This document shows positions 1 through 64,000 of a DNA stretch of 64,000 nucleotides, piece by piece. Positions within the stretch are counted from its first letter, which is position 1, and every line of letters begins with the position of its first letter. The stretch lies in the NCBI RefSeq assembly GCF_000376105.1, contig NZ_AQWM01000001.1, positions 496,001-560,000 of the forward strand, written 5' to 3'. This stretch comes from Asticcacaulis benevestitus DSM 16100 = ATCC BAA-896 (GTDB lineage Bacteria > Pseudomonadota > Alphaproteobacteria > Caulobacterales > Caulobacteraceae). Both the position numbers and the translations under genes were made by a program. The notes below the pieces were generated by a model. That model was not told the origin of the DNA, searched no databases, and saw only the letters and a list, made by a program, of their open reading frames with translations.

Positions 1-1
1 C

Positions 2-28
2 AAGCTTTTTGACAGGATACCCCGCTGA
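2..28 (+). CDS. C-terminal end of an upstream gene, probably tatD (partial)
   Basis: The first frame-2 codons read KLFDRIPR followed by TGA, whose last base is shared with nothing but overlaps the ATG of the next gene by one nucleotide. A short basic tail of this kind, directly abutting a PhnP-like MBL hydrolase, fits the usual alphaproteobacterial order metG-tatD-MBL hydrolase. Only eight codons are visible, so the identity is inferred from context and not from sequence. Confidence 0.4.
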   Translation, partial: KLFDRIPR

Positions 29-840
29 TGGCGCAGGTGCTTCAGGTCAAGATTCTCGGGTCCGGTTGCTCAACCGGCGTGCCGCGCATCGACGGCTATT
101 GGGGCGCGTGTGATCCGGAGAACCCTAAAAACCGACGCTCACGCTGCTCGGCGTGGTTCGGACTTTATGATCAGGCAAGGCCTGAAAGCATGACCTCGGT
201 TGTGATCGATACGTCACCCGATTTCCGTGACCAGATGATCCGCGCCAAGGTCACGAATATTGATGCTGTGTTATGGACGCACGATCATGCCGACCAGACT
301 CACGGCCTTGACGATATGCGCGCCTTTACCTTCAAACGCGACACGCCAATCGATGGCTATGCAGATCAGGCGACCATGGACACCCTGGCAAGGCGCTTCG
401 GCTATGTTTTTAAAGGGAATTTGGGCTATCCACCTGTCTGCGAACCCCATCTTATACCGCCACATGGGCAGCCATGGAGCGTCGCAGGTGAGGGGGGCGC
501 CCTGCCGATCGTGACCTTCGATCAGGAGCATGGCCCCATACGCTCGGTAGGTTATCGTATCGGTGATGTGGCCTATTCGAGTGACATATCGAATATGCCG
601 GAAGACAGCTTTGCAGCCTTGCGGAATTTGAAGGTGTGGATTGTCGATTGCCTGCGTTATAAGCCGCATCCGACCCATTCGCATTTGGAAAAAACACTGG
701 AATGGATCCGGCGCGTGCGACCCGAACGCGCCATTTTAACGAATTTGCACCAGGATCTGGACTATAAAACGCTACAGGCTCAACTCCCTGAGGGTGTCGA
801 GCCTGCTTATGATCAGATAGGTTTTGAAATTAACCTTTAG
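28..840 (+). CDS. MBL-fold metallo-hydrolase, PhnP-like cyclic phosphodiesterase family
   Basis: A 270-residue cytoplasmic metallo-beta-lactamase fold protein. It opens with the LGSGCSTGVPR strand-loop typical of the PhnP/RNase Z-like branch. The metal-binding signature THDHADQTHG lies at about residues 84-93, with a later conserved Asp in AYSSDIS and a terminal His in LTNLHQDLD. Cysteines at 28 and 40 follow the pattern of relatives that carry an extra zinc site. PhnP hydrolyses 5-phosphoribosyl 1,2-cyclic phosphate, but no phn genes are nearby, so the substrate is unknown. The start overlaps the stop of the preceding gene by one base (TGATG), implying translational coupling with tatD. Confidence 0.85.
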   Translation: MAQVLQVKILGSGCSTGVPRIDGYWGACDPENPKNRRSRCSAWFGLYDQARPESMTSVVIDTSPDFRDQMIRAKVTNIDAVLWTHDHADQTHGLDDMRAFTFKRDTPIDGYADQATMDTLARRFGYVFKGNLGYPPVCEPHLIPPHGQPWSVAGEGGALPIVTFDQEHGPIRSVGYRIGDVAYSSDISNMPEDSFAALRNLKVWIVDCLRYKPHPTHSHLEKTLEWIRRVRPERAILTNLHQDLDYKTLQAQLPEGVEPAYDQIGFEINL

Positions 841-892
841 GCTGCCGCGTCAATAGGTTAAGAGGCGGCCTTGATGTAATAGGTGATCCAGT

Positions 893-1126
893 TCAGTCAT
901 AGTCCAATGGCACGCCACCGTAATAGACCGTTTGCGCGTGGTAATGGGTGAACATGGCGCTGTCCGCCATGACAATCCCGGTGATCGCCAGAATGATAGC
1001 GCTCAGGAAGGCCAAGGCGATGAGCAGATTGATCGGCAAGGCGCGAACTTTGTGACGCGCGTGAAGCGTCAGTTGGCCAAAAGTATCGGTCGTTGGTTCA
1101 AAATGTTCGGCGGTCGTGGTAGCCAT
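893..1126 (-). CDS. Small single-pass membrane protein, unknown function
   Basis: A 77-residue protein. The start at 1126 was preferred to a longer reading because TAGGAG sits seven bases upstream of this ATG. A polar and basic N-terminal half (residues 1-30) is followed by one strong hydrophobic helix at about 31-53 and a short C-terminal tail rich in His and Tyr (FTHYHAQTVYYGG). The topology resembles small respiratory-oxidase accessory proteins, but I recognise no family. It is convergent with the MBL hydrolase gene and stands alone. Good ribosome-binding site and a clear membrane helix make it likely to be real. Confidence 0.6.
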   Translation of the reverse strand: MATTTAEHFEPTTDTFGQLTLHARHKVRALPINLLIALAFLSAIILAITGIVMADSAMFTHYHAQTVYYGGVPLDYD

Positions 1127-1404
1127 GGCGGAACTCCTAACGGACGTGCAATCTGTGCGCAAAATCTTTGCATTTAAATCAAGCTACGTGGTTTGCCATA
1201 AGGGGTATGTGTCGAACGCTGTTACGGCGCATAAGTAAGCTATAAGGGCGTTTGCTGAAGCGAAACTCGCCACATTGATGCAGTATTTCCCATAATATTT
1301 ATTATGCGACAATGATGTGTAGCCCTGTGCCACTCTGCGGACTTGACCTTGAGACTGTGAAAACGTCTTCTCATCATGATGATTCCCGCCACACAACGCA
1401 GCCG

Positions 1405-2148
1405 ATGAACCGTCTTAGCCAGCAAGCCCTCCCCTGGATCAAGGTCCTTCTCTCACAAGCCCTTGTGATTGCGGCGCTTTGGTTCCTTGGCGACAAGATT
1501 CCCGTGCACGGATTGTTGCGCCTTGTGTTGCTAGGTTTTGTGGCGGCTGTCATCGGCAGGTTTATGGGCTTGTCTTGGTTTTGGATACCGATCCAGGTTC
1601 TGCTGCCGCTGGCCGTGGCGTTTAATGCCGCCGTACCCGCCTGGGCCTATCTGGTCGCTTTTGTTCTCTGCGGTCTTATCTACTGGAACAGCGCCTCCGA
1701 ACAGGTGCCCTTCTATATGACCAATCGTAAAACCTGGCAGGCCATCAGCGATCTCACGGGTGAAGCCACCAGCTTTGTCGATCTCGGCAGCGGCATGGGC
1801 GGCGTCGTGGCTTTCGTTTCCAGCGCGCATCCCAACCTGAAAGCCTTTGGTTTTGAAACCGCACCGCTCGTCTATCTTGGTTCGAAAATCTACATGCTGT
1901 TCGCAGCATCTGCCAACGCCAAGGTGATCTACAAAAACATATGGCACGCCGATCTTGCGGACTACGACGTCGTCTATTGCTTTTTGTCGCCGGTGCCCAT
2001 GCCGCGTATGTTCGATAAAGCCAAGGCCGAGATGCGCGCCGGTACGCTCTTGATCAGCAACAGTTTTCCTGTGCCGGATCATGAACCCGACCGCATTGTA
2101 TCGGTGGACGATCACCGGCAGACACAGCTTTACGTCTATGTCATGTGA
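1405..2148 (+). CDS. Membrane-anchored class I SAM-dependent methyltransferase
   Basis: A 247-residue protein when begun at ATG 1405; the frame is open for 31 more codons upstream, but that extension is polar and low in coding character. Residues about 10-92 form three or four hydrophobic helices. A Rossmann methyltransferase domain follows, with motif I DLGSGMGG at about 126-133, an acidic residue ending strand 2 (GFET), and a motif IV-like DVVYCFLSP. A membrane-embedded N-terminus in front of this fold occurs in small uncharacterised methyltransferases of Proteobacteria. Substrate unknown. It is followed within 70 bases by the sugar transporter gene on the same strand. Confidence 0.75.
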   Translation: MNRLSQQALPWIKVLLSQALVIAALWFLGDKIPVHGLLRLVLLGFVAAVIGRFMGLSWFWIPIQVLLPLAVAFNAAVPAWAYLVAFVLCGLIYWNSASEQVPFYMTNRKTWQAISDLTGEATSFVDLGSGMGGVVAFVSSAHPNLKAFGFETAPLVYLGSKIYMLFAASANAKVIYKNIWHADLADYDVVYCFLSPVPMPRMFDKAKAEMRAGTLLISNSFPVPDHEPDRIVSVDDHRQTQLYVYVM

Positions 2149-2217
2149 TGGCCCGTTGGCAAACGCGCCGTGGTGCCCTATCGTGGCCTCAAGAGACTCG
2201 CAAAATCGGGGGAAATC

Positions 2218-3570
2218 GTGGCGTCACAAACCAGCACACAGCCAGCCAGCGATAAGGTCGGCATGGGCCGTATGCTCGCCTTCATAGCGCCCTGCGTTCC
2301 CTTTGCCGCCTTGGGTTTGCCGCTGGTCGCCACCCTGCCGGAATATTACGGCACCCAGCTTCAGTTGGGCGCCATGGTCGGCGCTATTTTCTTCATCGTT
2401 CGTTGCTTCGATATCCTGATAGATCCGGTATTGGGACACTGGATGGATCGCACGCGGACAAAGCTTGGCCGCTTCAAGCTGTGGATGCTGATCTGCCTGC
2501 CCATCCTTTTCGTCAGCAGCGGCTTTATCTTCATGGCGCAAAAAGGCGTCGGGCCGATCTATCTCGGCCTTTGGCTGTTTGTGCTTTATGTCGGTTTCTC
2601 GATTGCGGCGCTCAGCCAGGCCAGTTGGGGCACCGTGCTCTCCACCGATTACAATGAGCGTTCGCGCATCTTCGCGTGGTGGCAGGTTGGCAATATCATC
2701 GGCATTCTGGCGGCGGCGCTTATTCCCGTGATTATTCAAAGTCTTGGCTACAGCTATAGTCTCGGCGTTCAGATCATGGGCGCCTTCATTATGCTAAGCC
2801 TGCCGATCAGCATCGCCATCGCGCTGTGGGTGGTACCGGAAAAAGTCTCGAACACCTCCACGCATGATCTCAAACTCAGCCACTATTTCGATATGTGGAA
2901 GCGCAAAAACGTGCGCTGCATTCTGTGGGCAGATCTCTTCATGGGGTTGGCGCCGGGCGTGATGGCCGCCCTCTTCTTCTATTTCTTTGAAGAGACCAAG
3001 GGGCTGACGCGCATGGAGTGCAATATCGCCATGCTGCTCTATTTCGTGGCGGGCATTGTGGGCGCGCCGATCTGGACGATCGCCTCTAAGCGCATGAGCA
3101 AGCACAAGGTTTTGATCCTTTCCAGTCTGATCTTTGCCGTGCTTTATGCCGCCATGTACTTCGCGCCCAAGGGCAATTTTATTGTCTGCGCCGCCATGAC
3201 ATTTGCCAATGGAATCCCTTACGCCGCCTCGCTTTTGCTGACCCGTGCGCTCATGGCCGATATCGGCGATGAGGTCATGCTGGAAACCGGCCATGATCAC
3301 AAGGGCACGCTGATGGCGATCCTTTCCGCTACCACGAAGATCGGCTATGCCATTTCCGCCCTGACCATCACGATCCTGGGCCTGCTGCATTTCAACGTCA
3401 AGGCGCCGGCCCAAAGCCCGGCCGATGCTCTGGTGTGGGTAGAAATTTTCTTTATCGGCCTGCCGGTGATCTTCCTTATTCTTGGCGCACTCGCTATGAA
3501 GGCCTACGATCTGACGCCTGAACGGCACGAACAGATTATGGCGCAACTGAAAGCAAAGGACATCGTGTGA
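2218..3570 (+). CDS. MFS transporter of the GPH (glycoside-pentoside-hexuronide) family
   Basis: About 450 residues and 12 predicted membrane helices. The MelB-type signature FDILIDPVLGHWMDRTRTK, followed by GRFKLW, lies in the loop after helix 2, with the Asp of the IDP motif in place for cation coupling. Members symport sugars or sugar conjugates with H+ or Na+. The GTG at 2218 is preferred to the GTG at 2170 because a GGGGGA ribosome-binding site stands just before it. The stop overlaps the GTG of mazG by four bases. No sugar catabolic genes lie beside it, so the substrate cannot be named. Confidence 0.85.
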   Translation: MASQTSTQPASDKVGMGRMLAFIAPCVPFAALGLPLVATLPEYYGTQLQLGAMVGAIFFIVRCFDILIDPVLGHWMDRTRTKLGRFKLWMLICLPILFVSSGFIFMAQKGVGPIYLGLWLFVLYVGFSIAALSQASWGTVLSTDYNERSRIFAWWQVGNIIGILAAALIPVIIQSLGYSYSLGVQIMGAFIMLSLPISIAIALWVVPEKVSNTSTHDLKLSHYFDMWKRKNVRCILWADLFMGLAPGVMAALFFYFFEETKGLTRMECNIAMLLYFVAGIVGAPIWTIASKRMSKHKVLILSSLIFAVLYAAMYFAPKGNFIVCAAMTFANGIPYAASLLLTRALMADIGDEVMLETGHDHKGTLMAILSATTKIGYAISALTITILGLLHFNVKAPAQSPADALVWVEIFFIGLPVIFLILGALAMKAYDLTPERHEQIMAQLKAKDIV

Positions 3571-4364
3571 GCGATCCGAAATCCATCGACGGTCTTCTGG
3601 ACGTCATGCGCCGTTTGCGCGATCCGGAAACCGGCTGTCCGTGGGACAAAGAACAAACCTTCGATACCATTGCGCCCTATACAGTTGAGGAATCCTATGA
3701 GGTGGCCGATGCCATCCAGCGCAAGGATATGCGCGATCTGAAGGAAGAACTGGGTGACCTGCTGTTTCAGGTGGTGTTCCACGCGCGTATCGCCGAAGAA
3801 CAGGGTCTGTTCGATTTCAACGACGTGGCCGCCGGCATGAGCGAAAAACTGATCCGCCGGCATCCGCATGTTTTCGGCGATGCCGGTGCTCGCACGGCCG
3901 AAGAGCAAAATACCGAATGGGAAATCATCAAGGTGCAGGAGCGCAAGGCCAAGGAAAAGCACGGCCTGCTCGATGATGTGCCGGTCGGTTTACCCGCCCT
4001 CACCCGCGCCGCCAAACTGACCAAGCGCGCGGCGCGGGTCGGCTTCGACTGGCCAAGCGTCCATGAGGTGCTCGATAAGCTCGATGAAGAAATCGAGGAA
4101 TTAAAAGTCGAGATCGCCAGCGGCGATGTGCAAAAATCGCATGAGGAACTGGGCGACGTCCTGTTCGTGCTGGCCAATCTGGCGCGCAAGCTCGATGTCG
4201 AACCGGAAAACGCTCTACGCATGACCAACGCGAAGTTTGTCCGGCGCTTTGAAACGATCGAAGCGGAACTTTTCAAGCTTGGCAAGACGCCTGATCAATC
4301 CGACCTGGCGGAAATGGACGCGCTGTGGAATGCCGCCAAGCACGCCGAGCGCGAAACCCAGTGA
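3567..4364 (+). CDS. mazG: Nucleoside triphosphate pyrophosphohydrolase MazG
   Basis: A 265-residue all-alpha NTP pyrophosphohydrolase that hydrolyses (d)NTPs to NMP and pyrophosphate, cleaning nucleotide pools. The N-terminal half has the family opening GCPWDKEQ, then EESYEVADAI and EELGDLLFQVVFH; the second MazG repeat has EEIEELKVEI and EELGDVLFVLANL, giving the paired ExxE and ExxD metal ligands of a full-length two-domain enzyme. Starts with GTG at 3567, overlapping the stop of the transporter by GTGA, so the two are co-translated. Confidence 0.95.
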   Translation: MSDPKSIDGLLDVMRRLRDPETGCPWDKEQTFDTIAPYTVEESYEVADAIQRKDMRDLKEELGDLLFQVVFHARIAEEQGLFDFNDVAAGMSEKLIRRHPHVFGDAGARTAEEQNTEWEIIKVQERKAKEKHGLLDDVPVGLPALTRAAKLTKRAARVGFDWPSVHEVLDKLDEEIEELKVEIASGDVQKSHEELGDVLFVLANLARKLDVEPENALRMTNAKFVRRFETIEAELFKLGKTPDQSDLAEMDALWNAAKHAERETQ

Positions 4365-4365
4365 T

Positions 4366-4857
4366 GTGCTGAAGATTAAGCCGCTCCCGAAGCGTTTGCG
4401 CAATACGCTGATGAGTACGCTGTTTTGCGCCGGCCTGATTATGGCCTACCACGCCACGACGCAAAATCAGCCCCTGCCCGCGGATGCCCATATCAGCTAT
4501 GAAGCGCCGGGATCTGTCAGGCTTGATGTCGATGCCGAAGGGCATGTGGTTCTCAGCGATATGACGCGGGTCTATCGCTACAAGATTTCCAAATTCGCCG
4601 TAAAACGCATTCTGCGTGCCTTTCAGCAGGCGCGCTTTTTTGAGCGTCGTATCACGGACTATAGAGGCGATTGCCAACTGACGCTCAATGCCGATCATCA
4701 GAAAGTGGCGATCCGGCATGATTGCGCGACAACCGCGCCAGAGCTAAGCAAGCCGGTGGAAGCGCTGGATATCACCACACGCTTCCGTCGCGTTTTGGCC
4801 GGCGATAAAAACACCTTGCGCGATTATGCCGTTAAGGTCGCGCGGCGCCCTTCCTGA
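4366..4857 (+). CDS. DUF6438-like exported or membrane-anchored protein
   Basis: A 163-residue protein if begun at the GTG at 4366, two bases after the mazG stop; the open frame extends back into mazG, but that part is out of frame with a real product. The N-terminus has basic residues followed by a hydrophobic stretch (about 14-28), consistent with a signal anchor. The rest, with VRLDVDAEGHVVLSD, an FERR element and a YRGDC-LTL strand, resembles the DUF6438 domain, whose function is not known. Two cysteines (in RGDC and RHDC) could form a periplasmic disulfide. Probably co-transcribed with mazG. Confidence 0.6.
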   Translation: MLKIKPLPKRLRNTLMSTLFCAGLIMAYHATTQNQPLPADAHISYEAPGSVRLDVDAEGHVVLSDMTRVYRYKISKFAVKRILRAFQQARFFERRITDYRGDCQLTLNADHQKVAIRHDCATTAPELSKPVEALDITTRFRRVLAGDKNTLRDYAVKVARRPS

Positions 4858-4926
4858 TATCAGGTTGCTTTCATATTGAAATGAAAGTCGCATTTTACTT
4901 GCTGTACGCAATTGGAATTTTAACCT

Positions 4927-4954
4927 GATTGCGAATGGCAACTTAGTTGCAATC
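4927..4954. promoter_or_regulatory. Nested dyad upstream of the HxlR regulator gene, candidate operator
   Basis: GCAACT-T-AGTTGC (4938-4950) is a perfect 6-bp inverted repeat around one base. It is enclosed by GATTGC (4927-4932) and GCAATC (4949-4954). It lies in a 197-base AT-rich gap, about 100 bases before the HxlR start. HxlR proteins bind dyads as dimers and often autoregulate, so this is a reasonable operator candidate; no promoter hexamers can be fixed with confidence. Confidence 0.35.
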
Positions 4955-5054
4955 GGACTTTTATTTAGCAAGCCATTGAAAGCTGTCTTGCGAATCAAAA
5001 GATTAACGCGCATCACTTGCGAACTGCCATGTAAGATGTTTCTGGTGCCCGCGT

Positions 5055-5609
5055 ATGAAAAAGCCTGCCAAACCCTCCCCTGCCCGCTCAAAGCTGGTGC
5101 AAGGTGCAAAGCCCGCCAAGACGAAGCAGAGCGCACTGCCGAAGACGCACCGATCGCTATGCCCGATCAATCTGGCGCTGGAGGCTATCGGCGATAGCTG
5201 GTCGATGCTGATTGTGCGGGATCTGATGTTGCGCGGTCATAACAGCTATCAGGGTTTTCTGCGCTCAGAGGAAAAGATCGCCACCAACATTCTGGCCGAT
5301 CGTCTGCTCAAGCTGGAACAGAACGGCCTGATTACCAAGACGGCTGACGCCACCGACAAGCGCAAGTTTATCTATGCTCTGACCGAACGCGGTGCCGATC
5401 TCGCGCCCGTGCTGGTCGAACTCACACTCTACAGTCTGAAATACGAGCCGCGCGTCGATATGGCCAAGGAGGTCATCATGGACATGCAGAAGAACAAGCA
5501 GGTTTTCGCCACCCGCCTGACCCGCAACTTCACGCCCAAAACCCGTTCAAAACCCGCGAGCAAAAAAGCCGAAATCGATCCGGTAGATGAGACCCTGAGC
5601 CTGTTCTAG
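5055..5609 (+). CDS. HxlR-family winged-helix transcriptional regulator
   Basis: A 184-residue DNA-binding protein. After a basic, Lys/Ala-rich N-terminus of about 35 residues comes the HxlR opening CPINLALEAIGDSWSMLIVRDL, and then the wing helix region NILADRLLKLEQNGLI and the wing itself with KRKFIYALTERG. The effector cysteine common in redox-sensing members is present (CPIN). The C-terminal 40 residues are again basic and likely disordered. Convergent and abutting (zero spacing) with the DHA2 efflux gene. Its target is unknown. Confidence 0.85.
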   Translation: MKKPAKPSPARSKLVQGAKPAKTKQSALPKTHRSLCPINLALEAIGDSWSMLIVRDLMLRGHNSYQGFLRSEEKIATNILADRLLKLEQNGLITKTADATDKRKFIYALTERGADLAPVLVELTLYSLKYEPRVDMAKEVIMDMQKNKQVFATRLTRNFTPKTRSKPASKKAEIDPVDETLSLF

Positions 5610-7163
5610 CTATTCCATCGCCGCAAGCTGATCGTGTTCCATCTCTTCCGCCGACTTTTTCTTTTTCGGCGCGGCGATCAAAAGCAACAGAGGCATGGAG
5701 AGCAGGCACAGGATCAGCATCAGCCAGAAATTATCGACATAGGCAATCATGCTGGCCTGGCGATTGATCTCATTGTTCAGGCCTTCAAGCCCGGCTTGGG
5801 TTTGAGCGTAACTGCTGCTCATCAGCGCCGAATTGGTCTCCGTCATACGTTCGACAATCCCGGCGTGCGCGGCCTGCGTGTTGCCGACCTGAAGCGCCTG
5901 CACCATGGCGATGCCGATACTGGAGCCGATATTGCGCATCAGACTATAGATGGCGGTGCCTTCCGGGCGCAAGTTTGCCGGCAGAGTGGCAAAGGACGCG
6001 GCGCTCAGCGGCACGAACACCAGCCCCATGCCGATGCCCTGAACGATACCCGGCCAGATGATATCAGGTTGTGACAACACGATCGTATAGGTGCACATCC
6101 AGGCCAGCGAAACCGCCGTCAGGCCGAAACCGGCCGCAAGGATCAGGCGTAAATCGACCTTCCCGACCATCCGCCCGACCACCAGCATGGCCAGCATGGT
6201 GCCCAGTCCGCTCGGCGCCGTCACCACACCGGCGGCCATGGCGGAATAATGCATCAGGCCTTGCAGCATGGAGGGCATAAGCGCGCGCGTGGCGAAAAGC
6301 ACCATCCCGACGATGAAGATGAACAACAGGCCGGTCACGAAATTGCGATTATACAGCAGCCTGTAATCAAGGAATGTGGCGCCGGCCGGCCGCGTGGCCG
6401 TGTGGATGATGAAATAGCCCAGGCTGACGAACACGATGATCGCCTCGATCCAGGTTTCCGATGACGAAAACCAGTCGTTCGATTGTCCGCGATCGAGCAG
6501 CATCTGCAACGATCCGATGGCCAGGCTGAGCATGGCGAAACCGAAGACATCGAAGCGAATACTGCGTTTGGCGATGGTGCGCGGAATATATTTCCAGATG
6601 CCGAAAAAGGCCGCTGCGCCGATCGGCACATTGATGAAAAAGCACCAACGCCAGTCATAGGCATCGGTCAGCCAGCCGCCGAGCGTCGGCCCGAGGATCG
6701 GCCCCACCATGACGCCCATGCCCCAGACCGCCATGGCCGAACCGTGCTTTTCCTTGGGGTTGATGTCGAGCAGGGTCGATTGCGACAGCGGCACGAGCGC
6801 GGCGCCGAACAGGCCTTGCAACAAACGCGCAATGACGATTTCCGATAGATTGCTGGCAATGCCGCACAACATCGAAGCGACGGTGAAACCGGCGATGGAA
6901 ACGAGGAAGACGTTCTTCAAACCGAAGCGATCCGATAGCCAGCCGGTCAAGGGCGTGGCAATGGCGGCGGCGACGATGAAAGACGTCAGCACCCAGGTGA
7001 TCTGGTCCGACGAGGCGTTGAGGCTGCCCTGCATATGCGGCAGGGCCACATTGGCGATGGTGCCGTCGATGGCCTGGATAATCGTTGCCAGCATGATCGA
7101 AACCGTGATCATGCCACGATTGATGGCTAAGCCGCCCGCAGGGGCTGTTGCTGTACCACTCAT
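5610..7163 (-). CDS. DHA2-family drug:H+ antiporter (EmrB/QacA type)
   Basis: A 517-residue, 14-helix major facilitator of the inner membrane. Family marks are MLATIIQAIDGTIANVALP in helix 1 (the charged motif D1 aspartate), the GWLSDRFG motif A loop after helix 2, and the MGVMVGPILGPTLGGWL antiporter motif C in helix 5. Such proteins export hydrophobic drugs, often with an EmrA-type adaptor, but no adaptor gene is present here. Its ATG shares one base with the TGA of the upstream MarR regulator, so the pair forms a self-regulated efflux operon. Confidence 0.9.
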   Translation of the reverse strand: MSGTATAPAGGLAINRGMITVSIMLATIIQAIDGTIANVALPHMQGSLNASSDQITWVLTSFIVAAAIATPLTGWLSDRFGLKNVFLVSIAGFTVASMLCGIASNLSEIVIARLLQGLFGAALVPLSQSTLLDINPKEKHGSAMAVWGMGVMVGPILGPTLGGWLTDAYDWRWCFFINVPIGAAAFFGIWKYIPRTIAKRSIRFDVFGFAMLSLAIGSLQMLLDRGQSNDWFSSSETWIEAIIVFVSLGYFIIHTATRPAGATFLDYRLLYNRNFVTGLLFIFIVGMVLFATRALMPSMLQGLMHYSAMAAGVVTAPSGLGTMLAMLVVGRMVGKVDLRLILAAGFGLTAVSLAWMCTYTIVLSQPDIIWPGIVQGIGMGLVFVPLSAASFATLPANLRPEGTAIYSLMRNIGSSIGIAMVQALQVGNTQAAHAGIVERMTETNSALMSSSYAQTQAGLEGLNNEINRQASMIAYVDNFWLMLILCLLSMPLLLLIAAPKKKKSAEEMEHDQLAAME

Positions 7164-7591
7164 CAGGGTGTCTCTATAAGTGCTTGTATATTTTCAAGGA
7201 TATCGGCGGTCATGGCCAGTTTTTCGGGCTCGATATGGCCTAATATATCGCGCCGCATCTCGTCGGCACGGGCGCGCACCTTGCCATAAAGCACCTCGCC
7301 GGCCGGCGTCAGCACCACGTGTTTAACGCGGCGATCGCTTTCCGAGGCGACGCGTAAAACCAGACCGGCTTTTTCCAGACGATCGATGGTCGAGACCATG
7401 GTGGCGGCTTCTACCTGGACCAGATTGGCCAGCTCGCCTTGCGACAAAGGGCCTTGGGTCTTGGCGATATAGGCGATGCTGACCCAGCCGGCCTGACTGA
7501 CACCCAGGTCTCTCAGGCGGCGATCAAGGGCCAGACGCCACATACGGGCGGTATTATGCAGGGCGGCGGAAAAGCGATCTTCGACGGACAT
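7163..7591 (-). CDS. MarR-family transcriptional regulator of the adjoining efflux pump
   Basis: A 142-residue winged-helix regulator: LSQGELANLVQVEAATMVSTIDRLEKAGLV is the helix-turn-helix and recognition helix, followed by the wing SDRRVKHVVLT. MarR proteins are usually ligand-responsive repressors of neighbouring efflux genes, which fits the one-base overlap with the DHA2 transporter downstream. A short dyad lies at 7605-7614, just before the start codon, as expected for autoregulation. Confidence 0.9.
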   Translation of the reverse strand: MSVEDRFSAALHNTARMWRLALDRRLRDLGVSQAGWVSIAYIAKTQGPLSQGELANLVQVEAATMVSTIDRLEKAGLVLRVASESDRRVKHVVLTPAGEVLYGKVRARADEMRRDILGHIEPEKLAMTADILENIQALIETP

Positions 7592-7600
7592 GTTTACATC

Positions 7601-7618
7601 TAATACTTAGAAGTCTAA
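7601..7618. promoter_or_regulatory. Candidate MarR operator
   Basis: The dyad ACTTAGAAGT (7605-7614), flanked by TAAT and CTAA, sits 14-23 bases upstream of the marR-type ATG. MarR dimers bind short dyads overlapping their own promoters. The arms are only four bases, so the match could be chance. Confidence 0.3.
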
Positions 7619-7674
7619 CCATTTACGCCCGTGTCATCGTCATGGCAAGAGCCGTGTGCGTTAAAATTTAAGAA

Positions 7675-9015
7675 TCAGGATTTGCCGGTCAACATTCGTT
7701 CATAGCGGCCATAGGCCTGATCGCTGAGTTTAACGCGCAGATGGGTGCGGCCGTCCTCATCCTCATGACGACCCAGAACGCGGCCATGCTGATAGAGGAA
7801 AGCGACCACATCGCCCTGATGCGGTTCCAGTGTAATATCCATTTCTTCGCCGGCGGCATCGACCAGAAGTGCGATCTGCTGCAGCAGATTAGCGACGCCT
7901 TCTCCGGTAATCGCCGAGACAAGCAAGGGCTTGTTGCCGGCGCGGTCGGTAATGGCGCGTGAATACAAAATGTCTTTGGATTCATCGTCTAACAGGTCAA
8001 TCTTATTCCACACTTCGACCATGCGCGAGCGGTCGAGGTCGGGCAAAATATGCGCCATGACCTGCTCGACGTCCGATTTCTGCGCCTCCGTTTCCGGATT
8101 GGAGACATCGCGCACATGCAGGATCAAATCGGCTTGTTCGACCTCTTCGAGTGTTGCACGAAAAGCTGCTACCAGCTCGTGAGGGAGGTCAGAAATGAAA
8201 CCCACCGTATCGGACAGAATCGCCGAGCGGCCGTTCGGCAGCTTGAGTGAACGCAAGGTGGTGTCGAGCGTGGCGAACAACAGATCCTTGGCAAAGACCT
8301 CGGACTTGGTCAGGTTATTGAACAGGGTCGACTTGCCGGCATTGGTATAACCGACCAGCGCCACGATAGGATAAGGCACCTTCTTGCGTTGATTGCGATG
8401 CAGACCGCGCGTGCGCCTCACCTCTTCCAGCTCGGATTTAAGTTGCTTGATCTTGTCGGCGATCATACGGCGATCGAGTTCGATCTGGGTTTCCCCTGGC
8501 CCGCCGGTCGTGCCGGTGGCGCGCTGACGCTCGAGGTGGGTCCAGGTGCGAACCAGGCGTGAGCGTTCATACTCAAGACGCGCCAGTTCAACCTGCAGCT
8601 TGCCTTCACCCGTACGGGCGCGGCGCCCGAAAATTTCCAGGATCAGGCCGGTGCGATCGACCACCTTAACATCGAGGGCTTTTTCCAGATTGCGTTGCTG
8701 AATAGGCGAAAGCGATCCATTGACGACACACAACGACGCTTCAGCTTCTTCACACAGCGCTTTGATTTCATTGACCTTACCCTCGCCGAAAAGCGTGGCC
8801 GGATTGAGCTTGCGTACACGCACGGACAGCGTGCCGGTGATCTCAAGGTCTAGAGCCATGGCGAGGCCCACGGCTTCTTCAAGCCGTGAGTCGTCGTACT
8901 TGCGGGCGACAGCCGTATCTCCGCTGTGGCGGGCGGAGACATGGACATCTATGTCGGGGTCAACGACGACAGCGCGCACGATCTCCGGCGCGTTGTCATG
9001 GAAACGATCGGTCAA
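7675..9015 (-). CDS. hflX: Ribosome-associated GTPase HflX
   Basis: A 446-residue TRAFAC GTPase that binds and splits stalled 70S ribosomes. The N-terminal HflX domain carries NPATLFGEGKVNE and the conserved QRNLEKAL and DRTGLILEIF segments. A glycine-rich GTTGGPGETQIELDRR linker leads to the G domain with G1 GYTNAGKSTLFN, G3 DTVGFI and G4 NKID. The C-terminal domain is acidic. It follows hfq on the same strand with about 20 bases between them, the standard hfq-hflX order. Confidence 0.96.
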   Translation of the reverse strand: MTDRFHDNAPEIVRAVVVDPDIDVHVSARHSGDTAVARKYDDSRLEEAVGLAMALDLEITGTLSVRVRKLNPATLFGEGKVNEIKALCEEAEASLCVVNGSLSPIQQRNLEKALDVKVVDRTGLILEIFGRRARTGEGKLQVELARLEYERSRLVRTWTHLERQRATGTTGGPGETQIELDRRMIADKIKQLKSELEEVRRTRGLHRNQRKKVPYPIVALVGYTNAGKSTLFNNLTKSEVFAKDLLFATLDTTLRSLKLPNGRSAILSDTVGFISDLPHELVAAFRATLEEVEQADLILHVRDVSNPETEAQKSDVEQVMAHILPDLDRSRMVEVWNKIDLLDDESKDILYSRAITDRAGNKPLLVSAITGEGVANLLQQIALLVDAAGEEMDITLEPHQGDVVAFLYQHGRVLGRHEDEDGRTHLRVKLSDQAYGRYERMLTGKS

Positions 9016-9036
9016 ACTAAAAAGCCTTGAAGGGAT

Positions 9037-9285
9037 TTAGTCGTCAAGATCTTCTTCTTGCTCGTAAAGCTGGACGGGTGCGGCCGGCATGATGGTCGAA
9101 ATCGCGTGCTTGTAAACCAGTTGCGATTGACCGTCGCGGCGCAGAAGGACACAGAAGTTGTCAAACCAGCTCACGATGCCCTGAAGCTTGACGCCATTGA
9201 TCAGGAAGATGGTGAGGGGTGTTTTTGTTTTGCGCACACTGTTGAGAAACGTGTCTTGCAGGTTTTGTTTCTTATCGTGGGACAT
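9037..9285 (-). CDS. hfq: RNA chaperone Hfq
   Basis: An 82-residue Sm-like protein that forms hexamers and pairs small RNAs with mRNAs. Sm1 is visible as [21 protein letters not shown] and Sm2 as [10 protein letters not shown]; the N-terminus has the conserved NLQDTFLN. The acidic tail (EQEEDLDD) is short, as in alphaproteobacteria. Start chosen at 9285 because AGAAGGG precedes it with good spacing; an in-frame extension of 18 codons exists but lacks family similarity. Confidence 0.97.
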
Positions 9286-9398
9286 TGTCGGCCCTTCTCG
9301 TTTAAAATTTGAGGGGCACAATACCCCCCACACAGACAATAAGCCTCATATTTGGCAAAGAATCTCTTTGAATTCAACTGCGCTTAAGTAAATTTATT

Positions 9399-10262
9399 TT
9401 ACACACCCGCGGTGCGGCGCGCATGATCGATATAGGCTTCCCTTAGCGCACAAGCGATTGGTCCCGGTTTGCCGTCGCCGATAACGTGATCGTCGATGGC
9501 GACAATCGGCATGACCAGGCTGGTGGCGGCGGTGATAAAAACCTCAGCGGACGCCTTGGCCTCTTCCAGGGTAAAGCTTTCCTCGCGAAGTTCGAGCCCG
9601 CTTTCACGGATCAGCGGCAGCACGTTCAGGCGCGTGACGCCCGCTAATATGTTGGCGCTCAGACTGCGCGTGCGGATAACGCCTTCGGCCGAGACGATAT
9701 AGACATTGGTCGAGCCGCCCTCAGTCACACAGCCATCTTGGTCTACGAAAATGACCTCTCCGGCGCCCTGCTCTTTCGCCTTTTGTTTGGCCAGTACATT
9801 GGGCAGCAGACCAACCGTCTTGATATCGCAGCGGCCCCAGCGGATATCCGGCGCGCTGATGGCTTTGATGCCGACGGCCGCCTTCTTCTCAGCCGCGTCA
9901 CGATCGACGGGCTTGGCGGTGATGACGACCGAAGCGCGGGCATTGGCCGGAAAAACGTGGTCACGTGGCGCCACGCCACGGCTGATCTGGAGGTAGATCA
10001 TGCCTTCGCGGATGCGATTTCGCCTGACCACCTCGTTCAGCACCACCAGCAAAGAACGGCTCGGCATCGGCATGGTGATCTGCAATTCACGCAAGGAACG
10101 CTCAAGGCGGTTCATGTGGCCGTCAAGATCGGCCAGCCGGCCATCGAACACCGACCACACCTCATAGACCGCGTCGGCGAACTGGTAACCGCGATCCTCG
10201 ATGGAGACGGCGGCTTCGCTGGCGCGTTCGTAGACGCCGTTGACATAGGCTATTCTGGGCAT
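9399..10262 (-). CDS. dat: D-amino acid aminotransferase (class IV PLP fold)
   Basis: A 287-residue fold-type IV transaminase. It interconverts D-alanine and D-glutamate with 2-oxo acids, feeding peptidoglycan precursors. The opening YVNGVYERASEAAVSIEDRGYQFADAVYEV and the PLP lysine in DIKTVGLLPN (Lys148) fit D-amino acid transaminases better than branched-chain ones. The cofactor-binding TEGGSTNVYIV loop follows. Lies between ntrX and hfq on the same strand. The L-branched-chain alternative is less likely because of the DIK motif. Confidence 0.88.
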   Translation of the reverse strand: MPRIAYVNGVYERASEAAVSIEDRGYQFADAVYEVWSVFDGRLADLDGHMNRLERSLRELQITMPMPSRSLLVVLNEVVRRNRIREGMIYLQISRGVAPRDHVFPANARASVVITAKPVDRDAAEKKAAVGIKAISAPDIRWGRCDIKTVGLLPNVLAKQKAKEQGAGEVIFVDQDGCVTEGGSTNVYIVSAEGVIRTRSLSANILAGVTRLNVLPLIRESGLELREESFTLEEAKASAEVFITAATSLVMPIVAIDDHVIGDGKPGPIACALREAYIDHARRTAGV

Positions 10263-10319
10263 GACTCACTCTTGGCTGACAGATGCGTCTGAATAGCTTC
10301 TAAAACCGGCTTGCGCAAA

Positions 10320-11723
10320 CTAGATGTCGTCTTCATCGCTACGGATATGGGCCAGTCCCAGGCTCTTCAGCTTGCGGTGCAGCGCCGAGCGCTCCATGCC
10401 GATGAAGTTGGCGGTGCGCGAAATATTGCCGCCGAAACGTACGATCTGCGACGACAGATATTCGCGCTCGAACACCTCACGGGCATCGCGCAAAGGCAGG
10501 GCGATGATGCGCTCCGGACGAATAGCGCCGGCGGTCGCCGATTCCACCACTTCCGACGGCAGCATATGCGCTGTGATCGGCTCGCTCGGACTCCCGGTCG
10601 CCAGGATCAGCAGGCGTTCGATGTTGTTGCGAAGTTGGCGGACATTGCCCGGCCACTCGTGCACCTGCAAGGTGGCCATGGCGTCCTCTGACAGGATGCG
10701 CTTGGGCAGGCCTTGCGCCGCCGCGATGCGGTCGATGAAATACTGCACCAGTTCGGCGATATCGCCACGACGCTCCGACAGCCCGGGCACGCGCACGGGC
10801 ACAACATTGAGACGGTGGAACAGGTCTTCGCGGAAGCGGCCCGCCGCGATCTCGGTCGAGAGGTCTTTCGAGGTTGAGGAAATGACCCGCACATCGACCT
10901 GCACATCCTGGGCGCCGCCGACGCGCGTGAAGCGCTGCTCGACGAGCACGCGCAGAATGCGGCTCTGACTTTCCGGCGGCATGTCGGCCACTTCATCGAG
11001 AAACAGGGTGCCGCCATGGGCGCGTTCGAACACCCCGATCTTGCGCGGACGCCCGCTCTCGCCTTCTTCGCCGAACAGTTCGACATCGAGCCGTTCCGGC
11101 GTCATGCCCGCGGCCGAAATTGGCACAAATTCGCACTTGGCGCGCGGGCTGACCTCGTGGATCATGCGGGCCACCAGTTCCTTGCCGGAACCGGCTGGCC
11201 CGGAAATCATGATGCGCGAATTGGCCGGCGCCACCTTGGCTATGGTCGACCGCAACAGTTGCGCCGCCGCTGAATTGCCGATCAGTCCGTCCGGCACGAC
11301 GGCTTGGCTGCGCAGGCGCTTGTTTTCTCGGCGCAGACTGGTCAGTTCAAGCGCTCTCTGAACAACCATGATCAGGCGCTCTGTTTTGAAGGGCTTTTCG
11401 ATAAAATCAAAGGCACCCTTTTTGATGGCGGTGACGGCGGTTTCAATCGTGCCGTGACCGGAAATCATGATGGCCGGAATATCCGGATCGAGCTCGTGGA
11501 TCACGCTCAGCAGCTCGATGCCATCGAGGCCCCCGCCCTGCATCCAGATATCGAGCACGCAGAGGCTGGGCTTGCGCGCCTTTATTGCCCGCAAGGCGGC
11601 GTTGGAATCGGCCGCGGTTCGCACCGAATAGCCTTCGTCTTCCAGAATACCCGCGATCAACTCGCGGATATCCGCCTCGTCATCCACAACCAGAATATCA
11701 ACGCCAGACGATACTTTCATCAC
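10320..11723 (-). CDS. ntrX: NtrC-family response regulator NtrX
   Basis: A 467-residue regulator: receiver domain (1-120) with acidic pocket VVDDEAD, phosphorylated Asp58 (VLDIW) and Lys111; AAA+ domain with Walker A SGPAGSGKE (about 174-182) and Walker B GTLFLDEVADMP; C-terminal Fis-type helix-turn-helix ending NISRTANFIGMERSALHRKLKSLG. The GAFTGA loop that contacts sigma-54 is absent: the equivalent stretch reads GEEGESGRPRKIG. This is known for alphaproteobacterial NtrX and means it acts without sigma-54. It controls nitrogen and redox responses with NtrY, whose stop is four bases upstream. Confidence 0.95.
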   Translation of the reverse strand: MMKVSSGVDILVVDDEADIRELIAGILEDEGYSVRTAADSNAALRAIKARKPSLCVLDIWMQGGGLDGIELLSVIHELDPDIPAIMISGHGTIETAVTAIKKGAFDFIEKPFKTERLIMVVQRALELTSLRRENKRLRSQAVVPDGLIGNSAAAQLLRSTIAKVAPANSRIMISGPAGSGKELVARMIHEVSPRAKCEFVPISAAGMTPERLDVELFGEEGESGRPRKIGVFERAHGGTLFLDEVADMPPESQSRILRVLVEQRFTRVGGAQDVQVDVRVISSTSKDLSTEIAAGRFREDLFHRLNVVPVRVPGLSERRGDIAELVQYFIDRIAAAQGLPKRILSEDAMATLQVHEWPGNVRQLRNNIERLLILATGSPSEPITAHMLPSEVVESATAGAIRPERIIALPLRDAREVFEREYLSSQIVRFGGNISRTANFIGMERSALHRKLKSLGLAHIRSDEDDI

Positions 11724-11727
11724 ATCC

Positions 11728-14058
11728 TCATATATTTTGGCTCACAAGTTTCGGGCCGCTCTGACCTTCTCTTGCCGCTACCGGAATTTGCCCGATCTGC
11801 ATACGCGGCAAACGCAGGACAGCCCGCGCGCCGCTTAATTGGACCGCGTCGTTGAGGTAGAACTCACCACCGTGGTCTTCGAGAATACGCTTTACAATAG
11901 CCAGACCGAGGCCCGTGCCCTTTTCACGCGTGGTGACATAGGGCTCGGTCAATCGGTCACGATCTTTTTCCGGCAGGCCGATACCGTCGTCTTCGACCTC
12001 AATGACAAGTTCGCCATCTTTGATCAGCATTTCGACGCGCAGATGGCCAAGAATGCCATCATTCGGCTGGACTTCATCGCTGCCGCGATCACGCATCAGG
12101 CGCGAAGAAATCGCCTCGCCGCCGTTTTTGAGAACGTTACCAAGCGCCTGGCTAAGCATCCGGCCATCGCAGATCACCTTGATGTCCGGCATGGGCTCGA
12201 CAATCTCGATAGAAATATCCGGCCTCGCCACACGCTGCGCGAAGACGGCGGCGCGCACCATTTCCGGTGCGTCTTCCTCAGAGAAATTCGGCGCCGGCAT
12301 ACGGGCGAACGACGAGAACTCATCGACCATGCGGCCAATATCGCCGACCTGTCTCACAATGGTGTCGGTCAAGCGGTCGAAGATCTCGACATCCGTATTA
12401 ATCTGACCGCGGTATTTCTTGCGCAGGCGTTCGGCCGAAAGCTGGATCGGCGTCAGCGGGTTCTTGATCTCGTGCGCGATGCGACGCGCCACGTCTTTCC
12501 AGGCGGCATTACGCTGGGCCGCGATCAGGCGCGTCATGTCATCGAAGGTCAAAACCGCGCCGCCGGTCTCCAGACCGGACGCCCGCACGCGCATACGGCG
12601 GGTTTCACCCTTGCGCACCAGATCGACCTCGACCTCTTCGACGCGATGCACCGACACCTTGTCGAGAAGTTCAGTAATTTCAGGTGCTAATTCGCGTATG
12701 TTCACACCTAGCGCATCCTCGGAAGCGATGCTCAGAAAGTTGGCGGCATGACGATTGATGGCCGAAACATGCTCCAGAACATCAAGCCCAACGATGCCGG
12801 CGCTGATTTCGGACAGCACGGTTTCGATAAAGCGCCGCCGGCTTTCCGCTTCCTCACCGGCAGATTTAAGCGCCGCCTGCTGACTTTGCAGGTCGGAGGT
12901 CATGCGGTTGAACGCGCGTGACAACACAGCGATATCTTCGGATTGCTTGACCGTCATGACGCGCGCGTTGAGATCCCCACCAGCCACCTTGTCAGCGGCT
13001 TGCACAAGTCGGGCCACCGGCACAGCGATGCTTTCCGCCGCTGAGGTACCGCCCCAGATGGCACCGATCAACACCAGAAGCACGGCCTCGACATAGGCCA
13101 TGAAGAAGATGCCCTGAGCCCGGATCTTCTTGTTGGTGGTCTCGCGGTAGTCGTTGATCGCCTGGGTCGCGGTCTGGATCTTGGCGTAGATGCCCGTTGG
13201 CAGAAGTTTGATGCCATAAAGCATAGCGCCGTTATAGTTGCTGAGTGGATAGATCAGACGGATGGCGTCGGGATCGCCATAGGGGTAGGCCTTAGGGCCA
13301 GTTGAGGCCACATCCTGAATCGCTTCCGGTGGCGGCGCCATATATAGAGGCGAACCCTTGCCCTCGGCGCGTGCCAAAACCTGTCCGGTCCGGTCGATGA
13401 CATAGATGGCCGTCAGTTCTCCGCGTTGCTCTTCCAGTGCTTTTTGCAAGCCCATGGCGAAGGCCAGCCGATCGGGAAACAGCTTACGACCATTCTCGCT
13501 CTGCGCGCGTGTCTGGATATCCTTCATGGCGATGGTCGAGGCATCAATGGCGCTGGTCAGGTAAACGCCGGCGAAATCATAACCGTTCTCGACCGAGGCC
13601 TTGACCCTGTCAGAGAACCAGGTGTCGATGCCTCGATTGAGAAAGGTGAAGGACAGGGCCACGATGATGGCCGGAGTGACCGCCGCCAGCGAAAACAGGA
13701 AGACGAAGCGCAGGTGCAAACGCGCCCCGGCATCGGCGCCACGGCTGCGCGCAATCGTGATGACGCGCCGGACGACGACGAAAACCAGACCCAGCAACAG
13801 GGCCAGATTGAGAAAAACGAGGATGAGAAGATAGTCGGCGGTGTTGCCGACGGGCCCCTTGATGGTCAGGCCGGTGCCAGGCGTGGCGACGATAAGCCAG
13901 ACGATAAAGGCTGTGGTCAGCATGGACGCGCCATAACCCACCGCTAGGCCAAGCTTGCCAAGGCCAGCCGTGCGGAGCGATTTCAGGCTGCGTCGCAATT
14001 GCGGCAGCCAGCGTCGTCGTGCTGTAGCGTCTTTCAAGGGTGAACCACTGATGACCAA
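11728..14058 (-). CDS. ntrY: Sensor histidine kinase NtrY
   Basis: A 776-residue inner-membrane kinase. Three hydrophobic segments near residues 40-120 precede a periplasmic sensor region, then another helix, HAMP (IAVPVARLVQAADKVAGGD), PAS domain, the dimerisation/phosphoacceptor box ARRIAHEIKNPLTPIQ (near residue 530) and the ATPase domain with N box QALGNVLKNGGEAI, G1 EDDGIGLP and G2 KGTGLGLAIVKR. It phosphorylates NtrX, encoded four bases downstream. It follows dusB after only 75 bases; the ntrB and ntrC genes that usually stand in this gap are not there. Confidence 0.95.
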   Translation of the reverse strand: MVISGSPLKDATARRRWLPQLRRSLKSLRTAGLGKLGLAVGYGASMLTTAFIVWLIVATPGTGLTIKGPVGNTADYLLILVFLNLALLLGLVFVVVRRVITIARSRGADAGARLHLRFVFLFSLAAVTPAIIVALSFTFLNRGIDTWFSDRVKASVENGYDFAGVYLTSAIDASTIAMKDIQTRAQSENGRKLFPDRLAFAMGLQKALEEQRGELTAIYVIDRTGQVLARAEGKGSPLYMAPPPEAIQDVASTGPKAYPYGDPDAIRLIYPLSNYNGAMLYGIKLLPTGIYAKIQTATQAINDYRETTNKKIRAQGIFFMAYVEAVLLVLIGAIWGGTSAAESIAVPVARLVQAADKVAGGDLNARVMTVKQSEDIAVLSRAFNRMTSDLQSQQAALKSAGEEAESRRRFIETVLSEISAGIVGLDVLEHVSAINRHAANFLSIASEDALGVNIRELAPEITELLDKVSVHRVEEVEVDLVRKGETRRMRVRASGLETGGAVLTFDDMTRLIAAQRNAAWKDVARRIAHEIKNPLTPIQLSAERLRKKYRGQINTDVEIFDRLTDTIVRQVGDIGRMVDEFSSFARMPAPNFSEEDAPEMVRAAVFAQRVARPDISIEIVEPMPDIKVICDGRMLSQALGNVLKNGGEAISSRLMRDRGSDEVQPNDGILGHLRVEMLIKDGELVIEVEDDGIGLPEKDRDRLTEPYVTTREKGTGLGLAIVKRILEDHGGEFYLNDAVQLSGARAVLRLPRMQIGQIPVAAREGQSGPKLVSQNI

Positions 14059-14133
14059 ACTAGTGACATTTGCGCACTACTGTGTCCGAATATCAACAGG
14101 AATGTTGCATATTTCACGAGATTGTTGCCGCGG

Positions 14134-15123
14134 TCAGGGGGTCATCAAATCCCGGACGGCGGCTTCGATCTGAACCGCATTCTCCATGCGGCACACGTGC
14201 GCCTTGTCTTGACGGCGCACGTGCGGATCGGAATGATGTGTCGACGCCTCAATATAGGCGCCGAGGTGTTTCTTGAACATGCGCAGACCCAAAACGTCAC
14301 CATAAAAACGCATGGAGGCCTGCATGTGCTCAATCAGCAGATTAGCCCTTTGCGATAACTCAATGACTTGCATCGGCTTATCGTCATTTAAAGCCTGATC
14401 GAGATCACGCGCAAACCAGGGCCTTCCATAGATTCCCCGACCGATCATGACGCCATCCGCGCCGGATTGTTCCAGCGCTGCCTGGGCTGAATTGAGATCG
14501 ATAATGTCCCCGTTGACGACGACAGGCACGCTCACCGCTGCCTTGACCTCGGCCACGGCACGCCAGTTGGCCTCACCTTTGTAAAACTGTTGGCGGGTAC
14601 GGCCGTGCACGGTCAGGGCAGCAATGCCGAGCTTTTCAGCGCGCTGCGCCAGTTCGGCGGCATTGTGATTGTCGTCCCAGCCCAGCCGCATCTTGACCGT
14701 CACCGGGCGCGATGTGGCTTGCAGCGCCGCCGTCATGATCCGTTCGGCCTGATCGAGATCGCGCATCAGGGCCGAGCCACACAAAACACCGGTCACTTCC
14801 TTGGCCGGGCAGCCAAAATTGAGATCGACAATGTGGGCACCCGCCTCTTCGGCCAGGTGCGCGCCACGGGCGATATGCGCCGGATCGCGCCCGATAAGCT
14901 GGATGATCTTGAGGCCTTCATGCTCGCCCAGTTGCGCCTTGCGCACGATATCGGGGCGGCCACTTTCCATCTCCGCGCACGCCACCATCTCCGTGGCGGC
15001 ATAGGGCGCACCGAGCTTATGCGCCATATGGCGAAACGGCAGGTCGGACACGCCGGTCATGGGCGCGATCAGCACCCTGCCCTTGATATCCACATCACCA
15101 ATTTTCAAACTCTGTGCCGTCAT
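14134..15123 (-). CDS. dusB: tRNA-dihydrouridine synthase DusB (NifR3)
   Basis: A 329-residue FMN-dependent reductase that makes dihydrouridine in tRNA. The TIM barrel begins IAPMTGVSDLPFR; the catalytic cysteine is Cys105 in NFGCPAKEV; FMN-phosphate contacts are in VNGDI and GVMIGRGIYGRPW. Start taken at ATG 15123; a GTG five codons upstream is also open. Divergent from ispDF across about 60 bases, so both promoters must lie there. In relatives dusB heads the ntrBC-ntrYX operon. Confidence 0.95.
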   Translation of the reverse strand: MTAQSLKIGDVDIKGRVLIAPMTGVSDLPFRHMAHKLGAPYAATEMVACAEMESGRPDIVRKAQLGEHEGLKIIQLIGRDPAHIARGAHLAEEAGAHIVDLNFGCPAKEVTGVLCGSALMRDLDQAERIMTAALQATSRPVTVKMRLGWDDNHNAAELAQRAEKLGIAALTVHGRTRQQFYKGEANWRAVAEVKAAVSVPVVVNGDIIDLNSAQAALEQSGADGVMIGRGIYGRPWFARDLDQALNDDKPMQVIELSQRANLLIEHMQASMRFYGDVLGLRMFKKHLGAYIEASTHHSDPHVRRQDKAHVCRMENAVQIEAAVRDLMTP

Positions 15124-15184
15124 AAGGCTCACATACACACTTCAAGCCTCTTGCGCCACGCCTGTATCGCGCTAATACGGTCCC

Positions 15185-16324
15185 ATGACATTTCATGCGA
15201 TCATCGTCGCCGGCGGGTCCGGCAGCCGCTCGGGCGGCAAAAAACAGTGGATGCTGCTCGGCGGCCGCTCCGTCCTTGACTGGTCCGTCTCGGCCTTTGA
15301 AGAGGCAGGCGCAGCCGGAATCGTCATTGTCGTGCCGCCGGAAGACGTGACACAGGCCGAAATTGTCTATGGGGAGCGCGCCACAATCGCGGCCGGCGGC
15401 GCGCAACGGGCCGATTCCGTGGTCAATGGCCTTCACGCCGTAAACACCGGCAAGGACGAAGTCGTGCTGATCCATGACGCCGCGCGCCCCTTGCTTAAAG
15501 CCCATCATATCAATGTCCTGTTGAGAGAACTTGAGACAAAGCCGGCAGCGATTCTGGCGCTTGCGGTCACCGATTCGCTCAAGCGCGGGGAGAACAACCG
15601 CATTGTCGAGGCGCCGTCGCGTGAGCATCTGTGGCGCGCCCAGACTCCGCAGGCTTTTCGACTGGGTGATATCCTGCGCGCTTATGAACGTTGGCCCGCC
15701 GACCAGACGCCGACTGATGAAGCCATGGTCGCCAGCCATTCCGGCATCAATGTTACCCTGGTCGAAGGCGATATGAGCCTGCACAAACTGACCTATCCCG
15801 CTGATTTCGTCCTGCTTGAAGCTTTAATTTCCAAGGATAAGCCTTTGAAACAGATTAGAATTGGTCAGGGTTTTGATGCCCATCGCTGGGGGGGTGGTGA
15901 CAGCGTCTGGCTTTGCGGCGTCGAGATCACGCACACCCAGACCCTGATCGGGCACAGCGACGCCGATGCCGGCCTGCACGCCCTCACCGACGCTCTTCTG
16001 GGCGCCGCAGGTCTCGGTGACATCGGCGATCATTTCCCGCCGACCGATCCACAGTGGAAGGGCGCGGCCTCCGATCAGTTTCTTCGGCACGCCGCCGACC
16101 TGGTGCGCGGTGTCGGGGCCGAGATCGTCAATGTCGATGTCACGCTGATCTGCGAACGGCCGAAGATCAAGCCGCACCGCGAAGCCATGCGCGCCCGCAT
16201 CGCCGAAATTCTCAATATTACTATCGATCGCGTCAGTGTGAAGGCAACGACAACCGAGGGCATGGGCTTTACCGGCCGCGAAGAAGGCCTTGCCGCACAA
16301 GCAATTTGCGCGATCGAGCTGTAA
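15185..16324 (+). CDS. ispDF: Bifunctional MEP-pathway enzyme IspDF
   Basis: A 379-residue fusion. Residues 1-223 are IspD (MEP cytidylyltransferase): nucleotide loop IIVAGGSGSRSGGKKQW, then VLIHDAARP and a conserved W-R-A-QTPQAFR segment. Residues 224-379 are IspF (2-C-methyl-D-erythritol 2,4-cyclodiphosphate synthase): metal-binding GFDAHRW and GHSDADAGLHALTDALLGAAGLGDIG, with the C-terminal TTEGMGFTGREEG. The fusion is typical of alphaproteobacteria. The product feeds isoprenoid, quinone and undecaprenol synthesis. Confidence 0.97.
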   Translation: MTFHAIIVAGGSGSRSGGKKQWMLLGGRSVLDWSVSAFEEAGAAGIVIVVPPEDVTQAEIVYGERATIAAGGAQRADSVVNGLHAVNTGKDEVVLIHDAARPLLKAHHINVLLRELETKPAAILALAVTDSLKRGENNRIVEAPSREHLWRAQTPQAFRLGDILRAYERWPADQTPTDEAMVASHSGINVTLVEGDMSLHKLTYPADFVLLEALISKDKPLKQIRIGQGFDAHRWGGGDSVWLCGVEITHTQTLIGHSDADAGLHALTDALLGAAGLGDIGDHFPPTDPQWKGAASDQFLRHAADLVRGVGAEIVNVDVTLICERPKIKPHREAMRARIAEILNITIDRVSVKATTTEGMGFTGREEGLAAQAICAIEL

Positions 16325-16349
16325 AAACAGGGTGTTGAGGAAATTGATC

Positions 16350-16374
16350 AAACCCATTGAATTGTTATGGGTTT
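16350..16374 (+). terminator. Hairpin downstream of ispDF
   Basis: AAACCCAT (16350-16357) pairs with ATGGGTTT (16367-16374) over a 9-base loop, followed by TATTGC. The T-run is weak, so termination may be partial. It lies 26 bases after the ispDF stop and before the sodB promoter region. Confidence 0.5.
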
Positions 16375-16377
16375 TAT

Positions 16378-16392
16378 TGCGAAGCATTCTCA
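16378..16392. promoter_or_regulatory. Fur-box-like sequence upstream of sodB
   Basis: TGCGAAG-C-ATTCTCA is an imperfect 7-1-7 inverted repeat; one half is TGAGAAT on the reverse strand, the canonical Fur half site, and the other matches it at five of seven bases. It is 87 bases upstream of the sodB start. Iron-superoxide dismutase genes are commonly under iron control in Proteobacteria. Assignment rests on one good half site and the gene's function. Confidence 0.4.
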
Positions 16393-16478
16393 TGGTCGCT
16401 AGGTATTGAAAAGAGATTCCGCCCCGAATATATGACGGGGGTTCGCGTTTTTCATAACCCCCACACCGAGGTCCTCCC

Positions 16479-17090
16479 ATGCCCTTCGAATTGCCAGCCC
16501 TTCCCTACGCCACCGATGCGTTGGAACCGTACATGTCGGCCAACACCTTCAGCTTCCACCATGCGAAGCACCACAAGGCCTATGTCGACAATCTCAACAA
16601 GCTGATCGAAGGCACCGAATTCGCTGATCTGTCGCTGGTCGAGATCGTCAAGGCGTCGGAAGGCAAGAACCCCGGCGTGTTCAACAACTCCGCCCAGGTG
16701 TGGAATCACACCTTCTTCTGGCACTCGATGAAGCCGAACGGCGGCGGTGCAGCCACCGGCGCGATTGCCGCCAAGATTGACGCCGATTTCGGTTCGTTCG
16801 ACGCCTTCGTCGAGCAGTTCAAAACCGCTGGCGCCACGCAGTTCGGCTCCGGTTGGGCGTGGCTCGTGCTCGGCACCGACGGCAAGCTCAAAGTCGTCAA
16901 GACCGGCAACGCCGAAACGCCCTTCACCAAGGGTGACAAGCCGCTGCTGACCCTCGACGTCTGGGAGCACGCCTACTACCTCGACTATCAGAACCTGCGT
17001 CCGAAGTTCATCGAAACCTACCTGACCTCGCTGGTCAACTGGGACTTCGCCAACGCCAATCTGGACGCCAATCTGCACGCCGGCGTCTAA
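16479..17090 (+). CDS. sodB: Iron superoxide dismutase
   Basis: A 203-residue cytoplasmic Fe/Mn superoxide dismutase converting superoxide to peroxide and oxygen. Metal ligands are in SFHHAKHHKAYV (His27), WNHTFFW, and DVWEHAYYLDYQN (Asp and His). The Gln of TQFGSGWAW in the C-terminal half and the FFWHSM context point to the iron type. An AGGTCCTCCC stretch lies before the ATG. A strong terminator follows at 17113. Confidence 0.95.
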   Translation: MPFELPALPYATDALEPYMSANTFSFHHAKHHKAYVDNLNKLIEGTEFADLSLVEIVKASEGKNPGVFNNSAQVWNHTFFWHSMKPNGGGAATGAIAAKIDADFGSFDAFVEQFKTAGATQFGSGWAWLVLGTDGKLKVVKTGNAETPFTKGDKPLLTLDVWEHAYYLDYQNLRPKFIETYLTSLVNWDFANANLDANLHAGV

Positions 17091-17112
17091 TTTCTTCTTG
17101 TTATTTGATGGT

Positions 17113-17140
17113 AAAAGGCGATCCTGGCGGGTCGCCTTTT
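17113..17140 (+). terminator. Rho-independent terminator after sodB
   Basis: AAAAGGCGA (17113-17121) pairs perfectly with TCGCCTTTT (17132-17140) across a 10-base loop, ending in a run of five T. It separates sodB from the CinA-type gene, whose ATG follows 15 bases later. Confidence 0.9.
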
Positions 17141-17155
17141 TCTTTGATGTGAACC

Positions 17156-17653
17156 ATGACCCAGCCAAAACTCGCCGCGCACCTGATCGACCTGCTGAAA
17201 GCACAGCGTAAGACCGTCACCACGGTGGAAAGCTGCACGGGCGGACTGATTTCGGGCGCCATCACAGGCGTTTCGGGCTCATCCGAGGTGTTTGAAACCG
17301 GTTTCGTCACCTATTCCAACGCCGCCAAAACGGCTCTGGTCGGTGTACCGGAAGCGCTGTTGCAGACCTACGGCGCGGTCAGTGTCGAGGTCGCGGCGGC
17401 CATGGCGGAAGGCGCCTTGAAAACAGCCGGCGCGCACATGGGCTTAAGCGTCACCGGGATTGCCGGCCCAACCGGCGGCAGCGCGGAAAAGCCGGTCGGC
17501 ATGGTGTGCTTTGGCCTCAGCTATATCGATCCGGAAAAGCGGATCACGACCCTGACGCAGGAAATGCAGTTCGGCGCTATCGGTCGTGACCAGGTGCGCG
17601 AAGCCAGCGTCATTCATGCCTTAAGCTGGGCGATCGAGACGCTTCAGGCGTGA
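17156..17653 (+). CDS. pncC: CinA C-terminal domain protein, nicotinamide-nucleotide amidohydrolase (PncC type)
   Basis: A 165-residue stand-alone CinA C-terminal domain; such enzymes deamidate NMN to nicotinate mononucleotide in NAD recycling. Visible signatures are TVTTVESCTGGLISGAIT near residue 25, the GFVTYSNAAKTALVGV segment, and VTGIAGPTGGSAEKPVGMV. The N-terminal MoeA-like domain found in full CinA is absent. The only gene in its unit; it meets the DUF6434 gene end to end with no gap. Confidence 0.88.
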   Translation: MTQPKLAAHLIDLLKAQRKTVTTVESCTGGLISGAITGVSGSSEVFETGFVTYSNAAKTALVGVPEALLQTYGAVSVEVAAAMAEGALKTAGAHMGLSVTGIAGPTGGSAEKPVGMVCFGLSYIDPEKRITTLTQEMQFGAIGRDQVREASVIHALSWAIETLQA

Positions 17654-17866
17654 TCAGCGATTGTGGCGTTTGCGCCATTCATCGACAAGATCGCCCAGGG
17701 TCTGGGGTACGCCGCTTTTCATCCAGGCCATAAACGCCCGATCGAAGGCAAAGTCATCGCCACATTCACCAATCATGAAGCGTCGCACGTTCTGCGTCAT
17801 TTTATAGCTGGCATTCAGCGGCGTTTCGCGGGTCAGCGCTTCGCTATGCCAGTCAAATGTGCTCAT
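17654..17866 (-). CDS. DUF6434 small protein
   Basis: A 70-residue protein matching the DUF6434 pattern I recall: FDWHSEALTRETPL, then SYKMTQNVRRFM, a Cys-Gly in IGECGDDF, FDRAFMAWMKSG, and a final LGDLVDEWRKR. Such domains are often found beside or fused to SAP-like DNA-binding modules, but function is unknown. The ATG overlaps the stop of the upstream COQ10-like gene by four bases, so it is the last gene of the lipA operon. Confidence 0.7.
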   Translation of the reverse strand: MSTFDWHSEALTRETPLNASYKMTQNVRRFMIGECGDDFAFDRAFMAWMKSGVPQTLGDLVDEWRKRHNR

Positions 17867-18315
17867 AGCTTGGGATACAGGCTGGCGGCGCGGGCTTCAA
17901 AAATCGCCAGCAGTTTCGAGACTGCCAGTTTGAAATTGGCTTTGAAAACGGCATCGAGGATCGGGTTCTTGATCTCGACATCCATATCGAAGGCCACCTG
18001 CGTGCCGCCGTCAACGACGACGAACGACCAGCGGCCGGCCAGTTTGCGAAAAGGCCCGCGGATCAGCGCGAAATCGACCGTCCTATTTGAAGGATGGCGC
18101 GTCACACGCGTCGAGAACTTCTCGGACAGCATCTTGAAACCGACATTGACGTCGGCATCGAAGCGGCTGACGCCATCCGGCAAGGTCTCGCGGTTATAGG
18201 CGCGCAGCTTGGTGATCCACTGGATAAAGTCCGGATAGCGTTCGACATCGCTGACCAGCTCATACAGTTGCGCAGCGTCATAAGGCAGGACGCGCTCAAG
18301 ACGAAATTGCGTCAT
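17863..18315 (-). CDS. COQ10/RatA-type START-domain protein
   Basis: A 150-residue SRPBCC (START-like) protein that in this branch binds coenzyme Q or hydrophobic ligands and supports respiration. The family opening is present: RVLPYDAAQLYELVSDVERYPDFIQW, then SRFDADVNVGFKML, SRVT-like strands and a long C-terminal helix AVFKANFKLAVSKLLAIFEARA. Three bases downstream of lipA, so co-expressed with lipoate synthesis; this lipA-COQ10 order is common in alphaproteobacteria. Its bacterial homologue name RatA (toxin) comes from E. coli and may mislead here. Confidence 0.88.
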   Translation of the reverse strand: MTQFRLERVLPYDAAQLYELVSDVERYPDFIQWITKLRAYNRETLPDGVSRFDADVNVGFKMLSEKFSTRVTRHPSNRTVDFALIRGPFRKLAGRWSFVVVDGGTQVAFDMDVEIKNPILDAVFKANFKLAVSKLLAIFEARAASLYPKL

Positions 18316-18318
18316 GGA

Positions 18319-19296
18319 CTACTTTTTCGCAGCTCTGGCAGCGCGCAGACGCTCGAAATCCTCGCCGGCGTGGTGCGACGAACGCGTCAGCGGCGACGAC
18401 GACACCATCAGGAAACCCTTGGCGCGGGCGATGGCTTCATAGGCCTTGAACTCATCCGGCGTCACGAAGCGATCGATGGCGGCGTGCTTGCGGGTTGGCT
18501 GGAGATACTGGCCGATGGTGATGAAATCGATACCGGCCGAGCGCATGTCGTCCATGACCTGCATGACCTCTTCGCGCGTTTCGCCGAGCCCCACCATGAT
18601 GCCGGACTTGGTGAACTGCTGCGGATCGCGTTCCTTGACGCGCTCCAGAAGGCGCAAGCTATGGAAATAGCGCGCGCCGGGGCGGATCTTGAGATAGTTG
18701 CGCGGCACAGTTTCGAGATTGTGGTTGAACACGTCCGGCTTGGCGTCGATGACGATCTCGGCAGCGCCTTCCTTGCGCAGGAAGTCCGGCGTCAGGATCT
18801 CGATGGTCGTCTTGGGCGATTGCGTGCGAATCTGGCGGATGACCTCGGCGAAGTGCGCCGCGCCGCCGTCTTTCAGATCGTCGCGGTCCACCGACGTGAT
18901 AACCACGTGCGAAAGCTTCATCAGGGCGACGGTTTCGCCCACGCGCCTTGGCTCGTCGGTATCGAGCGGTTGCGGCAGGCCGGTCTTGACGTTGCAGAAG
19001 GCGCAGGCGCGTGTGCAGGTGTCGCCCATGATCATGATGGTGGCGTGGTTTTTCGACCAGCACTCGCCGATGTTCGGGCAGGCGGCTTCTTCGCAGACAG
19101 TCACCAGCTTGGCGTCGCGCACGATGCCGCGCGTCTCGTTATAGCCGGTCGAGCCGGGCGCCTTGACGCGCAGCCAGTCTGGTTTTTTCAGGATCGGCGA
19201 ATCGGGTTTGTTCTGCTTTTCCGGGTGACGCAGTTCACGCGGGCTGGAATCAACACGATTTATCAGAGTGACCATGGAGGGCTCAGCTTGACTCAA
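18319..19296 (-). CDS. lipA: Lipoyl synthase LipA
   Basis: A 325-residue radical-SAM enzyme that inserts two sulfurs into octanoyl groups on lipoyl domains. The auxiliary cluster ligands are Cys68, Cys73 and Cys79 ([12 protein letters not shown]), the SAM cluster is Cys94-x3-Cys98-x2-Cys101 (CTRACAFC), and the C-terminal serine motif RSSHHAGE, which ligates the auxiliary cluster, is intact. It supplies lipoate to the PDH complex encoded at 30.6-35.6 kb, which carries lipoyl domains on both E2 and E1-beta. Confidence 0.97.
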
Positions 19297-19424
19297 TTGG
19301 GGGCTTCACGAGTATACAGAGGCCCTAATTGGTCTTTTCACGTCATAATATCAAGTCAATTCCTGCTAATAGTGCGTTGCAAATGTCATAGCCGCTTCAC
19401 GGAATCTCAAGTATAGCTTGCTGA

Positions 19425-20378
19425 ATGTGGGCGTTTCCCTTTCGTAAATCCGTGATCGTGGCGTCACTTGCTCTCCTGCTGGGAGCGAGCCTTGTCGCCT
19501 GTTCCAAGCTCAAGGACGCGGCAAAAGAGATGCAGCCGGGCCAGGCCTTCCTCGATAGCCGCATTCCGGCGGGGCTTTCGCCGCAATATTATCCGCCCGA
19601 AGGCTTTGTCTGGGGCGCCTATCGCGCCGGCTCCCTGCCCGAGGCGCGCTACGGCGTGGCCTCGCCGCCGATCAATCCGAAGGCGCAGGTTCTGATCCTG
19701 GCCGATGCCGACTATCCCGCCGAGGTCTATTTCGAACTGATGCGTCACCTGATCGATGAAGGCTATGGCGTCTGGCTGATGGAGGCGCCGGGTCAGGGCG
19801 GTGCGGGTCATTATCTGCTGCAGAACGACAGTATCTTCGCGCCCAGCTATCACGACGCCCAGATCACGGCGCGCGATTTCATCCGCGACATCGTCAAGCC
19901 CTCGGCGCAGAAGCACTTGTTCGTCATTGGTACGGGCTACAGCGCCATCAACGCCCTGTCGCTCTCCACCCTGCTGAAGGACGACTCCATAAAGGGCTTT
20001 ATCGGTTATGATCCCTATCTCGGCGGGCCGATCGGCAAGGGCGAAGCGTGGCACCGAGACGCGCCGCAGCCCGGCTATTGGGGCGGCATCGCGCAGAGTT
20101 GGCAGATGTCGAACCCCGATCTGCGCATGCGTCAGAAAAGCGATGGCTGGCAAAAGCAGACGCAGAAAGCCTATGCCGAACTGAACGGTTTGCACCTGCC
20201 GGTGATGTCGCTGAAAGCGGGCGCGCAGGTGCTGGTGATCGCACCCAAGGCTGGCGCTTCCGCCCGTGGCCTGTGTTCGCATCTGCCGCGCTGCCGGATG
20301 GAGCCAACCGACGGCCCGCAAAGCCTCAGCCAGGATATTCTGAGCTTTATAAAGGCACAACAGCCGGTACATCCCTAA
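19425..20378 (+). CDS. Lipoprotein with alpha/beta-hydrolase-like fold, unknown function
   Basis: A 317-residue exported protein. N-terminal signal with lipobox LLGASLVAC (Cys at about 26) marks it as a lipoprotein. The body reads like an alpha/beta hydrolase: strand VLILADADYPAEVYFE, oxyanion-type EAPGQGGAG, and a nucleophile elbow VIGTGYSAINAL in place of GxSxG, where the last Gly is replaced. A late acidic/His triad is not obvious. Enzymatic activity is therefore uncertain. It precedes the BlaI/M56 pair by only 55 bases that hold the BlaI operators, but seems to be its own unit. Confidence 0.6.
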   Translation: MWAFPFRKSVIVASLALLLGASLVACSKLKDAAKEMQPGQAFLDSRIPAGLSPQYYPPEGFVWGAYRAGSLPEARYGVASPPINPKAQVLILADADYPAEVYFELMRHLIDEGYGVWLMEAPGQGGAGHYLLQNDSIFAPSYHDAQITARDFIRDIVKPSAQKHLFVIGTGYSAINALSLSTLLKDDSIKGFIGYDPYLGGPIGKGEAWHRDAPQPGYWGGIAQSWQMSNPDLRMRQKSDGWQKQTQKAYAELNGLHLPVMSLKAGAQVLVIAPKAGASARGLCSHLPRCRMEPTDGPQSLSQDILSFIKAQQPVHP

Positions 20379-20385
20379 ATCGTCT

Positions 20386-20424
20386 ACGAAGATTTTCGTT
20401 GACTCCATACGAAGCCTTTCGTAT
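20386..20424. promoter_or_regulatory. Two dyads before blaI: candidate BlaI operators
   Basis: Dyad 1 is ACGAA-GATT-TTCGT (20386-20399). Dyad 2 is ATACGAA-GCCT-TTCGTAT (20407-20424), a perfect 7-bp repeat. Both use the same ACGAA/TTCGT half sites and a four-base centre, and their centres are 23 bases apart, about two helical turns. Dyad 2 ends ten bases before the BlaI-family ATG and probably covers the promoter. BlaI/MecI repressors bind paired dyads of exactly this kind upstream of their own operon. Confidence 0.75.
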
Positions 20425-20433
20425 ATATTGCGC

Positions 20434-20826
20434 ATGACGCACCAAGATACCCCCGCCCTCAAAAAACCCACCGAAGCTGAGCTGGAAATCCTGCGTGCGC
20501 TGTGGAGCAAGGGCTCTGCCACCGTACGCGATGTTTATGACGTGCTCTCCCAGGAGCGCCCAATGGGTTACACCACGGTGCTCAAGACCATGCAGATCAT
20601 GCTGGAAAAGGGCTTGGTGTCGCGTACCGAAGCCGGCAAGGCGCATATCTATGCTGCGGCCATGCGTGAAGAAGACATGCAGGGACAACTCCTGCAAGAC
20701 CTGAGTGACAAGCTGTTTTCGGGCTCGCCTGCCTTGCTGGCCATGCACGCCCTTTCCATGCAACCGGCCAGCGACGAAGAAATCCAACTGATCAAAGCGC
20801 TGATCGAGCGCAAAAGAGGTGCGTGA
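20434..20826 (+). CDS. blaI: BlaI/MecI/CopY-family repressor
   Basis: A 130-residue winged-helix repressor. PTEAELEILRALWSKGSATVRDVYDVL is the family opening, MGYTTVLKTMQIMLEKGLVSR the recognition helix and following strand, and the C-terminal helix LFSGSPALLAMHAL gives the dimerisation region with the proteolysis-sensitive linker. Start at ATG 20434; a TTG two codons upstream is open but not needed. It shares its stop with the start of the M56 sensor peptidase, the standard blaI-blaR1 arrangement. Confidence 0.9.
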   Translation: MTHQDTPALKKPTEAELEILRALWSKGSATVRDVYDVLSQERPMGYTTVLKTMQIMLEKGLVSRTEAGKAHIYAAAMREEDMQGQLLQDLSDKLFSGSPALLAMHALSMQPASDEEIQLIKALIERKRGA

Positions 20827-22700
20827 TGAGTCCCCATATGGAAGCTCTCGGTTATACCCTCGTCCATTTCTGCTGGCAGGCAGCCCTGATCGCCGCGTTC
20901 TATAAGCTGGCCGATCTGTGTCTGCCGCGATTGCGGGCGCAGGGGCGCTATATGCTCAGCCTGACGGCCCTGCTGGCGATGTTCGCCGCCGCCGTTATCA
21001 CCTTTATCTATGAAGATCTGCGCATCACCCAGGCCGCCGCGGTTGATTTCACCGGCGTGGTGATCCCGGCGCTCGGCGCACAGATCACGCAGGAGCTTAA
21101 GCTCTCCGCCCTGCTGCCCTGGCTCGATGCTTTCTGGCTGATCGGCGTCGCCACCCTCTCCTTCCGCATGTTGTCGGGCCTGTGGTACATACATAGCCTC
21201 AAGAAGCACGCGCAGCCCGTACCGGCCCAGATCGCGCACCGCTTCGCCCTCGCACTGCGTCGTTTCGGCCTGACCAACAAGGTCCGCATCCGCCTTCATC
21301 CGGCCATCAACGGCCCCTTCGTCGTCGGCGCCCTGCGCTCCGTGGTCTATCTGCCGCTATCAGCGGTCACCGCCCTGACGCCTGAACAACTCGATACGGT
21401 CCTGTCGCACGAACTGGAACATATCCGCCGCGCCGACTATGCGTGGAACCTGATCCAGAGCGCGGTTGAGATCCTGTTCTTCTATCATCCCGCCGTCTGG
21501 TGGATCGGCGCCAAACTCCGCGAACAGCGCGAACTGTGCTGTGACGACGCCGCCATCCGAAGCTGCGATGACCCGATCACCTACGCCACCGCCCTGCTCA
21601 GCCTGGAAGAACAGCGCCGCAGGGTGCCGGTTATGGCCCCGAACCTGACAATGGCGCTAAACGGTCACGGCAAGAACGATCTGCTGGCCCGCATTTCGCG
21701 CATTCTTGGTGAGAATGCCGAGCCACGCCTCAAGGCCCGTCCGGTCGCCTTCGTCCTGCTGCCATTGATGCTCCTGACCCTGACGGCGTTTGCTGCCGCC
21801 CCCGTCCGTGACGCCGCCGCCAAGATTTGCCCGCAAGCCGCGACCGACGCCCTCGCCCATCTCGAAGACGTGGTGACCGGCGCCAAGGATCTGAAGGTTC
21901 AGAGCGAGGACGCCCAGGTGGCAAGAAATGATCTCGACGTCGCCGACTACGAGCACGAAGCGCCGGAATATGCGGCCGTGGAAGCCGACGACATCGATCC
22001 GAACGCCATTGCTGCCCAGGCGCGCGCCGATGCACTCGCCGCCCGCGCTGAAATCGCCCGCGCCAAACTGACGGACATCAACCCCGAGCAGATCGCTGCC
22101 GAAGCCCGCGCGTCCGCCCTGCAGGCCAAGGCCGAAATGGAGCGTAACGGCATCAAGGATCGCATCGACGTTGAGGCCATTGTCGCCCAGGCGCGTGCCG
22201 ATGCCGAGGCTGCCAAGGCGAATGTCGCACAACTGGCCATCGCTGACATCGACCCCGACCGGATTGCCGCGGAGGCCCGCGCCGGCGCCATGCAGGCCCA
22301 GGCGCAACAACAGGCCGCCTTAAAGGCGCAGCGCGTATTCAGCAAGATCAAGGCCCCCAAAGCGCCCAAGGCCCCTAAGGCTCCGAAAGCACCCGTTGCG
22401 CCTGCTGCGGCAGCGGATATGTACCCCGATGAAGTGCCAGCCCAACTGGCCGCGCCCGAAGCCCCGCCCGCCCCTCATGCGCCGCCCATGACCTTTATGC
22501 CAGGCAATGTGAAGATTACGACGCCCCTCTCCGCCGCTATTGTGGAACCTCGCTCTGTCGCTACGCCGTCTCCCGTGGTCCGGCTCGACCGCCTGCCCCA
22601 CGCAACCGCTGTCACCATCCCCTCACCGAACGCCATGACCGATGTCGTTATCAATGTCGACCGCAAGGACACCGTGACGGTTCAAGTCGCCGTCAAGTAA
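20826..22700 (+). CDS. M56-family membrane metallopeptidase (BlaR1-like) with repetitive Ala-rich tail
   Basis: About 624 residues. Membrane helices lie near residues 10-30, 43-63 and 95-120. The zinc motif HELEH (195-199) sits in SHELEHIRRADYAWNLIQ, followed by a helix containing FFYHPAVWW and the LREQRELCCDDAA segment typical of M56. A further helix near 310-325 leads to a long exported tail. The tail has no penicillin-binding SxxK/SxN domain; instead it holds four 28-29 residue repeats and a KAP tract. On a signal it should cleave its partner BlaI. Ligand unknown. An in-frame GTG one codon upstream is also possible. Confidence 0.88.
   Translation: MSPHMEALGYTLVHFCWQAALIAAFYKLADLCLPRLRAQGRYMLSLTALLAMFAAAVITFIYEDLRITQAAAVDFTGVVIPALGAQITQELKLSALLPWLDAFWLIGVATLSFRMLSGLWYIHSLKKHAQPVPAQIAHRFALALRRFGLTNKVRIRLHPAINGPFVVGALRSVVYLPLSAVTALTPEQLDTVLSHELEHIRRADYAWNLIQSAVEILFFYHPAVWWIGAKLREQRELCCDDAAIRSCDDPITYATALLSLEEQRRRVPVMAPNLTMALNGHGKNDLLARISRILGENAEPRLKARPVAFVLLPLMLLTLTAFAAAPVRDAAAKICPQAATDALAHLEDVVTGAKDLKVQSEDAQVARNDLDVADYEHEAPEYAAVEADDIDPNAIAAQARADALAARAEIARAKLTDINPEQIAAEARASALQAKAEMERNGIKDRIDVEAIVAQARADAEAAKANVAQLAIADIDPDRIAAEARAGAMQAQAQQQAALKAQRVFSKIKAPKAPKAPKAPKAPVAPAAAADMYPDEVPAQLAAPEAPPAPHAPPMTFMPGNVKITTPLSAAIVEPRSVATPSPVVRLDRLPHATAVTIPSPNAMTDVVINVDRKDTVTVQVAVK
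21990..22394 (+). repeat. Four in-frame 84-87 bp repeats plus KAP tract in the M56 peptidase tail
   Basis: Repeat units start at 21990, 22074, 22161 and 22245, i.e. 28, 29 and 28 codons apart. Each reads roughly D-I-D-P-x-x-I-A-A-x-A-R-A-x-A-x-x-A-x-A-x. They are followed at 22350-22394 by five consecutive KAP triplets. A 28-residue period equals four heptads, so the units probably form a long Ala-rich helix in the periplasm, and the KAP run a Lys/Pro-rich wall-contact segment. The function is inference. Confidence 0.8.
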
Positions 22701-22876
22701 GCCTGCCACCCTCAGAGGGTACGCCGTCCAACTTCCGCTTTGACCTCACAAACAGATCAGCTATCATGGCACCTCTTGCTGCGCGGGCCCGTGGGTGACG
22801 CAGCGTCATATTTTGGACCGATCAGGATCACCCGTGTTGGCGAGGTGACCGGCAGTTCCGAGGGGAGCGTTCGTGC

Positions 22877-24424
22877 ATGAAGCGCGCGTTTAAGGCCAGC
22901 GATACGACCACGTCGCTGTTTGATGCACTGATCGAAGCGCAAGGCCGTTTCGGGGCCAATAAGATCATTATCGAAGATCAGGACAGGAAGCCGCTGTCCT
23001 ACGGCATGTTCATTGCGGGCGTGTTCGCCCTGTCGCGCCTGCTTAACCGCCATGTCGGCGATGAGGGCCGCGTCGGCATGATGTTGCCGACCTCAGCCGG
23101 CGGCGCCGTTTCCTTCTTCGCCCTGCACGCGCTGGGCAAGGTGCCGGTGATGATCAATTTCACCGCCGGTCAGGCCAATGTCAGAGCCGCCGCCCAGACC
23201 GCGCAGATCAAAAGCGTGCTGACCTCACGCCGCTTTATTGAAAACGCCAAGCTGGAAGATCTGGTCGAGGCCATGTCGGCCTATGTACGCATCATCTATC
23301 TCGATGATATCCGCAAGGAAATCTCGACGACGGACAAGCTCTATGCGCTGGCCGCCTCGAAGTTGCCGAGGCTCTTCGCCAAAAAGACGAAGGCCTCCGA
23401 TATCGGCGTCATCCTCTTCACCTCCGGCAGCTTCGGCAGCCCGCGCGGCGTGGTCCTGATGCAATCGAACCTGGTCTCCAACACCCGCCAGATCGAAGCC
23501 CATATCGAGCTGAAACCGGAATGGATCGCCTTCAACCCGATGCCGATTTTCCATTCTTTGGGGCTCACGGGCGGCGTCATCCTGCCCCTGCTGGCAGGTC
23601 TGCGCAGCTTCCAGTACCCGTCGCCTCTACACGTAAAAGTAATCCCTGGCCTGCTGAAAGAAACGAAGGCGTCGCTGCTGTTCTCGACCGATACCTTCAT
23701 CAATCAGTACGCCCGCTCCGGTGAGCCCGAAGATTTCAGGACGCTCGAATTCGTCGTTTGCGGCGCTGAAAAGGTCCGCGAAGAGACACACAATCTGTTC
23801 AGTGGCACCCCCATTCTGGAAGGCTACGGCGTCACCGAATGTTCGCCCGTGGTAGCCGTCAACTTCCCTGACAACAACCACCACGGCACGGTCGGCGCCA
23901 TGCTGCCCGAAATGGAAGCGCGGCTGGAACCGGTCGAAGGCATCCCGGTCGGCGGCCGTCTCTGGGTCAGGGGACCGAACGTCATGGGCGGCTATATCAA
24001 CAGCGACGCCCCCGATGTCATTGAGGCGCCGAAGGACGGCTGGCACGACACTGGCGACATCGTTGATATCGATGGCGAAGGCTTCATCAAGATCCTCGGC
24101 CGCGCCAAACGCTTCGCCAAGATCGCCGGCGAGATGGTGTCGCTGACCGCGGTGGAGCGCATCGCCGAAGAAGTGTGGCCCGATAATCGCCATGCCGTCG
24201 TCGCCGTTTCGGACGACAAAAAAGGCGAGCGCCTCGTGCTGATCACCGACAAGGACGACGCCGACGTATCGCGTCTCACACTGTGGGCGAAGGAAAACGG
24301 CGCGCCCGTTCTGGCCATCCCGAAGAAGATTCTGAAGGTCGAGGTCGTGCCGGTGCTGGGCTCTGGCAAGACGGATTACGTCACCTTGCAGAAACTCGCC
24401 GACGTCGAAACGCGCGCCGCTTAA
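22877..24424 (+). CDS. AMP-binding acyl-CoA/acyl-ACP synthetase-like protein
   Basis: A 515-residue ANL-superfamily ligase, closest in feel to the C-terminal synthetase domain of Aas (acyl-ACP synthetase of lysophospholipid repair). The A3 phosphate loop is LFTSGSFGSPRGV (about 180-192), with Phe and Arg where Glu and Lys are usual. Later motifs are EGYGVTECSPVV, the DTGDIVDIDGEGFIKILGR hinge, and a C-terminal lysine in LGSGKTDY. The acyltransferase half of Aas is not present. It starts at ATG 22877 after 176 bases without a gene. Substrate not deducible. Confidence 0.8.
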   Translation: MKRAFKASDTTTSLFDALIEAQGRFGANKIIIEDQDRKPLSYGMFIAGVFALSRLLNRHVGDEGRVGMMLPTSAGGAVSFFALHALGKVPVMINFTAGQANVRAAAQTAQIKSVLTSRRFIENAKLEDLVEAMSAYVRIIYLDDIRKEISTTDKLYALAASKLPRLFAKKTKASDIGVILFTSGSFGSPRGVVLMQSNLVSNTRQIEAHIELKPEWIAFNPMPIFHSLGLTGGVILPLLAGLRSFQYPSPLHVKVIPGLLKETKASLLFSTDTFINQYARSGEPEDFRTLEFVVCGAEKVREETHNLFSGTPILEGYGVTECSPVVAVNFPDNNHHGTVGAMLPEMEARLEPVEGIPVGGRLWVRGPNVMGGYINSDAPDVIEAPKDGWHDTGDIVDIDGEGFIKILGRAKRFAKIAGEMVSLTAVERIAEEVWPDNRHAVVAVSDDKKGERLVLITDKDDADVSRLTLWAKENGAPVLAIPKKILKVEVVPVLGSGKTDYVTLQKLADVETRAA

Positions 24425-24484
24425 AGTTCAAATTTTGCCAAACACTTCACGCAATTAGGAAGGTATTTGACGGCGATATAATAT

Positions 24485-24522
24485 TTAATTATATAGTTAA
24501 TTATTGCGCCTTTCGTTAATTA
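24485..24522. repeat. Three TTAATTA repeats in an AT-rich control region
   Basis: TTAATTA occurs at 24485-24491, 24497-24503 and 24516-24522 within a strikingly AT-rich gap (24425-24607) between the ligase and the ArsR-type regulator. Each unit is nearly self-complementary. They could be regulator or global-protein (e.g. nucleoid or GcrA/CtrA class) binding sites. No clear -35/-10 pair could be fixed. The rest of the gap shows nothing else recognisable. Confidence 0.4.
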
Positions 24523-24607
24523 TGTGATTTTGAGAACTCTAAAGGCGTATATTTATCAATACCTTAAATGATTCCTAAAAATGAGAAATTAAAATCTGGA
24601 CGATATC

Positions 24608-24934
24608 GTGAACGAAATCCTCGAACAGACCCTGGCGGCGCTTGCCGATCCCAACCGTCGACGGGTGATCGAATTGCTGTGTGACCAGCCCTATACAGCC
24701 GGCGAACTTGCGCGTGAAATCGGCCTCTCTCCGGCCGCGCTCAGCCGCCATCTGCGCGTGTTGAAATCTATCGGCATGATCGCCGAAGTGCCGCTTTACA
24801 GCGATGCCCGCCTGCGCGCCTATGCTCTGCGGCCACAGCCGATGGCCGACCTCAAAACCTGGGTCACAAACAATGAAGAGCGATGGACGCGTCAGATGGA
24901 GACCCTGGCACGCCGCGCCACATCCGGGTCATAA
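24608..24934 (+). CDS. ArsR-family helix-turn-helix regulator
   Basis: A 108-residue protein with GTG start. LAALADPNRRRVIELLCDQPYTAGELAREIGLSPAALSRHLRVLKSIGMI is a textbook ArsR winged helix; the wing carries SDARLRAYAL. The ELxCxC metal motif of true metal sensors is missing (only ELLCDQ), which is common in the PadR/SRPBCC-linked branch. It is 43 bases upstream of the Cys-rich exported protein and probably controls this unit. Confidence 0.85.
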   Translation: MNEILEQTLAALADPNRRRVIELLCDQPYTAGELAREIGLSPAALSRHLRVLKSIGMIAEVPLYSDARLRAYALRPQPMADLKTWVTNNEERWTRQMETLARRATSGS

Positions 24935-24977
24935 CGGTGTCTTGACAGTCACAACCATTCTGTCATTAGACAATACT

Positions 24978-25397
24978 ATGGCCAAGGCAGATTCCATCTT
25001 AAGGACGCCACGCAACTCGGAAGTCAACTTCTGGGCCTGCTTCGCCGTGGTCTTTGCCCTGGTCTCTCAGGTGCTGTTTCCACCGCAGGTCATGGCCATG
25101 CCCTCGAGCCATGGCGTCAAGATGGTGCTGTGTTCGGCGGGTATGGATAGCCAGCCGATCGTCGAGACCACGACGCTCATCCTCAAGTCCGCGCCGAAAA
25201 AGCCCGGCCTCGCCGGCCTGAAATGCGCCCAGTGCGTTCTGGCTTCGGTGACCGGCATCACCACGCCGGAGCCGGTCTTCCAGCCGGCCATCTATACCGT
25301 CTGCCACGCCGATTTTACACCGGCCACCCGCCGCTCTCCGATCAAGGCGCGCGCACCGCCGCGTCCGCATTCCTGCGGCCCTCCGTCCCAGATCTAA
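24978..25397 (+). CDS. Exported Cys-rich DUF2946-like protein
   Basis: A 139-residue protein begun at ATG 24978. A signal or anchor helix covers about 17-41, ending MAMPSS. The exported part has paired thiols: LCSAGMDS, then LKCAQCVLA, a single CHADF and a terminal HSCGPPS. The order CSAG...CxxC...PP at the end resembles DUF2946, a periplasmic family often encoded next to copper receptor OprC-type genes. Overlapping upstream frame discarded as it runs through the ArsR gene. Metal binding is inference from Cys spacing and neighbours. Confidence 0.65.
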   Translation: MAKADSILRTPRNSEVNFWACFAVVFALVSQVLFPPQVMAMPSSHGVKMVLCSAGMDSQPIVETTTLILKSAPKKPGLAGLKCAQCVLASVTGITTPEPVFQPAIYTVCHADFTPATRRSPIKARAPPRPHSCGPPSQI

Positions 25398-25465
25398 GCT
25401 GATAACCCCGCGCAAACGGCATGACCGTCTGCGCTATTTCTGCTTATCTGAACGGATCTTTGAAA

Positions 25466-27736
25466 ATGAAGAACACAACCTGCGCGCTTGTTGCCGCGCT
25501 GCTCTGCACGGCCTCCACCCTTCCCTTTATTGCCCATGCTGAAACTTTAGCTGAAACGCCGGAGGCTTCCGACGCGCCAAAAGAGGTGATCGTCGTCGGA
25601 CAAAAAAACACCCCGATCACCGTCGTGCCGCGCGGTCTTTCGGTCTCGCTCGGCCATGATCAGTTCGACGCGATCAACGCCGTCAATGTCGAAGACCTGA
25701 TGAAGTACGCGCCGAATTTTTACGTGCGTAAACGCTTCGTCGGCGATGATAATGCCGTAGTCGCCCTGCGCGGCGCCAACACCGTCCAGAGCGCCCGCAC
25801 GCTTGTTCTGGTCGATGGCTATGTCGTCTCGAACTTCCTCGGCAACCGCTACGACTATGCCCCCAAATGGAACGTCGTCGGGCCCGCCGAGGTGCGCCAG
25901 TTCGATATCGTCTATGGCCCCTATTCGGCACGCTACGGCGGCAATTCGATGGGCGGTGTCGTCTCGATCACTACGGAAGCGCCGAAAAAGAATGATATGT
26001 ACGGCTCCGTTCAGGCCTTCACCATGCCGTTCAAGGAATACGGCTTCGATGAGAGCCTCAGTGGCTATTCGGTCGAAGGCGGCCTGAATTACAAGGCCAA
26101 GGAGTCAGGCTGGTCGGCACGTGCTTCGTTCCGCCATTTCGAGAACACCGGCCAGTCGATGACCTATAATCTGCTGACCAAGTCGTCAGCCTCTGGCACC
26201 TATACGCCGGTCACCGGTGCCTATGTCGATGATCGTCTGGCCACCCCGGTCTTCGGCACCGCTTCGCCGGTCGATGTCGTCCAGGATCAGGCGCGCCTGC
26301 GCGTTGGCTATGCTTGGGATAATGGCTGGAAGGCCGACGCCCTCATCATGCTGTGGCAGACCGCGCAGGATCTGAACGATCCGCGCTCATGGCTTGTCGA
26401 TGCCAGCGGCAATACCGTCCTGCCGACCACAGCCGGCACCAAGGTCCGTTTTAATGGCGTCAACTACACGGCCAAGGGCGTGACCTATTCGACCATGGAC
26501 CGTACCGAAAGCCTGATGGGCCTGCGCCTGTCCGGCAACTGGCAGGGCTGGGACATCACCGGCAATCTGTCGCATTACGATATCGGCAAGTGGGACAACC
26601 GCACCTCGCTCGATATGGTCAACACGGCCGGCCAGCAGACGCTCTACGATCACCCGGGCTGGTGGACCTTCGACGGCACTCTTGAACAGGCCTTCGGACG
26701 TCATGCCCTCGCCTTTGGTGTTAGCGCCAACCAGTATGAGACCAGCGCCACGACCTGGAACACAAAACAATGGCGCACAGCCGCCAACCCTAGCCTGGCC
26801 TCGCAGGTTTTCGGCAAGACGGCGATCGCCGGCGTCTTCGCCGAGGATGAGATAGACCTCGGCCGCGCCGTCCTGACGCTGGGCGCACGCTTCGATGACT
26901 GGCGCGCCTTCGATGGCGGAACAACCACCGGCACCATAACGCGCGCTTACGCCAAGCGTCACGACACCGCTTTTTCGCCCAAGGCCAGCCTGCAGGGCGA
27001 TATCGGCGCCTATAATCTGCAACTGAGCCTAGGGACGGCCACACGCTTCCCCACGGTCGGCGAGCTGTTCCAGGGCAAGATCAATGCCGGCCAGACGGAG
27101 ATCGACCCCACCAGTTTCGATCCGAACCTCAAGCCGGAGATCTCGCACGATATCAGCCTGATCGCGCGGCGACGCTTTGACCGCATCACCCTGACCGCCA
27201 GCCTGTTCGACCAGTCGATCGATGATGCTGTCTATAGCTATCAGGGCCTGCTGGAGGATGGCACAGTCGTCAACCGCTATCAGAATATCGAGCGCATGAA
27301 CCAGTCCGGCGTCGAACTGATCTTCGAGTCGCACGATCTGCTGCTCGAAGGCCTGACGGTGGAATCGAGCGTGTCGTGGATGGACGCCCGCACGGAGACA
27401 AACACGTCGGCGCCGACAGCCGAAGGCGTGCAGTTTCCGCGGATTCCGAAATGGCGCAGCAATGGCAATCTGCGTTATGCCTTTACGCCGAAGCTGAAAG
27501 CCTCGCTCGGCTGGCGGTATGGCTCACGGCCTAATTCCGACCTGTTCGGTCTGGTGCGTGGCGATGCCTATGGCTTCCAGACGGAATACTTTTTCCTCGA
27601 CACGCGCATCAGCTATGATCTGACCAAGGCGACGCAAATCAGCCTCGGCATTGATAATCTCAATAATGATCAGGCCTATGTGTCACACCCCATGCCCCAG
27701 CGCAGCTTCATGCTCGAAATCAAGTATCGGAACTAG
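25466..27736 (+). CDS. TonB-dependent outer-membrane receptor
   Basis: A 756-residue receptor with signal peptide ending at about AHAETLAE. The TonB box region reads KEVIVVGQK; the plug domain has VNVEDLMKYAPNF, VALRGANT, VLVDGYVVS and the Arg-Tyr-Gly-Gly-NSMGGVVSI signature; a 22-strand barrel with many aromatic-rich strands follows. It ends in EIKYRN rather than in a terminal Phe. Start at 25466 (MKNTT) is chosen for the signal peptide. Sandwiched between a Cys-rich exported protein and a PepSY reductase, it likely imports a metal or metallophore. Confidence 0.92.
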   Translation: MKNTTCALVAALLCTASTLPFIAHAETLAETPEASDAPKEVIVVGQKNTPITVVPRGLSVSLGHDQFDAINAVNVEDLMKYAPNFYVRKRFVGDDNAVVALRGANTVQSARTLVLVDGYVVSNFLGNRYDYAPKWNVVGPAEVRQFDIVYGPYSARYGGNSMGGVVSITTEAPKKNDMYGSVQAFTMPFKEYGFDESLSGYSVEGGLNYKAKESGWSARASFRHFENTGQSMTYNLLTKSSASGTYTPVTGAYVDDRLATPVFGTASPVDVVQDQARLRVGYAWDNGWKADALIMLWQTAQDLNDPRSWLVDASGNTVLPTTAGTKVRFNGVNYTAKGVTYSTMDRTESLMGLRLSGNWQGWDITGNLSHYDIGKWDNRTSLDMVNTAGQQTLYDHPGWWTFDGTLEQAFGRHALAFGVSANQYETSATTWNTKQWRTAANPSLASQVFGKTAIAGVFAEDEIDLGRAVLTLGARFDDWRAFDGGTTTGTITRAYAKRHDTAFSPKASLQGDIGAYNLQLSLGTATRFPTVGELFQGKINAGQTEIDPTSFDPNLKPEISHDISLIARRRFDRITLTASLFDQSIDDAVYSYQGLLEDGTVVNRYQNIERMNQSGVELIFESHDLLLEGLTVESSVSWMDARTETNTSAPTAEGVQFPRIPKWRSNGNLRYAFTPKLKASLGWRYGSRPNSDLFGLVRGDAYGFQTEYFFLDTRISYDLTKATQISLGIDNLNNDQAYVSHPMPQRSFMLEIKYRN

Positions 27737-27739
27737 ACC

Positions 27740-29083
27740 ATGAAACATCAGGCCGGCACGATCAAAGACGCCGCACGAAAGATCATCGATTACCGCATGT
27801 TCTGGCGCTGGCATTTCTATGCCGGCCTGGTATGCCTTCCCTTTATCATTATCCTGTCGATCACAGGCCCGATCTACCTCTTTAAGCCGCAGATAGAAGC
27901 CTTCATTGACGCCAGATACGATCACCTGGCCTTTAGCGGCGCGCCGCAATCGGCCGAGGCGATGGTGAAGGCCGCCACGGCGGCCGTGCCCGGCTCGCGC
28001 TTCAAGACCATTGAGGTACGGCCCGATACGCACGACGCCGCGCGCATCACGGTGGTGAAGAACAACGAGAAAATCCGCCTCTATATCCATCCGCAAAACC
28101 TGAGGATACTGAAACAAGTCCCTGAAGAGGCGCGCTTTATGGAGGTCGTCAAGACTATCCACGGCGAGCTATTCGCCGGCCGTTTCGGCGAGGTCATCGT
28201 CGAACTGGCCGCCTGCTGGGCCATCGTGATGATCCTGACCGGGCTTTATCTGTGGTGGCCCCGAAACCCAAAAAGCGAAGCCAAAGGCATCGCCGGCCTG
28301 CTCTATCCGCGCCTTGATATGGGCAAGCGCATCTTCTGGCGCGATATCCATGCGGTGACCGGACTCTATATTTCCGCCCTGGCGCTGTTCCTGCTGCTGA
28401 CCGGCCTGCCCTGGACCATCGTCTGGGGCAACGCCTTCAAGTCGGTCCGCGCCATGGCCAGTCCGGCGCCGGTATCGCAGAGCTGGAGCCAGGGTCGCGC
28501 CGAGGAAAAGACGGCCCTGAAAGCTGAAGGCGTGGCAAAGACCGATCTCAGCCGCCTCGATGCCCTGCTCGATACGTCACGCGCGCTCGACCTGCCCGCG
28601 CCGGTCACACTGGCGGCGCCTGCCAAGGGCGCAACGCTTTGGAAACTGCAATCCGACACCGGCAACCGTCCGCAGCGCGTCACCCTGATGATCGACCCAA
28701 TGATGCTGGAGGTGATCAGCCGTGAGGATTTCCATGACAAGAAAGCGCTCGATCAGGTGGTTGGTTACGGTATCGCCGCGCATGAAGGGCAGTTGTTCGG
28801 GCCGATTAATCAGGCCTTGGGCGTTCTCACAGCGCTGGGACTGATGACCCTGTGCATAAGCGCCGTCGTCATGTGGTGGCAGCGCCGGCCGTCTGACACG
28901 CTTGGCGCCCCGCAAATCCTGCCCGATGAACGTCTGGCGCCAGGCTTGGCCCTTATCATCATTGTGCTGGGCATTTTCCTGCCGGTACTGGGCATCAGCC
29001 TGATCGCTATTGGCTTGATCGAGTGGCTTGTGCTGCGCCGTATCCCGCGCGTTCGTGACTGGCTGGGCCTGAAAAAGGCGTAG
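27740..29083 (+). CDS. PepSY-associated transmembrane protein (PiuB/ferric reductase-like)
   Basis: A 447-residue inner-membrane protein, three bases downstream of the receptor. Helices: near 22-46 (FYAGLVCLPFIIILSITGPIYLF in pieces), 158-180 (ending LTGLYLWWPR), 210-235, and three near the C-terminus. Conserved histidine/aromatic positions, WRWHFYAGL, KTIHGELFAG, DIHAVTGLY and AHEGQLFG, match PepSY_TM proteins that are thought to reduce siderophore-bound iron or handle other metals after TonB uptake. The closing of a three-gene uptake unit. Confidence 0.9.
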   Translation: MKHQAGTIKDAARKIIDYRMFWRWHFYAGLVCLPFIIILSITGPIYLFKPQIEAFIDARYDHLAFSGAPQSAEAMVKAATAAVPGSRFKTIEVRPDTHDAARITVVKNNEKIRLYIHPQNLRILKQVPEEARFMEVVKTIHGELFAGRFGEVIVELAACWAIVMILTGLYLWWPRNPKSEAKGIAGLLYPRLDMGKRIFWRDIHAVTGLYISALALFLLLTGLPWTIVWGNAFKSVRAMASPAPVSQSWSQGRAEEKTALKAEGVAKTDLSRLDALLDTSRALDLPAPVTLAAPAKGATLWKLQSDTGNRPQRVTLMIDPMMLEVISREDFHDKKALDQVVGYGIAAHEGQLFGPINQALGVLTALGLMTLCISAVVMWWQRRPSDTLGAPQILPDERLAPGLALIIIVLGIFLPVLGISLIAIGLIEWLVLRRIPRVRDWLGLKKA

Positions 29084-29086
29084 CGC

Positions 29087-29257
29087 CTATGTCTTGTCCT
29101 TGCTTTTCGATTGCCTTGACTCGCTAAGGGCAATGGCTACCGCTTGTTTGCGACTCTTCACCTTGTCCCCATGGCTGCTTTTCAGGTCGCCTTCCTTATG
29201 GGCGTGCATAACGCGCTCGACCGTATCGTCTTTGCTTTCGCCGGATTTGGGCATCAT
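29087..29257 (-). CDS. DUF6496-type small basic protein
   Basis: A 56-residue, Lys/Ser-rich soluble protein with the pattern MPKSGESKDDTVERVMHAHKEG, then KSRKQAVAIALSESR. This KxxKQAxAIAxSExR helix is typical of the DUF6496 family of short proteins of unknown role. Start at 29257 chosen because GGGAGA lies at a good distance. Convergent with the PepSY gene, four bases between stops. Confidence 0.75.
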   Translation of the reverse strand: MMPKSGESKDDTVERVMHAHKEGDLKSSHGDKVKSRKQAVAIALSESRQSKSKDKT

Positions 29258-29351
29258 GCATCTCCCTTTTCGCCCCACAAAAAGAGTGTGACCTGACAGA
29301 GAAAATTTCTATACGTAAGGCTAGGCTTGGGGCTTCAGGGGTGAGTCGGAC

Positions 29352-30497
29352 ATGATCGAAAAGCGGGCCATCGGGCCGGATATTTTGCGCGGCTTGGCCA
29401 TACTTCTGGTGATGAGCTGGCATATGCCGTGGGTCGATTACCCGCCGTTCTTCCAGCACATCAAGGATTTCGGCTGGCTGGGCGTCGATGTCTTCTTCGT
29501 GCTCAGCGGCTTCCTGATCGGCACCGAGTTACTCAAGCCTGTACACGCCGGACAGACGCCGGATCTGCGTGTCTTCTATCTGAAACGCGCCTTTCGTATC
29601 CTGCCGGTTTTCTGGTTGATGGTCACGATTTACGCCCTCTTCCCAACTTTACGCGAACGCGAGGCCATGTCGCCGCTGTGGCGCTACCTGACCTTCACGC
29701 TCAATTTCGGTCTGGATGCAAAAACCTTCGGCACCTTTACCCACGCCTGGTCACTGTGCGTCGAAGAACACTTCTATCTCATCTTACCGGCCATGGTTCT
29801 GATCCTGCGGCGTTTCAAAACGCCCTGGCCGGCCATAGCTGCTGTCGCCACCCTTCTGATTGGCGGCATGATACTGCGCCACCATATCTGGTCACTCTGG
29901 CACGCCGCTGGAGGTGATGGCGTCAAATTCTTCACCTGGTTCTATTACCCGAGCTATACCCGGTTGGATGGCCTTTTGATCGGGGTGTGTATGGCGGGCT
30001 TGCGCCTGTTTTACCCTATCTTGTGGACGCAGTTCGCCAGACCGCGCTTCACCCTGCCGCTCGCCATGCTGTGCCTGGGCGTTACCGGCTATATGAACCA
30101 GATCAACGGCGTGATCCTCAGCGAAACCGGCAGTCTCGTCTTCTATCCGTTGTTCAGCCTAGGCGTTGCCAGCCTGCTGGCCAGTTTGCTGGCTGCAGAG
30201 CGACATATCCAGCCGGCGCGCTGGACGGCTTTAAGTTATATCGCGGCGATCTCCTATAGCCTCTATTTGTCGCACAAGATCGTCTTCCATCTCGACGACC
30301 TGTTTATGCCAAAGGCCTGGATGACCGGCTGGATCCAGATCGCCATCTATTATGTCACCAGCATCGCTGTTGCCAGTCTCCTGTACTTCGCTGTCGAGCG
30401 CACCTTTATGCAGATGCGTAATCGCCTGCTGGCGCGCATGAAAAAGCCGCCTCAGAATACTGAGACGGCTTTTAAATCAATCGCTTCTGACAATTAG
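29352..30497 (+). CDS. Acyltransferase-3 family membrane O-acyltransferase (OafA/YrhL type)
   Basis: A 381-residue, roughly 10-helix inner-membrane enzyme that acetylates or acylates surface sugars. The family start GPDILRGLAILLVMSWHMPW holds the catalytic His24; GVDVFFVLSGFLIG is the next signature; then FLKRAFRILPVFW and the conserved HAWSLCVEEHFYLILP. No SGNH domain. Polysaccharide target unknown; no glycan cluster around. The last 18 codons contain a terminator-like stem (30442-30473). Confidence 0.9.
   Translation: MIEKRAIGPDILRGLAILLVMSWHMPWVDYPPFFQHIKDFGWLGVDVFFVLSGFLIGTELLKPVHAGQTPDLRVFYLKRAFRILPVFWLMVTIYALFPTLREREAMSPLWRYLTFTLNFGLDAKTFGTFTHAWSLCVEEHFYLILPAMVLILRRFKTPWPAIAAVATLLIGGMILRHHIWSLWHAAGGDGVKFFTWFYYPSYTRLDGLLIGVCMAGLRLFYPILWTQFARPRFTLPLAMLCLGVTGYMNQINGVILSETGSLVFYPLFSLGVASLLASLLAAERHIQPARWTALSYIAAISYSLYLSHKIVFHLDDLFMPKAWMTGWIQIAIYYVTSIAVASLLYFAVERTFMQMRNRLLARMKKPPQNTETAFKSIASDN
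30442..30473. terminator. Bidirectional terminator inside the 3' end of the acyltransferase gene
   Basis: AAAAGCCG-C-CTCAG (30442-30455), loop AATA, CTGAG-A-CGGCTTTT (30460-30473): a 13-bp stem with one mismatch, A-run before and T-run after, so it can work on both strands. It ends 24 bases before the acyltransferase stop codon, so it lies within coding sequence. Confidence 0.7.
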
Positions 30498-30537
30498 CTT
30501 AATCGCCTCGCGTAAGCTCGGGCGGCCAGTCGGCCTT

Positions 30538-30563
30538 GCCATCCTGCAATCATGCAGGATGGC
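30538..30563 (-). terminator. Strong hairpin just downstream of lpdA
   Basis: GCCATCCTGCA (30538-30548) pairs perfectly with TGCAGGATGGC (30553-30563) over a four-base loop. It begins six bases after the lpdA stop. No T-run follows on the minus strand, so it may protect the mRNA end, with termination at the stem at 30442-30473. Confidence 0.55.
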
Positions 30564-30569
30564 GGCTCT

Positions 30570-31970
30570 TTACAGGTTAATCATGCGACCATCGGCGTCG
30601 AGCGACGCTTCGAGGATGGCTTCCGACATGGTCGGGTGCGGGAAGACGGTGCCTTGCAGGTCTTCTTCAGTCGCTTCCATGGTGATGGCGAGGCAGAAGC
30701 CCTGCACCATTTCCGTGACGTTGGCGCCGATCAGGTGAGCGCCCAGAAGCGCGCCGGTCTTCTTGTCGAAGATCACCTTCACGAAGCCGCCCGGTTCGCC
30801 GGCGGCAATCGCCTTGCCGTTGGCCTTGAACGGGAAGCGGCCGATCTTGACGTCAAGACCCTTTTCCTTGGCGCCCTGCTCGGTGATGCCGACGCTTGCG
30901 ACTTCCGGCGTGGCGTAGGTGCAGCCGGGGATCGGCGGATTGAGGTTCGACAGCTTCTTGCCGGCGATATAGTCAGCAGCGTGAACGGCTTCATGGCTTG
31001 CCTTGTGGGCCAGCCAGGGCGGTCCGGCGCAGTCGCCGATGGCGTACAGGCCTTTGACGTTGGTCTTGCCATGGCTGTCGTTTTTCAGGTGGCCGCGGTC
31101 CATTTCGACACCCAGGGCCTCAAGGCCGAGGTTTTCGGTGTTGGCGACGATACCGACGGCGACGATGCAGCCTTCGGCTTCGAGAACTTCCGACTTGCCA
31201 CCGACCTCGACCGAGACCTTGACGCTGGAAGCGGATTTTTCAACCTTGGTCACCTTGGCGCCAATGCGGAACTTGAAGCCACGCTTTTCAAAGGCTTTCT
31301 GGGCCTCAGCGGAGACTTCCTTGTCCTCGACCGGCAGGATGCGATCGAGCGCTTCGACCACGGTCACCTCCGCGCCGAGCGAGCGGTAGAAGGAGGCGAA
31401 CTCGATGCCGATGGCGCCGGAGCCGATGACGACGAGCGACTTCGGCATACGGTTGGGCGTCAGGGCGTTGCGGTAGGTCCAGATGCGATCGCCGTCAGAC
31501 ACCGCGCCAATGGCGGGGATCTCACGGGCGCGTGCACCGACGGCCAGCATCACATTCTTGGCCTCGACGACCTGCTCACCGCCCTTGTTAAGCCTGACGG
31601 TGACTTTCGGTGCGTCCTTGCCGGGGGAAAGCGTGGCGAAGCCTTCGATCACATCGATCTTGTTCTTCTTCATCAGGTAGCCGACGCCGCTGTTGAGCTG
31701 CTTGGCCACATCACGCGAACGCTTGATGACCTTCTCAAAATCGTAGGCAGGCTTTTCACCGGTCAGACCGTAATCGGACAGGTGGTTGATTTTGTCGAAC
31801 ACTTCGGCCGATTTCAGCAGCGCCTTGGTAGGGATACAGCCCCAGTTCAGGCAGATGCCGCCTAAGAGTTCACGCTCGACAATGGCGACCTTGAGGCCGT
31901 TTTGCGACGCACGGATAGCGCCTTCATAACCGCCGGGGCCGGAACCGATAACAACGAGATCATAAGTCAT
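30570..31970 (-). CDS. lpdA: Dihydrolipoyl dehydrogenase (E3)
   Basis: A 466-residue FAD enzyme that reoxidises the lipoyl arms of PDH. FAD-binding IGSGPGGYEGAIRAS opens the protein; the redox disulfide is GGICLNWGCIPTK (two Cys five apart); NAD site VVIGSGAIGIEFASFYRSLGA in the middle; the C-terminal catalytic His-Glu is in FPHPTMSEAI. Last gene of the pdhA-pdhB-pdhC-lpdA operon, 13 bases after pdhC. Confidence 0.97.
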   Translation of the reverse strand: MTYDLVVIGSGPGGYEGAIRASQNGLKVAIVERELLGGICLNWGCIPTKALLKSAEVFDKINHLSDYGLTGEKPAYDFEKVIKRSRDVAKQLNSGVGYLMKKNKIDVIEGFATLSPGKDAPKVTVRLNKGGEQVVEAKNVMLAVGARAREIPAIGAVSDGDRIWTYRNALTPNRMPKSLVVIGSGAIGIEFASFYRSLGAEVTVVEALDRILPVEDKEVSAEAQKAFEKRGFKFRIGAKVTKVEKSASSVKVSVEVGGKSEVLEAEGCIVAVGIVANTENLGLEALGVEMDRGHLKNDSHGKTNVKGLYAIGDCAGPPWLAHKASHEAVHAADYIAGKKLSNLNPPIPGCTYATPEVASVGITEQGAKEKGLDVKIGRFPFKANGKAIAAGEPGGFVKVIFDKKTGALLGAHLIGANVTEMVQGFCLAITMEATEEDLQGTVFPHPTMSEAILEASLDADGRMINL

Positions 31971-31983
31971 GGAAATCAGTCCT

Positions 31984-33270
31984 TTACGCCAGCATCTTAA
32001 TCGGATCTTCGAGCAGGTTCTTCAGCGCCGTGATGTATTTGGCGCCAATGGAACCGTCGACGACGCGGTGATCGCAGGTCAGGGTCACGGTCATGACCGT
32101 GGCCACAGCCAGCGCACCGGATCTGACGACCGGGCGCTGTTCGCCAGCGCCGACCGACAGGATGCAGCCCTGCGGTTCGTTGATGATCGAGGCAAACTGC
32201 TTGATACCGAACATACCGAGGTTGGACACCGAGAAGGTGCCGCCCTGGAATTCTTCCGGCTTCAGCTTCATATCACGGGCGCGTGCCGCCAGATCCTTGG
32301 TCTCTTTGGCGATCTGCGACAGGGACTTGGTTTCGGCCTTGCGGATGATCGGGGTGATCAGGCCGCCATCGATGGCCACGGCCATGGCGACGTCAGCATT
32401 GTGGTGCAGGGCGATGCCTTCGGATGTGAAGGAGGCATTGGCTTCCGGCACGATCTTGAGCGCCAGGGCAACCGCCTTGATGACGATATCATTGACCGAG
32501 ACCTTGACGCCCTGCGATTCCAGCGCGGTGTTGATCTTGGTGCGTGCCGCCAGCAGGTTGTCGAGTTCGATATCGACGGTCAGCGGGAAGTGCGGGATAT
32601 CGCGGAAGCTCTCGGTCAGGCGGCGGGCGATGACCTTGCGCATATTGTTGAGCGGCACGAGGTCGTAGGAACCGGCGGGAATGCCCATCTGCTCCAGCGA
32701 TTGCACCTTGCGGGGCTCGGCAGCAGCCGTGCCAGCCGAAGCGGCAGGCGCCGCCTTGCCGGTGCCGGAAGCCAGAGCGGCTTCGATATCGCGCTTGATC
32801 ACGCGGCCATGCGGACCGGAGCCCGGAATAGCCTTCAGATCGAGCTTGTTGATCTCGGCCAGACGACGGGCCAGCGGAGACGCCGCGACGCGTGCGCCAG
32901 AAGCAGCAGGTGCGGCGGGCGGGGTAGCAGCTACCGGTGCCGAGGCAACCGGCGCAGGTGCAGCGGCGGCCTTAGGCGTCTCAGCAACTGGTGCGGCCTT
33001 CGGAGCGGGCTTGGCATCGCCGCCAGCCATTCCTTCACTTTTTAGGCGAGCGATCGGCGTATTGACCTTCACGCCTTCGGTGCCGGCTTCGACGAGGATG
33101 GCCTCGATCGTGCCTTCATCGACGGCTTCGACTTCCATCGTCGCCTTGTCGGTTTCGATTTCCGCGATCACGTCACCGGCGGCGACGGTATCGCCCACCT
33201 TGACGTGCCACTTGGCCAGAATGCCCTCTTCCATCGTAGGCGAAAGGGCCGGCATTAAAATATCAGTCAT
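31984..33270 (-). CDS. pdhC: Pyruvate dehydrogenase E2, dihydrolipoamide acetyltransferase
   Basis: A 428-residue E2. One lipoyl domain (1-78, lipoylated Lys in [10 protein letters not shown]), a Pro/Ala linker, a peripheral subunit-binding domain ([21 protein letters not shown]...GRVIKRD) and the catalytic acetyltransferase core ending in the [12 protein letters not shown] motif with the active His. Core of the PDH complex that makes acetyl-CoA. 12 bases downstream of pdhB. Confidence 0.97.
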
Positions 33271-33282
33271 GCGGGTCTTCCC

Positions 33283-34620
33283 TTACTTGTACGTGACTTG
33301 CTTGACGGCGGCGATGATCTTCTCAACGCTGGGCACGGTCAGAGCTTCGAGGTTGGCGGCGTAAGGCATCGGCACGTCTTCCTGGTGGACGCGGGCCGGC
33401 GGGGCATCGAGATCATCGAAGGCCTCGGCGGTGACGCGCGCGGCGATTTCAGCGCCAACGCCCATCGGGCCCCAGCCTTCTTCTACGGTGACCAGACGGT
33501 TGGTCTTCTTCACCGAAGCGATGACTGTGTCGGTGTCGAGCGGACGCAGGGTGCGCAGGTTGACGACTTCGGCATCAATGCCTTCGGCGGCCAGTTGCTC
33601 GGCGGCTTTCAGGGCGAAACCAACCATACGCGAGTGGGCGACGATGGTGACGTCCGCGCCGGTGCGCTGGATCTTGGCCTTGCCGATCGGCAGGACGAAA
33701 TCCTCAACATCAGGGATGTCGAATTCGAGGCCGTACATCATTTCGTGCTCAAGGAACACGACCGGGTTCGGATCGCGGATGGCGGCTTTCAGCAGGCCCT
33801 TGGCGTCGGCGGCATCGTAAGGGGCGATGACCTTGAGACCAGGGATCTGGGCGTACCAGGCGCTGTAGTCCTGGCTGTGCTGGGCGCCGACGCGGGCAGC
33901 CGCGCCGTTCGGACCGCGATAAACGATCGACGACTTGATCTGGCCGCCGGACATATAAAGTGTCTTGGCGGACGAATTGAGAATGTGATCAATGGCTTGC
34001 ATGGCGAAGTTAAACGTCATGAATTCGATGATCGGCTTGAGGCCGGTCATGGCGGCGCCAGCGCCGATACCGGCAAAGCCCATTTCGGTGATCGGCGTAT
34101 CGATGACCCGGCGTTCGCCGAACTCTTCGAGCAGACCGCGCGACACCTTGTAGGCGCCTTGATATTGGGCGACTTCTTCACCCATCAGGAAGACCTTGTC
34201 GTCGCGGCGCATTTCTTCAGCCATGGCGTCGCGCAGGGCGTCGCGCACGGTAATCCTGACGGTCGGCGTGCCTTCGGGGATTTCCGGGTCGTTTTGCGGC
34301 TTGGCAGCGACCGGTGCAGCGGCAGGTGCTTCGGCTTTTGCTTCCGCCGGAGCGGCGGCAGGCGCCGGTGCAGCCGATGATGTACCACCTTCAAGGCGGG
34401 CGATCACCGAATTGACCTTGACGCCTTCGGTGCCGGCTTCAATCAGCAGGGCTTCGATCTTGCCTTCATCGACGGCTTCGACTTCCATCGTCGCCTTGTC
34501 GGTTTCAATTTCAGCGATCACATCGCCGGCGGCTACGGTATCGCCAACCTTGACGAGCCATTTGGACAGGGTGCCCTCTTCCATGGTCGGCGAGAGCGCG
34601 GGCATAAGAATATCGGTCAT
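33283..34620 (-). CDS. pdhB: Pyruvate dehydrogenase E1 beta with N-terminal lipoyl domain
   Basis: A 445-residue E1-beta. Residues 1-78 are a lipoyl domain nearly identical to that of E2 (lipoylated Lys in [10 protein letters not shown]), joined by a Pro/Ala linker to the transketolase-type beta subunit: [32 protein letters not shown] in parts, [14 protein letters not shown], and the C-terminal [11 protein letters not shown]. The extra lipoyl domain is a known trait of alphaproteobacterial PDH. Forms the ThDP-dependent E1 with PdhA. Confidence 0.96.
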
Positions 34621-34623
34621 GGA

Positions 34624-35640
34624 TCAGGCTTCCAGATAGACGTCGGTGTACAGTTCGGACGGATCGGGCTCAGGGCTGGTCTGGGCGAACTCAACCGCCT
34701 CCAGCACGATGGCCTTGATCTCGTTGTCGATGGTCTTGATGTCGTCTTCGCTCACGCCGGCTTGTTGCAGCATGGTCTTGACGTGATCAATCGGGTCGCG
34801 CGTCGTCTTGACCTCGTCGACCTCTTCCTTGGAACGGTACTTGGCCGGATCGGACATCGAGTGACCGCGATAACGGTAGGTCTTCATCTCTAAGATGTAG
34901 GGGCCCTTGCCGGAACGGGCGTGCTCGGCGGCGCGTTCGGCGGCTTCCTTGACGGCGAACACGTCCATACCATCGACCGTTTCACCGGGGATGCCGAAGG
35001 ACGAGCCGCGTTGCGACAGGTTGACCGTGGCCGAAGCGCGGGCCAGCGCGGTGCCCATAGCGTATTCGTTGTTTTCGATCACATACACGACCGGCAGCTT
35101 CCAAAGCTGGGCCATGTTGAAGCTCTCGTAAACCTGGCCCTGGTTGGCGGCGCCGTCACCGAAGTAGGTGAAGGAGACATTGCCGTTTTGCTTGTAGAAG
35201 TCGGCGAAGGCCAGACCGGTGCCGAGGGATACCTGCGCACCGACGATGCCGTGACCGCCGAAGAAGCCGGTCTCGATGTCGAACATGTGCATCGAACCGC
35301 CCTTGCCTTTCGACGAACCGCCGGAACGTCCGGTCAGTTCGGCCATGACGGCGTTGGGGTCCATGCCGGCGGCCAGCATGTGGCCGTGGTCACGATAGCC
35401 GGTGATCACCTGATCGCCGTCCTTCGAGGCGGCTTCCATGCCAACAGCGACAGCTTCCTGGCCGATATAGAGGTGGCAGAAACCACCGATCAGGCCCATG
35501 CCGTAGAGCTGGCCGGCACGCTCTTCAAAGCGGCGGATCAGCACCATCTGGCGATAATATTTCAGCAGGTCGTCCCTGGAGACATTGCTCAGCTTTTTGC
35601 CACTATCGGTCTTGCTGTCTTTCTGGGCGGCACGCGCCAT
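34624..35640 (-). CDS. pdhA: Pyruvate dehydrogenase E1 alpha
   Basis: A 338-residue ThDP-binding subunit. Signatures: MVLIRRFEERAGQLYGMGLIGGFCHLYIGQEA, the GHGIVGAQVSLGTGLAFA segment, the ThDP motif GDGAANQGQVYESFNMA and YRYRGHSMSDPAKYR phosphorylation-loop region. The ATG at 35640 is preferred to that at 35646, since GGGAG is then six bases away. First gene of the operon; three bases separate it from pdhB. The 180 bases upstream hold its promoter. Confidence 0.97.
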   Translation of the reverse strand: MARAAQKDSKTDSGKKLSNVSRDDLLKYYRQMVLIRRFEERAGQLYGMGLIGGFCHLYIGQEAVAVGMEAASKDGDQVITGYRDHGHMLAAGMDPNAVMAELTGRSGGSSKGKGGSMHMFDIETGFFGGHGIVGAQVSLGTGLAFADFYKQNGNVSFTYFGDGAANQGQVYESFNMAQLWKLPVVYVIENNEYAMGTALARASATVNLSQRGSSFGIPGETVDGMDVFAVKEAAERAAEHARSGKGPYILEMKTYRYRGHSMSDPAKYRSKEEVDEVKTTRDPIDHVKTMLQQAGVSEDDIKTIDNEIKAIVLEAVEFAQTSPEPDPSELYTDVYLEA

Positions 35641-35818
35641 GGACATCTCCCATTACAAAAACTATGGCCGGTGTATCGCCGGCTTAAAAATGGCGGCACT
35701 TTTAGCGGTGGCGCGCTGGGTTCTGTCGCCCGGGCCTTACATGGTGCGCGCACATCGCAAATCAAAGGCACACTTCCTTTATGAGAAGCCTGCCTTCGCG
35801 TAAAGAGCTAAAGACTGA

Positions 35819-36175
35819 TCAGGAGTTAGCGTTCTGGACGATAGGGCCACGAATAACGTAGGCCTTGGGCTCGGAAAGGCCCAAAAGCACGCGCGCACGC
35901 TCTTCAAGTAAATCCTTGGAGAGGTTGTCAGTGCGCAAGTATTTGGCGCGCGCTTCCAGATCAGCACGTTCGGTTTTGAGTTGTGCGAGCTGCTGCTCCT
36001 TGACGACCAGGTCGCGATCACGCGATTCCTGAGAAAAGAACCCCTTGTCGCCGGTCAGATACTGAACGCATACATAGGTGAGCACGAGTGTGATAATAGC
36101 GGTGGGCAAATAAGGCCTCAATCGGAACAACACTATTTGAGCCCTTTCTGGACTGCGGTAACACGTGAAGGCCAT
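35819..36175 (-). CDS. ftsB: Septum-formation protein FtsB/DivIC
   Basis: A 118-residue bitopic cell-division protein. One membrane helix (LPTAIITLVLTYVCVQYL, about 24-41) is followed by a coiled coil rich in Glu/Lys/Leu (EQQLAQLKTERADLEARAKYLR) and the conserved C-terminal ERARVLLGLSEPKAYVIR. It binds FtsL and FtsQ at the septum. Start at ATG 36175 has GAGGG at good spacing; a GTG 14 codons in (36133) would also suit the family length. It sits between eno and pdhA, as in Caulobacter relatives. Confidence 0.88.
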   Translation of the reverse strand: MAFTCYRSPERAQIVLFRLRPYLPTAIITLVLTYVCVQYLTGDKGFFSQESRDRDLVVKEQQLAQLKTERADLEARAKYLRTDNLSKDLLEERARVLLGLSEPKAYVIRGPIVQNANS

Positions 36176-36505
36176 TTTTGGGCCCTCGCAGTTAACATAG
36201 TGTTACCAAACATGTCGGCGCACACAGAAGAATTTATCGAAACAGCGTTCGCAAAAGACTGATTTATCACGGCGTTTTTATCATTGTTGTCAAAACTTGA
36301 AGGATGACACAGGGCTGGAAGCCAGGAGTCCCGCCGGAGACCGATTCCATACCGCTGCCTTGCTCCTGCTTTTAGATCAAAACGGTTAACCAACACTCAC
36401 CATAACGGACGAAATTAGCGGCTTGCCCGATAAAGCTGTTTGGGTCTAACCTACCAAAATGTAATCGGTTACAATGCCTGATAGCCGAGAGAGGGGGGAA
36501 TCGCT
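36176..36505. other. 330-base divergent intergenic region between ftsB and the NagX-like gene
   Basis: No coding sequence with support was found; the short frames here lack starts, ribosome sites and family similarity. It must hold the ftsB promoter (minus strand) and the promoter of the NagX-like gene (plus strand). A LacI-type dyad is at 36460-36473 and a GAGAGAGGGGG ribosome site directly precedes the ATG at 36506. Otherwise nothing recognisable. Confidence 0.6.
36460..36473. promoter_or_regulatory. LacI-family-like operator
   Basis: TGTAATCGGTTACA is a dyad with half sites TGTAATC and TGTAACC (one mismatch) centred on a CG step, as in LacI/GntR-subfamily operators. It is 33 bases before the start of the NagX-like gene. 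No LacI-type gene is in the window, so any regulator is encoded elsewhere. Confidence 0.5.
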
Positions 36506-37663
36506 ATGTCATCACAAACCCATCGCTGGGAATCGCTCGATCTCCTGCGGGGCCTCAGCATCATGGGCATGTTGCTCAACCTGGTGCCCGGCGCATGGGA
36601 TAAGCAGTATAGCTGGCTGGTTCATGCCAAATGGGAGGGCTGGCAACCGATCGATATGGTGGCGCCGGCCTTTCTGTTCTGTATCGGCGCCGCCCTGCCC
36701 TTTTCGCTGCAAAGCCGGTTTATCAAGGGCGAAACCAAGGGCGCGATAGCGCGGCATATCTTATGGCGCGCCCTGGCCCTGATCGCGCTGGGCCTGTTTC
36801 TGAATGCCTACCCCACCTTCGATTTCGCGCATATGCGCCTGCCCGGCGTGCTGCAGCGGATCGGCATCGCGTTTGCGGTTGTCGGCCTGTTCGTGCTGCT
36901 GACAACGCGGCGTGGCGCTCAGGGCGCAGAGTTTTCGCTCAAGGCCGTGGTCGGCGCTGTTGCGTTCGTGATGTTGCCTTACTGGGCGCTGCTCCAGTTT
37001 GTTCCGGTGCCGGGTTTCGGCGCACCGCGTTTCGACCCTGTAGGTAGCTGGCCCTCCTATATAGACCGCAGCGTCTTTGGCGTGCCGCATATGTTTGTGT
37101 GGTGGCCGGTCGATGGCAAGGTGGTCTTCGATCCGGATGGCCTGCTGAGCACCTGGCCGGTTTGCGCCACCATGCTGCTGGGCGTACTGACGGGACTCAC
37201 TTACAAAAGCGGTTTACGACGCCCAATCTTAACGGCGGGCGCGGCGGGCAGCCTTATGATGCTCCTGGCCTACGGCCTGAGCGGTGTTTGTCCGATCATC
37301 AAGAATATCTGGACGCCGACCTTTATCCTGCTCAGCGGCGGCTATGCTCTGGTGGTCCTGGGGGTGTTAATGGCAGCCGTTGAGCGTCTGGATATCGGAC
37401 GTTTCCTGTTCCCGGTAAAGGTCTTCGGCGCCAACCCGCTGCTGGCCTATCTGATATGCTTCCTGTGCGCGCCGCTGGTGAACATGAACTGGATACCCTC
37501 GGCCGAGTTTGGCCGCATCGGCTTGCCGTTCGCCAGTCAGTTGACCGCCAAAGGCGTCATCGACCTCTATCTGGCCTCACTGCTGTTCAGTTGCGCCTAT
37601 CTGGCGGTTGTGTTCGTCATCCTGTGGATCTGCTATCGCAAGCGGTGGTTCCTGCGCCTGTAG
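36506..37663 (+). CDS. NagX-like / DUF5009 membrane acyltransferase (heparan-alpha-glucosaminide N-acetyltransferase family)
   Basis: A 385-residue protein with about 10 membrane helices. The opening RWESLDLLRGLSIMGMLLNLVPG, then WQPIDMVAPAFLFCIGAALPFSL, FDFAHMRLPGVLQRIGIAFA and late KVFGANPLLAYL match bacterial relatives of lysosomal HGSNAT (YeiB/NagX/DUF5009). These occur in N-acetylglucosamine and glycan utilisation regulons, but no nag genes are near. A LacI-like operator lies upstream. Followed at once by composite element A and convergent with eno. Confidence 0.82.
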   Translation: MSSQTHRWESLDLLRGLSIMGMLLNLVPGAWDKQYSWLVHAKWEGWQPIDMVAPAFLFCIGAALPFSLQSRFIKGETKGAIARHILWRALALIALGLFLNAYPTFDFAHMRLPGVLQRIGIAFAVVGLFVLLTTRRGAQGAEFSLKAVVGAVAFVMLPYWALLQFVPVPGFGAPRFDPVGSWPSYIDRSVFGVPHMFVWWPVDGKVVFDPDGLLSTWPVCATMLLGVLTGLTYKSGLRRPILTAGAAGSLMMLLAYGLSGVCPIIKNIWTPTFILLSGGYALVVLGVLMAAVERLDIGRFLFPVKVFGANPLLAYLICFLCAPLVNMNWIPSAEFGRIGLPFASQLTAKGVIDLYLASLLFSCAYLAVVFVILWICYRKRWFLRL

Positions 37664-37664
37664 G

Positions 37665-37792
37665 GTTATGGGGCGTGGGGTCTGCGACCCCACAAACCTT
37701 GCCTTATTCAAAAGAAAAGCCCGGTCCAAAAGACCGGGCTTTTCTTTTGAAAGAGATGAAGACTTGGGGCCACGGGCCCCAAACCCCATAAC
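37665..37792. repeat. Composite three-hairpin intergenic element A
   Basis: It fills the gap between the convergent NagX-like gene and eno. Outer inverted repeat GTTATGGGG (37665-37673) / CCCCATAAC (37784-37792). Left hairpin GTGGGGTC-TGC-GACCCCAC (37675-37693). Centre: terminator stem 37709-37749. Right hairpin TTGGGGCC-ACG-GGCCCCAA (37764-37782). The arms touch the stop codons of both genes within one base. Elements B and C share this layout with different stem sequences. Confidence 0.85.
37709..37749. terminator. Bidirectional terminator, core of element A
   Basis: An 18-bp perfect stem (37709-37726 with 37732-37749), five-base loop, GC core CCCGGTC flanked by A-rich 5' and T-rich 3' arms, which gives a U-rich RNA end in both directions. 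It serves the NagX-like gene and eno. Confidence 0.92.
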
Positions 37793-39094
<1,302 letters not shown>

Positions 39095-39234
39095 TCATAG
39101 GATTTTGCAGGGCTGCTATAGCGAGGTGCGCCGCCGATGACAAGCGCGGCCTGAAACCATCTCGGCATGGCGGCGAATTGAATCCTTACAGGCCGCCCTC
39201 CAGACTGACTTGACAATCCTTTATGGAGACGGAC

Positions 39235-39483
39235 ATGACCGAAGAAACCACTGAGTATCTAAAGGACGGCGACCGCGTCAGCCATACCGAAAAGGGCCTC
39301 GGTACCGTCAACATTAATCCGCAAGACGACGATATTGTTGTGTCCGACAAGGAGGCCCGCAAGGATACACCGCAGACCGTCTATGTCGTGTGGGATGATG
39401 ACCGCTTTCCGGTCGGCAATGTGCCGCGCGGCGAACTGGAAAAGGTGCCGGATGCGGCGGCAGCCATTTCAACCGGCGTGTGA
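39235..39483 (+). CDS. Small acidic hypothetical protein
   Basis: 82 residues from ATG 39235, with GGAG six bases upstream (the ATG four codons earlier overlaps that site). Acidic, soluble, no signal peptide. The sequence LKDGDRVSHTEKGLGTVN and a late YVVWDDDRFPVGNVPRGELE suggest an SH3-like beta barrel such as is seen in KOW-like or CarD-N-like small domains: DRVxHxxxGxGTV is reminiscent of those folds. No function can be given. Confidence 0.6.
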   Translation: MTEETTEYLKDGDRVSHTEKGLGTVNINPQDDDIVVSDKEARKDTPQTVYVVWDDDRFPVGNVPRGELEKVPDAAAAISTGV

Positions 39484-39556
39484 CGCCACCTTCAGCGTCA
39501 ACGGCATCAATACCACCCTGCTACCACGCGCCGGTCTGGATCGAGCCCGATGAGCC

Positions 39557-40069
39557 TTAAGGCTTCACCGCATAACCATCGCTGGCGCTGACCCACAGGA
39601 CGGTCTGGTCATCGTCGGGCTGTGGCACACCGTCCATCGTCGCCTTGGCGGTCAGCAGCGGGCCTGGACCTTCGTAGCGCGTGCAGATGTCACGATCTAG
39701 CACAGGCGTGAGCGCTGTCACCAGTTGTTCCATAAACGGCGCGGCCTGTTCGGGCGGTACGGCCTGCGCGTTGGCGCTCAGTTTGGCGGTACGGATATTG
39801 GCTTCGGTAATGGCGCCGCAGACAGCACCATCGCGCATAGTGACATCGGCGACCGTCTCGAGAAGAGTCACAGGCGATGCCTTTACCAGCACGATGACGG
39901 TATTGGCGAAGGTGCCGTTACCCTTCGCCGTGTAGATCGCCAGCGACTTGCACGACTTCGCCGCCGTATTGGGCGAATAGCACTGCATCTGGCCCCTGGC
40001 CGCGGGGGCGATCGGATCGGGATAGGCCGAAGCGCTTAAGGCCGCGGCCGTGAGCATAGCAACAAACAT
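39557..40069 (-). CDS. Exported hypothetical protein
   Basis: 170 residues; signal peptide MFVAMLTAAALSASAYP. The mature part has four cysteines (QCYS, SCKS, VCGA, DICTRYEG) likely forming two disulfides in the periplasm. AGGAG lies five bases before the ATG. No family recognised. It follows rpmF on the same strand but is separated from it by a terminator, so it has its own promoter. Confidence 0.65.
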   Translation of the reverse strand: MFVAMLTAAALSASAYPDPIAPAARGQMQCYSPNTAAKSCKSLAIYTAKGNGTFANTVIVLVKASPVTLLETVADVTMRDGAVCGAITEANIRTAKLSANAQAVPPEQAAPFMEQLVTALTPVLDRDICTRYEGPGPLLTAKATMDGVPQPDDDQTVLWVSASDGYAVKP

Positions 40070-40216
40070 GTAAACTCCTATCGGCAGCCTTGGCTCAATC
40101 AGGTTTGCTGCCAGATCATCAACTCAGGGCTAACAGTCCTGATCGACCTTTTTGGCGAAACCATGGCCCCTGCGATCGTTTCAAGCGAAGTCATACCGGC
40201 TTAAGGCGCACGAAAA

Positions 40217-40244
40217 AACGCGGTTCCGTTTCCGAAACCGCGTT
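40217..40244 (-). terminator. Rho-independent terminator after rpmF
   Basis: AACGCGGTT (40217-40225) pairs with AACCGCGTT (40236-40244). Read on the minus strand, the stem is followed by a run of six T. It lies about 65 bases downstream of the rpmF stop. Confidence 0.85.
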
Positions 40245-40307
40245 CAAATTTCTGCTTTTTATTTTGCCGCCATTTTTATTAAACGGCTTGAGCTAAGCTG
40301 ATACAGC

Positions 40308-40490
40308 TTAGTCCTTCTTCGGCGTAATAACCTGACGGCCCTTATACATGCCGGTCTTCAGATCGACATGGTGAGGACGGCGCAGTTCGCCGGTGTCCTT
40401 GTCTTCGGTATAGGCATTGGGGCCCAGCGCATCATGCGAACGACGCATATTGCGGCGTGAGGGCGAAACTTTACGCTTAGGAACGGCCAT
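40308..40490 (-). CDS. rpmF: 50S ribosomal protein L32
   Basis: 60 residues, basic, with the alphaproteobacterial L32 pattern [22 protein letters not shown] and [16 protein letters not shown]. The zinc-binding cysteines seen in some bacteria are absent, as is usual in this class. Monocistronic, with its own terminator. Confidence 0.97.
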
Positions 40491-40643
40491 TTCCGTGTCT
40501 CTCTCAAGTCAAGGGCCCGAACCAGAAAGGCAATCAGGCACAAAATAGGGTGGCGACGCACACGAAGTGAGTCAGAAGGCGCGCCTTATGCCTCATGTTC
40601 CCCGCCTGATCAAGCACCAATTGCACTTTTTGGTCCGTCATAG

Positions 40644-41216
40644 TCAGGAAAGGCCATTGGCGTTCATGGCCTGCGCTAGTGGATCGTTATCCGGCAACGG
40701 ACTTCGCATAACGCTTTCGATATGCAAGCGAGCCATTTCCAGCCGTTTTTCGTCATGGCTTTTCGGCGAGATCAGCCGGCGGCCGTCTTTCAGGGTCACG
40801 ATCAGACCATGCGTCACACGGCTGCCCTTGCGCTCATGGTCATAACTATGCTGCGCGACGTCGCGGATATCCTCCGCCATGATATGATGGGTTTTGCGCC
40901 ACGAGGTCAGACTGAGCAGACGTATGCGGATATGGCCATCGCCGATATGCCATTCACGGTGGCGCCCGACACAGGCCCACAGGACAATGCCGAGTGCCAG
41001 CGGCAGGGCGATCATATTCATCAGGATAAAGCCGAACGGCGGCATCTTGCCGGCTTCGATCAGCGCCCAGTCGCTATAATCACTGGCAATAGCCGCCGCG
41101 GCCAGCATGACGCCAACCAGTATATAGAGGAAGCGCGGCAACAGCCCAAGCTCGTCCTTCAGTGTCATGATACCCACCCTTTTGCGCCAATATAGCGCAA
41201 AGGGCAGATTTGTCAT
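40644..41216 (-). CDS. Membrane protein with PH-like domain, unknown function
   Basis: About 190 residues from ATG 41216, which has GAAGG upstream and touches the ridA stop; ATG 41168 is an alternative and would drop 16 residues. Two membrane helices (near 32-50 and 65-90) precede a soluble part with strands HIRIRLLSLTSWRKTHHIMAEDIRDV and VTLKDGRRLISP, a pattern seen in bacterial PH-domain proteins. Probably translationally coupled to ridA. Confidence 0.65.
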   Translation of the reverse strand: MTNLPFALYWRKRVGIMTLKDELGLLPRFLYILVGVMLAAAAIASDYSDWALIEAGKMPPFGFILMNMIALPLALGIVLWACVGRHREWHIGDGHIRIRLLSLTSWRKTHHIMAEDIRDVAQHSYDHERKGSRVTHGLIVTLKDGRRLISPKSHDEKRLEMARLHIESVMRSPLPDNDPLAQAMNANGLS

Positions 41217-41218
41217 GT

Positions 41219-41605
41219 CTAGCCTTCGATCTGGGCCGAGGCTTCGATCTCGACCAGCCATTCCGGATTGATCAGGCCGCTTGTGCCGATGAAGCTGGAG
41301 GCCGGACGAATCTCGCCGAAGATTTCCCCGTGCGCCCTGGCGGCATCTTTCCACAGCGACATGTCGGTCAGGAAGATGCGGGTGCGGATGATGTCGGAGG
41401 CCTTGCCGCCGGCGTCTTCCACCGCCTTGACGATGATGCCAAGTGCGGCCTTGGTCTGGGCGTAGCAGTCACCGACACCGGCAGTCTGGCCGTCTACAAC
41501 CGGCGCTGTGCCCGACACTTCGATGCGGTTACCCGAACGAACGGCGCGGGAGAAACCGATTTCGCCCTCGAAAGGCGAACCGGACGTGATCAATTGGCGG
41601 GTCAT
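41219..41605 (-). CDS. RidA/YER057c/UK114-family protein
   Basis: 128 residues. The Rid fold is seen in GSPFEGEIGFSRAVRSGNRIEVSGTAPV and the C-terminal AHGEIFGEIRPASSFIGTSGLINPEWLVEIEA. The arginine of the RxxF deaminase site (I-RPASS) is present, so imine/enamine deaminase activity is possible, although the subfamily is not archetypal RidA. Sits 15 bases downstream of pyrG on the same strand. Confidence 0.88.
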   Translation of the reverse strand: MTRQLITSGSPFEGEIGFSRAVRSGNRIEVSGTAPVVDGQTAGVGDCYAQTKAALGIIVKAVEDAGGKASDIIRTRIFLTDMSLWKDAARAHGEIFGEIRPASSFIGTSGLINPEWLVEIEASAQIEG

Positions 41606-41620
41606 GTGTAAATCCTCAGT

Positions 41621-43255
41621 TTAGACGAGACGCGAGCGCACCTTGGCGGCGGCGATGAAACTCTGGAACAACGGGTGCGGCGCGAAGGGGCGGCTTTTGA
41701 GTTCCGGGTGATACTGCACGCCGATAAACCACGGATGCTCCGGGCGCTCGACGATTTCCGGCAGGAGGCCATCGGGCGACATGCCGGAGAAGCGAAGACC
41801 GCAGTCTTCCAGACGCTCGATATAGTCGCGGTTGACTTCGTAACGGTGACGGTGACGCTCGGATACGTCGACGCCGCCATAGATTTCCGCGACCTTGGAG
41901 CCTTCCTTGAGCTTGGCCTCGAAAGCGCCCAGACGCATCGTGCCGCCGAGATTGCCTCCGGCGGCGCGCTGGGTCAGTTCGTTACCGTTCAGCCATTCGG
42001 TCATCAGGCCGACCACCGGCTCGGTGGTGAGGCCAAATTCGGTCGATGAGGCTTCCTTGATGCCGGCCAGGTGGCGCGCCGTTTCCAGCACCGCCATCTG
42101 CATACCGAAACAGATGCCGAAATAGGGCACATTGTTCTCTCGGGCAAATCGCGCCGCTTCAATCTTGCCAAGTGCGCCGCGTTCACCGAAGCCGCCGGGC
42201 ACCAGAATGGCATGGACGTTCTCAAGGCGTTCGATCACCGCATCCGGCGCACCTTCAAAGGTCTCCGATTCAACCCAGTCGATGCGGACGCGCACATTGT
42301 TGGCCATGCCGCCGTGATAGAGCGCTTCGATCAGCGACTTGTAGGCGTCCTTGAGCACGGTGTACTTGCCGACTACGGCGATGGAGACTTCCCCGTCCGG
42401 ATAGGCATAGCGCTGGGTGATGTCCTTCCACATGGCGAGATCCGGCGCCTTGGCGTCTTCGATACCGAACACGCTCAGCACTTCGGTATCAAGGCCCTGC
42501 TTGTGGTAATCGATCGGCACGGCGTAGATATTGTCGGAATCCATCGCCTGAATGACGGCGGTTTCGCGGACATTACAGAACAGGCCGATCTTGCGGCGTT
42601 CTTCGGCGGGGATTTCCTGTTCGCAGCGGCACAGCAGGATATCAGGCTGAATGCCGATCGAGCGTAGTTCTTTCACCGAGTGCTGGGTCGGCTTGGTCTT
42701 CATCTCGCCGGCCGTCTTGACGAACGGCAACAAAGTCAGATGGATGAAGCAGCACTGGCGGCGCGGCAGTTCCTGGCCAAGCTGGCGGATGGCTTCAAAG
42801 AACGGCAGGCCTTCGATATCGCCGACCGTACCGCCGATTTCGACAAGGATAAAGTCGGCGTCGCCCTGATCGGACACCACGAACTGTTTGATCTGGTCGG
42901 TGACGTGCGGCACCACCTGCACGGTCGCGCCGAGATAATCGCCACGGCGTTCTTTCTCGATGATGTTGGAATAGATGCGGCCGGTAGTGATGTTGTCGGT
43001 CTTGCGGGCGTTGACGCCGGTAAAGCGCTCATAGTGGCCGAGGTCAAGGTCGGTTTCGGCGCCATCGTCGGTGACGAAGACTTCGCCGTGCTGATAAGGC
43101 GACATCGTGCCCGGATCGACGTTCAGATAGGGGTCCAGCTTGCGGAGTCGCACCTTGAAGCCCCGGGCCTGGAGCAATGCCCCCAGAGCCGCCGACGCCA
43201 AGCCCTTGCCAAGCGAGGAAACCACCCCGCCAGTGATGAAAACGAAACGGGCCAT
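41621..43255 (-). CDS. pyrG: CTP synthase
   Basis: A 544-residue amidotransferase making CTP from UTP, ATP and glutamine. The synthase domain opens [20 protein letters not shown] with the P-loop and has [19 protein letters not shown]; the C-terminal class I glutaminase has the Cys nucleophile in FGICFGMQ (near 381) and the His-Glu pair in [12 protein letters not shown]. Full length. In Caulobacter the homologue also shapes the cell by filament formation. Confidence 0.98.
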
Positions 43256-43356
43256 ATCAGACTCTTACCATAAAATTAGAGATGACCCACGGAGCTTAGC
43301 ACTCCATGGGCCGAAAACAGTGTGTATTAGTGTGGGCGTGAGCCCAAAAAAAACGC

Positions 43357-43908
43357 TTAACGCGAAGCCGATGACGAAGCCGCCGAAGACTGCCAGATGC
43401 CTTCCTTGGCCTTCTCGACCTGCTTCGAGGACGCCGCTGACGAAGCCGCCGGATTGGCCGGCAGCTTGAGCGGTGCCGGCAGGGCTGCGGGCTTGGAAGC
43501 GGAGGGTTGTGTCTGTTGTTGCGGCGTGGCCGTTGCAGGCGCCGGAGCACCGGCCAGGGGCAGATCGCTCAGCGAAGGCGCGGCCGAGCTGGTTTGCGCG
43601 GCGGCGGGCGCTGCCGGTTGTGCCGACTTGTCGATCGTCAGGCCGGTCGTATCCACCTTATCGACGGCCGAGGTCGTCTTTTGTGAATAGTTGCCGACAA
43701 TGGTCAGGCCAATGGAATTGGCGAAGAAGATAAAAGCCAGGATCGCGGTCGCCTTGGTCAGAAGATTGCCTGCGCCGCGGGCCGACATGAAGCCCGAAGG
43801 TCCGCCGCCCATGCCGAGCGCGCCGCCTTCGGAGCGCTGGATGAGAATCAGGCCCGCCATGGAGACGCTGACGATGATTTGGACGGTCAAAAGTATATAA
43901 AACAGCAT
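43357..43908 (-). CDS. secG: Preprotein translocase subunit SecG
   Basis: 183 residues; two membrane helices (3-22 and 52-75) enclose the hallmark LIQRSEGGALGMGGGPSGFMSARG. The C-terminal 100 residues form a long Pro/Ala/Ser/Gln-rich tail, typical for alphaproteobacterial SecG but of no known function. Lies between tpiA and pyrG on one strand, the common tpiA-secG-pyrG order. Confidence 0.95.
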   Translation of the reverse strand: MLFYILLTVQIIVSVSMAGLILIQRSEGGALGMGGGPSGFMSARGAGNLLTKATAILAFIFFANSIGLTIVGNYSQKTTSAVDKVDTTGLTIDKSAQPAAPAAAQTSSAAPSLSDLPLAGAPAPATATPQQQTQPSASKPAALPAPLKLPANPAASSAASSKQVEKAKEGIWQSSAASSSASR

Positions 43909-44144
43909 GTCGGGTCTTTAGGTTCTTCTATAATCTTTTTCGCGGAAAGCGCCCGTTACCGGTCGCTCGGATGAGAAGTCGCACGCCCTTAGCATCCTCC
44001 GGCGCGAATGGCCATAGGGGTCTTGGATTGCACAACAGAAATATGATGCAGGCGGACGATTACAAGGGGGCGCATTTTTTATGCCCTGCCGCTTCATCGG
44101 TTTGAGGGCAAAAGCCGTTCAAGGTTCTCGTCATCTCTGCTTTA

Positions 44145-44894
44145 TTACACCGGTGCCGTATCGGCGGCCCTAATGATCGGCATAAAGTCCTCGACCGTCA
44201 GGGACGCACCGCCGACCAGCGCGCCGCCAACGCCTTCCAGCGCCAGCAGGTGCGCCGCATTGGAAGCCTTGACCGAGCCGCCATAAAGAACCTGCGGCGC
44301 ATTCGTGCCGAAATGCTTGTCGAGATGCTCCCGGATCAGGGCGAAGGCTTCAAGAATCTGCGCGTCCGACGCCACAAGCCCGGTGCCGATGGCCCAGACC
44401 GGCTCATACGACACATGAAACGCCTGACCTTTCAGGTCGCTCGTCACACTATCCGCCAATTGGCGCGACAGCACGGGAATCGTCAGGCCGGCCTGACGCT
44501 GGTCAAGGGTTTCGCCGATGCAGATGATCGGTTCCAGCCCGGCGCGCAAAGCCGCCAGCGACTTGCGCGCCACCAGGGCACACGGCTCCAGATGACCATG
44601 GCGGCGCTCGGAATGCCCCAGAATAACCATGGAAGCGCCGGCGTCTTTCAGCATGGGAGCCGAGATATCACCAGTATAGGCGCCTGAATCGGCGTGGTGG
44701 CAATCCTGCCCACCCAGGACAATGTCCGTACCTTGCAGGACATCGGCCATCAGCGGCAACAAGGTGGCCGGCGGAAACAGGGCGACGCGCGCCTGGAGCC
44801 CGCGGCTTTGTTCGGCAATGGTGCGGGCGATCGGGAGCGACGCCTTGACGCCGTTCATCTTCCAATTGGCCGCGATCAGGTGGGTTTGTGGCAT
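44145..44894 (-). CDS. tpiA: Triosephosphate isomerase
   Basis: About 249 residues from ATG 44894 (ATG 44900 would add two). NWKMN (catalytic Lys), GHSERR (catalytic His), YEPVWAIGTG (catalytic Glu and loop 6) and YGGSVKASNA are all present. The segment after GHSERR (GHLEPCALVARK) departs somewhat from the usual consensus, but the site is intact. An open frame runs a further 90 codons upstream with no TIM similarity and is ignored. Confidence 0.96.
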   Translation of the reverse strand: MPQTHLIAANWKMNGVKASLPIARTIAEQSRGLQARVALFPPATLLPLMADVLQGTDIVLGGQDCHHADSGAYTGDISAPMLKDAGASMVILGHSERRHGHLEPCALVARKSLAALRAGLEPIICIGETLDQRQAGLTIPVLSRQLADSVTSDLKGQAFHVSYEPVWAIGTGLVASDAQILEAFALIREHLDKHFGTNAPQVLYGGSVKASNAAHLLALEGVGGALVGGASLTVEDFMPIIRAADTAPV

Positions 44895-45167
44895 TATCAT
44901 TCTTTTTGGGGCTGGCATTTCAGGTCTGCGTCCGGTCAGCGCACGCGCCTTCTGGTGAGGCCCTGTTGCGCCGGCGGTGTGTTCGCAGCGTAGAAAACAT
45001 AGACTGAGGCTGGCAGCCAAGCCAAGGAAAACTTGCCAAGAAAATCCTTGAAAGTCACAATTTCCCTTTGTAACAGCCTTATTCGTGCCGTAAGACACCA
45101 CCATATCTGCGCGCGTGCGCCAAAAAAGCGTGCCGGCTACTTTTGCGTCTACAGGATACATAAAGCG

Positions 45168-47111
45168 ATGATCACCGCCTTCCGCGAATTTACCAAGTCA
45201 TGGTTCTTTAAAGGCCTGATGGTGCTTTTGATTGCGTCGTTCGCCGTTTTCGGCCTGCGCGACGCCTTCAACAAAATGGGCGGCAACGATGTTGTCACCG
45301 CCGGCAAGCGCGAGATCAGCTCCAACGATTTCAAGAGCCGATTTGAAATTATCAAGGAAAACTATCCCAAGGAAAACAAGGGACAGACCTTCACCAACGA
45401 AGAATATGTCGCCGCCGGCGCCCATATTCGCCTGCTGAACCAGATGGCCGACGAGACGGCGTTTGCCGCCTGGCTTGATTCGCTTGGCATCAAACCATCG
45501 GCCAAGATGATCGTCGCTGAAATCGGCAAGATCCCCGCCTTCTTCAACAGCGTCACCGGCCGTTTCGACAAGGACACCTATCGTCAGTTGCTGGCGCGCA
45601 ACAACATGACTGAAAAGTCGTTCGAGGAGAATATGTCGGACGAAATCGCCGGTCAGCAGTATCTGTCCGCCGCCGTCGCCGGCTTCAAGGCGCCGCGTAT
45701 CTATGCCGCCGCCGAAGCCGCAGTGACCCTGCAAAACCGCGACGCCAGCCTGTTCGTGGTCAATCAGTCGAACATCATCCTGCCCGCCCCGCCGACAGAA
45801 GCCGATCTGAACGCCTTCTACACCGCGCGCCTGCCGCAATTGCAGATGCCTGAACTGCGTCAGGCCTCGGTGGTCCGTTTCGCCGTCGACAACTACAAGG
45901 ACATCAAGGTTGACGAAGCCGCCGTCCGCAAGCTCTATGATGCCCGCCTCGCCACCCTGGCCGCGCCGGAAACCCGCAGCTTCGTGCAAGTGACCGCCCA
46001 GAACGCCGGCGACGCCAACGCCATCGCCAGCGCCCTGAAAGCCGGCAAGACGCCTGAAGACGCCGCCAAGGCCAACAAGGGTCAGGTCATCACCTATGAC
46101 CTGAAGCCCAAGACCGCCGTGCCCGACGCCAAGATCGGCAATGCCGCCTTCGCGCTCAAGACCGGTGATGTTTCCGGCGCCATTCAGGGCGAACTCGGCT
46201 ACGCCGTCATCAAGATGGGCGAGATCAAGACCGGTTCGACCCCATCTTATGACAGCGTACATGCCCAACTGGTTCAGGACTACCTCAAGGAAGAGGCAGC
46301 CAACCGCGTCAACAAAGATTCGAACGCTTTCTCTGATGCCATCCGCGCCGGCAAGAATTTCGACGCCACCGCCAAGGAACTGGGCCTGACCGTCGTCAAG
46401 CTTGAGCCGATGACCGCCGATGGCCAGACCAACAATCCGCGCGCCAACTATGGCAATTACACCACCCTGGTGAAGGCGATCTACGACCTGCCGTCGGCCG
46501 GTTCGGCCTCGGACGTTGAAGAACTCGGCGAAGGCCAGTATTTCGCCGTCCGCCTTGATGCCGTGAAGCCCGCCGGTGCCCCGCCTTTCGCCCAGATCAA
46601 AAACGAACTGGCACAGTACTGGATGGCCGAAAAGGTCGGTGCCGCCATTCAGACCAAGGCGTCTGAAGCCTCGGCCCGTCTCAACAAAGGTGAGTCCTTC
46701 GCTGCCGTCGCCGCCAGCCTGAAAGCGCCGGTCCGTCAGTTCCCGGGCTTAAGCCGCGCCACGGCACAGCAATCCGGCCTGCCGAACCCTGTGCTCGGTC
46801 GCGTCTTCGCCGGCAAGGCGGGCGAAACCTTCAATGCGCCAATTAACCAGATGAACATCGCCATTGGTCGCATCGACGCCGTTCATCAGGCTGATGTCTC
46901 CAGCGCCAACATGATGTCGACCGCCGTCCGCGCGCAAATGACCCAGAGCGTGCAGCAGGATATCGCCACGACCAACCGCACCGAAGCCCGCACCCTGGTC
47001 AAGACCGCCACCTATCCGAACACGGCCGAACTGGCGCTGGGCATCACGCCCGCCGATCCGAAGGCCGACAAGAAGGATGACAAGAAGCCCGCAGAAAAGG
47101 CCAAGCCGTGA
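45168..47111 (+). CDS. ppiD: Peptidyl-prolyl isomerase/periplasmic chaperone PpiD
   Basis: A 647-residue protein anchored by one N-terminal helix (FKGLMVLLIASFAVFGLRDAF region, about 14-30), with the SurA-N-type chaperone region KREISSNDFKSRFE following, a parvulin-like PPIase domain around 250-370 (FALKTGDVSGAIQGELGYAVIKM) and a Lys/Asp-rich C-terminus. It helps newly exported proteins at the Sec translocon. ATG 45168 is chosen because the membrane anchor follows at once. It overlaps trpE by four bases. Confidence 0.92.
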   Translation: MITAFREFTKSWFFKGLMVLLIASFAVFGLRDAFNKMGGNDVVTAGKREISSNDFKSRFEIIKENYPKENKGQTFTNEEYVAAGAHIRLLNQMADETAFAAWLDSLGIKPSAKMIVAEIGKIPAFFNSVTGRFDKDTYRQLLARNNMTEKSFEENMSDEIAGQQYLSAAVAGFKAPRIYAAAEAAVTLQNRDASLFVVNQSNIILPAPPTEADLNAFYTARLPQLQMPELRQASVVRFAVDNYKDIKVDEAAVRKLYDARLATLAAPETRSFVQVTAQNAGDANAIASALKAGKTPEDAAKANKGQVITYDLKPKTAVPDAKIGNAAFALKTGDVSGAIQGELGYAVIKMGEIKTGSTPSYDSVHAQLVQDYLKEEAANRVNKDSNAFSDAIRAGKNFDATAKELGLTVVKLEPMTADGQTNNPRANYGNYTTLVKAIYDLPSAGSASDVEELGEGQYFAVRLDAVKPAGAPPFAQIKNELAQYWMAEKVGAAIQTKASEASARLNKGESFAAVAASLKAPVRQFPGLSRATAQQSGLPNPVLGRVFAGKAGETFNAPINQMNIAIGRIDAVHQADVSSANMMSTAVRAQMTQSVQQDIATTNRTEARTLVKTATYPNTAELALGITPADPKADKKDDKKPAEKAKP

Positions 47112-48625
47112 TCGCCGAGGCCGCTTCCCTGACCGCCAACCAAGACGTCTTCACCCAGGCGTATGACACCGGCAAACCCTATATCGTCAGCCGCAAGCTG
47201 ATCGATGACCTGGAAACCCCGGTTTCGGCCTATCTGAAACTGTCGTGCAACCGCCCGTTCAGCTTCCTGTTCGAGTCGGTTGAGGGCGGTGCGCTCTCCG
47301 GCCGTTATTCGATCCTTACCCTGTCGCCTGACCTGGTGTGGCGCTGTTTCGGCGACAAGGCCGAACTGGCCATCGGCGGCGACATCGCCCGGGGCATCTA
47401 CACGCCGGACGACAAGCCGACGCTCGATTCGTTGCGCGCGCTTGTGGCCGCCAACAAGATGGATATCCCCGAAGGGCTGCCGCCCATGGTCTCCGGCCTG
47501 TTTGGCGTCTTCGGCTACGACCTGATCCGCCTGATGGAACCGCTCGGCGCCGGCAATCCCGATCCGTTGAACCTGCCCGACGCCTGTCTGGTGCGTCCGT
47601 CGGTGATCTGCGTCTTCGATAACGTCGCGCACGAGATCCTGCTCGCCAGCCCGGTCTGGCCGGACGGCCGGACGTCTCGGGATGCCTATAGCAGTGCCCT
47701 CGCACGTCTTGACGCTGTGGAATCCGACCTGCGCGTGCCGCTGGCTGCCCAGCCCGCCGCCACCGATCACCATCAGGAACCGTTGTCGTCACCGACCTCG
47801 GCACAGGGCTATGGCAGCATGGTCGAGCGCGCCAAGGACTATATCGCCGCCGGTGATATCTTCCAGGTCGTGCCGAGCCATCGCTTCGAGGCGCCGTTCA
47901 ACCTTGATCCGTTCGCCTTCTATCGCAGCGTCCGTCGCCACAACCCTTCGCCCTACCTGTTCTATCTGAACTTCGGCGATTTCCAGCTGGCCGGCTCGTC
48001 GCCTGAAATTCTGGTCCGTATCCGTGACGGCAAGCTGACGATCCGCCCGATCGCCGGCACCCGTCGCCGCGGCAAGACGCCGGCCGAGGACAAGGCGCTG
48101 GAACTGGAACTGCTGGCCGATCCGAAGGAGCTTTCCGAACACCTGATGCTGCTCGATCTGGGTCGCAACGATGTCGGCCGCGTGGCCAAGCCGGCGTCTG
48201 TGCGTGTCACTGAAAAGTTCGTCATCGAGCGCTACAGCCACGTCATGCACATCGTCTCCAATGTCGAAGGCGATGCGCCGGATGATCTGGATGCGGTCGA
48301 TGCCCTCCTGGCCGCCCTGCCCGCCGGCACGCTCTCTGGTGCGCCCAAGGTGCGCGCCATGGAGATCATCGACGAACTGGAATCCGTCAAGCGCGGCGTG
48401 CTTTACGGCGGTGGTGCGGGCTATATTTCAAGCGGCGGCAGCGTCGATGTCTGCATCGTGCTGCGCACAGCCCTGTTCAGGGATCGCATGATCTATGTGC
48501 AGGCCGGCGCCGGCGTGGTGGCCGACAGCGTGCCGCAAACCGAGTATGAGGAAACCTGCCACAAGGCCGGCGCGCTCATCAAGGCCGCGCAGGACGCCTG
48601 GCGTTACGTCTACAGCCAGAACTAA
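47108..48625 (+). CDS. trpE: Anthranilate synthase component I
   Basis: A 505-residue enzyme that makes anthranilate from chorismate with ammonia from TrpG. The feedback-inhibition region has FLFESVEGGALSGRYSIL (Trp-binding LLES-like element); the catalytic half has FQVVPSHRFEAPF, GSSPEILVRI, RPIAGTRRRG, LDLGRNDVGRV and TLSGAPKVRAMEII. GTG start overlapping the ppiD stop (GTGA). A minus-strand gene stands between it and trpG. Confidence 0.97.
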   Translation: MIAEAASLTANQDVFTQAYDTGKPYIVSRKLIDDLETPVSAYLKLSCNRPFSFLFESVEGGALSGRYSILTLSPDLVWRCFGDKAELAIGGDIARGIYTPDDKPTLDSLRALVAANKMDIPEGLPPMVSGLFGVFGYDLIRLMEPLGAGNPDPLNLPDACLVRPSVICVFDNVAHEILLASPVWPDGRTSRDAYSSALARLDAVESDLRVPLAAQPAATDHHQEPLSSPTSAQGYGSMVERAKDYIAAGDIFQVVPSHRFEAPFNLDPFAFYRSVRRHNPSPYLFYLNFGDFQLAGSSPEILVRIRDGKLTIRPIAGTRRRGKTPAEDKALELELLADPKELSEHLMLLDLGRNDVGRVAKPASVRVTEKFVIERYSHVMHIVSNVEGDAPDDLDAVDALLAALPAGTLSGAPKVRAMEIIDELESVKRGVLYGGGAGYISSGGSVDVCIVLRTALFRDRMIYVQAGAGVVADSVPQTEYEETCHKAGALIKAAQDAWRYVYSQN

Positions 48626-48638
48626 TTGTCGAGCCAGA

Positions 48639-49073
48639 CTAATTATCTAGATTGATGGTTTCCTGGGGCGCTGACTCCAGGGCCATCTTGGCGCGGACAA
48701 ATTCGTTCTGGTCGATACCGGCGGTTTGTTCGGTGGTTGCTGGCGGCTTAGCGCTCGAAAGCTGGAAATCTACGGCACGAGACTGGCCTTGCGGCACAGA
48801 TAGCCCCGACAGCATCGCCCCACCGTCCGTTGGACGGTCAGAGTTCAGCGACGCCACCTTGACCGCATTGACCGCGCCGTTCATCGGCATACGGGTCATG
48901 GTATAGGTAAAAAACATGCCGGCGCTGACAACACCCAGCAAGGCAATGATCGGCACATAACCTGGGGCGCGCTTCTTCATCGGCCTGTTGAGCAGCATCA
49001 TGGCTTCGTAAAGGCGCTCGTCGCTCAGGTCGGTTGTTTGTGCGTCCGCTAATCCGTTACGAATCGATGTCAT
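48639..49073 (-). CDS. Single-pass membrane protein, unknown function
   Basis: 144 residues from ATG 49073, which has AAGGTG at good spacing; a GTG nine codons earlier lacks a ribosome site. One membrane helix (VPIIALLGVVSAGMFFTYTM, near 39-58) separates a short cytoplasmic head with LSDERLYEAMMLLNRPMKKR from an exported Ser/Pro/Gln tail. It interrupts the trp genes on the opposite strand. Function not deducible. Confidence 0.65.
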   Translation of the reverse strand: MTSIRNGLADAQTTDLSDERLYEAMMLLNRPMKKRAPGYVPIIALLGVVSAGMFFTYTMTRMPMNGAVNAVKVASLNSDRPTDGGAMLSGLSVPQGQSRAVDFQLSSAKPPATTEQTAGIDQNEFVRAKMALESAPQETINLDN

Positions 49074-49230
49074 GCGCCGCACCTTACGGATATTTGCCAC
49101 GACACAAAAGTCTTGTGATGTTTAGGCTTGGAAAGGCGGATGCAATTGCTTAGATACATGCTGAATGTGTGGGCGCGCTGTTGTTAGTGGGTGACAGACA
49201 CCTTACCAGACTGCGCTTACGGAGGCCTTA

Positions 49231-49824
49231 ATGATCTTGGTTATCGATAATTATGATAGTTTCACTTACAACCTCGTCCATTATCTGGCCGAGCTTGGCG
49301 CGGAGACGCAGGTTTATCGTAACGACGCACTGAGCGTTCAGGACGCCCTGGCGCTGGCGCCGAAAGCCATCCTGCTGTCGCCGGGCCCTTGCGCCCCCGA
49401 TCAGGCCGGCATCTGCCTGCCGCTGCTGCGCGCCGCCCCCGAAGACATGCCGGTTCTGGGCGTCTGCCTCGGTCACCAGTCGATCGGTCAGGCCTATGGT
49501 GGCGACGTTATCCGCGCCAAGACCTTGATGCACGGCAAGACCAGCCAGATACACCATAATAACAAGGGCATTTTCAAGGACTTGCCCAATCCATTTACAG
49601 CGACACGTTATCACTCGCTGGCGGTGAAGCGCGAAACCCTGCCCGATGATCTGGAGGTGACCGCCTGGACCGAAGACGGCGAGATCATGGGCGTGCAGCA
49701 CAAGACGCGCCCGATCCACGGCGTCCAGTTCCACCCTGAATCGATCGCCACCGAAGGCGGTCACCAGTTGCTGTCGAACTTCCTCGACCTCGCCGGTATC
49801 GAGAACCACAACCTCTATGTCTGA
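49231..49824 (+). CDS. trpG: Anthranilate synthase glutamine amidotransferase (TrpG/PabA)
   Basis: A 197-residue class I glutaminase. [19 protein letters not shown] opening, LLSPGPCAP, nucleophile Cys79 in [11 protein letters not shown], and the catalytic His/Glu in [13 protein letters not shown]. It overlaps trpD by eight bases. The same protein likely serves p-aminobenzoate synthesis, since no pabA paralogue is near. GGAGG before the ATG. Confidence 0.96.
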
Positions 49825-50833
49825 CGCCTTCAAGCCCCTGCTGTCGAAACTGGCTGACGGCACCACCCTGAACGAAGAAGACGCCGAGTCCTTCTTCTCG
49901 GCCTGCCTGCGCGGCGAACCAACCCCGGCTCAGGTGGCCGCGGCTGTGACCGCGATCCGTATTCGTGGCGAAACGGTCGGCGAAATCGCCGCCTGCGCCC
50001 GCGCCATGCGCAAGGCCGCCATCCATCTGGACCATCCCTACGAAGTGATAGATGTGTGCGGCACCGGCGGCGATGGCTTGCACACGCTGAATATTTCAAC
50101 CGCCGTCGGTTTCGTGGCGGCCGGTGGCGGGCTGAAAGTGGCCAAGCACGGCAACCGCGCCATCACCTCGAAGTCCGGTACAGCCGATGTGCTAGCGGCG
50201 ATCGGCGTCAATATTGAAGCGACGCTGGAGCAACAGCGCACGGCGCTCGATGAGGCCGGCATCTGCTTCATGTTCGCCCAGTCGCACCACGGCGCCATGA
50301 AGCATGTCTCGCCAATCCGGCAGCAGCTGGGTTTCCGCACCATTTTCAACCTGCTGGGTCCGCTCAGCAATCCGGCCGGCGCCAAACGTCAGGTGGTCGG
50401 CGTACCCTCGCCGCGCTTTGTTGAACCCATCGCGCAGGCGCTTGGCCAGCTTGGCGCCGTGAAGGCGTGGTCGGTGCATGGTTCCGGCCTCGATGAACTG
50501 ACCACAACCGGCGAAACCGACGTGGCCGAATGGCGTGACGGCTTTGTCCGCCTGTTCAAGATCACCCCGGAGGCCGTGGGCCTGCCGCGCGCAGCGCTGG
50601 CCGATATCACCGGCGGCGCACCGGAGCATAATGCGGCGGAGCTTCTGGCCTTGCTCAATGGCAAAAAGAGCGCCTACCGCGATATCGTCCTCCTCAATGC
50701 CGCCGCCGCTTTCCTGGTGGCCGACAAGGTCGAGACGCTGCGTGAAGGGGTTGACCTGGCCATGGCCGTGATCGATGACGGCAAGGCGAAAGCCGCGCTC
50801 GACACCCTGATCCGGACGACGCCGCCCCTATAA
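49817..50833 (+). CDS. trpD: Anthranilate phosphoribosyltransferase
   Basis: A 338-residue enzyme joining anthranilate to PRPP. PRPP-binding motifs [17 protein letters not shown] and [17 protein letters not shown], and the anthranilate tunnel segment with [27 protein letters not shown], are present. Overlaps trpG and precedes trpC by 82 bases, in the trpGDC unit; trpF, trpB and trpA are not in the window. Confidence 0.97.
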
Positions 50834-50915
50834 CGCCCCCCCTATAACATAAGTGTTGAGTGGCTAAGGCGTGGCGCGACATGATAGTGTCGCCACACCC
50901 GCCAAAGGAGACGAT

Positions 50916-51707
50916 ATGCAGGATATTCTGGAGAAGATTGCCACGTACAAGCGTGAGGATGTGGCCGTGCGCCGCGTCAACACGACGCTGAACGATCTCG
51001 AATCCGCGATAGAAGCTGCAGGCCCCACGCGCGGCTTTGCCCGCGCCCTTGTCGCCAACCAGCAACCGGGCGGGCTGTCGCTGATCGCCGAGATCAAGAA
51101 GGCCAGCCCCTCCAAGGGTTTGATTCGCGAAGATTTCGATCCGAACTACTTGGCGCAATGTTATGAGGCCGGTGGCGCGAGTTGCCTGTCGATCCTGACC
51201 GATAACCCAAGCTTCATGGGCCACGAATCGCACTTCCAGTCGGCGCGCGGGGCGGTGTCCCTGCCCTGTATCCGCAAGGAATTCCTCGTCGATACCTGGC
51301 AGGTGACCGAATCGCGCAGCCTGGGCGCCGACGCCATCCTGGTCATCATGGCGATGATTGATGATTCGCTCGCCGCCGATCTGATCGATACCGCGCATCA
51401 CTACGGCATGGACGCTCTGGTCGAGGTTCACGACGCAGAAGAAATGCGCCGCGCGCTTACACTGAAATCAAAGCTGATTGGCGTAAATAACCGTAATCTT
51501 AGAAATTTTCATGTCGACCTGGCCGTGACCGAAGAGCTGGCCCATATGGTCACGCCCGAGCATATTCTGGTCGCTGAAAGCGGTATCTTCACGCCGTTTG
51601 ACGTCAAGCGTCTGGCCCGCACCGGCGCCACCGCCATGTTGGTGGGCGAAAGCCTTATGCGCCAAGGCGATGTCACCGAAGCGACGCGGACCCTGTTGTC
51701 GATTTAA
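50916..51707 (+). CDS. trpC: Indole-3-glycerol phosphate synthase
   Basis: 263 residues from ATG 50916, preceded by AAAGGAG. TIM barrel with [16 protein letters not shown] (catalytic Lys pair), [31 protein letters not shown] and [14 protein letters not shown], then [14 protein letters not shown]. Monofunctional: no TrpF domain is fused. An earlier ATG 15 codons upstream is out of family length. Confidence 0.97.
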
Positions 51708-51738
51708 GCAAAAATGCGGTAATTTTTGCGGCGTTAGC

Positions 51739-51766
51739 TTGACATTAACAAGAACACATATAGAAC
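51739..51766 (+). promoter_or_regulatory. lexA promoter with SOS box
   Basis: -35 TTGACA (51739-51744), 16-base spacer, -10 TAGAAC (51761-51766). GAAC-N7-GAAC at 51752-51766 reads GTTC-N7-GTTC on the other strand, the alphaproteobacterial LexA box. Its one half site is the -10 hexamer, so LexA bound here would block RNA polymerase: direct autoregulation. Confidence 0.88.
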
Positions 51767-51830
51767 ATCGGCTATAGGTTCATGACTTGTTCTGCGAATA
51801 CGCAGACAGGCATTGCGAAATAGGTGTTCT

Positions 51831-52529
51831 ATGCTGACGACCAAACAACGCGAACTCCTGATGTTCATTCACGAACGCATCAAGGAAAGCGGCGTCTCGC
51901 CATCGTTCGATGAAATGAAAGAGGCGCTCGATCTGGCGTCGAAATCAGGTATCCACCGCCTCATCACGGCGCTGGAAGAACGCGGCTTTATCCGCCGCCT
52001 GGCGCACCGCGCCCGGGCGCTCGAAGTCATCAAGATGCCCGATCAGGCCACAGCCTCGGCACCGCCGCGCGGTCGTCAGGCCTTTGTGCCGCAAGTGGTT
52101 GAAGGCTCACGTCCGCTTGAAAGCTCCGCCCCCGTCAATGACGACACCCGCGAGTTGCCGCTGCTGGGCAAAATCGCCGCCGGTGTGCCGATCGAAGCCA
52201 TGGGGCAGGAACGCGACCGCATACATGTGCCCGAAGCCCTGCTCGGCGCCGGTGAGCATTATATCCTCGAAATCGAAGGCGATTCGATGATCAATGCCGG
52301 CATTCTGAATGGCGATTTCGTCGTCATCAAGAAGACCGATACCGCACAGTCCGGTGAAATCGTTGTGGCCCTGGTCGATGAAGACACCGCCACACTGAAA
52401 CGTCTGCGCAAGAAGGGCGGCTCGATTGCCCTTGAAGCCGCCAATCCTGACTACAAGACCAAGATTTATAACGATGGACAAGTCAAGGTTCAGGGCCGTC
52501 TGGTCGGCCTGATGCGACGCTATCACTAA
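51831..52529 (+). CDS. lexA: SOS repressor LexA
   Basis: A 232-residue repressor. N-terminal winged helix with [28 protein letters not shown] and [21 protein letters not shown]; cleavage site Ala117-Gly118 (KIAAGVP); catalytic Ser152 (EGDSMI) and Lys190 (DTATLKRL). It self-cleaves with RecA on DNA damage. Start at 51831 in place of an upstream in-frame ATG. Its own SOS box is at 51752-51766. The 3' end overlaps the comEC remnant by four bases. Confidence 0.97.
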
Positions 52530-53279
52530 TAGGCCGCATCGCCCTCGGCTTGCGAGGGGCTTGACCAGTAGCGATGACCACGTAGGGGCTGGGCAGCCTT
52601 GATCTCCCAGCCCTTTTGCGTATCCGTCTGGCGCGTTAGTTCAATGGCGCCAAGCGTGCGGAAGTCAACGGCGCTGATACGGTTGACGCCAGCGCATTCA
52701 TCCAGCCAGTCACCCACCGGACTGCGCAGGATCACCAGATCGCTGATCTGACATAGCTCCGTCAAGCGCTCTGGCTTGGGCGGCTTGTTCCTGAACCAGA
52801 AGCCGACCTTCATAGCGGCCTCAGACTTAGGCGTGCAGCCGTAGCCCTTGCAGATATAGTCGGCGTCGCGCGCGCTGATAGCCTGAGACCTCAGGCCATA
52901 GTGCTCACGCCATTGCTCTAAGCCATACTGACGCACGCGCTCACGCATCACATGTGCGCCAGCGGATGCGCGGATCGCCGCATTACCGCCCTCAGGGTCG
53001 ATCCAGATATCCGGCGGCGTCACGCGCGGCCACCACAGGATAGCGCATATCGCCAGCAGACCGGCCCATCGGGCCTTGTCGCGCACCAGACAAAACCACA
53101 ACAGCCCGATAAACTCGATGGCCCACCCATAGCCCTGACGGCTCGAACAGCAGGCTGAGATAGGCGGCCGCACCGCCCCCCATGGCGACCGGCAGCCACA
53201 AAAACAGCCGCCCGGCCTGCAGGCTCAGCGCGTCCACCGTGCGATTTTTGATGAAAATAATCGCGGATTTCAAACGCAC
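52526..53279 (-). pseudogene. comEC: comEC remnant with large internal deletion and frameshift
   Basis: Two frames together give a shortened ComEC/Rec2. From a GTG near 53279 the first frame reads DALSLQAGRLFLWLPVAMGGGAAAYLSLLFEP, the ComEC N-terminal start; near 53131-53140 the similarity moves to the next frame, beginning GYGWAIEFIGLLWFCLVRDKAR and going on to PPDIWIDPEGG, CKGYGC, CQISDLVI and a final GWEIKAAQP, the ComEC C-terminal region. About 450 residues of the channel and nuclease-like middle are gone (normal length near 700). The remaining gene cannot import DNA. The longest intact frame (52526-53173) would encode 215 residues. Confidence 0.7.
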
Positions 53280-53373
53280 ATCGCCCCAAAGTGCCCAAAA
53301 ATAAGATGAAAGACCTTGGGTTCGCGGCAAAGAGAGCTATAAGACCTTCACAAACCTTCCCCCCTGACCATAA

Positions 53374-54789
53374 ATGACCATGACCCAACTAAAATCGCAA
53401 GTCGTCACCCGTTTCGCCCCCTCGCCGACCGGCTACCTGCATATCGGCGGCGCCCGCACGGCCCTGTTCAACTGGCTTTATGCGAAACATACCGGCGGCA
53501 AGTTCCTGATTCGCGTCGAGGACACCGACCGCGAACGCTCAACTGTAGCGGCTGTCGACGCCATTTTTGAGGGTCTCGACTGGCTGGGGCTGAAGCCTGA
53601 CGACACCGTGGTCTTCCAGCATGCGCGCGAAAAGCGCCACAAGCAGGCCGTCGCCGAGCTGGTGGCCAAGGGCCGGGCCTATGCCTGCTTCATGACGCAG
53701 GAAGAAACCGAAATGGCGCGCGAGGACGCCCGTGAGGCCGGTCATGCCCTGCGCTCGCCATGGCGCGACCGCACGCCGACTGGGGCCGAACTGGAGCAAG
53801 CGCATGTTATCCGCTTCAAGGGGCCGCTCGGCGACGCCCTGGTGGTGCCCGATGCGGTGCAGGGCGACGTCACCTTCAACACCAAGGACATGGACGACCT
53901 GATCCTGCTGCGCTCCGATGGCAACCCGACCTATAACCTCGCTGTCGTGGTCGATGATCATGATATGGGCATCACCCACGTCATTCGTGGCGACGATCAC
54001 CTGAACAATGCCGCGCGCCAGAGCCTGATCTATATGGCCTTTGGCTGGGAGCTGCCGACCTTCGCACATATTCCGCTGATCCATGGCCCCGATGGAGCCA
54101 AGCTCTCCAAACGCCATGGGGCGCAGGCGGTTGGCGATTACCAGAGCCTGGGCTATCTGCCCGAAGCCATGCGCAACTACCTGACACGCCTTGGCTGGTC
54201 GCATGGCGATGACGAGATTTTCGACGACGCCCAGGCGATTGAATGGTTCGATGTCAGCGGTATCAACAAGGCGCCGGCGCGCCTCGATTTCGCCAAGTTG
54301 GGCTCGGTCAATGCCCACTGGATTCGCGTGGCTGATGATGCGCGCCTTGTCAATCTGGTCATGGCGGAGTTGATCGGCACCGGCCACAAGGAAGCCCCGG
54401 ACACACGCGAAATCCTCACCCGCACCCTGCCCCTCGTCAAGGAGCGCGCGCAGACCATCGTGCAATTGGCGCAGGCTGCGCATTTTGCGTTGGTGAAAGG
54501 GCCGGTTCCGCTTGATGAAAAGACAAAAAATCTGCTGACAGAAGAAACAATTTCTCGCCTCAAGCGTCTTCACGAAAATGTGTTGCTATGGGACAACTGG
54601 GATGCCGATTATATTGACGGACAATTGAAAAATTTCGTTGAAAATGAAGGTGTTGGCTTCGGAAAGATCGGCCCTGTACTGCGTGGAATTCTCTCTGCCG
54701 GACACCCCGCACCGGATATTTCCAGACTTTTGGCCTCTATTGGCCGCGAAGAGAGCCTCCTTCGCTTAAAAGGGGGGCTTTTCATTTAG
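53374..54789 (+). CDS. gltX: Glutamyl-tRNA synthetase
   Basis: A 471-residue class I synthetase: TRFAPSPTGYLHIGGARTALFNWL contains the HIGH-type HIGG, then FLIRVEDTDRERS, VIRGDDHLNN and the KMSKS-type KLSKRHG (near 247). The anticodon-binding helical C-terminus is complete. Charges tRNA-Glu (and possibly tRNA-Gln). Divergent from the comEC remnant, followed by gltA. Confidence 0.97.
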   Translation: MTMTQLKSQVVTRFAPSPTGYLHIGGARTALFNWLYAKHTGGKFLIRVEDTDRERSTVAAVDAIFEGLDWLGLKPDDTVVFQHAREKRHKQAVAELVAKGRAYACFMTQEETEMAREDAREAGHALRSPWRDRTPTGAELEQAHVIRFKGPLGDALVVPDAVQGDVTFNTKDMDDLILLRSDGNPTYNLAVVVDDHDMGITHVIRGDDHLNNAARQSLIYMAFGWELPTFAHIPLIHGPDGAKLSKRHGAQAVGDYQSLGYLPEAMRNYLTRLGWSHGDDEIFDDAQAIEWFDVSGINKAPARLDFAKLGSVNAHWIRVADDARLVNLVMAELIGTGHKEAPDTREILTRTLPLVKERAQTIVQLAQAAHFALVKGPVPLDEKTKNLLTEETISRLKRLHENVLLWDNWDADYIDGQLKNFVENEGVGFGKIGPVLRGILSAGHPAPDISRLLASIGREESLLRLKGGLFI

Positions 54790-54882
54790 AAGGAGTGTTT
54801 ATATAGCAAGCGCGACGCCGATTTTAGGTGCGCCGCACACAGGCCCCGCCAAGGGTCGAAACCTTATCTGAGGTAGCGTAAT

Positions 54883-56172
54883 ATGAGCCAGACTAACCCA
54901 GCCCAAATCAATTTCGAAGGCAAGGCCGTCGATCTCCCCGTGATGAAGGGCACGCTCGGACCGGACGTCATCGACATCCGCAAGCTGTATGCCGAAACCG
55001 ACGCCTTTACCTACGATCCGGGCTTCACCTCCACGGCCTCGTGCGAAAGCAAGATCACCTTTATCGATGGCGACAAAGGCGTTTTGCTGCACCGCGGTTA
55101 TCCGATTGGACAACTGGCTGAAAAGTCCAGCTTCCTAGAAACCTGCTATCTGCTGCTGCACGGCGAACTGCCGACTGCCGCGCAATCGGAGGAGTTCGAG
55201 ACGACGATCACCCGTCACACCATGCTGCACGAGCAGTTCGACCGTTTCTTCTCCGGCTTCCGCCGCGATGCCCACCCGATGGCCATCATGACCGGCGCTG
55301 TCGGCGCCCTGTCGGCCTTCTATCACGACAGCCTGGATATCCACGATCTGAAGCAGCGCGAAATCTCGGCCCACCGTCTGATCGCCAAGATGCCGACCAT
55401 CGCCGCCCGCGCCTTCAAGTACAGCGTCGGCCAGCCCTTTGTGCATCCGCTGAACAAGCTCAGCTATTCGGAAAACTTCCTGCGCATGTGCTTCGCCGTG
55501 CCGGCCGAAGAGTATGTGGTGAACCCGGTTCTGGCCAAGGCCATGGACCGCATTTTCATCCTGCACGCCGACCACGAGCAAAACGCTTCGACCTCGACCG
55601 TCCGTCTGGCCGGTTCGTCGGGCGCCAACCCGTTCGCCTGTATCGCCGCCGGCATCGCCTGCCTTTGGGGCCCGTCGCACGGTGGTGCTAACGAAGAAGC
55701 GCTCAACATGCTCAAGGAAATCGGCTCGCCTGAGCGCATTCCTGAGTTCATCGAAGGCGTCAAGGCCCGCAAGTACAAGCTGATGGGCTTCGGTCACCGC
55801 GTGTACAAGAACTACGATCCGCGCGCGACGGTCATGAAGCAATCGGCTGACGAAGTGCTGGCCGCTGTCGGCGATCCAAACGATCCTTTGTTCCAGGTCG
55901 CCAAGGAGCTGGAGCAGATCGCGCTGAACGACGAGTTCTTCATTGAGCGCAAGCTGTATCCGAACGTCGACTTCTATTCCGGCATCACCTTGTCGGCTAT
56001 GGGCTTCCCGACCACCATGTTCACGGTGCTGTTCGCCCTGGCGCGCACCGTGGGCTGGATCGCCCAATGGAAGGAAATGATCGAGGATCCAGGTCAGAAG
56101 ATCGGCCGTCCGCGCCAGCTCTACACCGGCTCCGGTCAGCGCGACTATATTCCGGTCTCGCAACGCGGCTAA
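54883..56172 (+). CDS. gltA: Citrate synthase
   Basis: A 429-residue type II (hexameric, NADH-sensitive class) enzyme condensing acetyl-CoA and oxaloacetate. The family motifs are [18 protein letters not shown], the His in [45 protein letters not shown] and [12 protein letters not shown] with the catalytic Asp. Complete, with ATG 54883 after GAGG. Uses acetyl-CoA from the PDH complex encoded at 30.6-35.6 kb. Confidence 0.98.
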
Positions 56173-56296
56173 GTGATGGGGTTTGGGGCCTGCGGCCCAA
56201 AGTCTTTCCTGCTCAAAGAAAAAGCCTCGCCAATTCGGCGGGGCTTTTTCTTTGATGGGGTCAGGTTATGGGGGCACTGCCCCCAAACCCCATCAC
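56173..56296. repeat. Composite three-hairpin intergenic element B
   Basis: Fills the gap between convergent gltA and lpxB. Outer inverted repeat of 16 perfect bases: GTGATGGGGTTTGGGG (56173-56188) / its complement (56281-56296); the lpxB stop codon lies inside the right arm, and the left arm starts on the base after the gltA stop. Left hairpin TTGGGGCC-TGC-GGCCCAA (56183-56200), centre terminator 56214-56254, right hairpin GGGGGCA-C-TGCCCCC (56270-56284). Same plan as elements A and C. Confidence 0.85.
56214..56254. terminator. Bidirectional terminator, core of element B
   Basis: 18-bp stem (56214-56231 with 56237-56254, one wobble position), five-base loop, A-rich left and T-rich right arms. 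Ends both gltA and lpxB transcripts. Confidence 0.92.
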
Positions 56297-57462
56297 TCAG
56301 GATTGAGAAATTCCAGCACCGCCTCTGCGGCTTTTTCTGCGGTTGGTCTTTGGCCGCGCCCCATGGCATCCAAAGCCTTAAACTGTTCAGCTACCTGATT
56401 GTCTCGCATGTCTTTATTTGTCAGTCGCTCATCCACAGCCTGAACCAGATTTTCGACCGTCGCTTCATGCTGAATGAACTCAGGCGCTATGCGCCTGTCG
56501 GCCATGATGTTGAACATAGTGACGTGCTTCAGCGTCGAAATGCGTTTGTAAATCCAGAAGGTCAGCGGCTCGACCTTGTAGGCGATTACCATGGGGCAGC
56601 CGGCCAGCGCCAGTTCGGTCGAGACGGTGCCGGAGCACGCCAGGGCCAGGGTGGCGGCCTGCATGGCCGAATGCTTGTCGGCCTCGCCATAGACCAGCAG
56701 CGGCCTGACCGGCCATTCGGCGATGCGGCGTTCGACCAGTTCGCGCACGGTGTCGGCCACCGGCATGACCAGGCGCAGATCGGGATAGATGGCGGAAAGC
56801 CGAGCCACCGTCTCGGCGAAGACCGGCGACAGGCGTTTGATCTCCGATGGCCGGCTACCGAGCAAAACCAGCAGCGTCCGTGCATTATCGAGGCCGATTC
56901 GGGCGCGGAACGTCACCGGATCGGCGTCATTGAAATCGATGCTCAAAGCCGGATTGCCGACCACGATGGTTTTGAGACCCGCGGCTTCGAAAAACGGCGG
57001 GTCCATCGGATGCAGGGCCAGAAGCAGATCGACGGATTGCGCCAGAGTCTTCGCCCTGCCCGGCCGTGCTGCCCAGACCTGCGGGCCGACATATTTGATC
57101 AGCTTGACGTGCGGCATGACCTTGCGGATCGCGGTGGCCACGCGCAGTGTGAAGCCCCAAGAATCGATCAGGATCACCACATCCGGGCGTTCGGCCTGTG
57201 CGTAGGCGACCGTTTCATGGACCCGCTTCATCACACGGCCATAGGCTTTCAGGCCTTCCAGCAGGCCGAGGATCGAGAGTTCGGAGATATCGAACGGGCT
57301 GACCACACCCTGCTCAGCCATGCGGAAGCCGCCGACGCCGAAGAAGGTCAGATCGGCCTCGGGCGCCTGTGCGCGCAGTTCGGCGATCAGGCCGGCGCCC
57401 AGGGCGTCGCCGGAGGCCTCGGCGGCCACCAGCATGATGCGTTTAGGGCTCATCGTGGCCAT
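56293..57462 (-). CDS. lpxB: Lipid-A-disaccharide synthase
   Basis: About 389 residues from ATG 57462 (MATMSPKR); ATG 57453 is also possible, and the longer open frame upstream lies inside lpxI. GT19 glycosyltransferase joining UDP-2,3-diacylglucosamine and lipid X. Visible: MLVAAEASGDALGAGLI, FFGVGG-RM, VILIDSWGFTLRV, YVGPQVWAARPGRAK, LLLGSRPSEI-type LVLLGSRPSEIKRL and CSGTVSTELALAGCPMV. Overlaps lpxI by 20 bases. Confidence 0.96.
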   Translation of the reverse strand: MATMSPKRIMLVAAEASGDALGAGLIAELRAQAPEADLTFFGVGGFRMAEQGVVSPFDISELSILGLLEGLKAYGRVMKRVHETVAYAQAERPDVVILIDSWGFTLRVATAIRKVMPHVKLIKYVGPQVWAARPGRAKTLAQSVDLLLALHPMDPPFFEAAGLKTIVVGNPALSIDFNDADPVTFRARIGLDNARTLLVLLGSRPSEIKRLSPVFAETVARLSAIYPDLRLVMPVADTVRELVERRIAEWPVRPLLVYGEADKHSAMQAATLALACSGTVSTELALAGCPMVIAYKVEPLTFWIYKRISTLKHVTMFNIMADRRIAPEFIQHEATVENLVQAVDERLTNKDMRDNQVAEQFKALDAMGRGQRPTAEKAAEAVLEFLNPE

Positions 57463-58279
57463 AGATAAAAATTCCCAGTTCGGTTGCGCGTGCGTAGACA
57501 GCTGCCTTATCGACAATCAGCAGGGCGTGTCGACGCGCCACGATGCCGCACAGGCCGGCGCTGGCGACATCGTCGACCGTTTGCAGGCCGATCGTCGGCA
57601 TATCAAGACGCAGATCCTGAATGGGCTTGGCGAGTTTGGCGAGCACGCCCTTGCGTTTGTCGGGCGTGCCGCGCAAGGCGGGATTGAGCGAGGTGATACG
57701 GCTCAGCATGTGTTGCGTGCCCTCCTGCGCCTCGACCGCCAGGGTGATGCGACCGGCCACCACGACGGCCTGACCGATATCGAGCGCACCGATGGCCGCC
57801 GCCACGCGCATGGCCTCCTGAGCGTCCTCCATGGCCTCGGGAGACGGGTCTGGCCCGGCTTGCAGGTCCACGCCGATCAGCAGGTCCGGATTGGCCTCGT
57901 GAGCGCCTTCGATATGGTAACCCTGGCTGACGATGACCTGCGCGACCTGACGCAGCAGGGAGTCGTCCCCCCCACGGCCGGCGGACTGGATGCTTTGCAG
58001 GTGCTGGGCGCCGTGGTTCTTTTGCATGGTGTCGAAATCGGGGCGCTGGACGTAACCGCACATGGTGACGGCCTTGACCTGCTCGTTGGCCAGAATCTGA
58101 AAGAGTCTGGCGAAGTCACCAAGGCTTAAATCCTGCCCCGGATGATCGTTGAGTTCGGGATCGGAGAGGCCTTCGATGCGTACGACCGTGTAGGGGCGAC
58201 CGATGTGTTTCAGGTAGCGCGCGACTTCGACCGGCAGAGCGCCGCCACCGGAGATCAGGGCAAGTTTGTTGTTGGACAT
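57443..58279 (-). CDS. lpxI: UDP-2,3-diacylglucosamine diphosphatase LpxI
   Basis: A 278-residue protein of the LpxI (DUF1009) type, the alphaproteobacterial alternative to LpxH. LALISGGGALPVEVAR at the start, VKAVTMCGYVQRPDF in the middle, the metal-site candidate GGDDSLLRQV, and QDLRLDMPTIGLQTVDDV with AGLCGIVARRHALLI at the end. It releases UMP to give lipid X, used by LpxB encoded directly downstream. Element C separates it from lpxA. Confidence 0.95.
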   Translation of the reverse strand: MSNNKLALISGGGALPVEVARYLKHIGRPYTVVRIEGLSDPELNDHPGQDLSLGDFARLFQILANEQVKAVTMCGYVQRPDFDTMQKNHGAQHLQSIQSAGRGGDDSLLRQVAQVIVSQGYHIEGAHEANPDLLIGVDLQAGPDPSPEAMEDAQEAMRVAAAIGALDIGQAVVVAGRITLAVEAQEGTQHMLSRITSLNPALRGTPDKRKGVLAKLAKPIQDLRLDMPTIGLQTVDDVASAGLCGIVARRHALLIVDKAAVYARATELGIFIYGHDEP

Positions 58280-58300
58280 GGGTCGCCCTTTGTTTCGGGG

Positions 58301-58405
58301 TATGGGGCCTGCGGCCCCATGTCTTAATTTCCTTTTCTTCCCCGTCTGATTGGCGGGAAGAAAAGGAAGACAAGGAATGTGGGGTCACAGACCCCACACC
58401 CCATA
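58301..58405. repeat. Composite three-hairpin element C inside the lpx operon
   Basis: Outer repeat TATGGGG (58301-58307) / CCCCATA (58399-58405). Left hairpin ATGGGGCC-TGC-GGCCCCAT (58302-58320). Central stem TTCCTTTTCTTCCC (58329-58342) with GGGAAGAAAAGGAA (58355-58368). Right hairpin GTGGGGTC-ACA-GACCCCAC (58379-58397). Unlike A and B, the central 5' arm is pyrimidine-rich and the 3' arm purine-rich on either strand, so no U-tail forms and termination is unlikely, which fits its place between co-directional lpxA and lpxI. Confidence 0.8.
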
Positions 58406-58416
58406 ATTAAATGGCG

Positions 58417-59211
58417 TCAATTATCCGACGGCAAACATATCGGCCGTGTCGAATCCTCACGAATAAAGCGCACAATCTCCACCACCTGATCGATGTCGGA
58501 GAAGTTCTCCAGCACGTCGTCAAGACGCTCCTGGAAGGTGCCTTCCTCCGCGAACATCATACGGTAAGCCGTGCGCAGGGCCAGGATCAGTTCCCGCGAG
58601 AAGCCACGACGCTTGAGGCCCACCAGATTGAGCCCCTCAAGGCGCGCATGATTGCCCCACACCGAACCATAGGGAATGACGTCCTTGGTCACCACGGCGC
58701 CACCGCCGATAAAGCTGTAACGGCCCAGACGCGCGAACTGGTGCACGGCGCACGACCCACCCAGGAACACGAAATCCCCGACATGCACATGACCGCCGCA
58801 GGAGGCCTGATTGGCCAGAATGACATTGTTGCCGAGAATGCAATCGTGCGCGATGCCCGAACCGGCCATGAACATGCAGTCATTGCCAGCCACGGTCACG
58901 CCGCCGCCTTTTTCCGTCCCCGTATGCATAATGACGTTTTCACGCACCAGAGCACGCTCGCCAACGATCAGCTTGGTCGGTTCGCCCTTGTGCGCCAAAT
59001 GCTGCGGCGGACCGCCCAGGCAGGCAAAGGGATGGACCACGCCGTCAGCCCCCAGTTCGGTGATCCCGTCGATCACCACGTGCGATTTCAGCACCACGCG
59101 ATCCTTAAGCGTCACCTGCGGCCCGACGATGCAGTACGGACCGATCGAAACATCGGCGCCCAGTTGCGCGCCGTCATGCACTATGGCCGTCGGGTGGATT
59201 GTGACTGTCAT
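58417..59211 (-). CDS. lpxA: UDP-N-acetylglucosamine O-acyltransferase LpxA
   Basis: A 264-residue left-handed beta-helix trimer that puts a 3-hydroxyacyl chain on UDP-GlcNAc, the first lipid A step. Hexapeptide repeats run from residue 4 to about 190; the catalytic His is in [43 protein letters not shown] follows; a helical C-terminus (from about 195) has [13 protein letters not shown]. Overlaps fabZ by four bases. Confidence 0.97.
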
Positions 59212-59708
59212 TTAGGGCTCTCAACCACCATGGCGGCGAATTCGGCCTCGCAGACGATCTTGTCGTTCACATAGGCCTCGCCGCGGAATTTGAAAATATC
59301 GCCACGATGGCGCACGACCTCGACCGGCATACGTACCACGTCGCCCGGACGCACCGGACTGCGGAACTTTACACCATCCACCGACATAAAGAAGATGGTC
59401 TTGCCTTCAACATCTGCGTCCAAAGATTTCGACATCAGAACCGCGCCGGTCTGGCCCATGGCTTCGATCAGCAAAACGCCAGGCATGACAGGATTTTCCG
59501 GGAAGTGACCATTGAAGAACGGCTCGTTGAACGTCACATTCTTGATCCCGGTCATGGACTTGTTCTTGACCCAGTTCTCGCCGCGATCGATCAGCAGAAA
59601 GGGATAGCGGTGCGGAATGCGCCTGAGGATTTCGGCATAGTCCACCGAAACCGGCGCCGCGTCGGCCACCGTGTCCTGAATGTCTGCGTCGTCAGCGTTT
59701 GTTGTCAT
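59208..59708 (-). CDS. fabZ: 3-hydroxyacyl-ACP dehydratase FabZ
   Basis: A 166-residue hot-dog fold enzyme dehydrating 3-hydroxyacyl-ACP, thus competing with LpxA for its donor. [16 protein letters not shown], the active His in [14 protein letters not shown] and the active Glu in [13 protein letters not shown] are present. N-terminus 20 residues longer than in E. coli. Between lpxD and lpxA, the conserved order. Confidence 0.97.
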
Positions 59709-59716
59709 CGAGAACC

Positions 59717-60733
59717 TTACCCTTTATCCTTTGTCATCGCGTTTTTCTCCAGCCATACCATTTCGCGCAGGAACTGGCGCGACGGCTTGGCGGGAAAGCC
59801 GGACACCATGGTAGCGGCCGGTACATCCTTAAACACACAGGCGCCGGCCGCGACCTTGGCCCCCGCACCGATCTCGATATGATCGATAACACCGGCACGA
59901 CCGCCAAACATGGCGCCATCGCCCACCTTGACCGAACCGGAAATGCCGGAATGGGCGGCAATGATACAATTGCGCCCGATCTGGCAATTGTGGCCGATCT
60001 GGACCATGTTGTCGATCTTTGTTGCTTCCCCGATGGTGGTGTCATCGTAGGCGCCGCGGTCTATGCAGGTGCCTGAACCGATGCTGACGTCATCCTGGAG
60101 GATCACCCGGCCCAGTTGCGGCACATCGACCAGCCCGCCCGCATCGCCCGAAACGCCAAAACCCGCCTCGCCGATATGGGCGCCGGCCAGAACCTGTACG
60201 CGATCGCCGATCAGGGCGCACGACACCGTGGTGTGGGCGCCGATCCGGCAATGACGACCGATCCGGCAGCCTGGGCCGATCACCGCATAGGCTTCGATTC
60301 GCGTGCCCGCGCCGATCTCGACATCCTGGCCAATGACCACGCCGATACCGAGCGTCACGCCCTCTTCCATCTTCACGCTGGGATGGATGGCCTGCTGCCC
60401 CTCATGACGGCGCGGCGTATAGAGACGCGACGCCAGCCGTGACCAGGCTGCTTGCGGGCTGGCGGTGACCAGCGCCACACTGGCCAGCGGCACGTGCTCG
60501 ACAAAGGCCTGCGTCACAAAAACGAACTCGGCCTCCGTGCGGCGCAGATTGGTCAGGTAGCGGCGATCGCTGAAATAGGCCGCCTTACCCGGACCGCCCA
60601 AAGATAAAGGGGCGCAGGCCGTTACGAACCCGCTCCCCTTCTTTTCCGGCTCGATAAGCCGGCTGGAGGTTATAACCGCCACCTGATCCAGGTCAATTTT
60701 TGAACCTATATCAAAAAAACGCAGATCAGGCAT
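59717..60733 (-). CDS. lpxD: UDP-3-O-acylglucosamine N-acyltransferase LpxD
   Basis: A 338-residue enzyme. An N-terminal uridine-binding domain (1-100) precedes hexapeptide repeats with GVVIGQDVEIGAGTRIEAYAVIGPG and the catalytic His in KIDNMVQIGHNCQIGRNC, and the C-terminal helix. Adds the N-linked hydroxyacyl chain in lipid A. Eight bases upstream of fabZ. Confidence 0.97.
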   Translation of the reverse strand: MPDLRFFDIGSKIDLDQVAVITSSRLIEPEKKGSGFVTACAPLSLGGPGKAAYFSDRRYLTNLRRTEAEFVFVTQAFVEHVPLASVALVTASPQAAWSRLASRLYTPRRHEGQQAIHPSVKMEEGVTLGIGVVIGQDVEIGAGTRIEAYAVIGPGCRIGRHCRIGAHTTVSCALIGDRVQVLAGAHIGEAGFGVSGDAGGLVDVPQLGRVILQDDVSIGSGTCIDRGAYDDTTIGEATKIDNMVQIGHNCQIGRNCIIAAHSGISGSVKVGDGAMFGGRAGVIDHIEIGAGAKVAAGACVFKDVPAATMVSGFPAKPSRQFLREMVWLEKNAMTKDKG

Positions 60734-60750
60734 AGTCGGTTTAAATCTCT

Positions 60751-61464
60751 TTACTTGGCGGGAGCTGCCCCCGCTGCTGGCTGGTCAAGCTTGACGCGAT
60801 CGAAGGCCGGCAGCTTTTCGCCGGTGGAATCCATCTTTTGCACAACGGCCGTGGTGATGTTCATCGCCGGGTTGGCATAGAGGAAGCTGGTTTGGCTGTT
60901 CGCACCAGCAGTATTCGTTGTCATGTCATAATGCAACAGGCTGTCGGCCGACAAAACGGTCGCGCAGCTCTTTTGCGTGACGACAGCGTTGATGTTTGGG
61001 ATCATCTTCTGGAAGATGGCCTGCATCACTTCCTGCTGGGTGTACTGCATTTCCTGGTTACGTTGCTGCACCTTGGCCTGGAAAGCCTGACGCTTCTTTT
61101 CCCAGGCTTCGGCCTTGCCCTGCCAGGCGGCCTTGGCGGCAGGCGTGGCTTCGGCGGCCTTTTGACCAGCGGCCAGGGCCTTGTATTCGGTTTCGATGGC
61201 CTGGCCTTCGCCACCCAGTTCGGCGTCAACAGCGGCCTTGAGCTGCATCAGGCGGTCCGAAGCGGCCTTGCCCATGGCCGAGGTCGACATGGCGGTTTGT
61301 TCGTCAAGCACGCATTGGCCGGGAACGGCGGCGCCGAAGGTCGGCGGCGTCGGGGTGGCCGGCGCCGCAGCGGCGGCGGGAGCCGCGGCCTGAGCCATAA
61401 CCTGGCCAGCGCCGCACATCAGCACGGCAGCGCTGGCGATAAGGAAGAGGGATGCTTTTTTCAT
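60751..61464 (-). CDS. skp: OmpH/Skp-family periplasmic chaperone
   Basis: About 237 residues from ATG 61464, where a signal peptide starts (MKKASLFLIASAAVLMCGAGQVMAQ in parts; cleavage after AQA). ATG 61479 is a less likely start. The mature part has the long Ala/Lys/Gln coiled coil of Skp (about 80-170). It is longer than E. coli Skp (161) because of Ala/Pro-rich segments at both ends. Works with BamA, encoded directly upstream. Confidence 0.9.
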   Translation of the reverse strand: MKKASLFLIASAAVLMCGAGQVMAQAAAPAAAAAPATPTPPTFGAAVPGQCVLDEQTAMSTSAMGKAASDRLMQLKAAVDAELGGEGQAIETEYKALAAGQKAAEATPAAKAAWQGKAEAWEKKRQAFQAKVQQRNQEMQYTQQEVMQAIFQKMIPNINAVVTQKSCATVLSADSLLHYDMTTNTAGANSQTSFLYANPAMNITTAVVQKMDSTGEKLPAFDRVKLDQPAAGAAPAK

Positions 61465-61496
61465 CGGTGTATTGTCCATCTCAGGATATTTTTTGG

Positions 61497-63884
61497 TTAG
61501 AACTGCGTGGATTGCGAGAAGCGGAAGGATTCTGTTTTATCATAGGACTGTTTCGACAGCACCTGGCTCAGATCGAACTGAACCGGGCCCATGGGCGATT
61601 TCCAGCGGATAGTGATACCCGCAGAAGCACGAAGTGACAAGTCATCGACGATATTCGTAAGACGCTGACCCGTTGTAGACTGACCTGGCGTAGAATTAAT
61701 CTTGAGGCGGTCATCAACGCCGCCCAGTGTACCAAGGTCTATAAATAGAGCGGTTTTAAGGCCGTACTGCTCGGGCAAGCCGTTGGGAATACCCAGTTCG
61801 GCGGTGCCGATGGCGTAGGTTTGCCCACCGAGCGCGTAACCCGTTGAGGTGTCGCGCGGGCCCATGCCGGCATATTCGAAGCCGCGCATCGTATCACCGC
61901 CCTTGAAGAAGCGGTCGTTGATGCGGATGGCGTCGCCCTGCCAGGGGACGATCGCTCCAGCAGTACCGAAGACGTGCAGGATCATGTCCTTGCGGAAGCC
62001 ATGATACCAGTGCCCTTCCAGTTCAGACGAGACGTATTTCACGTCGCCGCCGAGACCGGCGAAGTCCTGGCGCAGTGTGAACATCCAGCCGCGCGTCGGC
62101 TGGACATAGTCGTTGCGCAGGTCGAAGGACAGCGAGTAACCGACCGAAGAGGTCAGGCCGTTGCCGCAGCTATATAGCAGGCCGTTACAGGCATCCGACG
62201 AGGTGTAGGTCACATCGTCGCTACGCAGGTTGTAACGCAGGCGCAGAACCGAGAAGCCATTCAGGCTATAGCCAAGACGCACGCCACCGCCGAAGGAGTC
62301 GGTCGAATAATCGACGCCCCTATAGTGATACGAGCTCTGGAACAGGTCGAAACCGGCCTGGATATCGCGGCCAAGGAAGCGCGGCTCGGTGAAGGAGAAG
62401 TCGATGTTCTTCTGGATCGAACCGGTCGAGACACGGGCGCGAACCTGCTGGCCCGTACCGCGGAAGTTCGACTGTGCGATGCTGATGTCGATGATGAACT
62501 TCTGCACCGACGAGAAGCCGGCGCCGAATGACAGTTCGCCGGTCGGTTGTTCCTCAACGGCCACTTCGATATTGGTCTTGCCGGGCGTCGCCGAAGGCTT
62601 CTCGGTGACGTTGACGTCCTTGAAGAAGCCCAGGCCGCGCACATACATCTTCGAGCGCTCGATCAGCGCCTTGTTGTAGGCATCGCCTTCCGACACCAGA
62701 ACCTGGCGGCGGATAACGCGGTCGAGCGTCTGGGTGTTGCCGACAATGTTGATCTTGTCGATATAGACGCGCGCACCTTCGTGCACGTTGAAGGTCAGGT
62801 CGACGTTGTGATCGTTAGGATCGGCGTCTTCCGACGGGCGGATATCGACGAAGGCGTAACCGGCCGCACCGGCGGCGAACGTCAGGTCATCGACCGCCTT
62901 TTCGACGCGGTCGCTTTCATAAAGCTGGCCCGGACGGATCGAAATGGCGTGCTGGAGGTTCTCGGCCTTCAGCTTGTCATTGTCGGTCTTGATTGTGATG
63001 CGGCCGAAATTGTACTTCTGGCCTTCGTCCACCGTATAGGAAATGGCGAAGTCCTTGCGGTCCGGCGTCAGTTCGGCCACCGCCGACAGGACGCGGAAAT
63101 CGAAGTAACCGCGGTTGGTGTAGAATTTGCGCAACTGCTCGCGGTCGTAATCCATACGGTCCGGATCGTAGTTGTCGTTCGACGAGAAGAACTTCCACCA
63201 CAACGACTTCTGTGTGACGACGACCGATTTCAGATCGTTGTCCGAAAAGGCGTGGTTGCCGATAAAGTTGACGGTGGAGACGCCGGTCTTGGCGCCCTCA
63301 TTGATTTCAAAGATCAGGTCGACGCGCTTTTGCGGCAGTTCGACGATCTTTGGCGTGACGGTGGCCGAGATACGGCCGCCCTTGCGGTAAAGTTCGATGA
63401 TGCGCTGAACATCTTCCTGCACCTTGGCCTTGGTGAAGACGCCGCGCGGACGGATCTGCACTTCTTCGCGCAGCTTGTCCTTGGTCATGGCGTGGTTGCC
63501 CTCAAAGACCACCTGATTGATGATCGGGCTTTCCACGACCGTCACGACCATTTCATTGCCGTTCATGGCGATCTGGACGTCGGAGAACAGGTCGGTGCGA
63601 TAGAGCGTCTTGACACCCAAGTCGATCAGTTGCGCATCAACCGTGACGCCCGGCTGGAACGGCAGGTAGGAGATGATGGTCTGCGAATCGATGCGCTCAT
63701 TGCCCGAAACGACGATCTTGCCGACATAGGCCGTTTGTGCCGGCGCGGCCTGCTGCTGTTGCGGAGCGGCTTCCACGGGAGGCGCTGCCGGTACATCCTG
63801 CGCCTGCGCGCCCGTTGCCATCAGGCCGAGGTGTGTCAGGGCCAGTACGCTGACGCCGAGAGTGAGGGAGCGTGTAAGGGTCAT
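61497..63884 (-). CDS. bamA: Outer-membrane protein assembly factor BamA
   Basis: A 795-residue Omp85 protein. Start at ATG 63884: AGAGG lies before it and a clear signal peptide (MTLTRSLTLGVSVLALTHLG, then ATGAQA) follows; the frame is open for 26 more codons. Five POTRA domains span about 60-440 (first: IVVSGNERIDSQTIISYLPF), then a 16-strand barrel with the VRGF-type MRGFEYAGMGPRD motif of loop 6, and a terminal Phe (SQSTQF) serving as the beta-signal. Folds outer-membrane proteins. Between rseP and skp, the standard order. Confidence 0.97.
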   Translation of the reverse strand: MTLTRSLTLGVSVLALTHLGLMATGAQAQDVPAAPPVEAAPQQQQAAPAQTAYVGKIVVSGNERIDSQTIISYLPFQPGVTVDAQLIDLGVKTLYRTDLFSDVQIAMNGNEMVVTVVESPIINQVVFEGNHAMTKDKLREEVQIRPRGVFTKAKVQEDVQRIIELYRKGGRISATVTPKIVELPQKRVDLIFEINEGAKTGVSTVNFIGNHAFSDNDLKSVVVTQKSLWWKFFSSNDNYDPDRMDYDREQLRKFYTNRGYFDFRVLSAVAELTPDRKDFAISYTVDEGQKYNFGRITIKTDNDKLKAENLQHAISIRPGQLYESDRVEKAVDDLTFAAGAAGYAFVDIRPSEDADPNDHNVDLTFNVHEGARVYIDKINIVGNTQTLDRVIRRQVLVSEGDAYNKALIERSKMYVRGLGFFKDVNVTEKPSATPGKTNIEVAVEEQPTGELSFGAGFSSVQKFIIDISIAQSNFRGTGQQVRARVSTGSIQKNIDFSFTEPRFLGRDIQAGFDLFQSSYHYRGVDYSTDSFGGGVRLGYSLNGFSVLRLRYNLRSDDVTYTSSDACNGLLYSCGNGLTSSVGYSLSFDLRNDYVQPTRGWMFTLRQDFAGLGGDVKYVSSELEGHWYHGFRKDMILHVFGTAGAIVPWQGDAIRINDRFFKGGDTMRGFEYAGMGPRDTSTGYALGGQTYAIGTAELGIPNGLPEQYGLKTALFIDLGTLGGVDDRLKINSTPGQSTTGQRLTNIVDDLSLRASAGITIRWKSPMGPVQFDLSQVLSKQSYDKTESFRFSQSTQF

Positions 63885-63958
63885 ATGGCCTCTTGTAACC
63901 GTGGACTTTGCGGCAGGAACTGCCGTGGAGAGATATGCGAAAGGGTTCGTCATCCGTA

Positions 63959-64000
63959 TCACGAGAATAGCCCCCCGATGAACTTGGTGAACCCGCTGTT
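63959..64000 (-). CDS. rseP: C-terminal end of a probable site-2 protease RseP (partial)
   Basis: The last 13 codons and TGA of a gene that runs out of the window: NSGFTKFIGGLFS. A short hydrophobic end of this type directly before bamA fits the RseP (M50) family by position. Too little sequence to show catalytic motifs. Confidence 0.5.
   Translation of the reverse strand, partial: NSGFTKFIGGLFS

Follow-up and report, generated by a model that had tools for sequence, protein, structure and literature searches.

Copper-sensing leaders are already known, and several described systems resemble the locus considered here. In the B. pertussis CruR-CrtA(BfrG)-CrpH(BP2921) system, as set out in the relevant sections of the published reports (PMC9426467, PMC12914433, PMC13038864), a leader with a hydrophobic N-terminus, a CxxC motif, and a C-terminal RAPP motif comes first, followed by a TonB receptor and a PepSY_TM protein. 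CxxC and RAPP are 45 residues apart in this leader, and the sections cited demonstrate a role of CxxC in copper control and a Rho mechanism (PMC9426467); RAPP-dependent arrest of CruR has been demonstrated in vitro. The R. capsulatus CutF-CutO-CutG system, in the parts of its report relevant here (PMC9973294), likewise involves an exported nascent sensor with a Cys pair (CxxxC), a proline-rich tail, and a stem-loop shielding the next Shine-Dalgarno sequence; that report asks whether other such leaders unfold a downstream stem, and in the section concerned only intergenic lengths and signal sequences are examined. A third relative is found in the RAPP-type arrest peptides SecM, ApdA, and ApdP, described in the passages concerned as small exported proteins with a C-terminal R-A-P-P-like motif, encoded upstream of a presumed target gene (PMC12992588, PMC10987492); mutagenesis indicates that the Arg is needed for such arrest (PMC12992588).

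The window, a stretch of 64,000 nucleotides (nt) from Asticcacaulis benevestitus, carries four open reading frames (ORFs) on the forward strand that the initial annotation had grouped as a co-directional, tightly spaced candidate metal uptake unit. ORF and domain calls bear out this layout, with gaps of 43, 68, and 3 nt: (i) an ArsR-family wHTH regulator of 108 aa with a GTG start (24608-24934); (ii) a small ORF of 139 aa, most probably spanning 24978-25397, with a hydrophobic N-terminus and a Cys-containing mature part; (iii) a TonB-dependent receptor of 756 aa, here called type A (25466-27736); and (iv) a PepSY_TM protein of 447 aa (27740-29083). The start of the small ORF differs from the one listed, and 24978 was preferred over a longer version from 24804, which overlaps arsR. 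Similarly, the listed receptor start at 25421 was replaced by the likely ATG at 25466, where a signal-peptide-like N-terminus (MKNTTCALVAALL...) begins. The small Cys-containing protein is, judged by its motifs, most likely a CruR/CutF-type nascent-chain leader, that is, a cis-acting arrest peptide, and we read the locus as a copper-responsive translational switch heading a copper-uptake operon (probability roughly 0.7). What appears to distinguish this leader from those described is its doubled stalling motif and the use of its last codons to lock the start of the next gene.

Both DUF2946 hallmark motifs, CxxC and RAPP, are present in the window leader, and a hydrophobic N-terminal stretch is visible in the aligned sequences. 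The CxxC (C83-C86; codons at 25224-25235), a putative copper site, is invariant in all 26 Asticcacaulis leaders and is followed by two Pro-Pro motifs, namely RAPP (residues 125-128; 25350-25361), 38 residues further on, and CGPP (residues 133-136; 25374-25385), 46 residues further on. The RAPP thus misses the family's spacing of ~45, including the 45 of B. pertussis CruR (PMC9426467), and ends 11 residues before the C-terminus rather than 3 as in the CruR leader family; it is the Arg-less CGPP that occupies the canonical RAPP position relative to CxxC. In the alignment, APPRP-x-SCGPP is likewise invariant in the 26 genus leaders, the first motif being RAPP in 21 and QAPP, without Arg, in five. 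In all 66 Caulobacteraceae leaders, x[GA]PP stands at the canonical position, and the distance from CxxC to this second Pro-Pro is 46-47 residues in 64 of them. With RAPP placed 8 residues upstream, the two form a tandem motif that is a new observation. Among other alphaproteobacterial DUF2946 leaders, the CxxC-R[AG]PP spacing is 44-47 in 18 of 24.

Some features of the leader count against this explanation. The leader falls below the Pfam cut-off for DUF2946 (PF11162; 12.3 bits versus 23.7, E 0.29, alignment 4-117 of 117), so that its earlier description as a Cys-rich DUF2946-like protein holds for CxxC and RAPP and not for the profile score. Moreover, its second Pro-Pro motif lacks the Arg that RAPP-type arrest needs, as do both motifs of five Asticcacaulis leaders. 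The tandem motif lends itself to testing whether such arrest really depends on Arg. The leader also differs from SecM, ApdA, and ApdP, as these are described in the sections cited (PMC12992588, PMC10987492), in carrying a CxxC and two Pro-Pro motifs and in preceding a TonB receptor instead of Sec/YidC genes. What the initial annotation missed is that the Cys protein is most likely a cis-acting arrest-peptide leader instead of a periplasmic metal binder with a job of its own.

We searched 41 genomes for the leader; 14, all outside the genus, gave no match. Additional places with weak matches (E 0.001-0.01) were not used, three of them, L056-L058, once they had yielded no leader match at E 1e-3. 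The genus contributed 26 leader loci, from which we chose 15 representatives. Leader places outside the genus numbered 57, of which 40 were fetched; a downstream start could be assigned in 34 of these 40, and removing redundancy left 30. A further 30 loci came from other Alphaproteobacteria; five under 3 kb and L163 were left out, giving 24 that were read and 21 after three near copies were dropped. Each of the 25 Asticcacaulis genomes examined has the leader, the next gene at its main locus is a TonB receptor, and a PepSY_TM gene follows in 24. By gene order, the leader heads a putative operon with a TonB receptor and/or PepSY_TM gene, as in its family.

The leader is predicted to have a promoter of its own. 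A TTGACA (24942-24947), the putative −35 element, lies 36 nt 5' of the leader ATG, and TTGAC recurs at −36/−35 from this ATG in 23 of 26 genus loci (12 of the 15 representatives), as TTGACA in 22; the background in the window is 139 TTGAC and 11 TTGACA over 128,000 positions on both strands. This fixed box at the leader ATG is a new observation. As it lies 35-36 nt before the ATG, transcription would begin at or near the ATG itself, which suggests that the leader mRNA is leaderless. By comparison, the passages describing B. pertussis cruR place transcription initiation 45 bp 5' of the start codon (PMC9426467, PMC12914433, PMC13038864). Outside the genus, a TTG(A/C/T)C box was found at −38 to −32 of any possible start in only 11 of 40 loci, and we therefore propose a leaderless promoter for Asticcacaulis only. 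No inverted repeat of at least 8 was found at the leader promoter.

Folding predicts pairing between the final stretch of the leader ORF and the sequence around the start of the gene behind it, also a new observation. The 5' strand of this helix, P1, which has internal loops, begins at the third position of the P135 codon, takes in the stop codon, and extends 2 nt past it (25382-25399); the 3' strand (25440-25456) includes ACGGA, whose Shine-Dalgarno-like GGA lies 9 nt before the receptor ATG; and an inner hairpin, P2 (25410-25434), sits between the two. Since the P1 register shifts between groups in a MAFFT alignment of the intergenic regions, we used permutation of arms in place of column covariation. 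With 20,000 permutations per set, not one paired as well as the own arms in any of three sets, i.e., the 15 Asticcacaulis representatives, the 30 other Caulobacteraceae loci, and the 21 other alphaproteobacterial loci. In the two wider sets, P1 stands out solely by this own-versus-permuted difference, its absolute energy being unexceptional next to displaced-arm controls that were equal or stronger (−19.4 versus −17.1 and −18.5 versus −17.6 kcal/mol), and in the widest the displaced-arm control was itself unclean (141/20,000 permutations as good). The signal is weak where the intergenic region is at least 120 nt (906/20,000; 6 loci), and own arms win as a set, whereas at single loci as many as 15 of 25 foreign ones did equally well. 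In the window, the fold has z = −4.98 (0/200 shuffles as good), and P1 taken alone is marginal against 3'-arm shuffles (16/300 as good); Rfam gave no match for 24400-25600 up to E 1. Overall, the P1 pairing looks selected across the three sets, and a CutF-type stem over the downstream start region is thus found here by prediction and permutation.

The position of P1 also bears on which motif might halt the ribosome. Assuming a footprint of 0 to +16 nt and folding with 48 nt of upstream sequence, a ribosome halted at the second Pro-Pro would overlap the P1 5' strand in 47 of 49 loci, with half or more of that strand covered in 37, as against one of 49 for the first Pro-Pro. RNA polymerase would start at or near the leader ATG, as the fixed −35 box implies, and the leader would be translated and targeted to the membrane, where its C-terminal Pro-Pro region may arrest the ribosome as in B. 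pertussis CruR. At low copper, the arrested ribosome would cover the last codons and the stop, i.e., the P1 5' strand; with P1, which otherwise ties up the receptor start region, blocked in this way, the receptor and PepSY_TM protein would be translated. Once copper suffices, copper bound at the nascent-chain CxxC would free the arrest, the ribosome would terminate, and P1 would fold and turn the receptor off; Rho may additionally stop transcription. By analogy with CrtA and CrpH, the receptor would import a copper complex, with the PepSY_TM protein probably reducing copper for heme-copper oxidases. Whereas gene order, motifs, conserved spacing, and the P1 pairing are computed results, we infer arrest, the copper response with its sign, and transport from homology.

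A metal-uptake role, as originally suggested, agrees with the order of leader, TonB receptor, and PepSY_TM. Because this layout matches the published cruR-bfrG(crtA)-bp2921(crpH) layout for copper acquisition, copper is most likely the metal, and a question that had been left open is moved toward copper; our literature search found no copper data for Asticcacaulis. The receptor itself gave no match to the copper-receptor model OprC (TIGR01778) at E ≤ 1. By sequence, the solved structures nearest to it are those of receptors for heme, siderophores, and colicin I, and its matches to heme/hemoglobin models are sub-threshold, too unspecific for iron or heme to overturn copper. An AlphaFold2 model from an 8-row alignment had a mean pLDDT of 48. 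The PepSY_TM protein carries its domain clearly (PF03929, 221.6 bits), and His 25, 117, 141, 204, and 348 are invariant in 24 of 24 orthologues. We take His 25, 141, 204, and 348 to resemble the heme-ligand pattern of FoxB, to which the overall match is weak (E 0.51).

Receptor types have been switched behind a constant leader, the window's own type through three changes on the neighbor-gene tree, so that the locus shows one leader kept while the receptor changes. In 17 of 25 Asticcacaulis genomes, the receptor that follows the leader is of type B or D, two types whose references are 73% identical to each other. The one type B receptor searched matched, at E ≤ 0.001, only the PqqU/YncD structures 6v81 and 9c4o; type A of the window belongs to a different subfamily, weakly heme/siderophore-like. 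As a tentative generalization, which we think somewhat more apt to fail than to hold, alphaproteobacterial copper leaders might be one device in which the halting codons and stop double as the anti-start strand, with the Arg-less x[GA]PP as the working half of the Caulobacteraceae tandem motif, a new kind of arrest sequence, and the device as a fixed chromosomal socket for exchanged TonB receptors.

The same leader and copper sensing could instead act through Rho-dependent termination, as shown for B. pertussis CruR (PMC9426467), P1 being a by-product or fine-tuning. The 3' half of the leader is indeed C-rich and G-poor (78-nt windows with starts from 25251 to 25329 have C 0.44-0.45 and G 0.22-0.24), but Pro-rich codons alone would favor C over G, the intergenic region with its start-sequestering stem is 68 nt here and not the 162 nt of B. 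pertussis cruR, and P1 looks selected in three sets, so that we regard this output as unlikely. The pairing test suggests selection on the stem across Alphaproteobacteria, canonical-RAPP leaders included, which adds control of translation as an explanation alongside Rho termination as in B. pertussis. A further reading reverses the sign: copper would strengthen arrest and turn on downstream genes for handling or detoxification instead of uptake. The RNA layout, in which a short stem between the genes covers the following start, matches the one described for cutF-cutO in the parts cited (PMC9973294), albeit with the leader ORF end itself as the shielding strand here. However, the window leader has CxxC, not CxxxC, and is followed by a TonB receptor and PepSY_TM protein like those of the cruR operon, which copper represses, with no multicopper oxidase; the predicted sign is opposite to that of CutF, and we consider the reversed sign highly improbable.

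We find barely credible an ArsR-regulated four-gene unit that answers to another metal or a non-metal signal and includes a periplasmic Cys protein. Its appeal lies in a co-directional arsR 43 nt upstream of the leader, with a candidate operator before it, and in a receptor resembling heme and siderophore receptors; yet it leaves the C-terminal Pro-Pro motifs unexplained, and the leader's own conserved −35 box sits downstream of arsR. ArsR is, besides, present at the locus in four of 25 Asticcacaulis genomes and in none of the 40 fetched loci of other Caulobacteraceae, the other 21 genus genomes having no ArsR match at E ≤ 1e-15 anywhere. The genes are real, yet they form no four-gene unit: of the linkage supposed at the outset, leader, receptor, and PepSY_TM are conserved and ArsR is not. 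Being sporadic and having its own AT-rich upstream region, ArsR does not define the unit and is a lineage-specific extra beside the copper switch. Its single Cys (C25) leaves no CxC and hence no standard ELxCxC site, as had been noted. The candidate autoregulatory operator is a 26-bp near-palindrome (24480-24505) upstream of arsR, where the sequence is AT-rich, at 29% GC; the same site precedes arsR in L031, with a weaker form in L035 and no clear one in L034. Genome-wide, on both strands, only this site matches the pattern with 0 or 1 mismatch, and the remaining matches carry 2.

The locus comprises arsR (24608-24934, assigned from its ORF and domain matches), a small ORF coding for a 139-aa leader (24978-25397), a TonB receptor gene (25466-27736), and a gene coding for a PepSY_TM protein (27740-29083). 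The ORF list also gave a longer small ORF from 24804 and an earlier receptor start at 25421; we preferred 24978 because it is the shorter leader that is conserved, and 25466 because a signal-peptide-like sequence is found there. A minus-strand small ORF (MMPKSGESKDDTVERVMHAHKEGDLKSSHGDKVKSRKQAVAIALSES...; 29090-29260), below ORF-list length, lies right behind the PepSY gene. Upstream, a 625-aa membrane-peptidase-like protein (20823-22700), which we take to be BlaR1-like, carries a HELEH motif, recognized by eye, and, in the C-terminal part, repeats of Lys, Ala, and Pro (APKAPKAPKAP).

The leader locus is best explained as a CruR/CutF-like copper leader at the head of a copper-uptake operon, in which the leader would work like CruR but with a CutF-like RNA output. 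The leader carries CxxC at residues 83-86 and RAPP at 125-128, followed by RPHSCGPPSQI. Its initial annotation as DUF2946-like held insofar as it matches the Pfam DUF2946 model over nearly its full length; the score is under the cut-off and, because of this and the deviating CxxC-RAPP spacing, we withhold formal DUF2946/CruR membership. CruR leaders are reported to be DUF2946 proteins with CxxC and RAPP and, for CruR of B. pertussis, the CxxC of the nascent chain was proposed as copper sensor and RAPP as ribosome arrester, with copper leading to Rho-dependent termination ahead of the TonB-receptor gene bfrG/crtA (PMC9426467). RAPP-dependent arrest of this CruR was later demonstrated in vitro, and mutagenesis indicated that the Arg is needed for arrest (PMC12992588). 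The B. pertussis operon shares the order seen here, i.e., a leader with CxxC and RAPP, then a TonB receptor, reported to import chelated Cu(II) (CrtA; PMC12914433), then a PepSY_TM protein (CrpH, encoded by the third gene; PMC13038864). The related leader CutF reportedly controls a multicopper oxidase via a Shine-Dalgarno-shielding stem, with a copper sign opposite to that of CruR (PMC9973294).

The leader end carries two Pro-Pro motifs, namely RAPP (125-128) and CGPP (133-136; generally x[GA]PP). Among 66 Caulobacteraceae leaders (26 Asticcacaulis, 40 other), all have [GA]PP ≤7 residues from the leader end, and the full tandem pattern fits 64 (the misfits are loci L128 and L141). In these 64, the residue preceding the second [GA]PP is C (26), Q (28), T (9), or R (1). 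The first motif reads RAPP in 54 of them; five leaders, all from Asticcacaulis, have QAPP instead, and the remaining five show some other variant. L133 carries RAPP at both places. The CxxC-to-x[GA]PP distance is 46 or 47 in 64/66 leaders. All 24 readable alphaproteobacterial DUF2946 leaders have R[AG]PP in their last 24 residues, at 44-47 from CxxC in 18/24, i.e., those with CxxC in range. Thus, by this matching spacing, the second motif occupies the canonical place; judged by sequence, the first appears to be an addition to the canonical arrangement. The QAPP leaders (L047, L049, L051, L052, and L054) form one Asticcacaulis clade in which the Arg presumed to be required for arrest has been lost naturally, with SCGPP retained.

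The end of the leader ORF is predicted to pair with the stretch right before the receptor start, forming an RNA stem (P1). We compared the pairing energy of each locus's own arms with that of arms permuted between loci (20,000 permutations). In Asticcacaulis (15 representatives out of 26 loci), own arms averaged -15.0 versus -11.1 (sd 0.77) for permuted arms, and none of the permutations was as good, as opposed to 18,787 with a displaced 5' arm and 1,759 with a 3' arm within the receptor gene. Likewise, no permutation was as good for other Caulobacteraceae (30 loci; own -17.1, permuted -14.6, sd 0.5; controls 17,754 and 19,955) or other Alphaproteobacteria (21 loci; own -17.6, permuted -14.1, sd 0.69; controls 141 and 4,736, so that one control is unclean). 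Displaced arms in these two wider sets were at least as strong in absolute energy (-19.4 and -18.5), so what supports P1 is the gap between own and permuted arms rather than the energy as such. In the widest set, 1/20,000 permutations was as good for intergenic lengths <120 nt (15 loci) and 906/20,000 for longer ones (6 loci). The window's own stem region folds at z = -4.98, its 3' arm alone being marginal versus shuffles (16/300); in its outer helix, UCCGU (last base of the P135 codon to first base of the S137 codon) pairs with ACGGA before the receptor ATG. We assumed that a halted ribosome covers 0 to +16 nt from the motif's first Pro codon, folding from 48 nt upstream. The P1 5' strand lies partly inside this footprint at the second motif in 47/49 loci (mean 56% of the strand; at least half in 37), and inside an equal reach of the first motif in 1/49. 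Therefore, under the assumed footprint, P1 would be blocked by a ribosome halted at the second motif but not by one halted at the first.

That receptor genes can be preceded by a leader of this broad type is already known, since an EMBO J 2025 survey reports RAPP/RGPP leaders preceding TonB-related genes throughout Gram-negative bacteria (PMC12992588). Caulobacterales are also named among Sec-related ApdP leaders (PMC10987492), and the changes in a C. crescentus zur mutant (2014) include DUF2946, TonB-receptor, and PepSY genes, with no leader role given in the available part of that study (PMC4176598). The titles and abstract openings covered described no leader of this sort from Asticcacaulis or Caulobacter, no tandem Pro-Pro motif, and no family-wide start-shielding stem.

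The leader is present in 25/25 Asticcacaulis genomes, own genome included (26 leaders, since genome G024 holds two), and 17/17 leader relatives in the named-genome collection are Asticcacaulis records. The genome of the window is thus of Asticcacaulis type, and its relatives at whole-genome level likewise belong to a single genus. At the main locus, a TonB receptor immediately follows the leader in all 25 genomes and PepSY_TM comes next in 24; in the exception (G017), a lactonase-family (7-bladed propeller) gene takes its place (L044, 4649-5755). An acyl-ACP-synthetase-like gene lies 5' in 25/25 (split in two in L032), adjoining the leader, or arsR where present. In the window, 22877-24424 encodes an AMP-ligase-type protein matching the acyl-ACP--phospholipid O-acyltransferase model in its C-terminal half alone (623-1133 of 1140). 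Among 174 genomes outside the genus, 55 matched (57 leader places); at the 40 loci fetched, from other Caulobacteraceae genera, a receptor matching our references was found in 34 and PepSY_TM in 15, with no match for the synthetase-like gene. Three of these loci (L120, L126, and L136) had no reference receptor or PepSY match directly 3' of the leader.

The receptor behind the leader falls into types A-D. Type A, the window's, occurs in 7 Asticcacaulis genomes (72-97% identity among them); its identity to type C (1 genome) is about 31%, and its match to types B/D (17 genomes) is limited to 156-177 residues at 24-27%. The B and D references share 73% identity, and one type B receptor matches PqqU/YncD among solved structures. 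In the upstream-ligase tree, type A requires three changes, and starred branches force three: L039 (A) clusters with two type B loci, L036 and L037, as does L038 (A) with L040, also type B. Therefore, the leader is steadier than the gene behind it. The second G024 leader (L055) precedes a different TonB receptor (715 aa) that resembles heme-receptor models and the model for copper receptors, TIGR01778, whose cut-off of 472 it does not reach at 124.5 bits; its fetched stretch has no PepSY_TM match.

The four-gene order proposed in the initial annotation did not survive the gene-order survey, as ArsR stands at the main locus in 4/25 Asticcacaulis genomes. It had no genome-wide match at E 1e-15 in the remaining 21, and was found at 0/40 leader loci of other Caulobacteraceae genera. 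ArsR matches HTH_5 and a general NCBIfam model for metalloregulators (60.9 bits against a cut-off of 55); as had been noted, it lacks the standard metal site, having one Cys and no CxC, and its best solved-structure matches (3f6v, 3f6o) are both uncharacterised ArsR proteins. In 23/26 Asticcacaulis loci (12/15 representatives; exceptions L040, L053, and L055), a TTGAC begins 35 or 36 nt upstream of the start assigned to the leader, against a background of 139 in 128,000 window positions. Read as a -35 box, it would place the transcription start near the leader ATG. This predicted promoter sits between arsR and the leader, so operon expression need not involve arsR transcription; a separate AT-rich region (29% GC) 5' of arsR carries its own near-palindrome.
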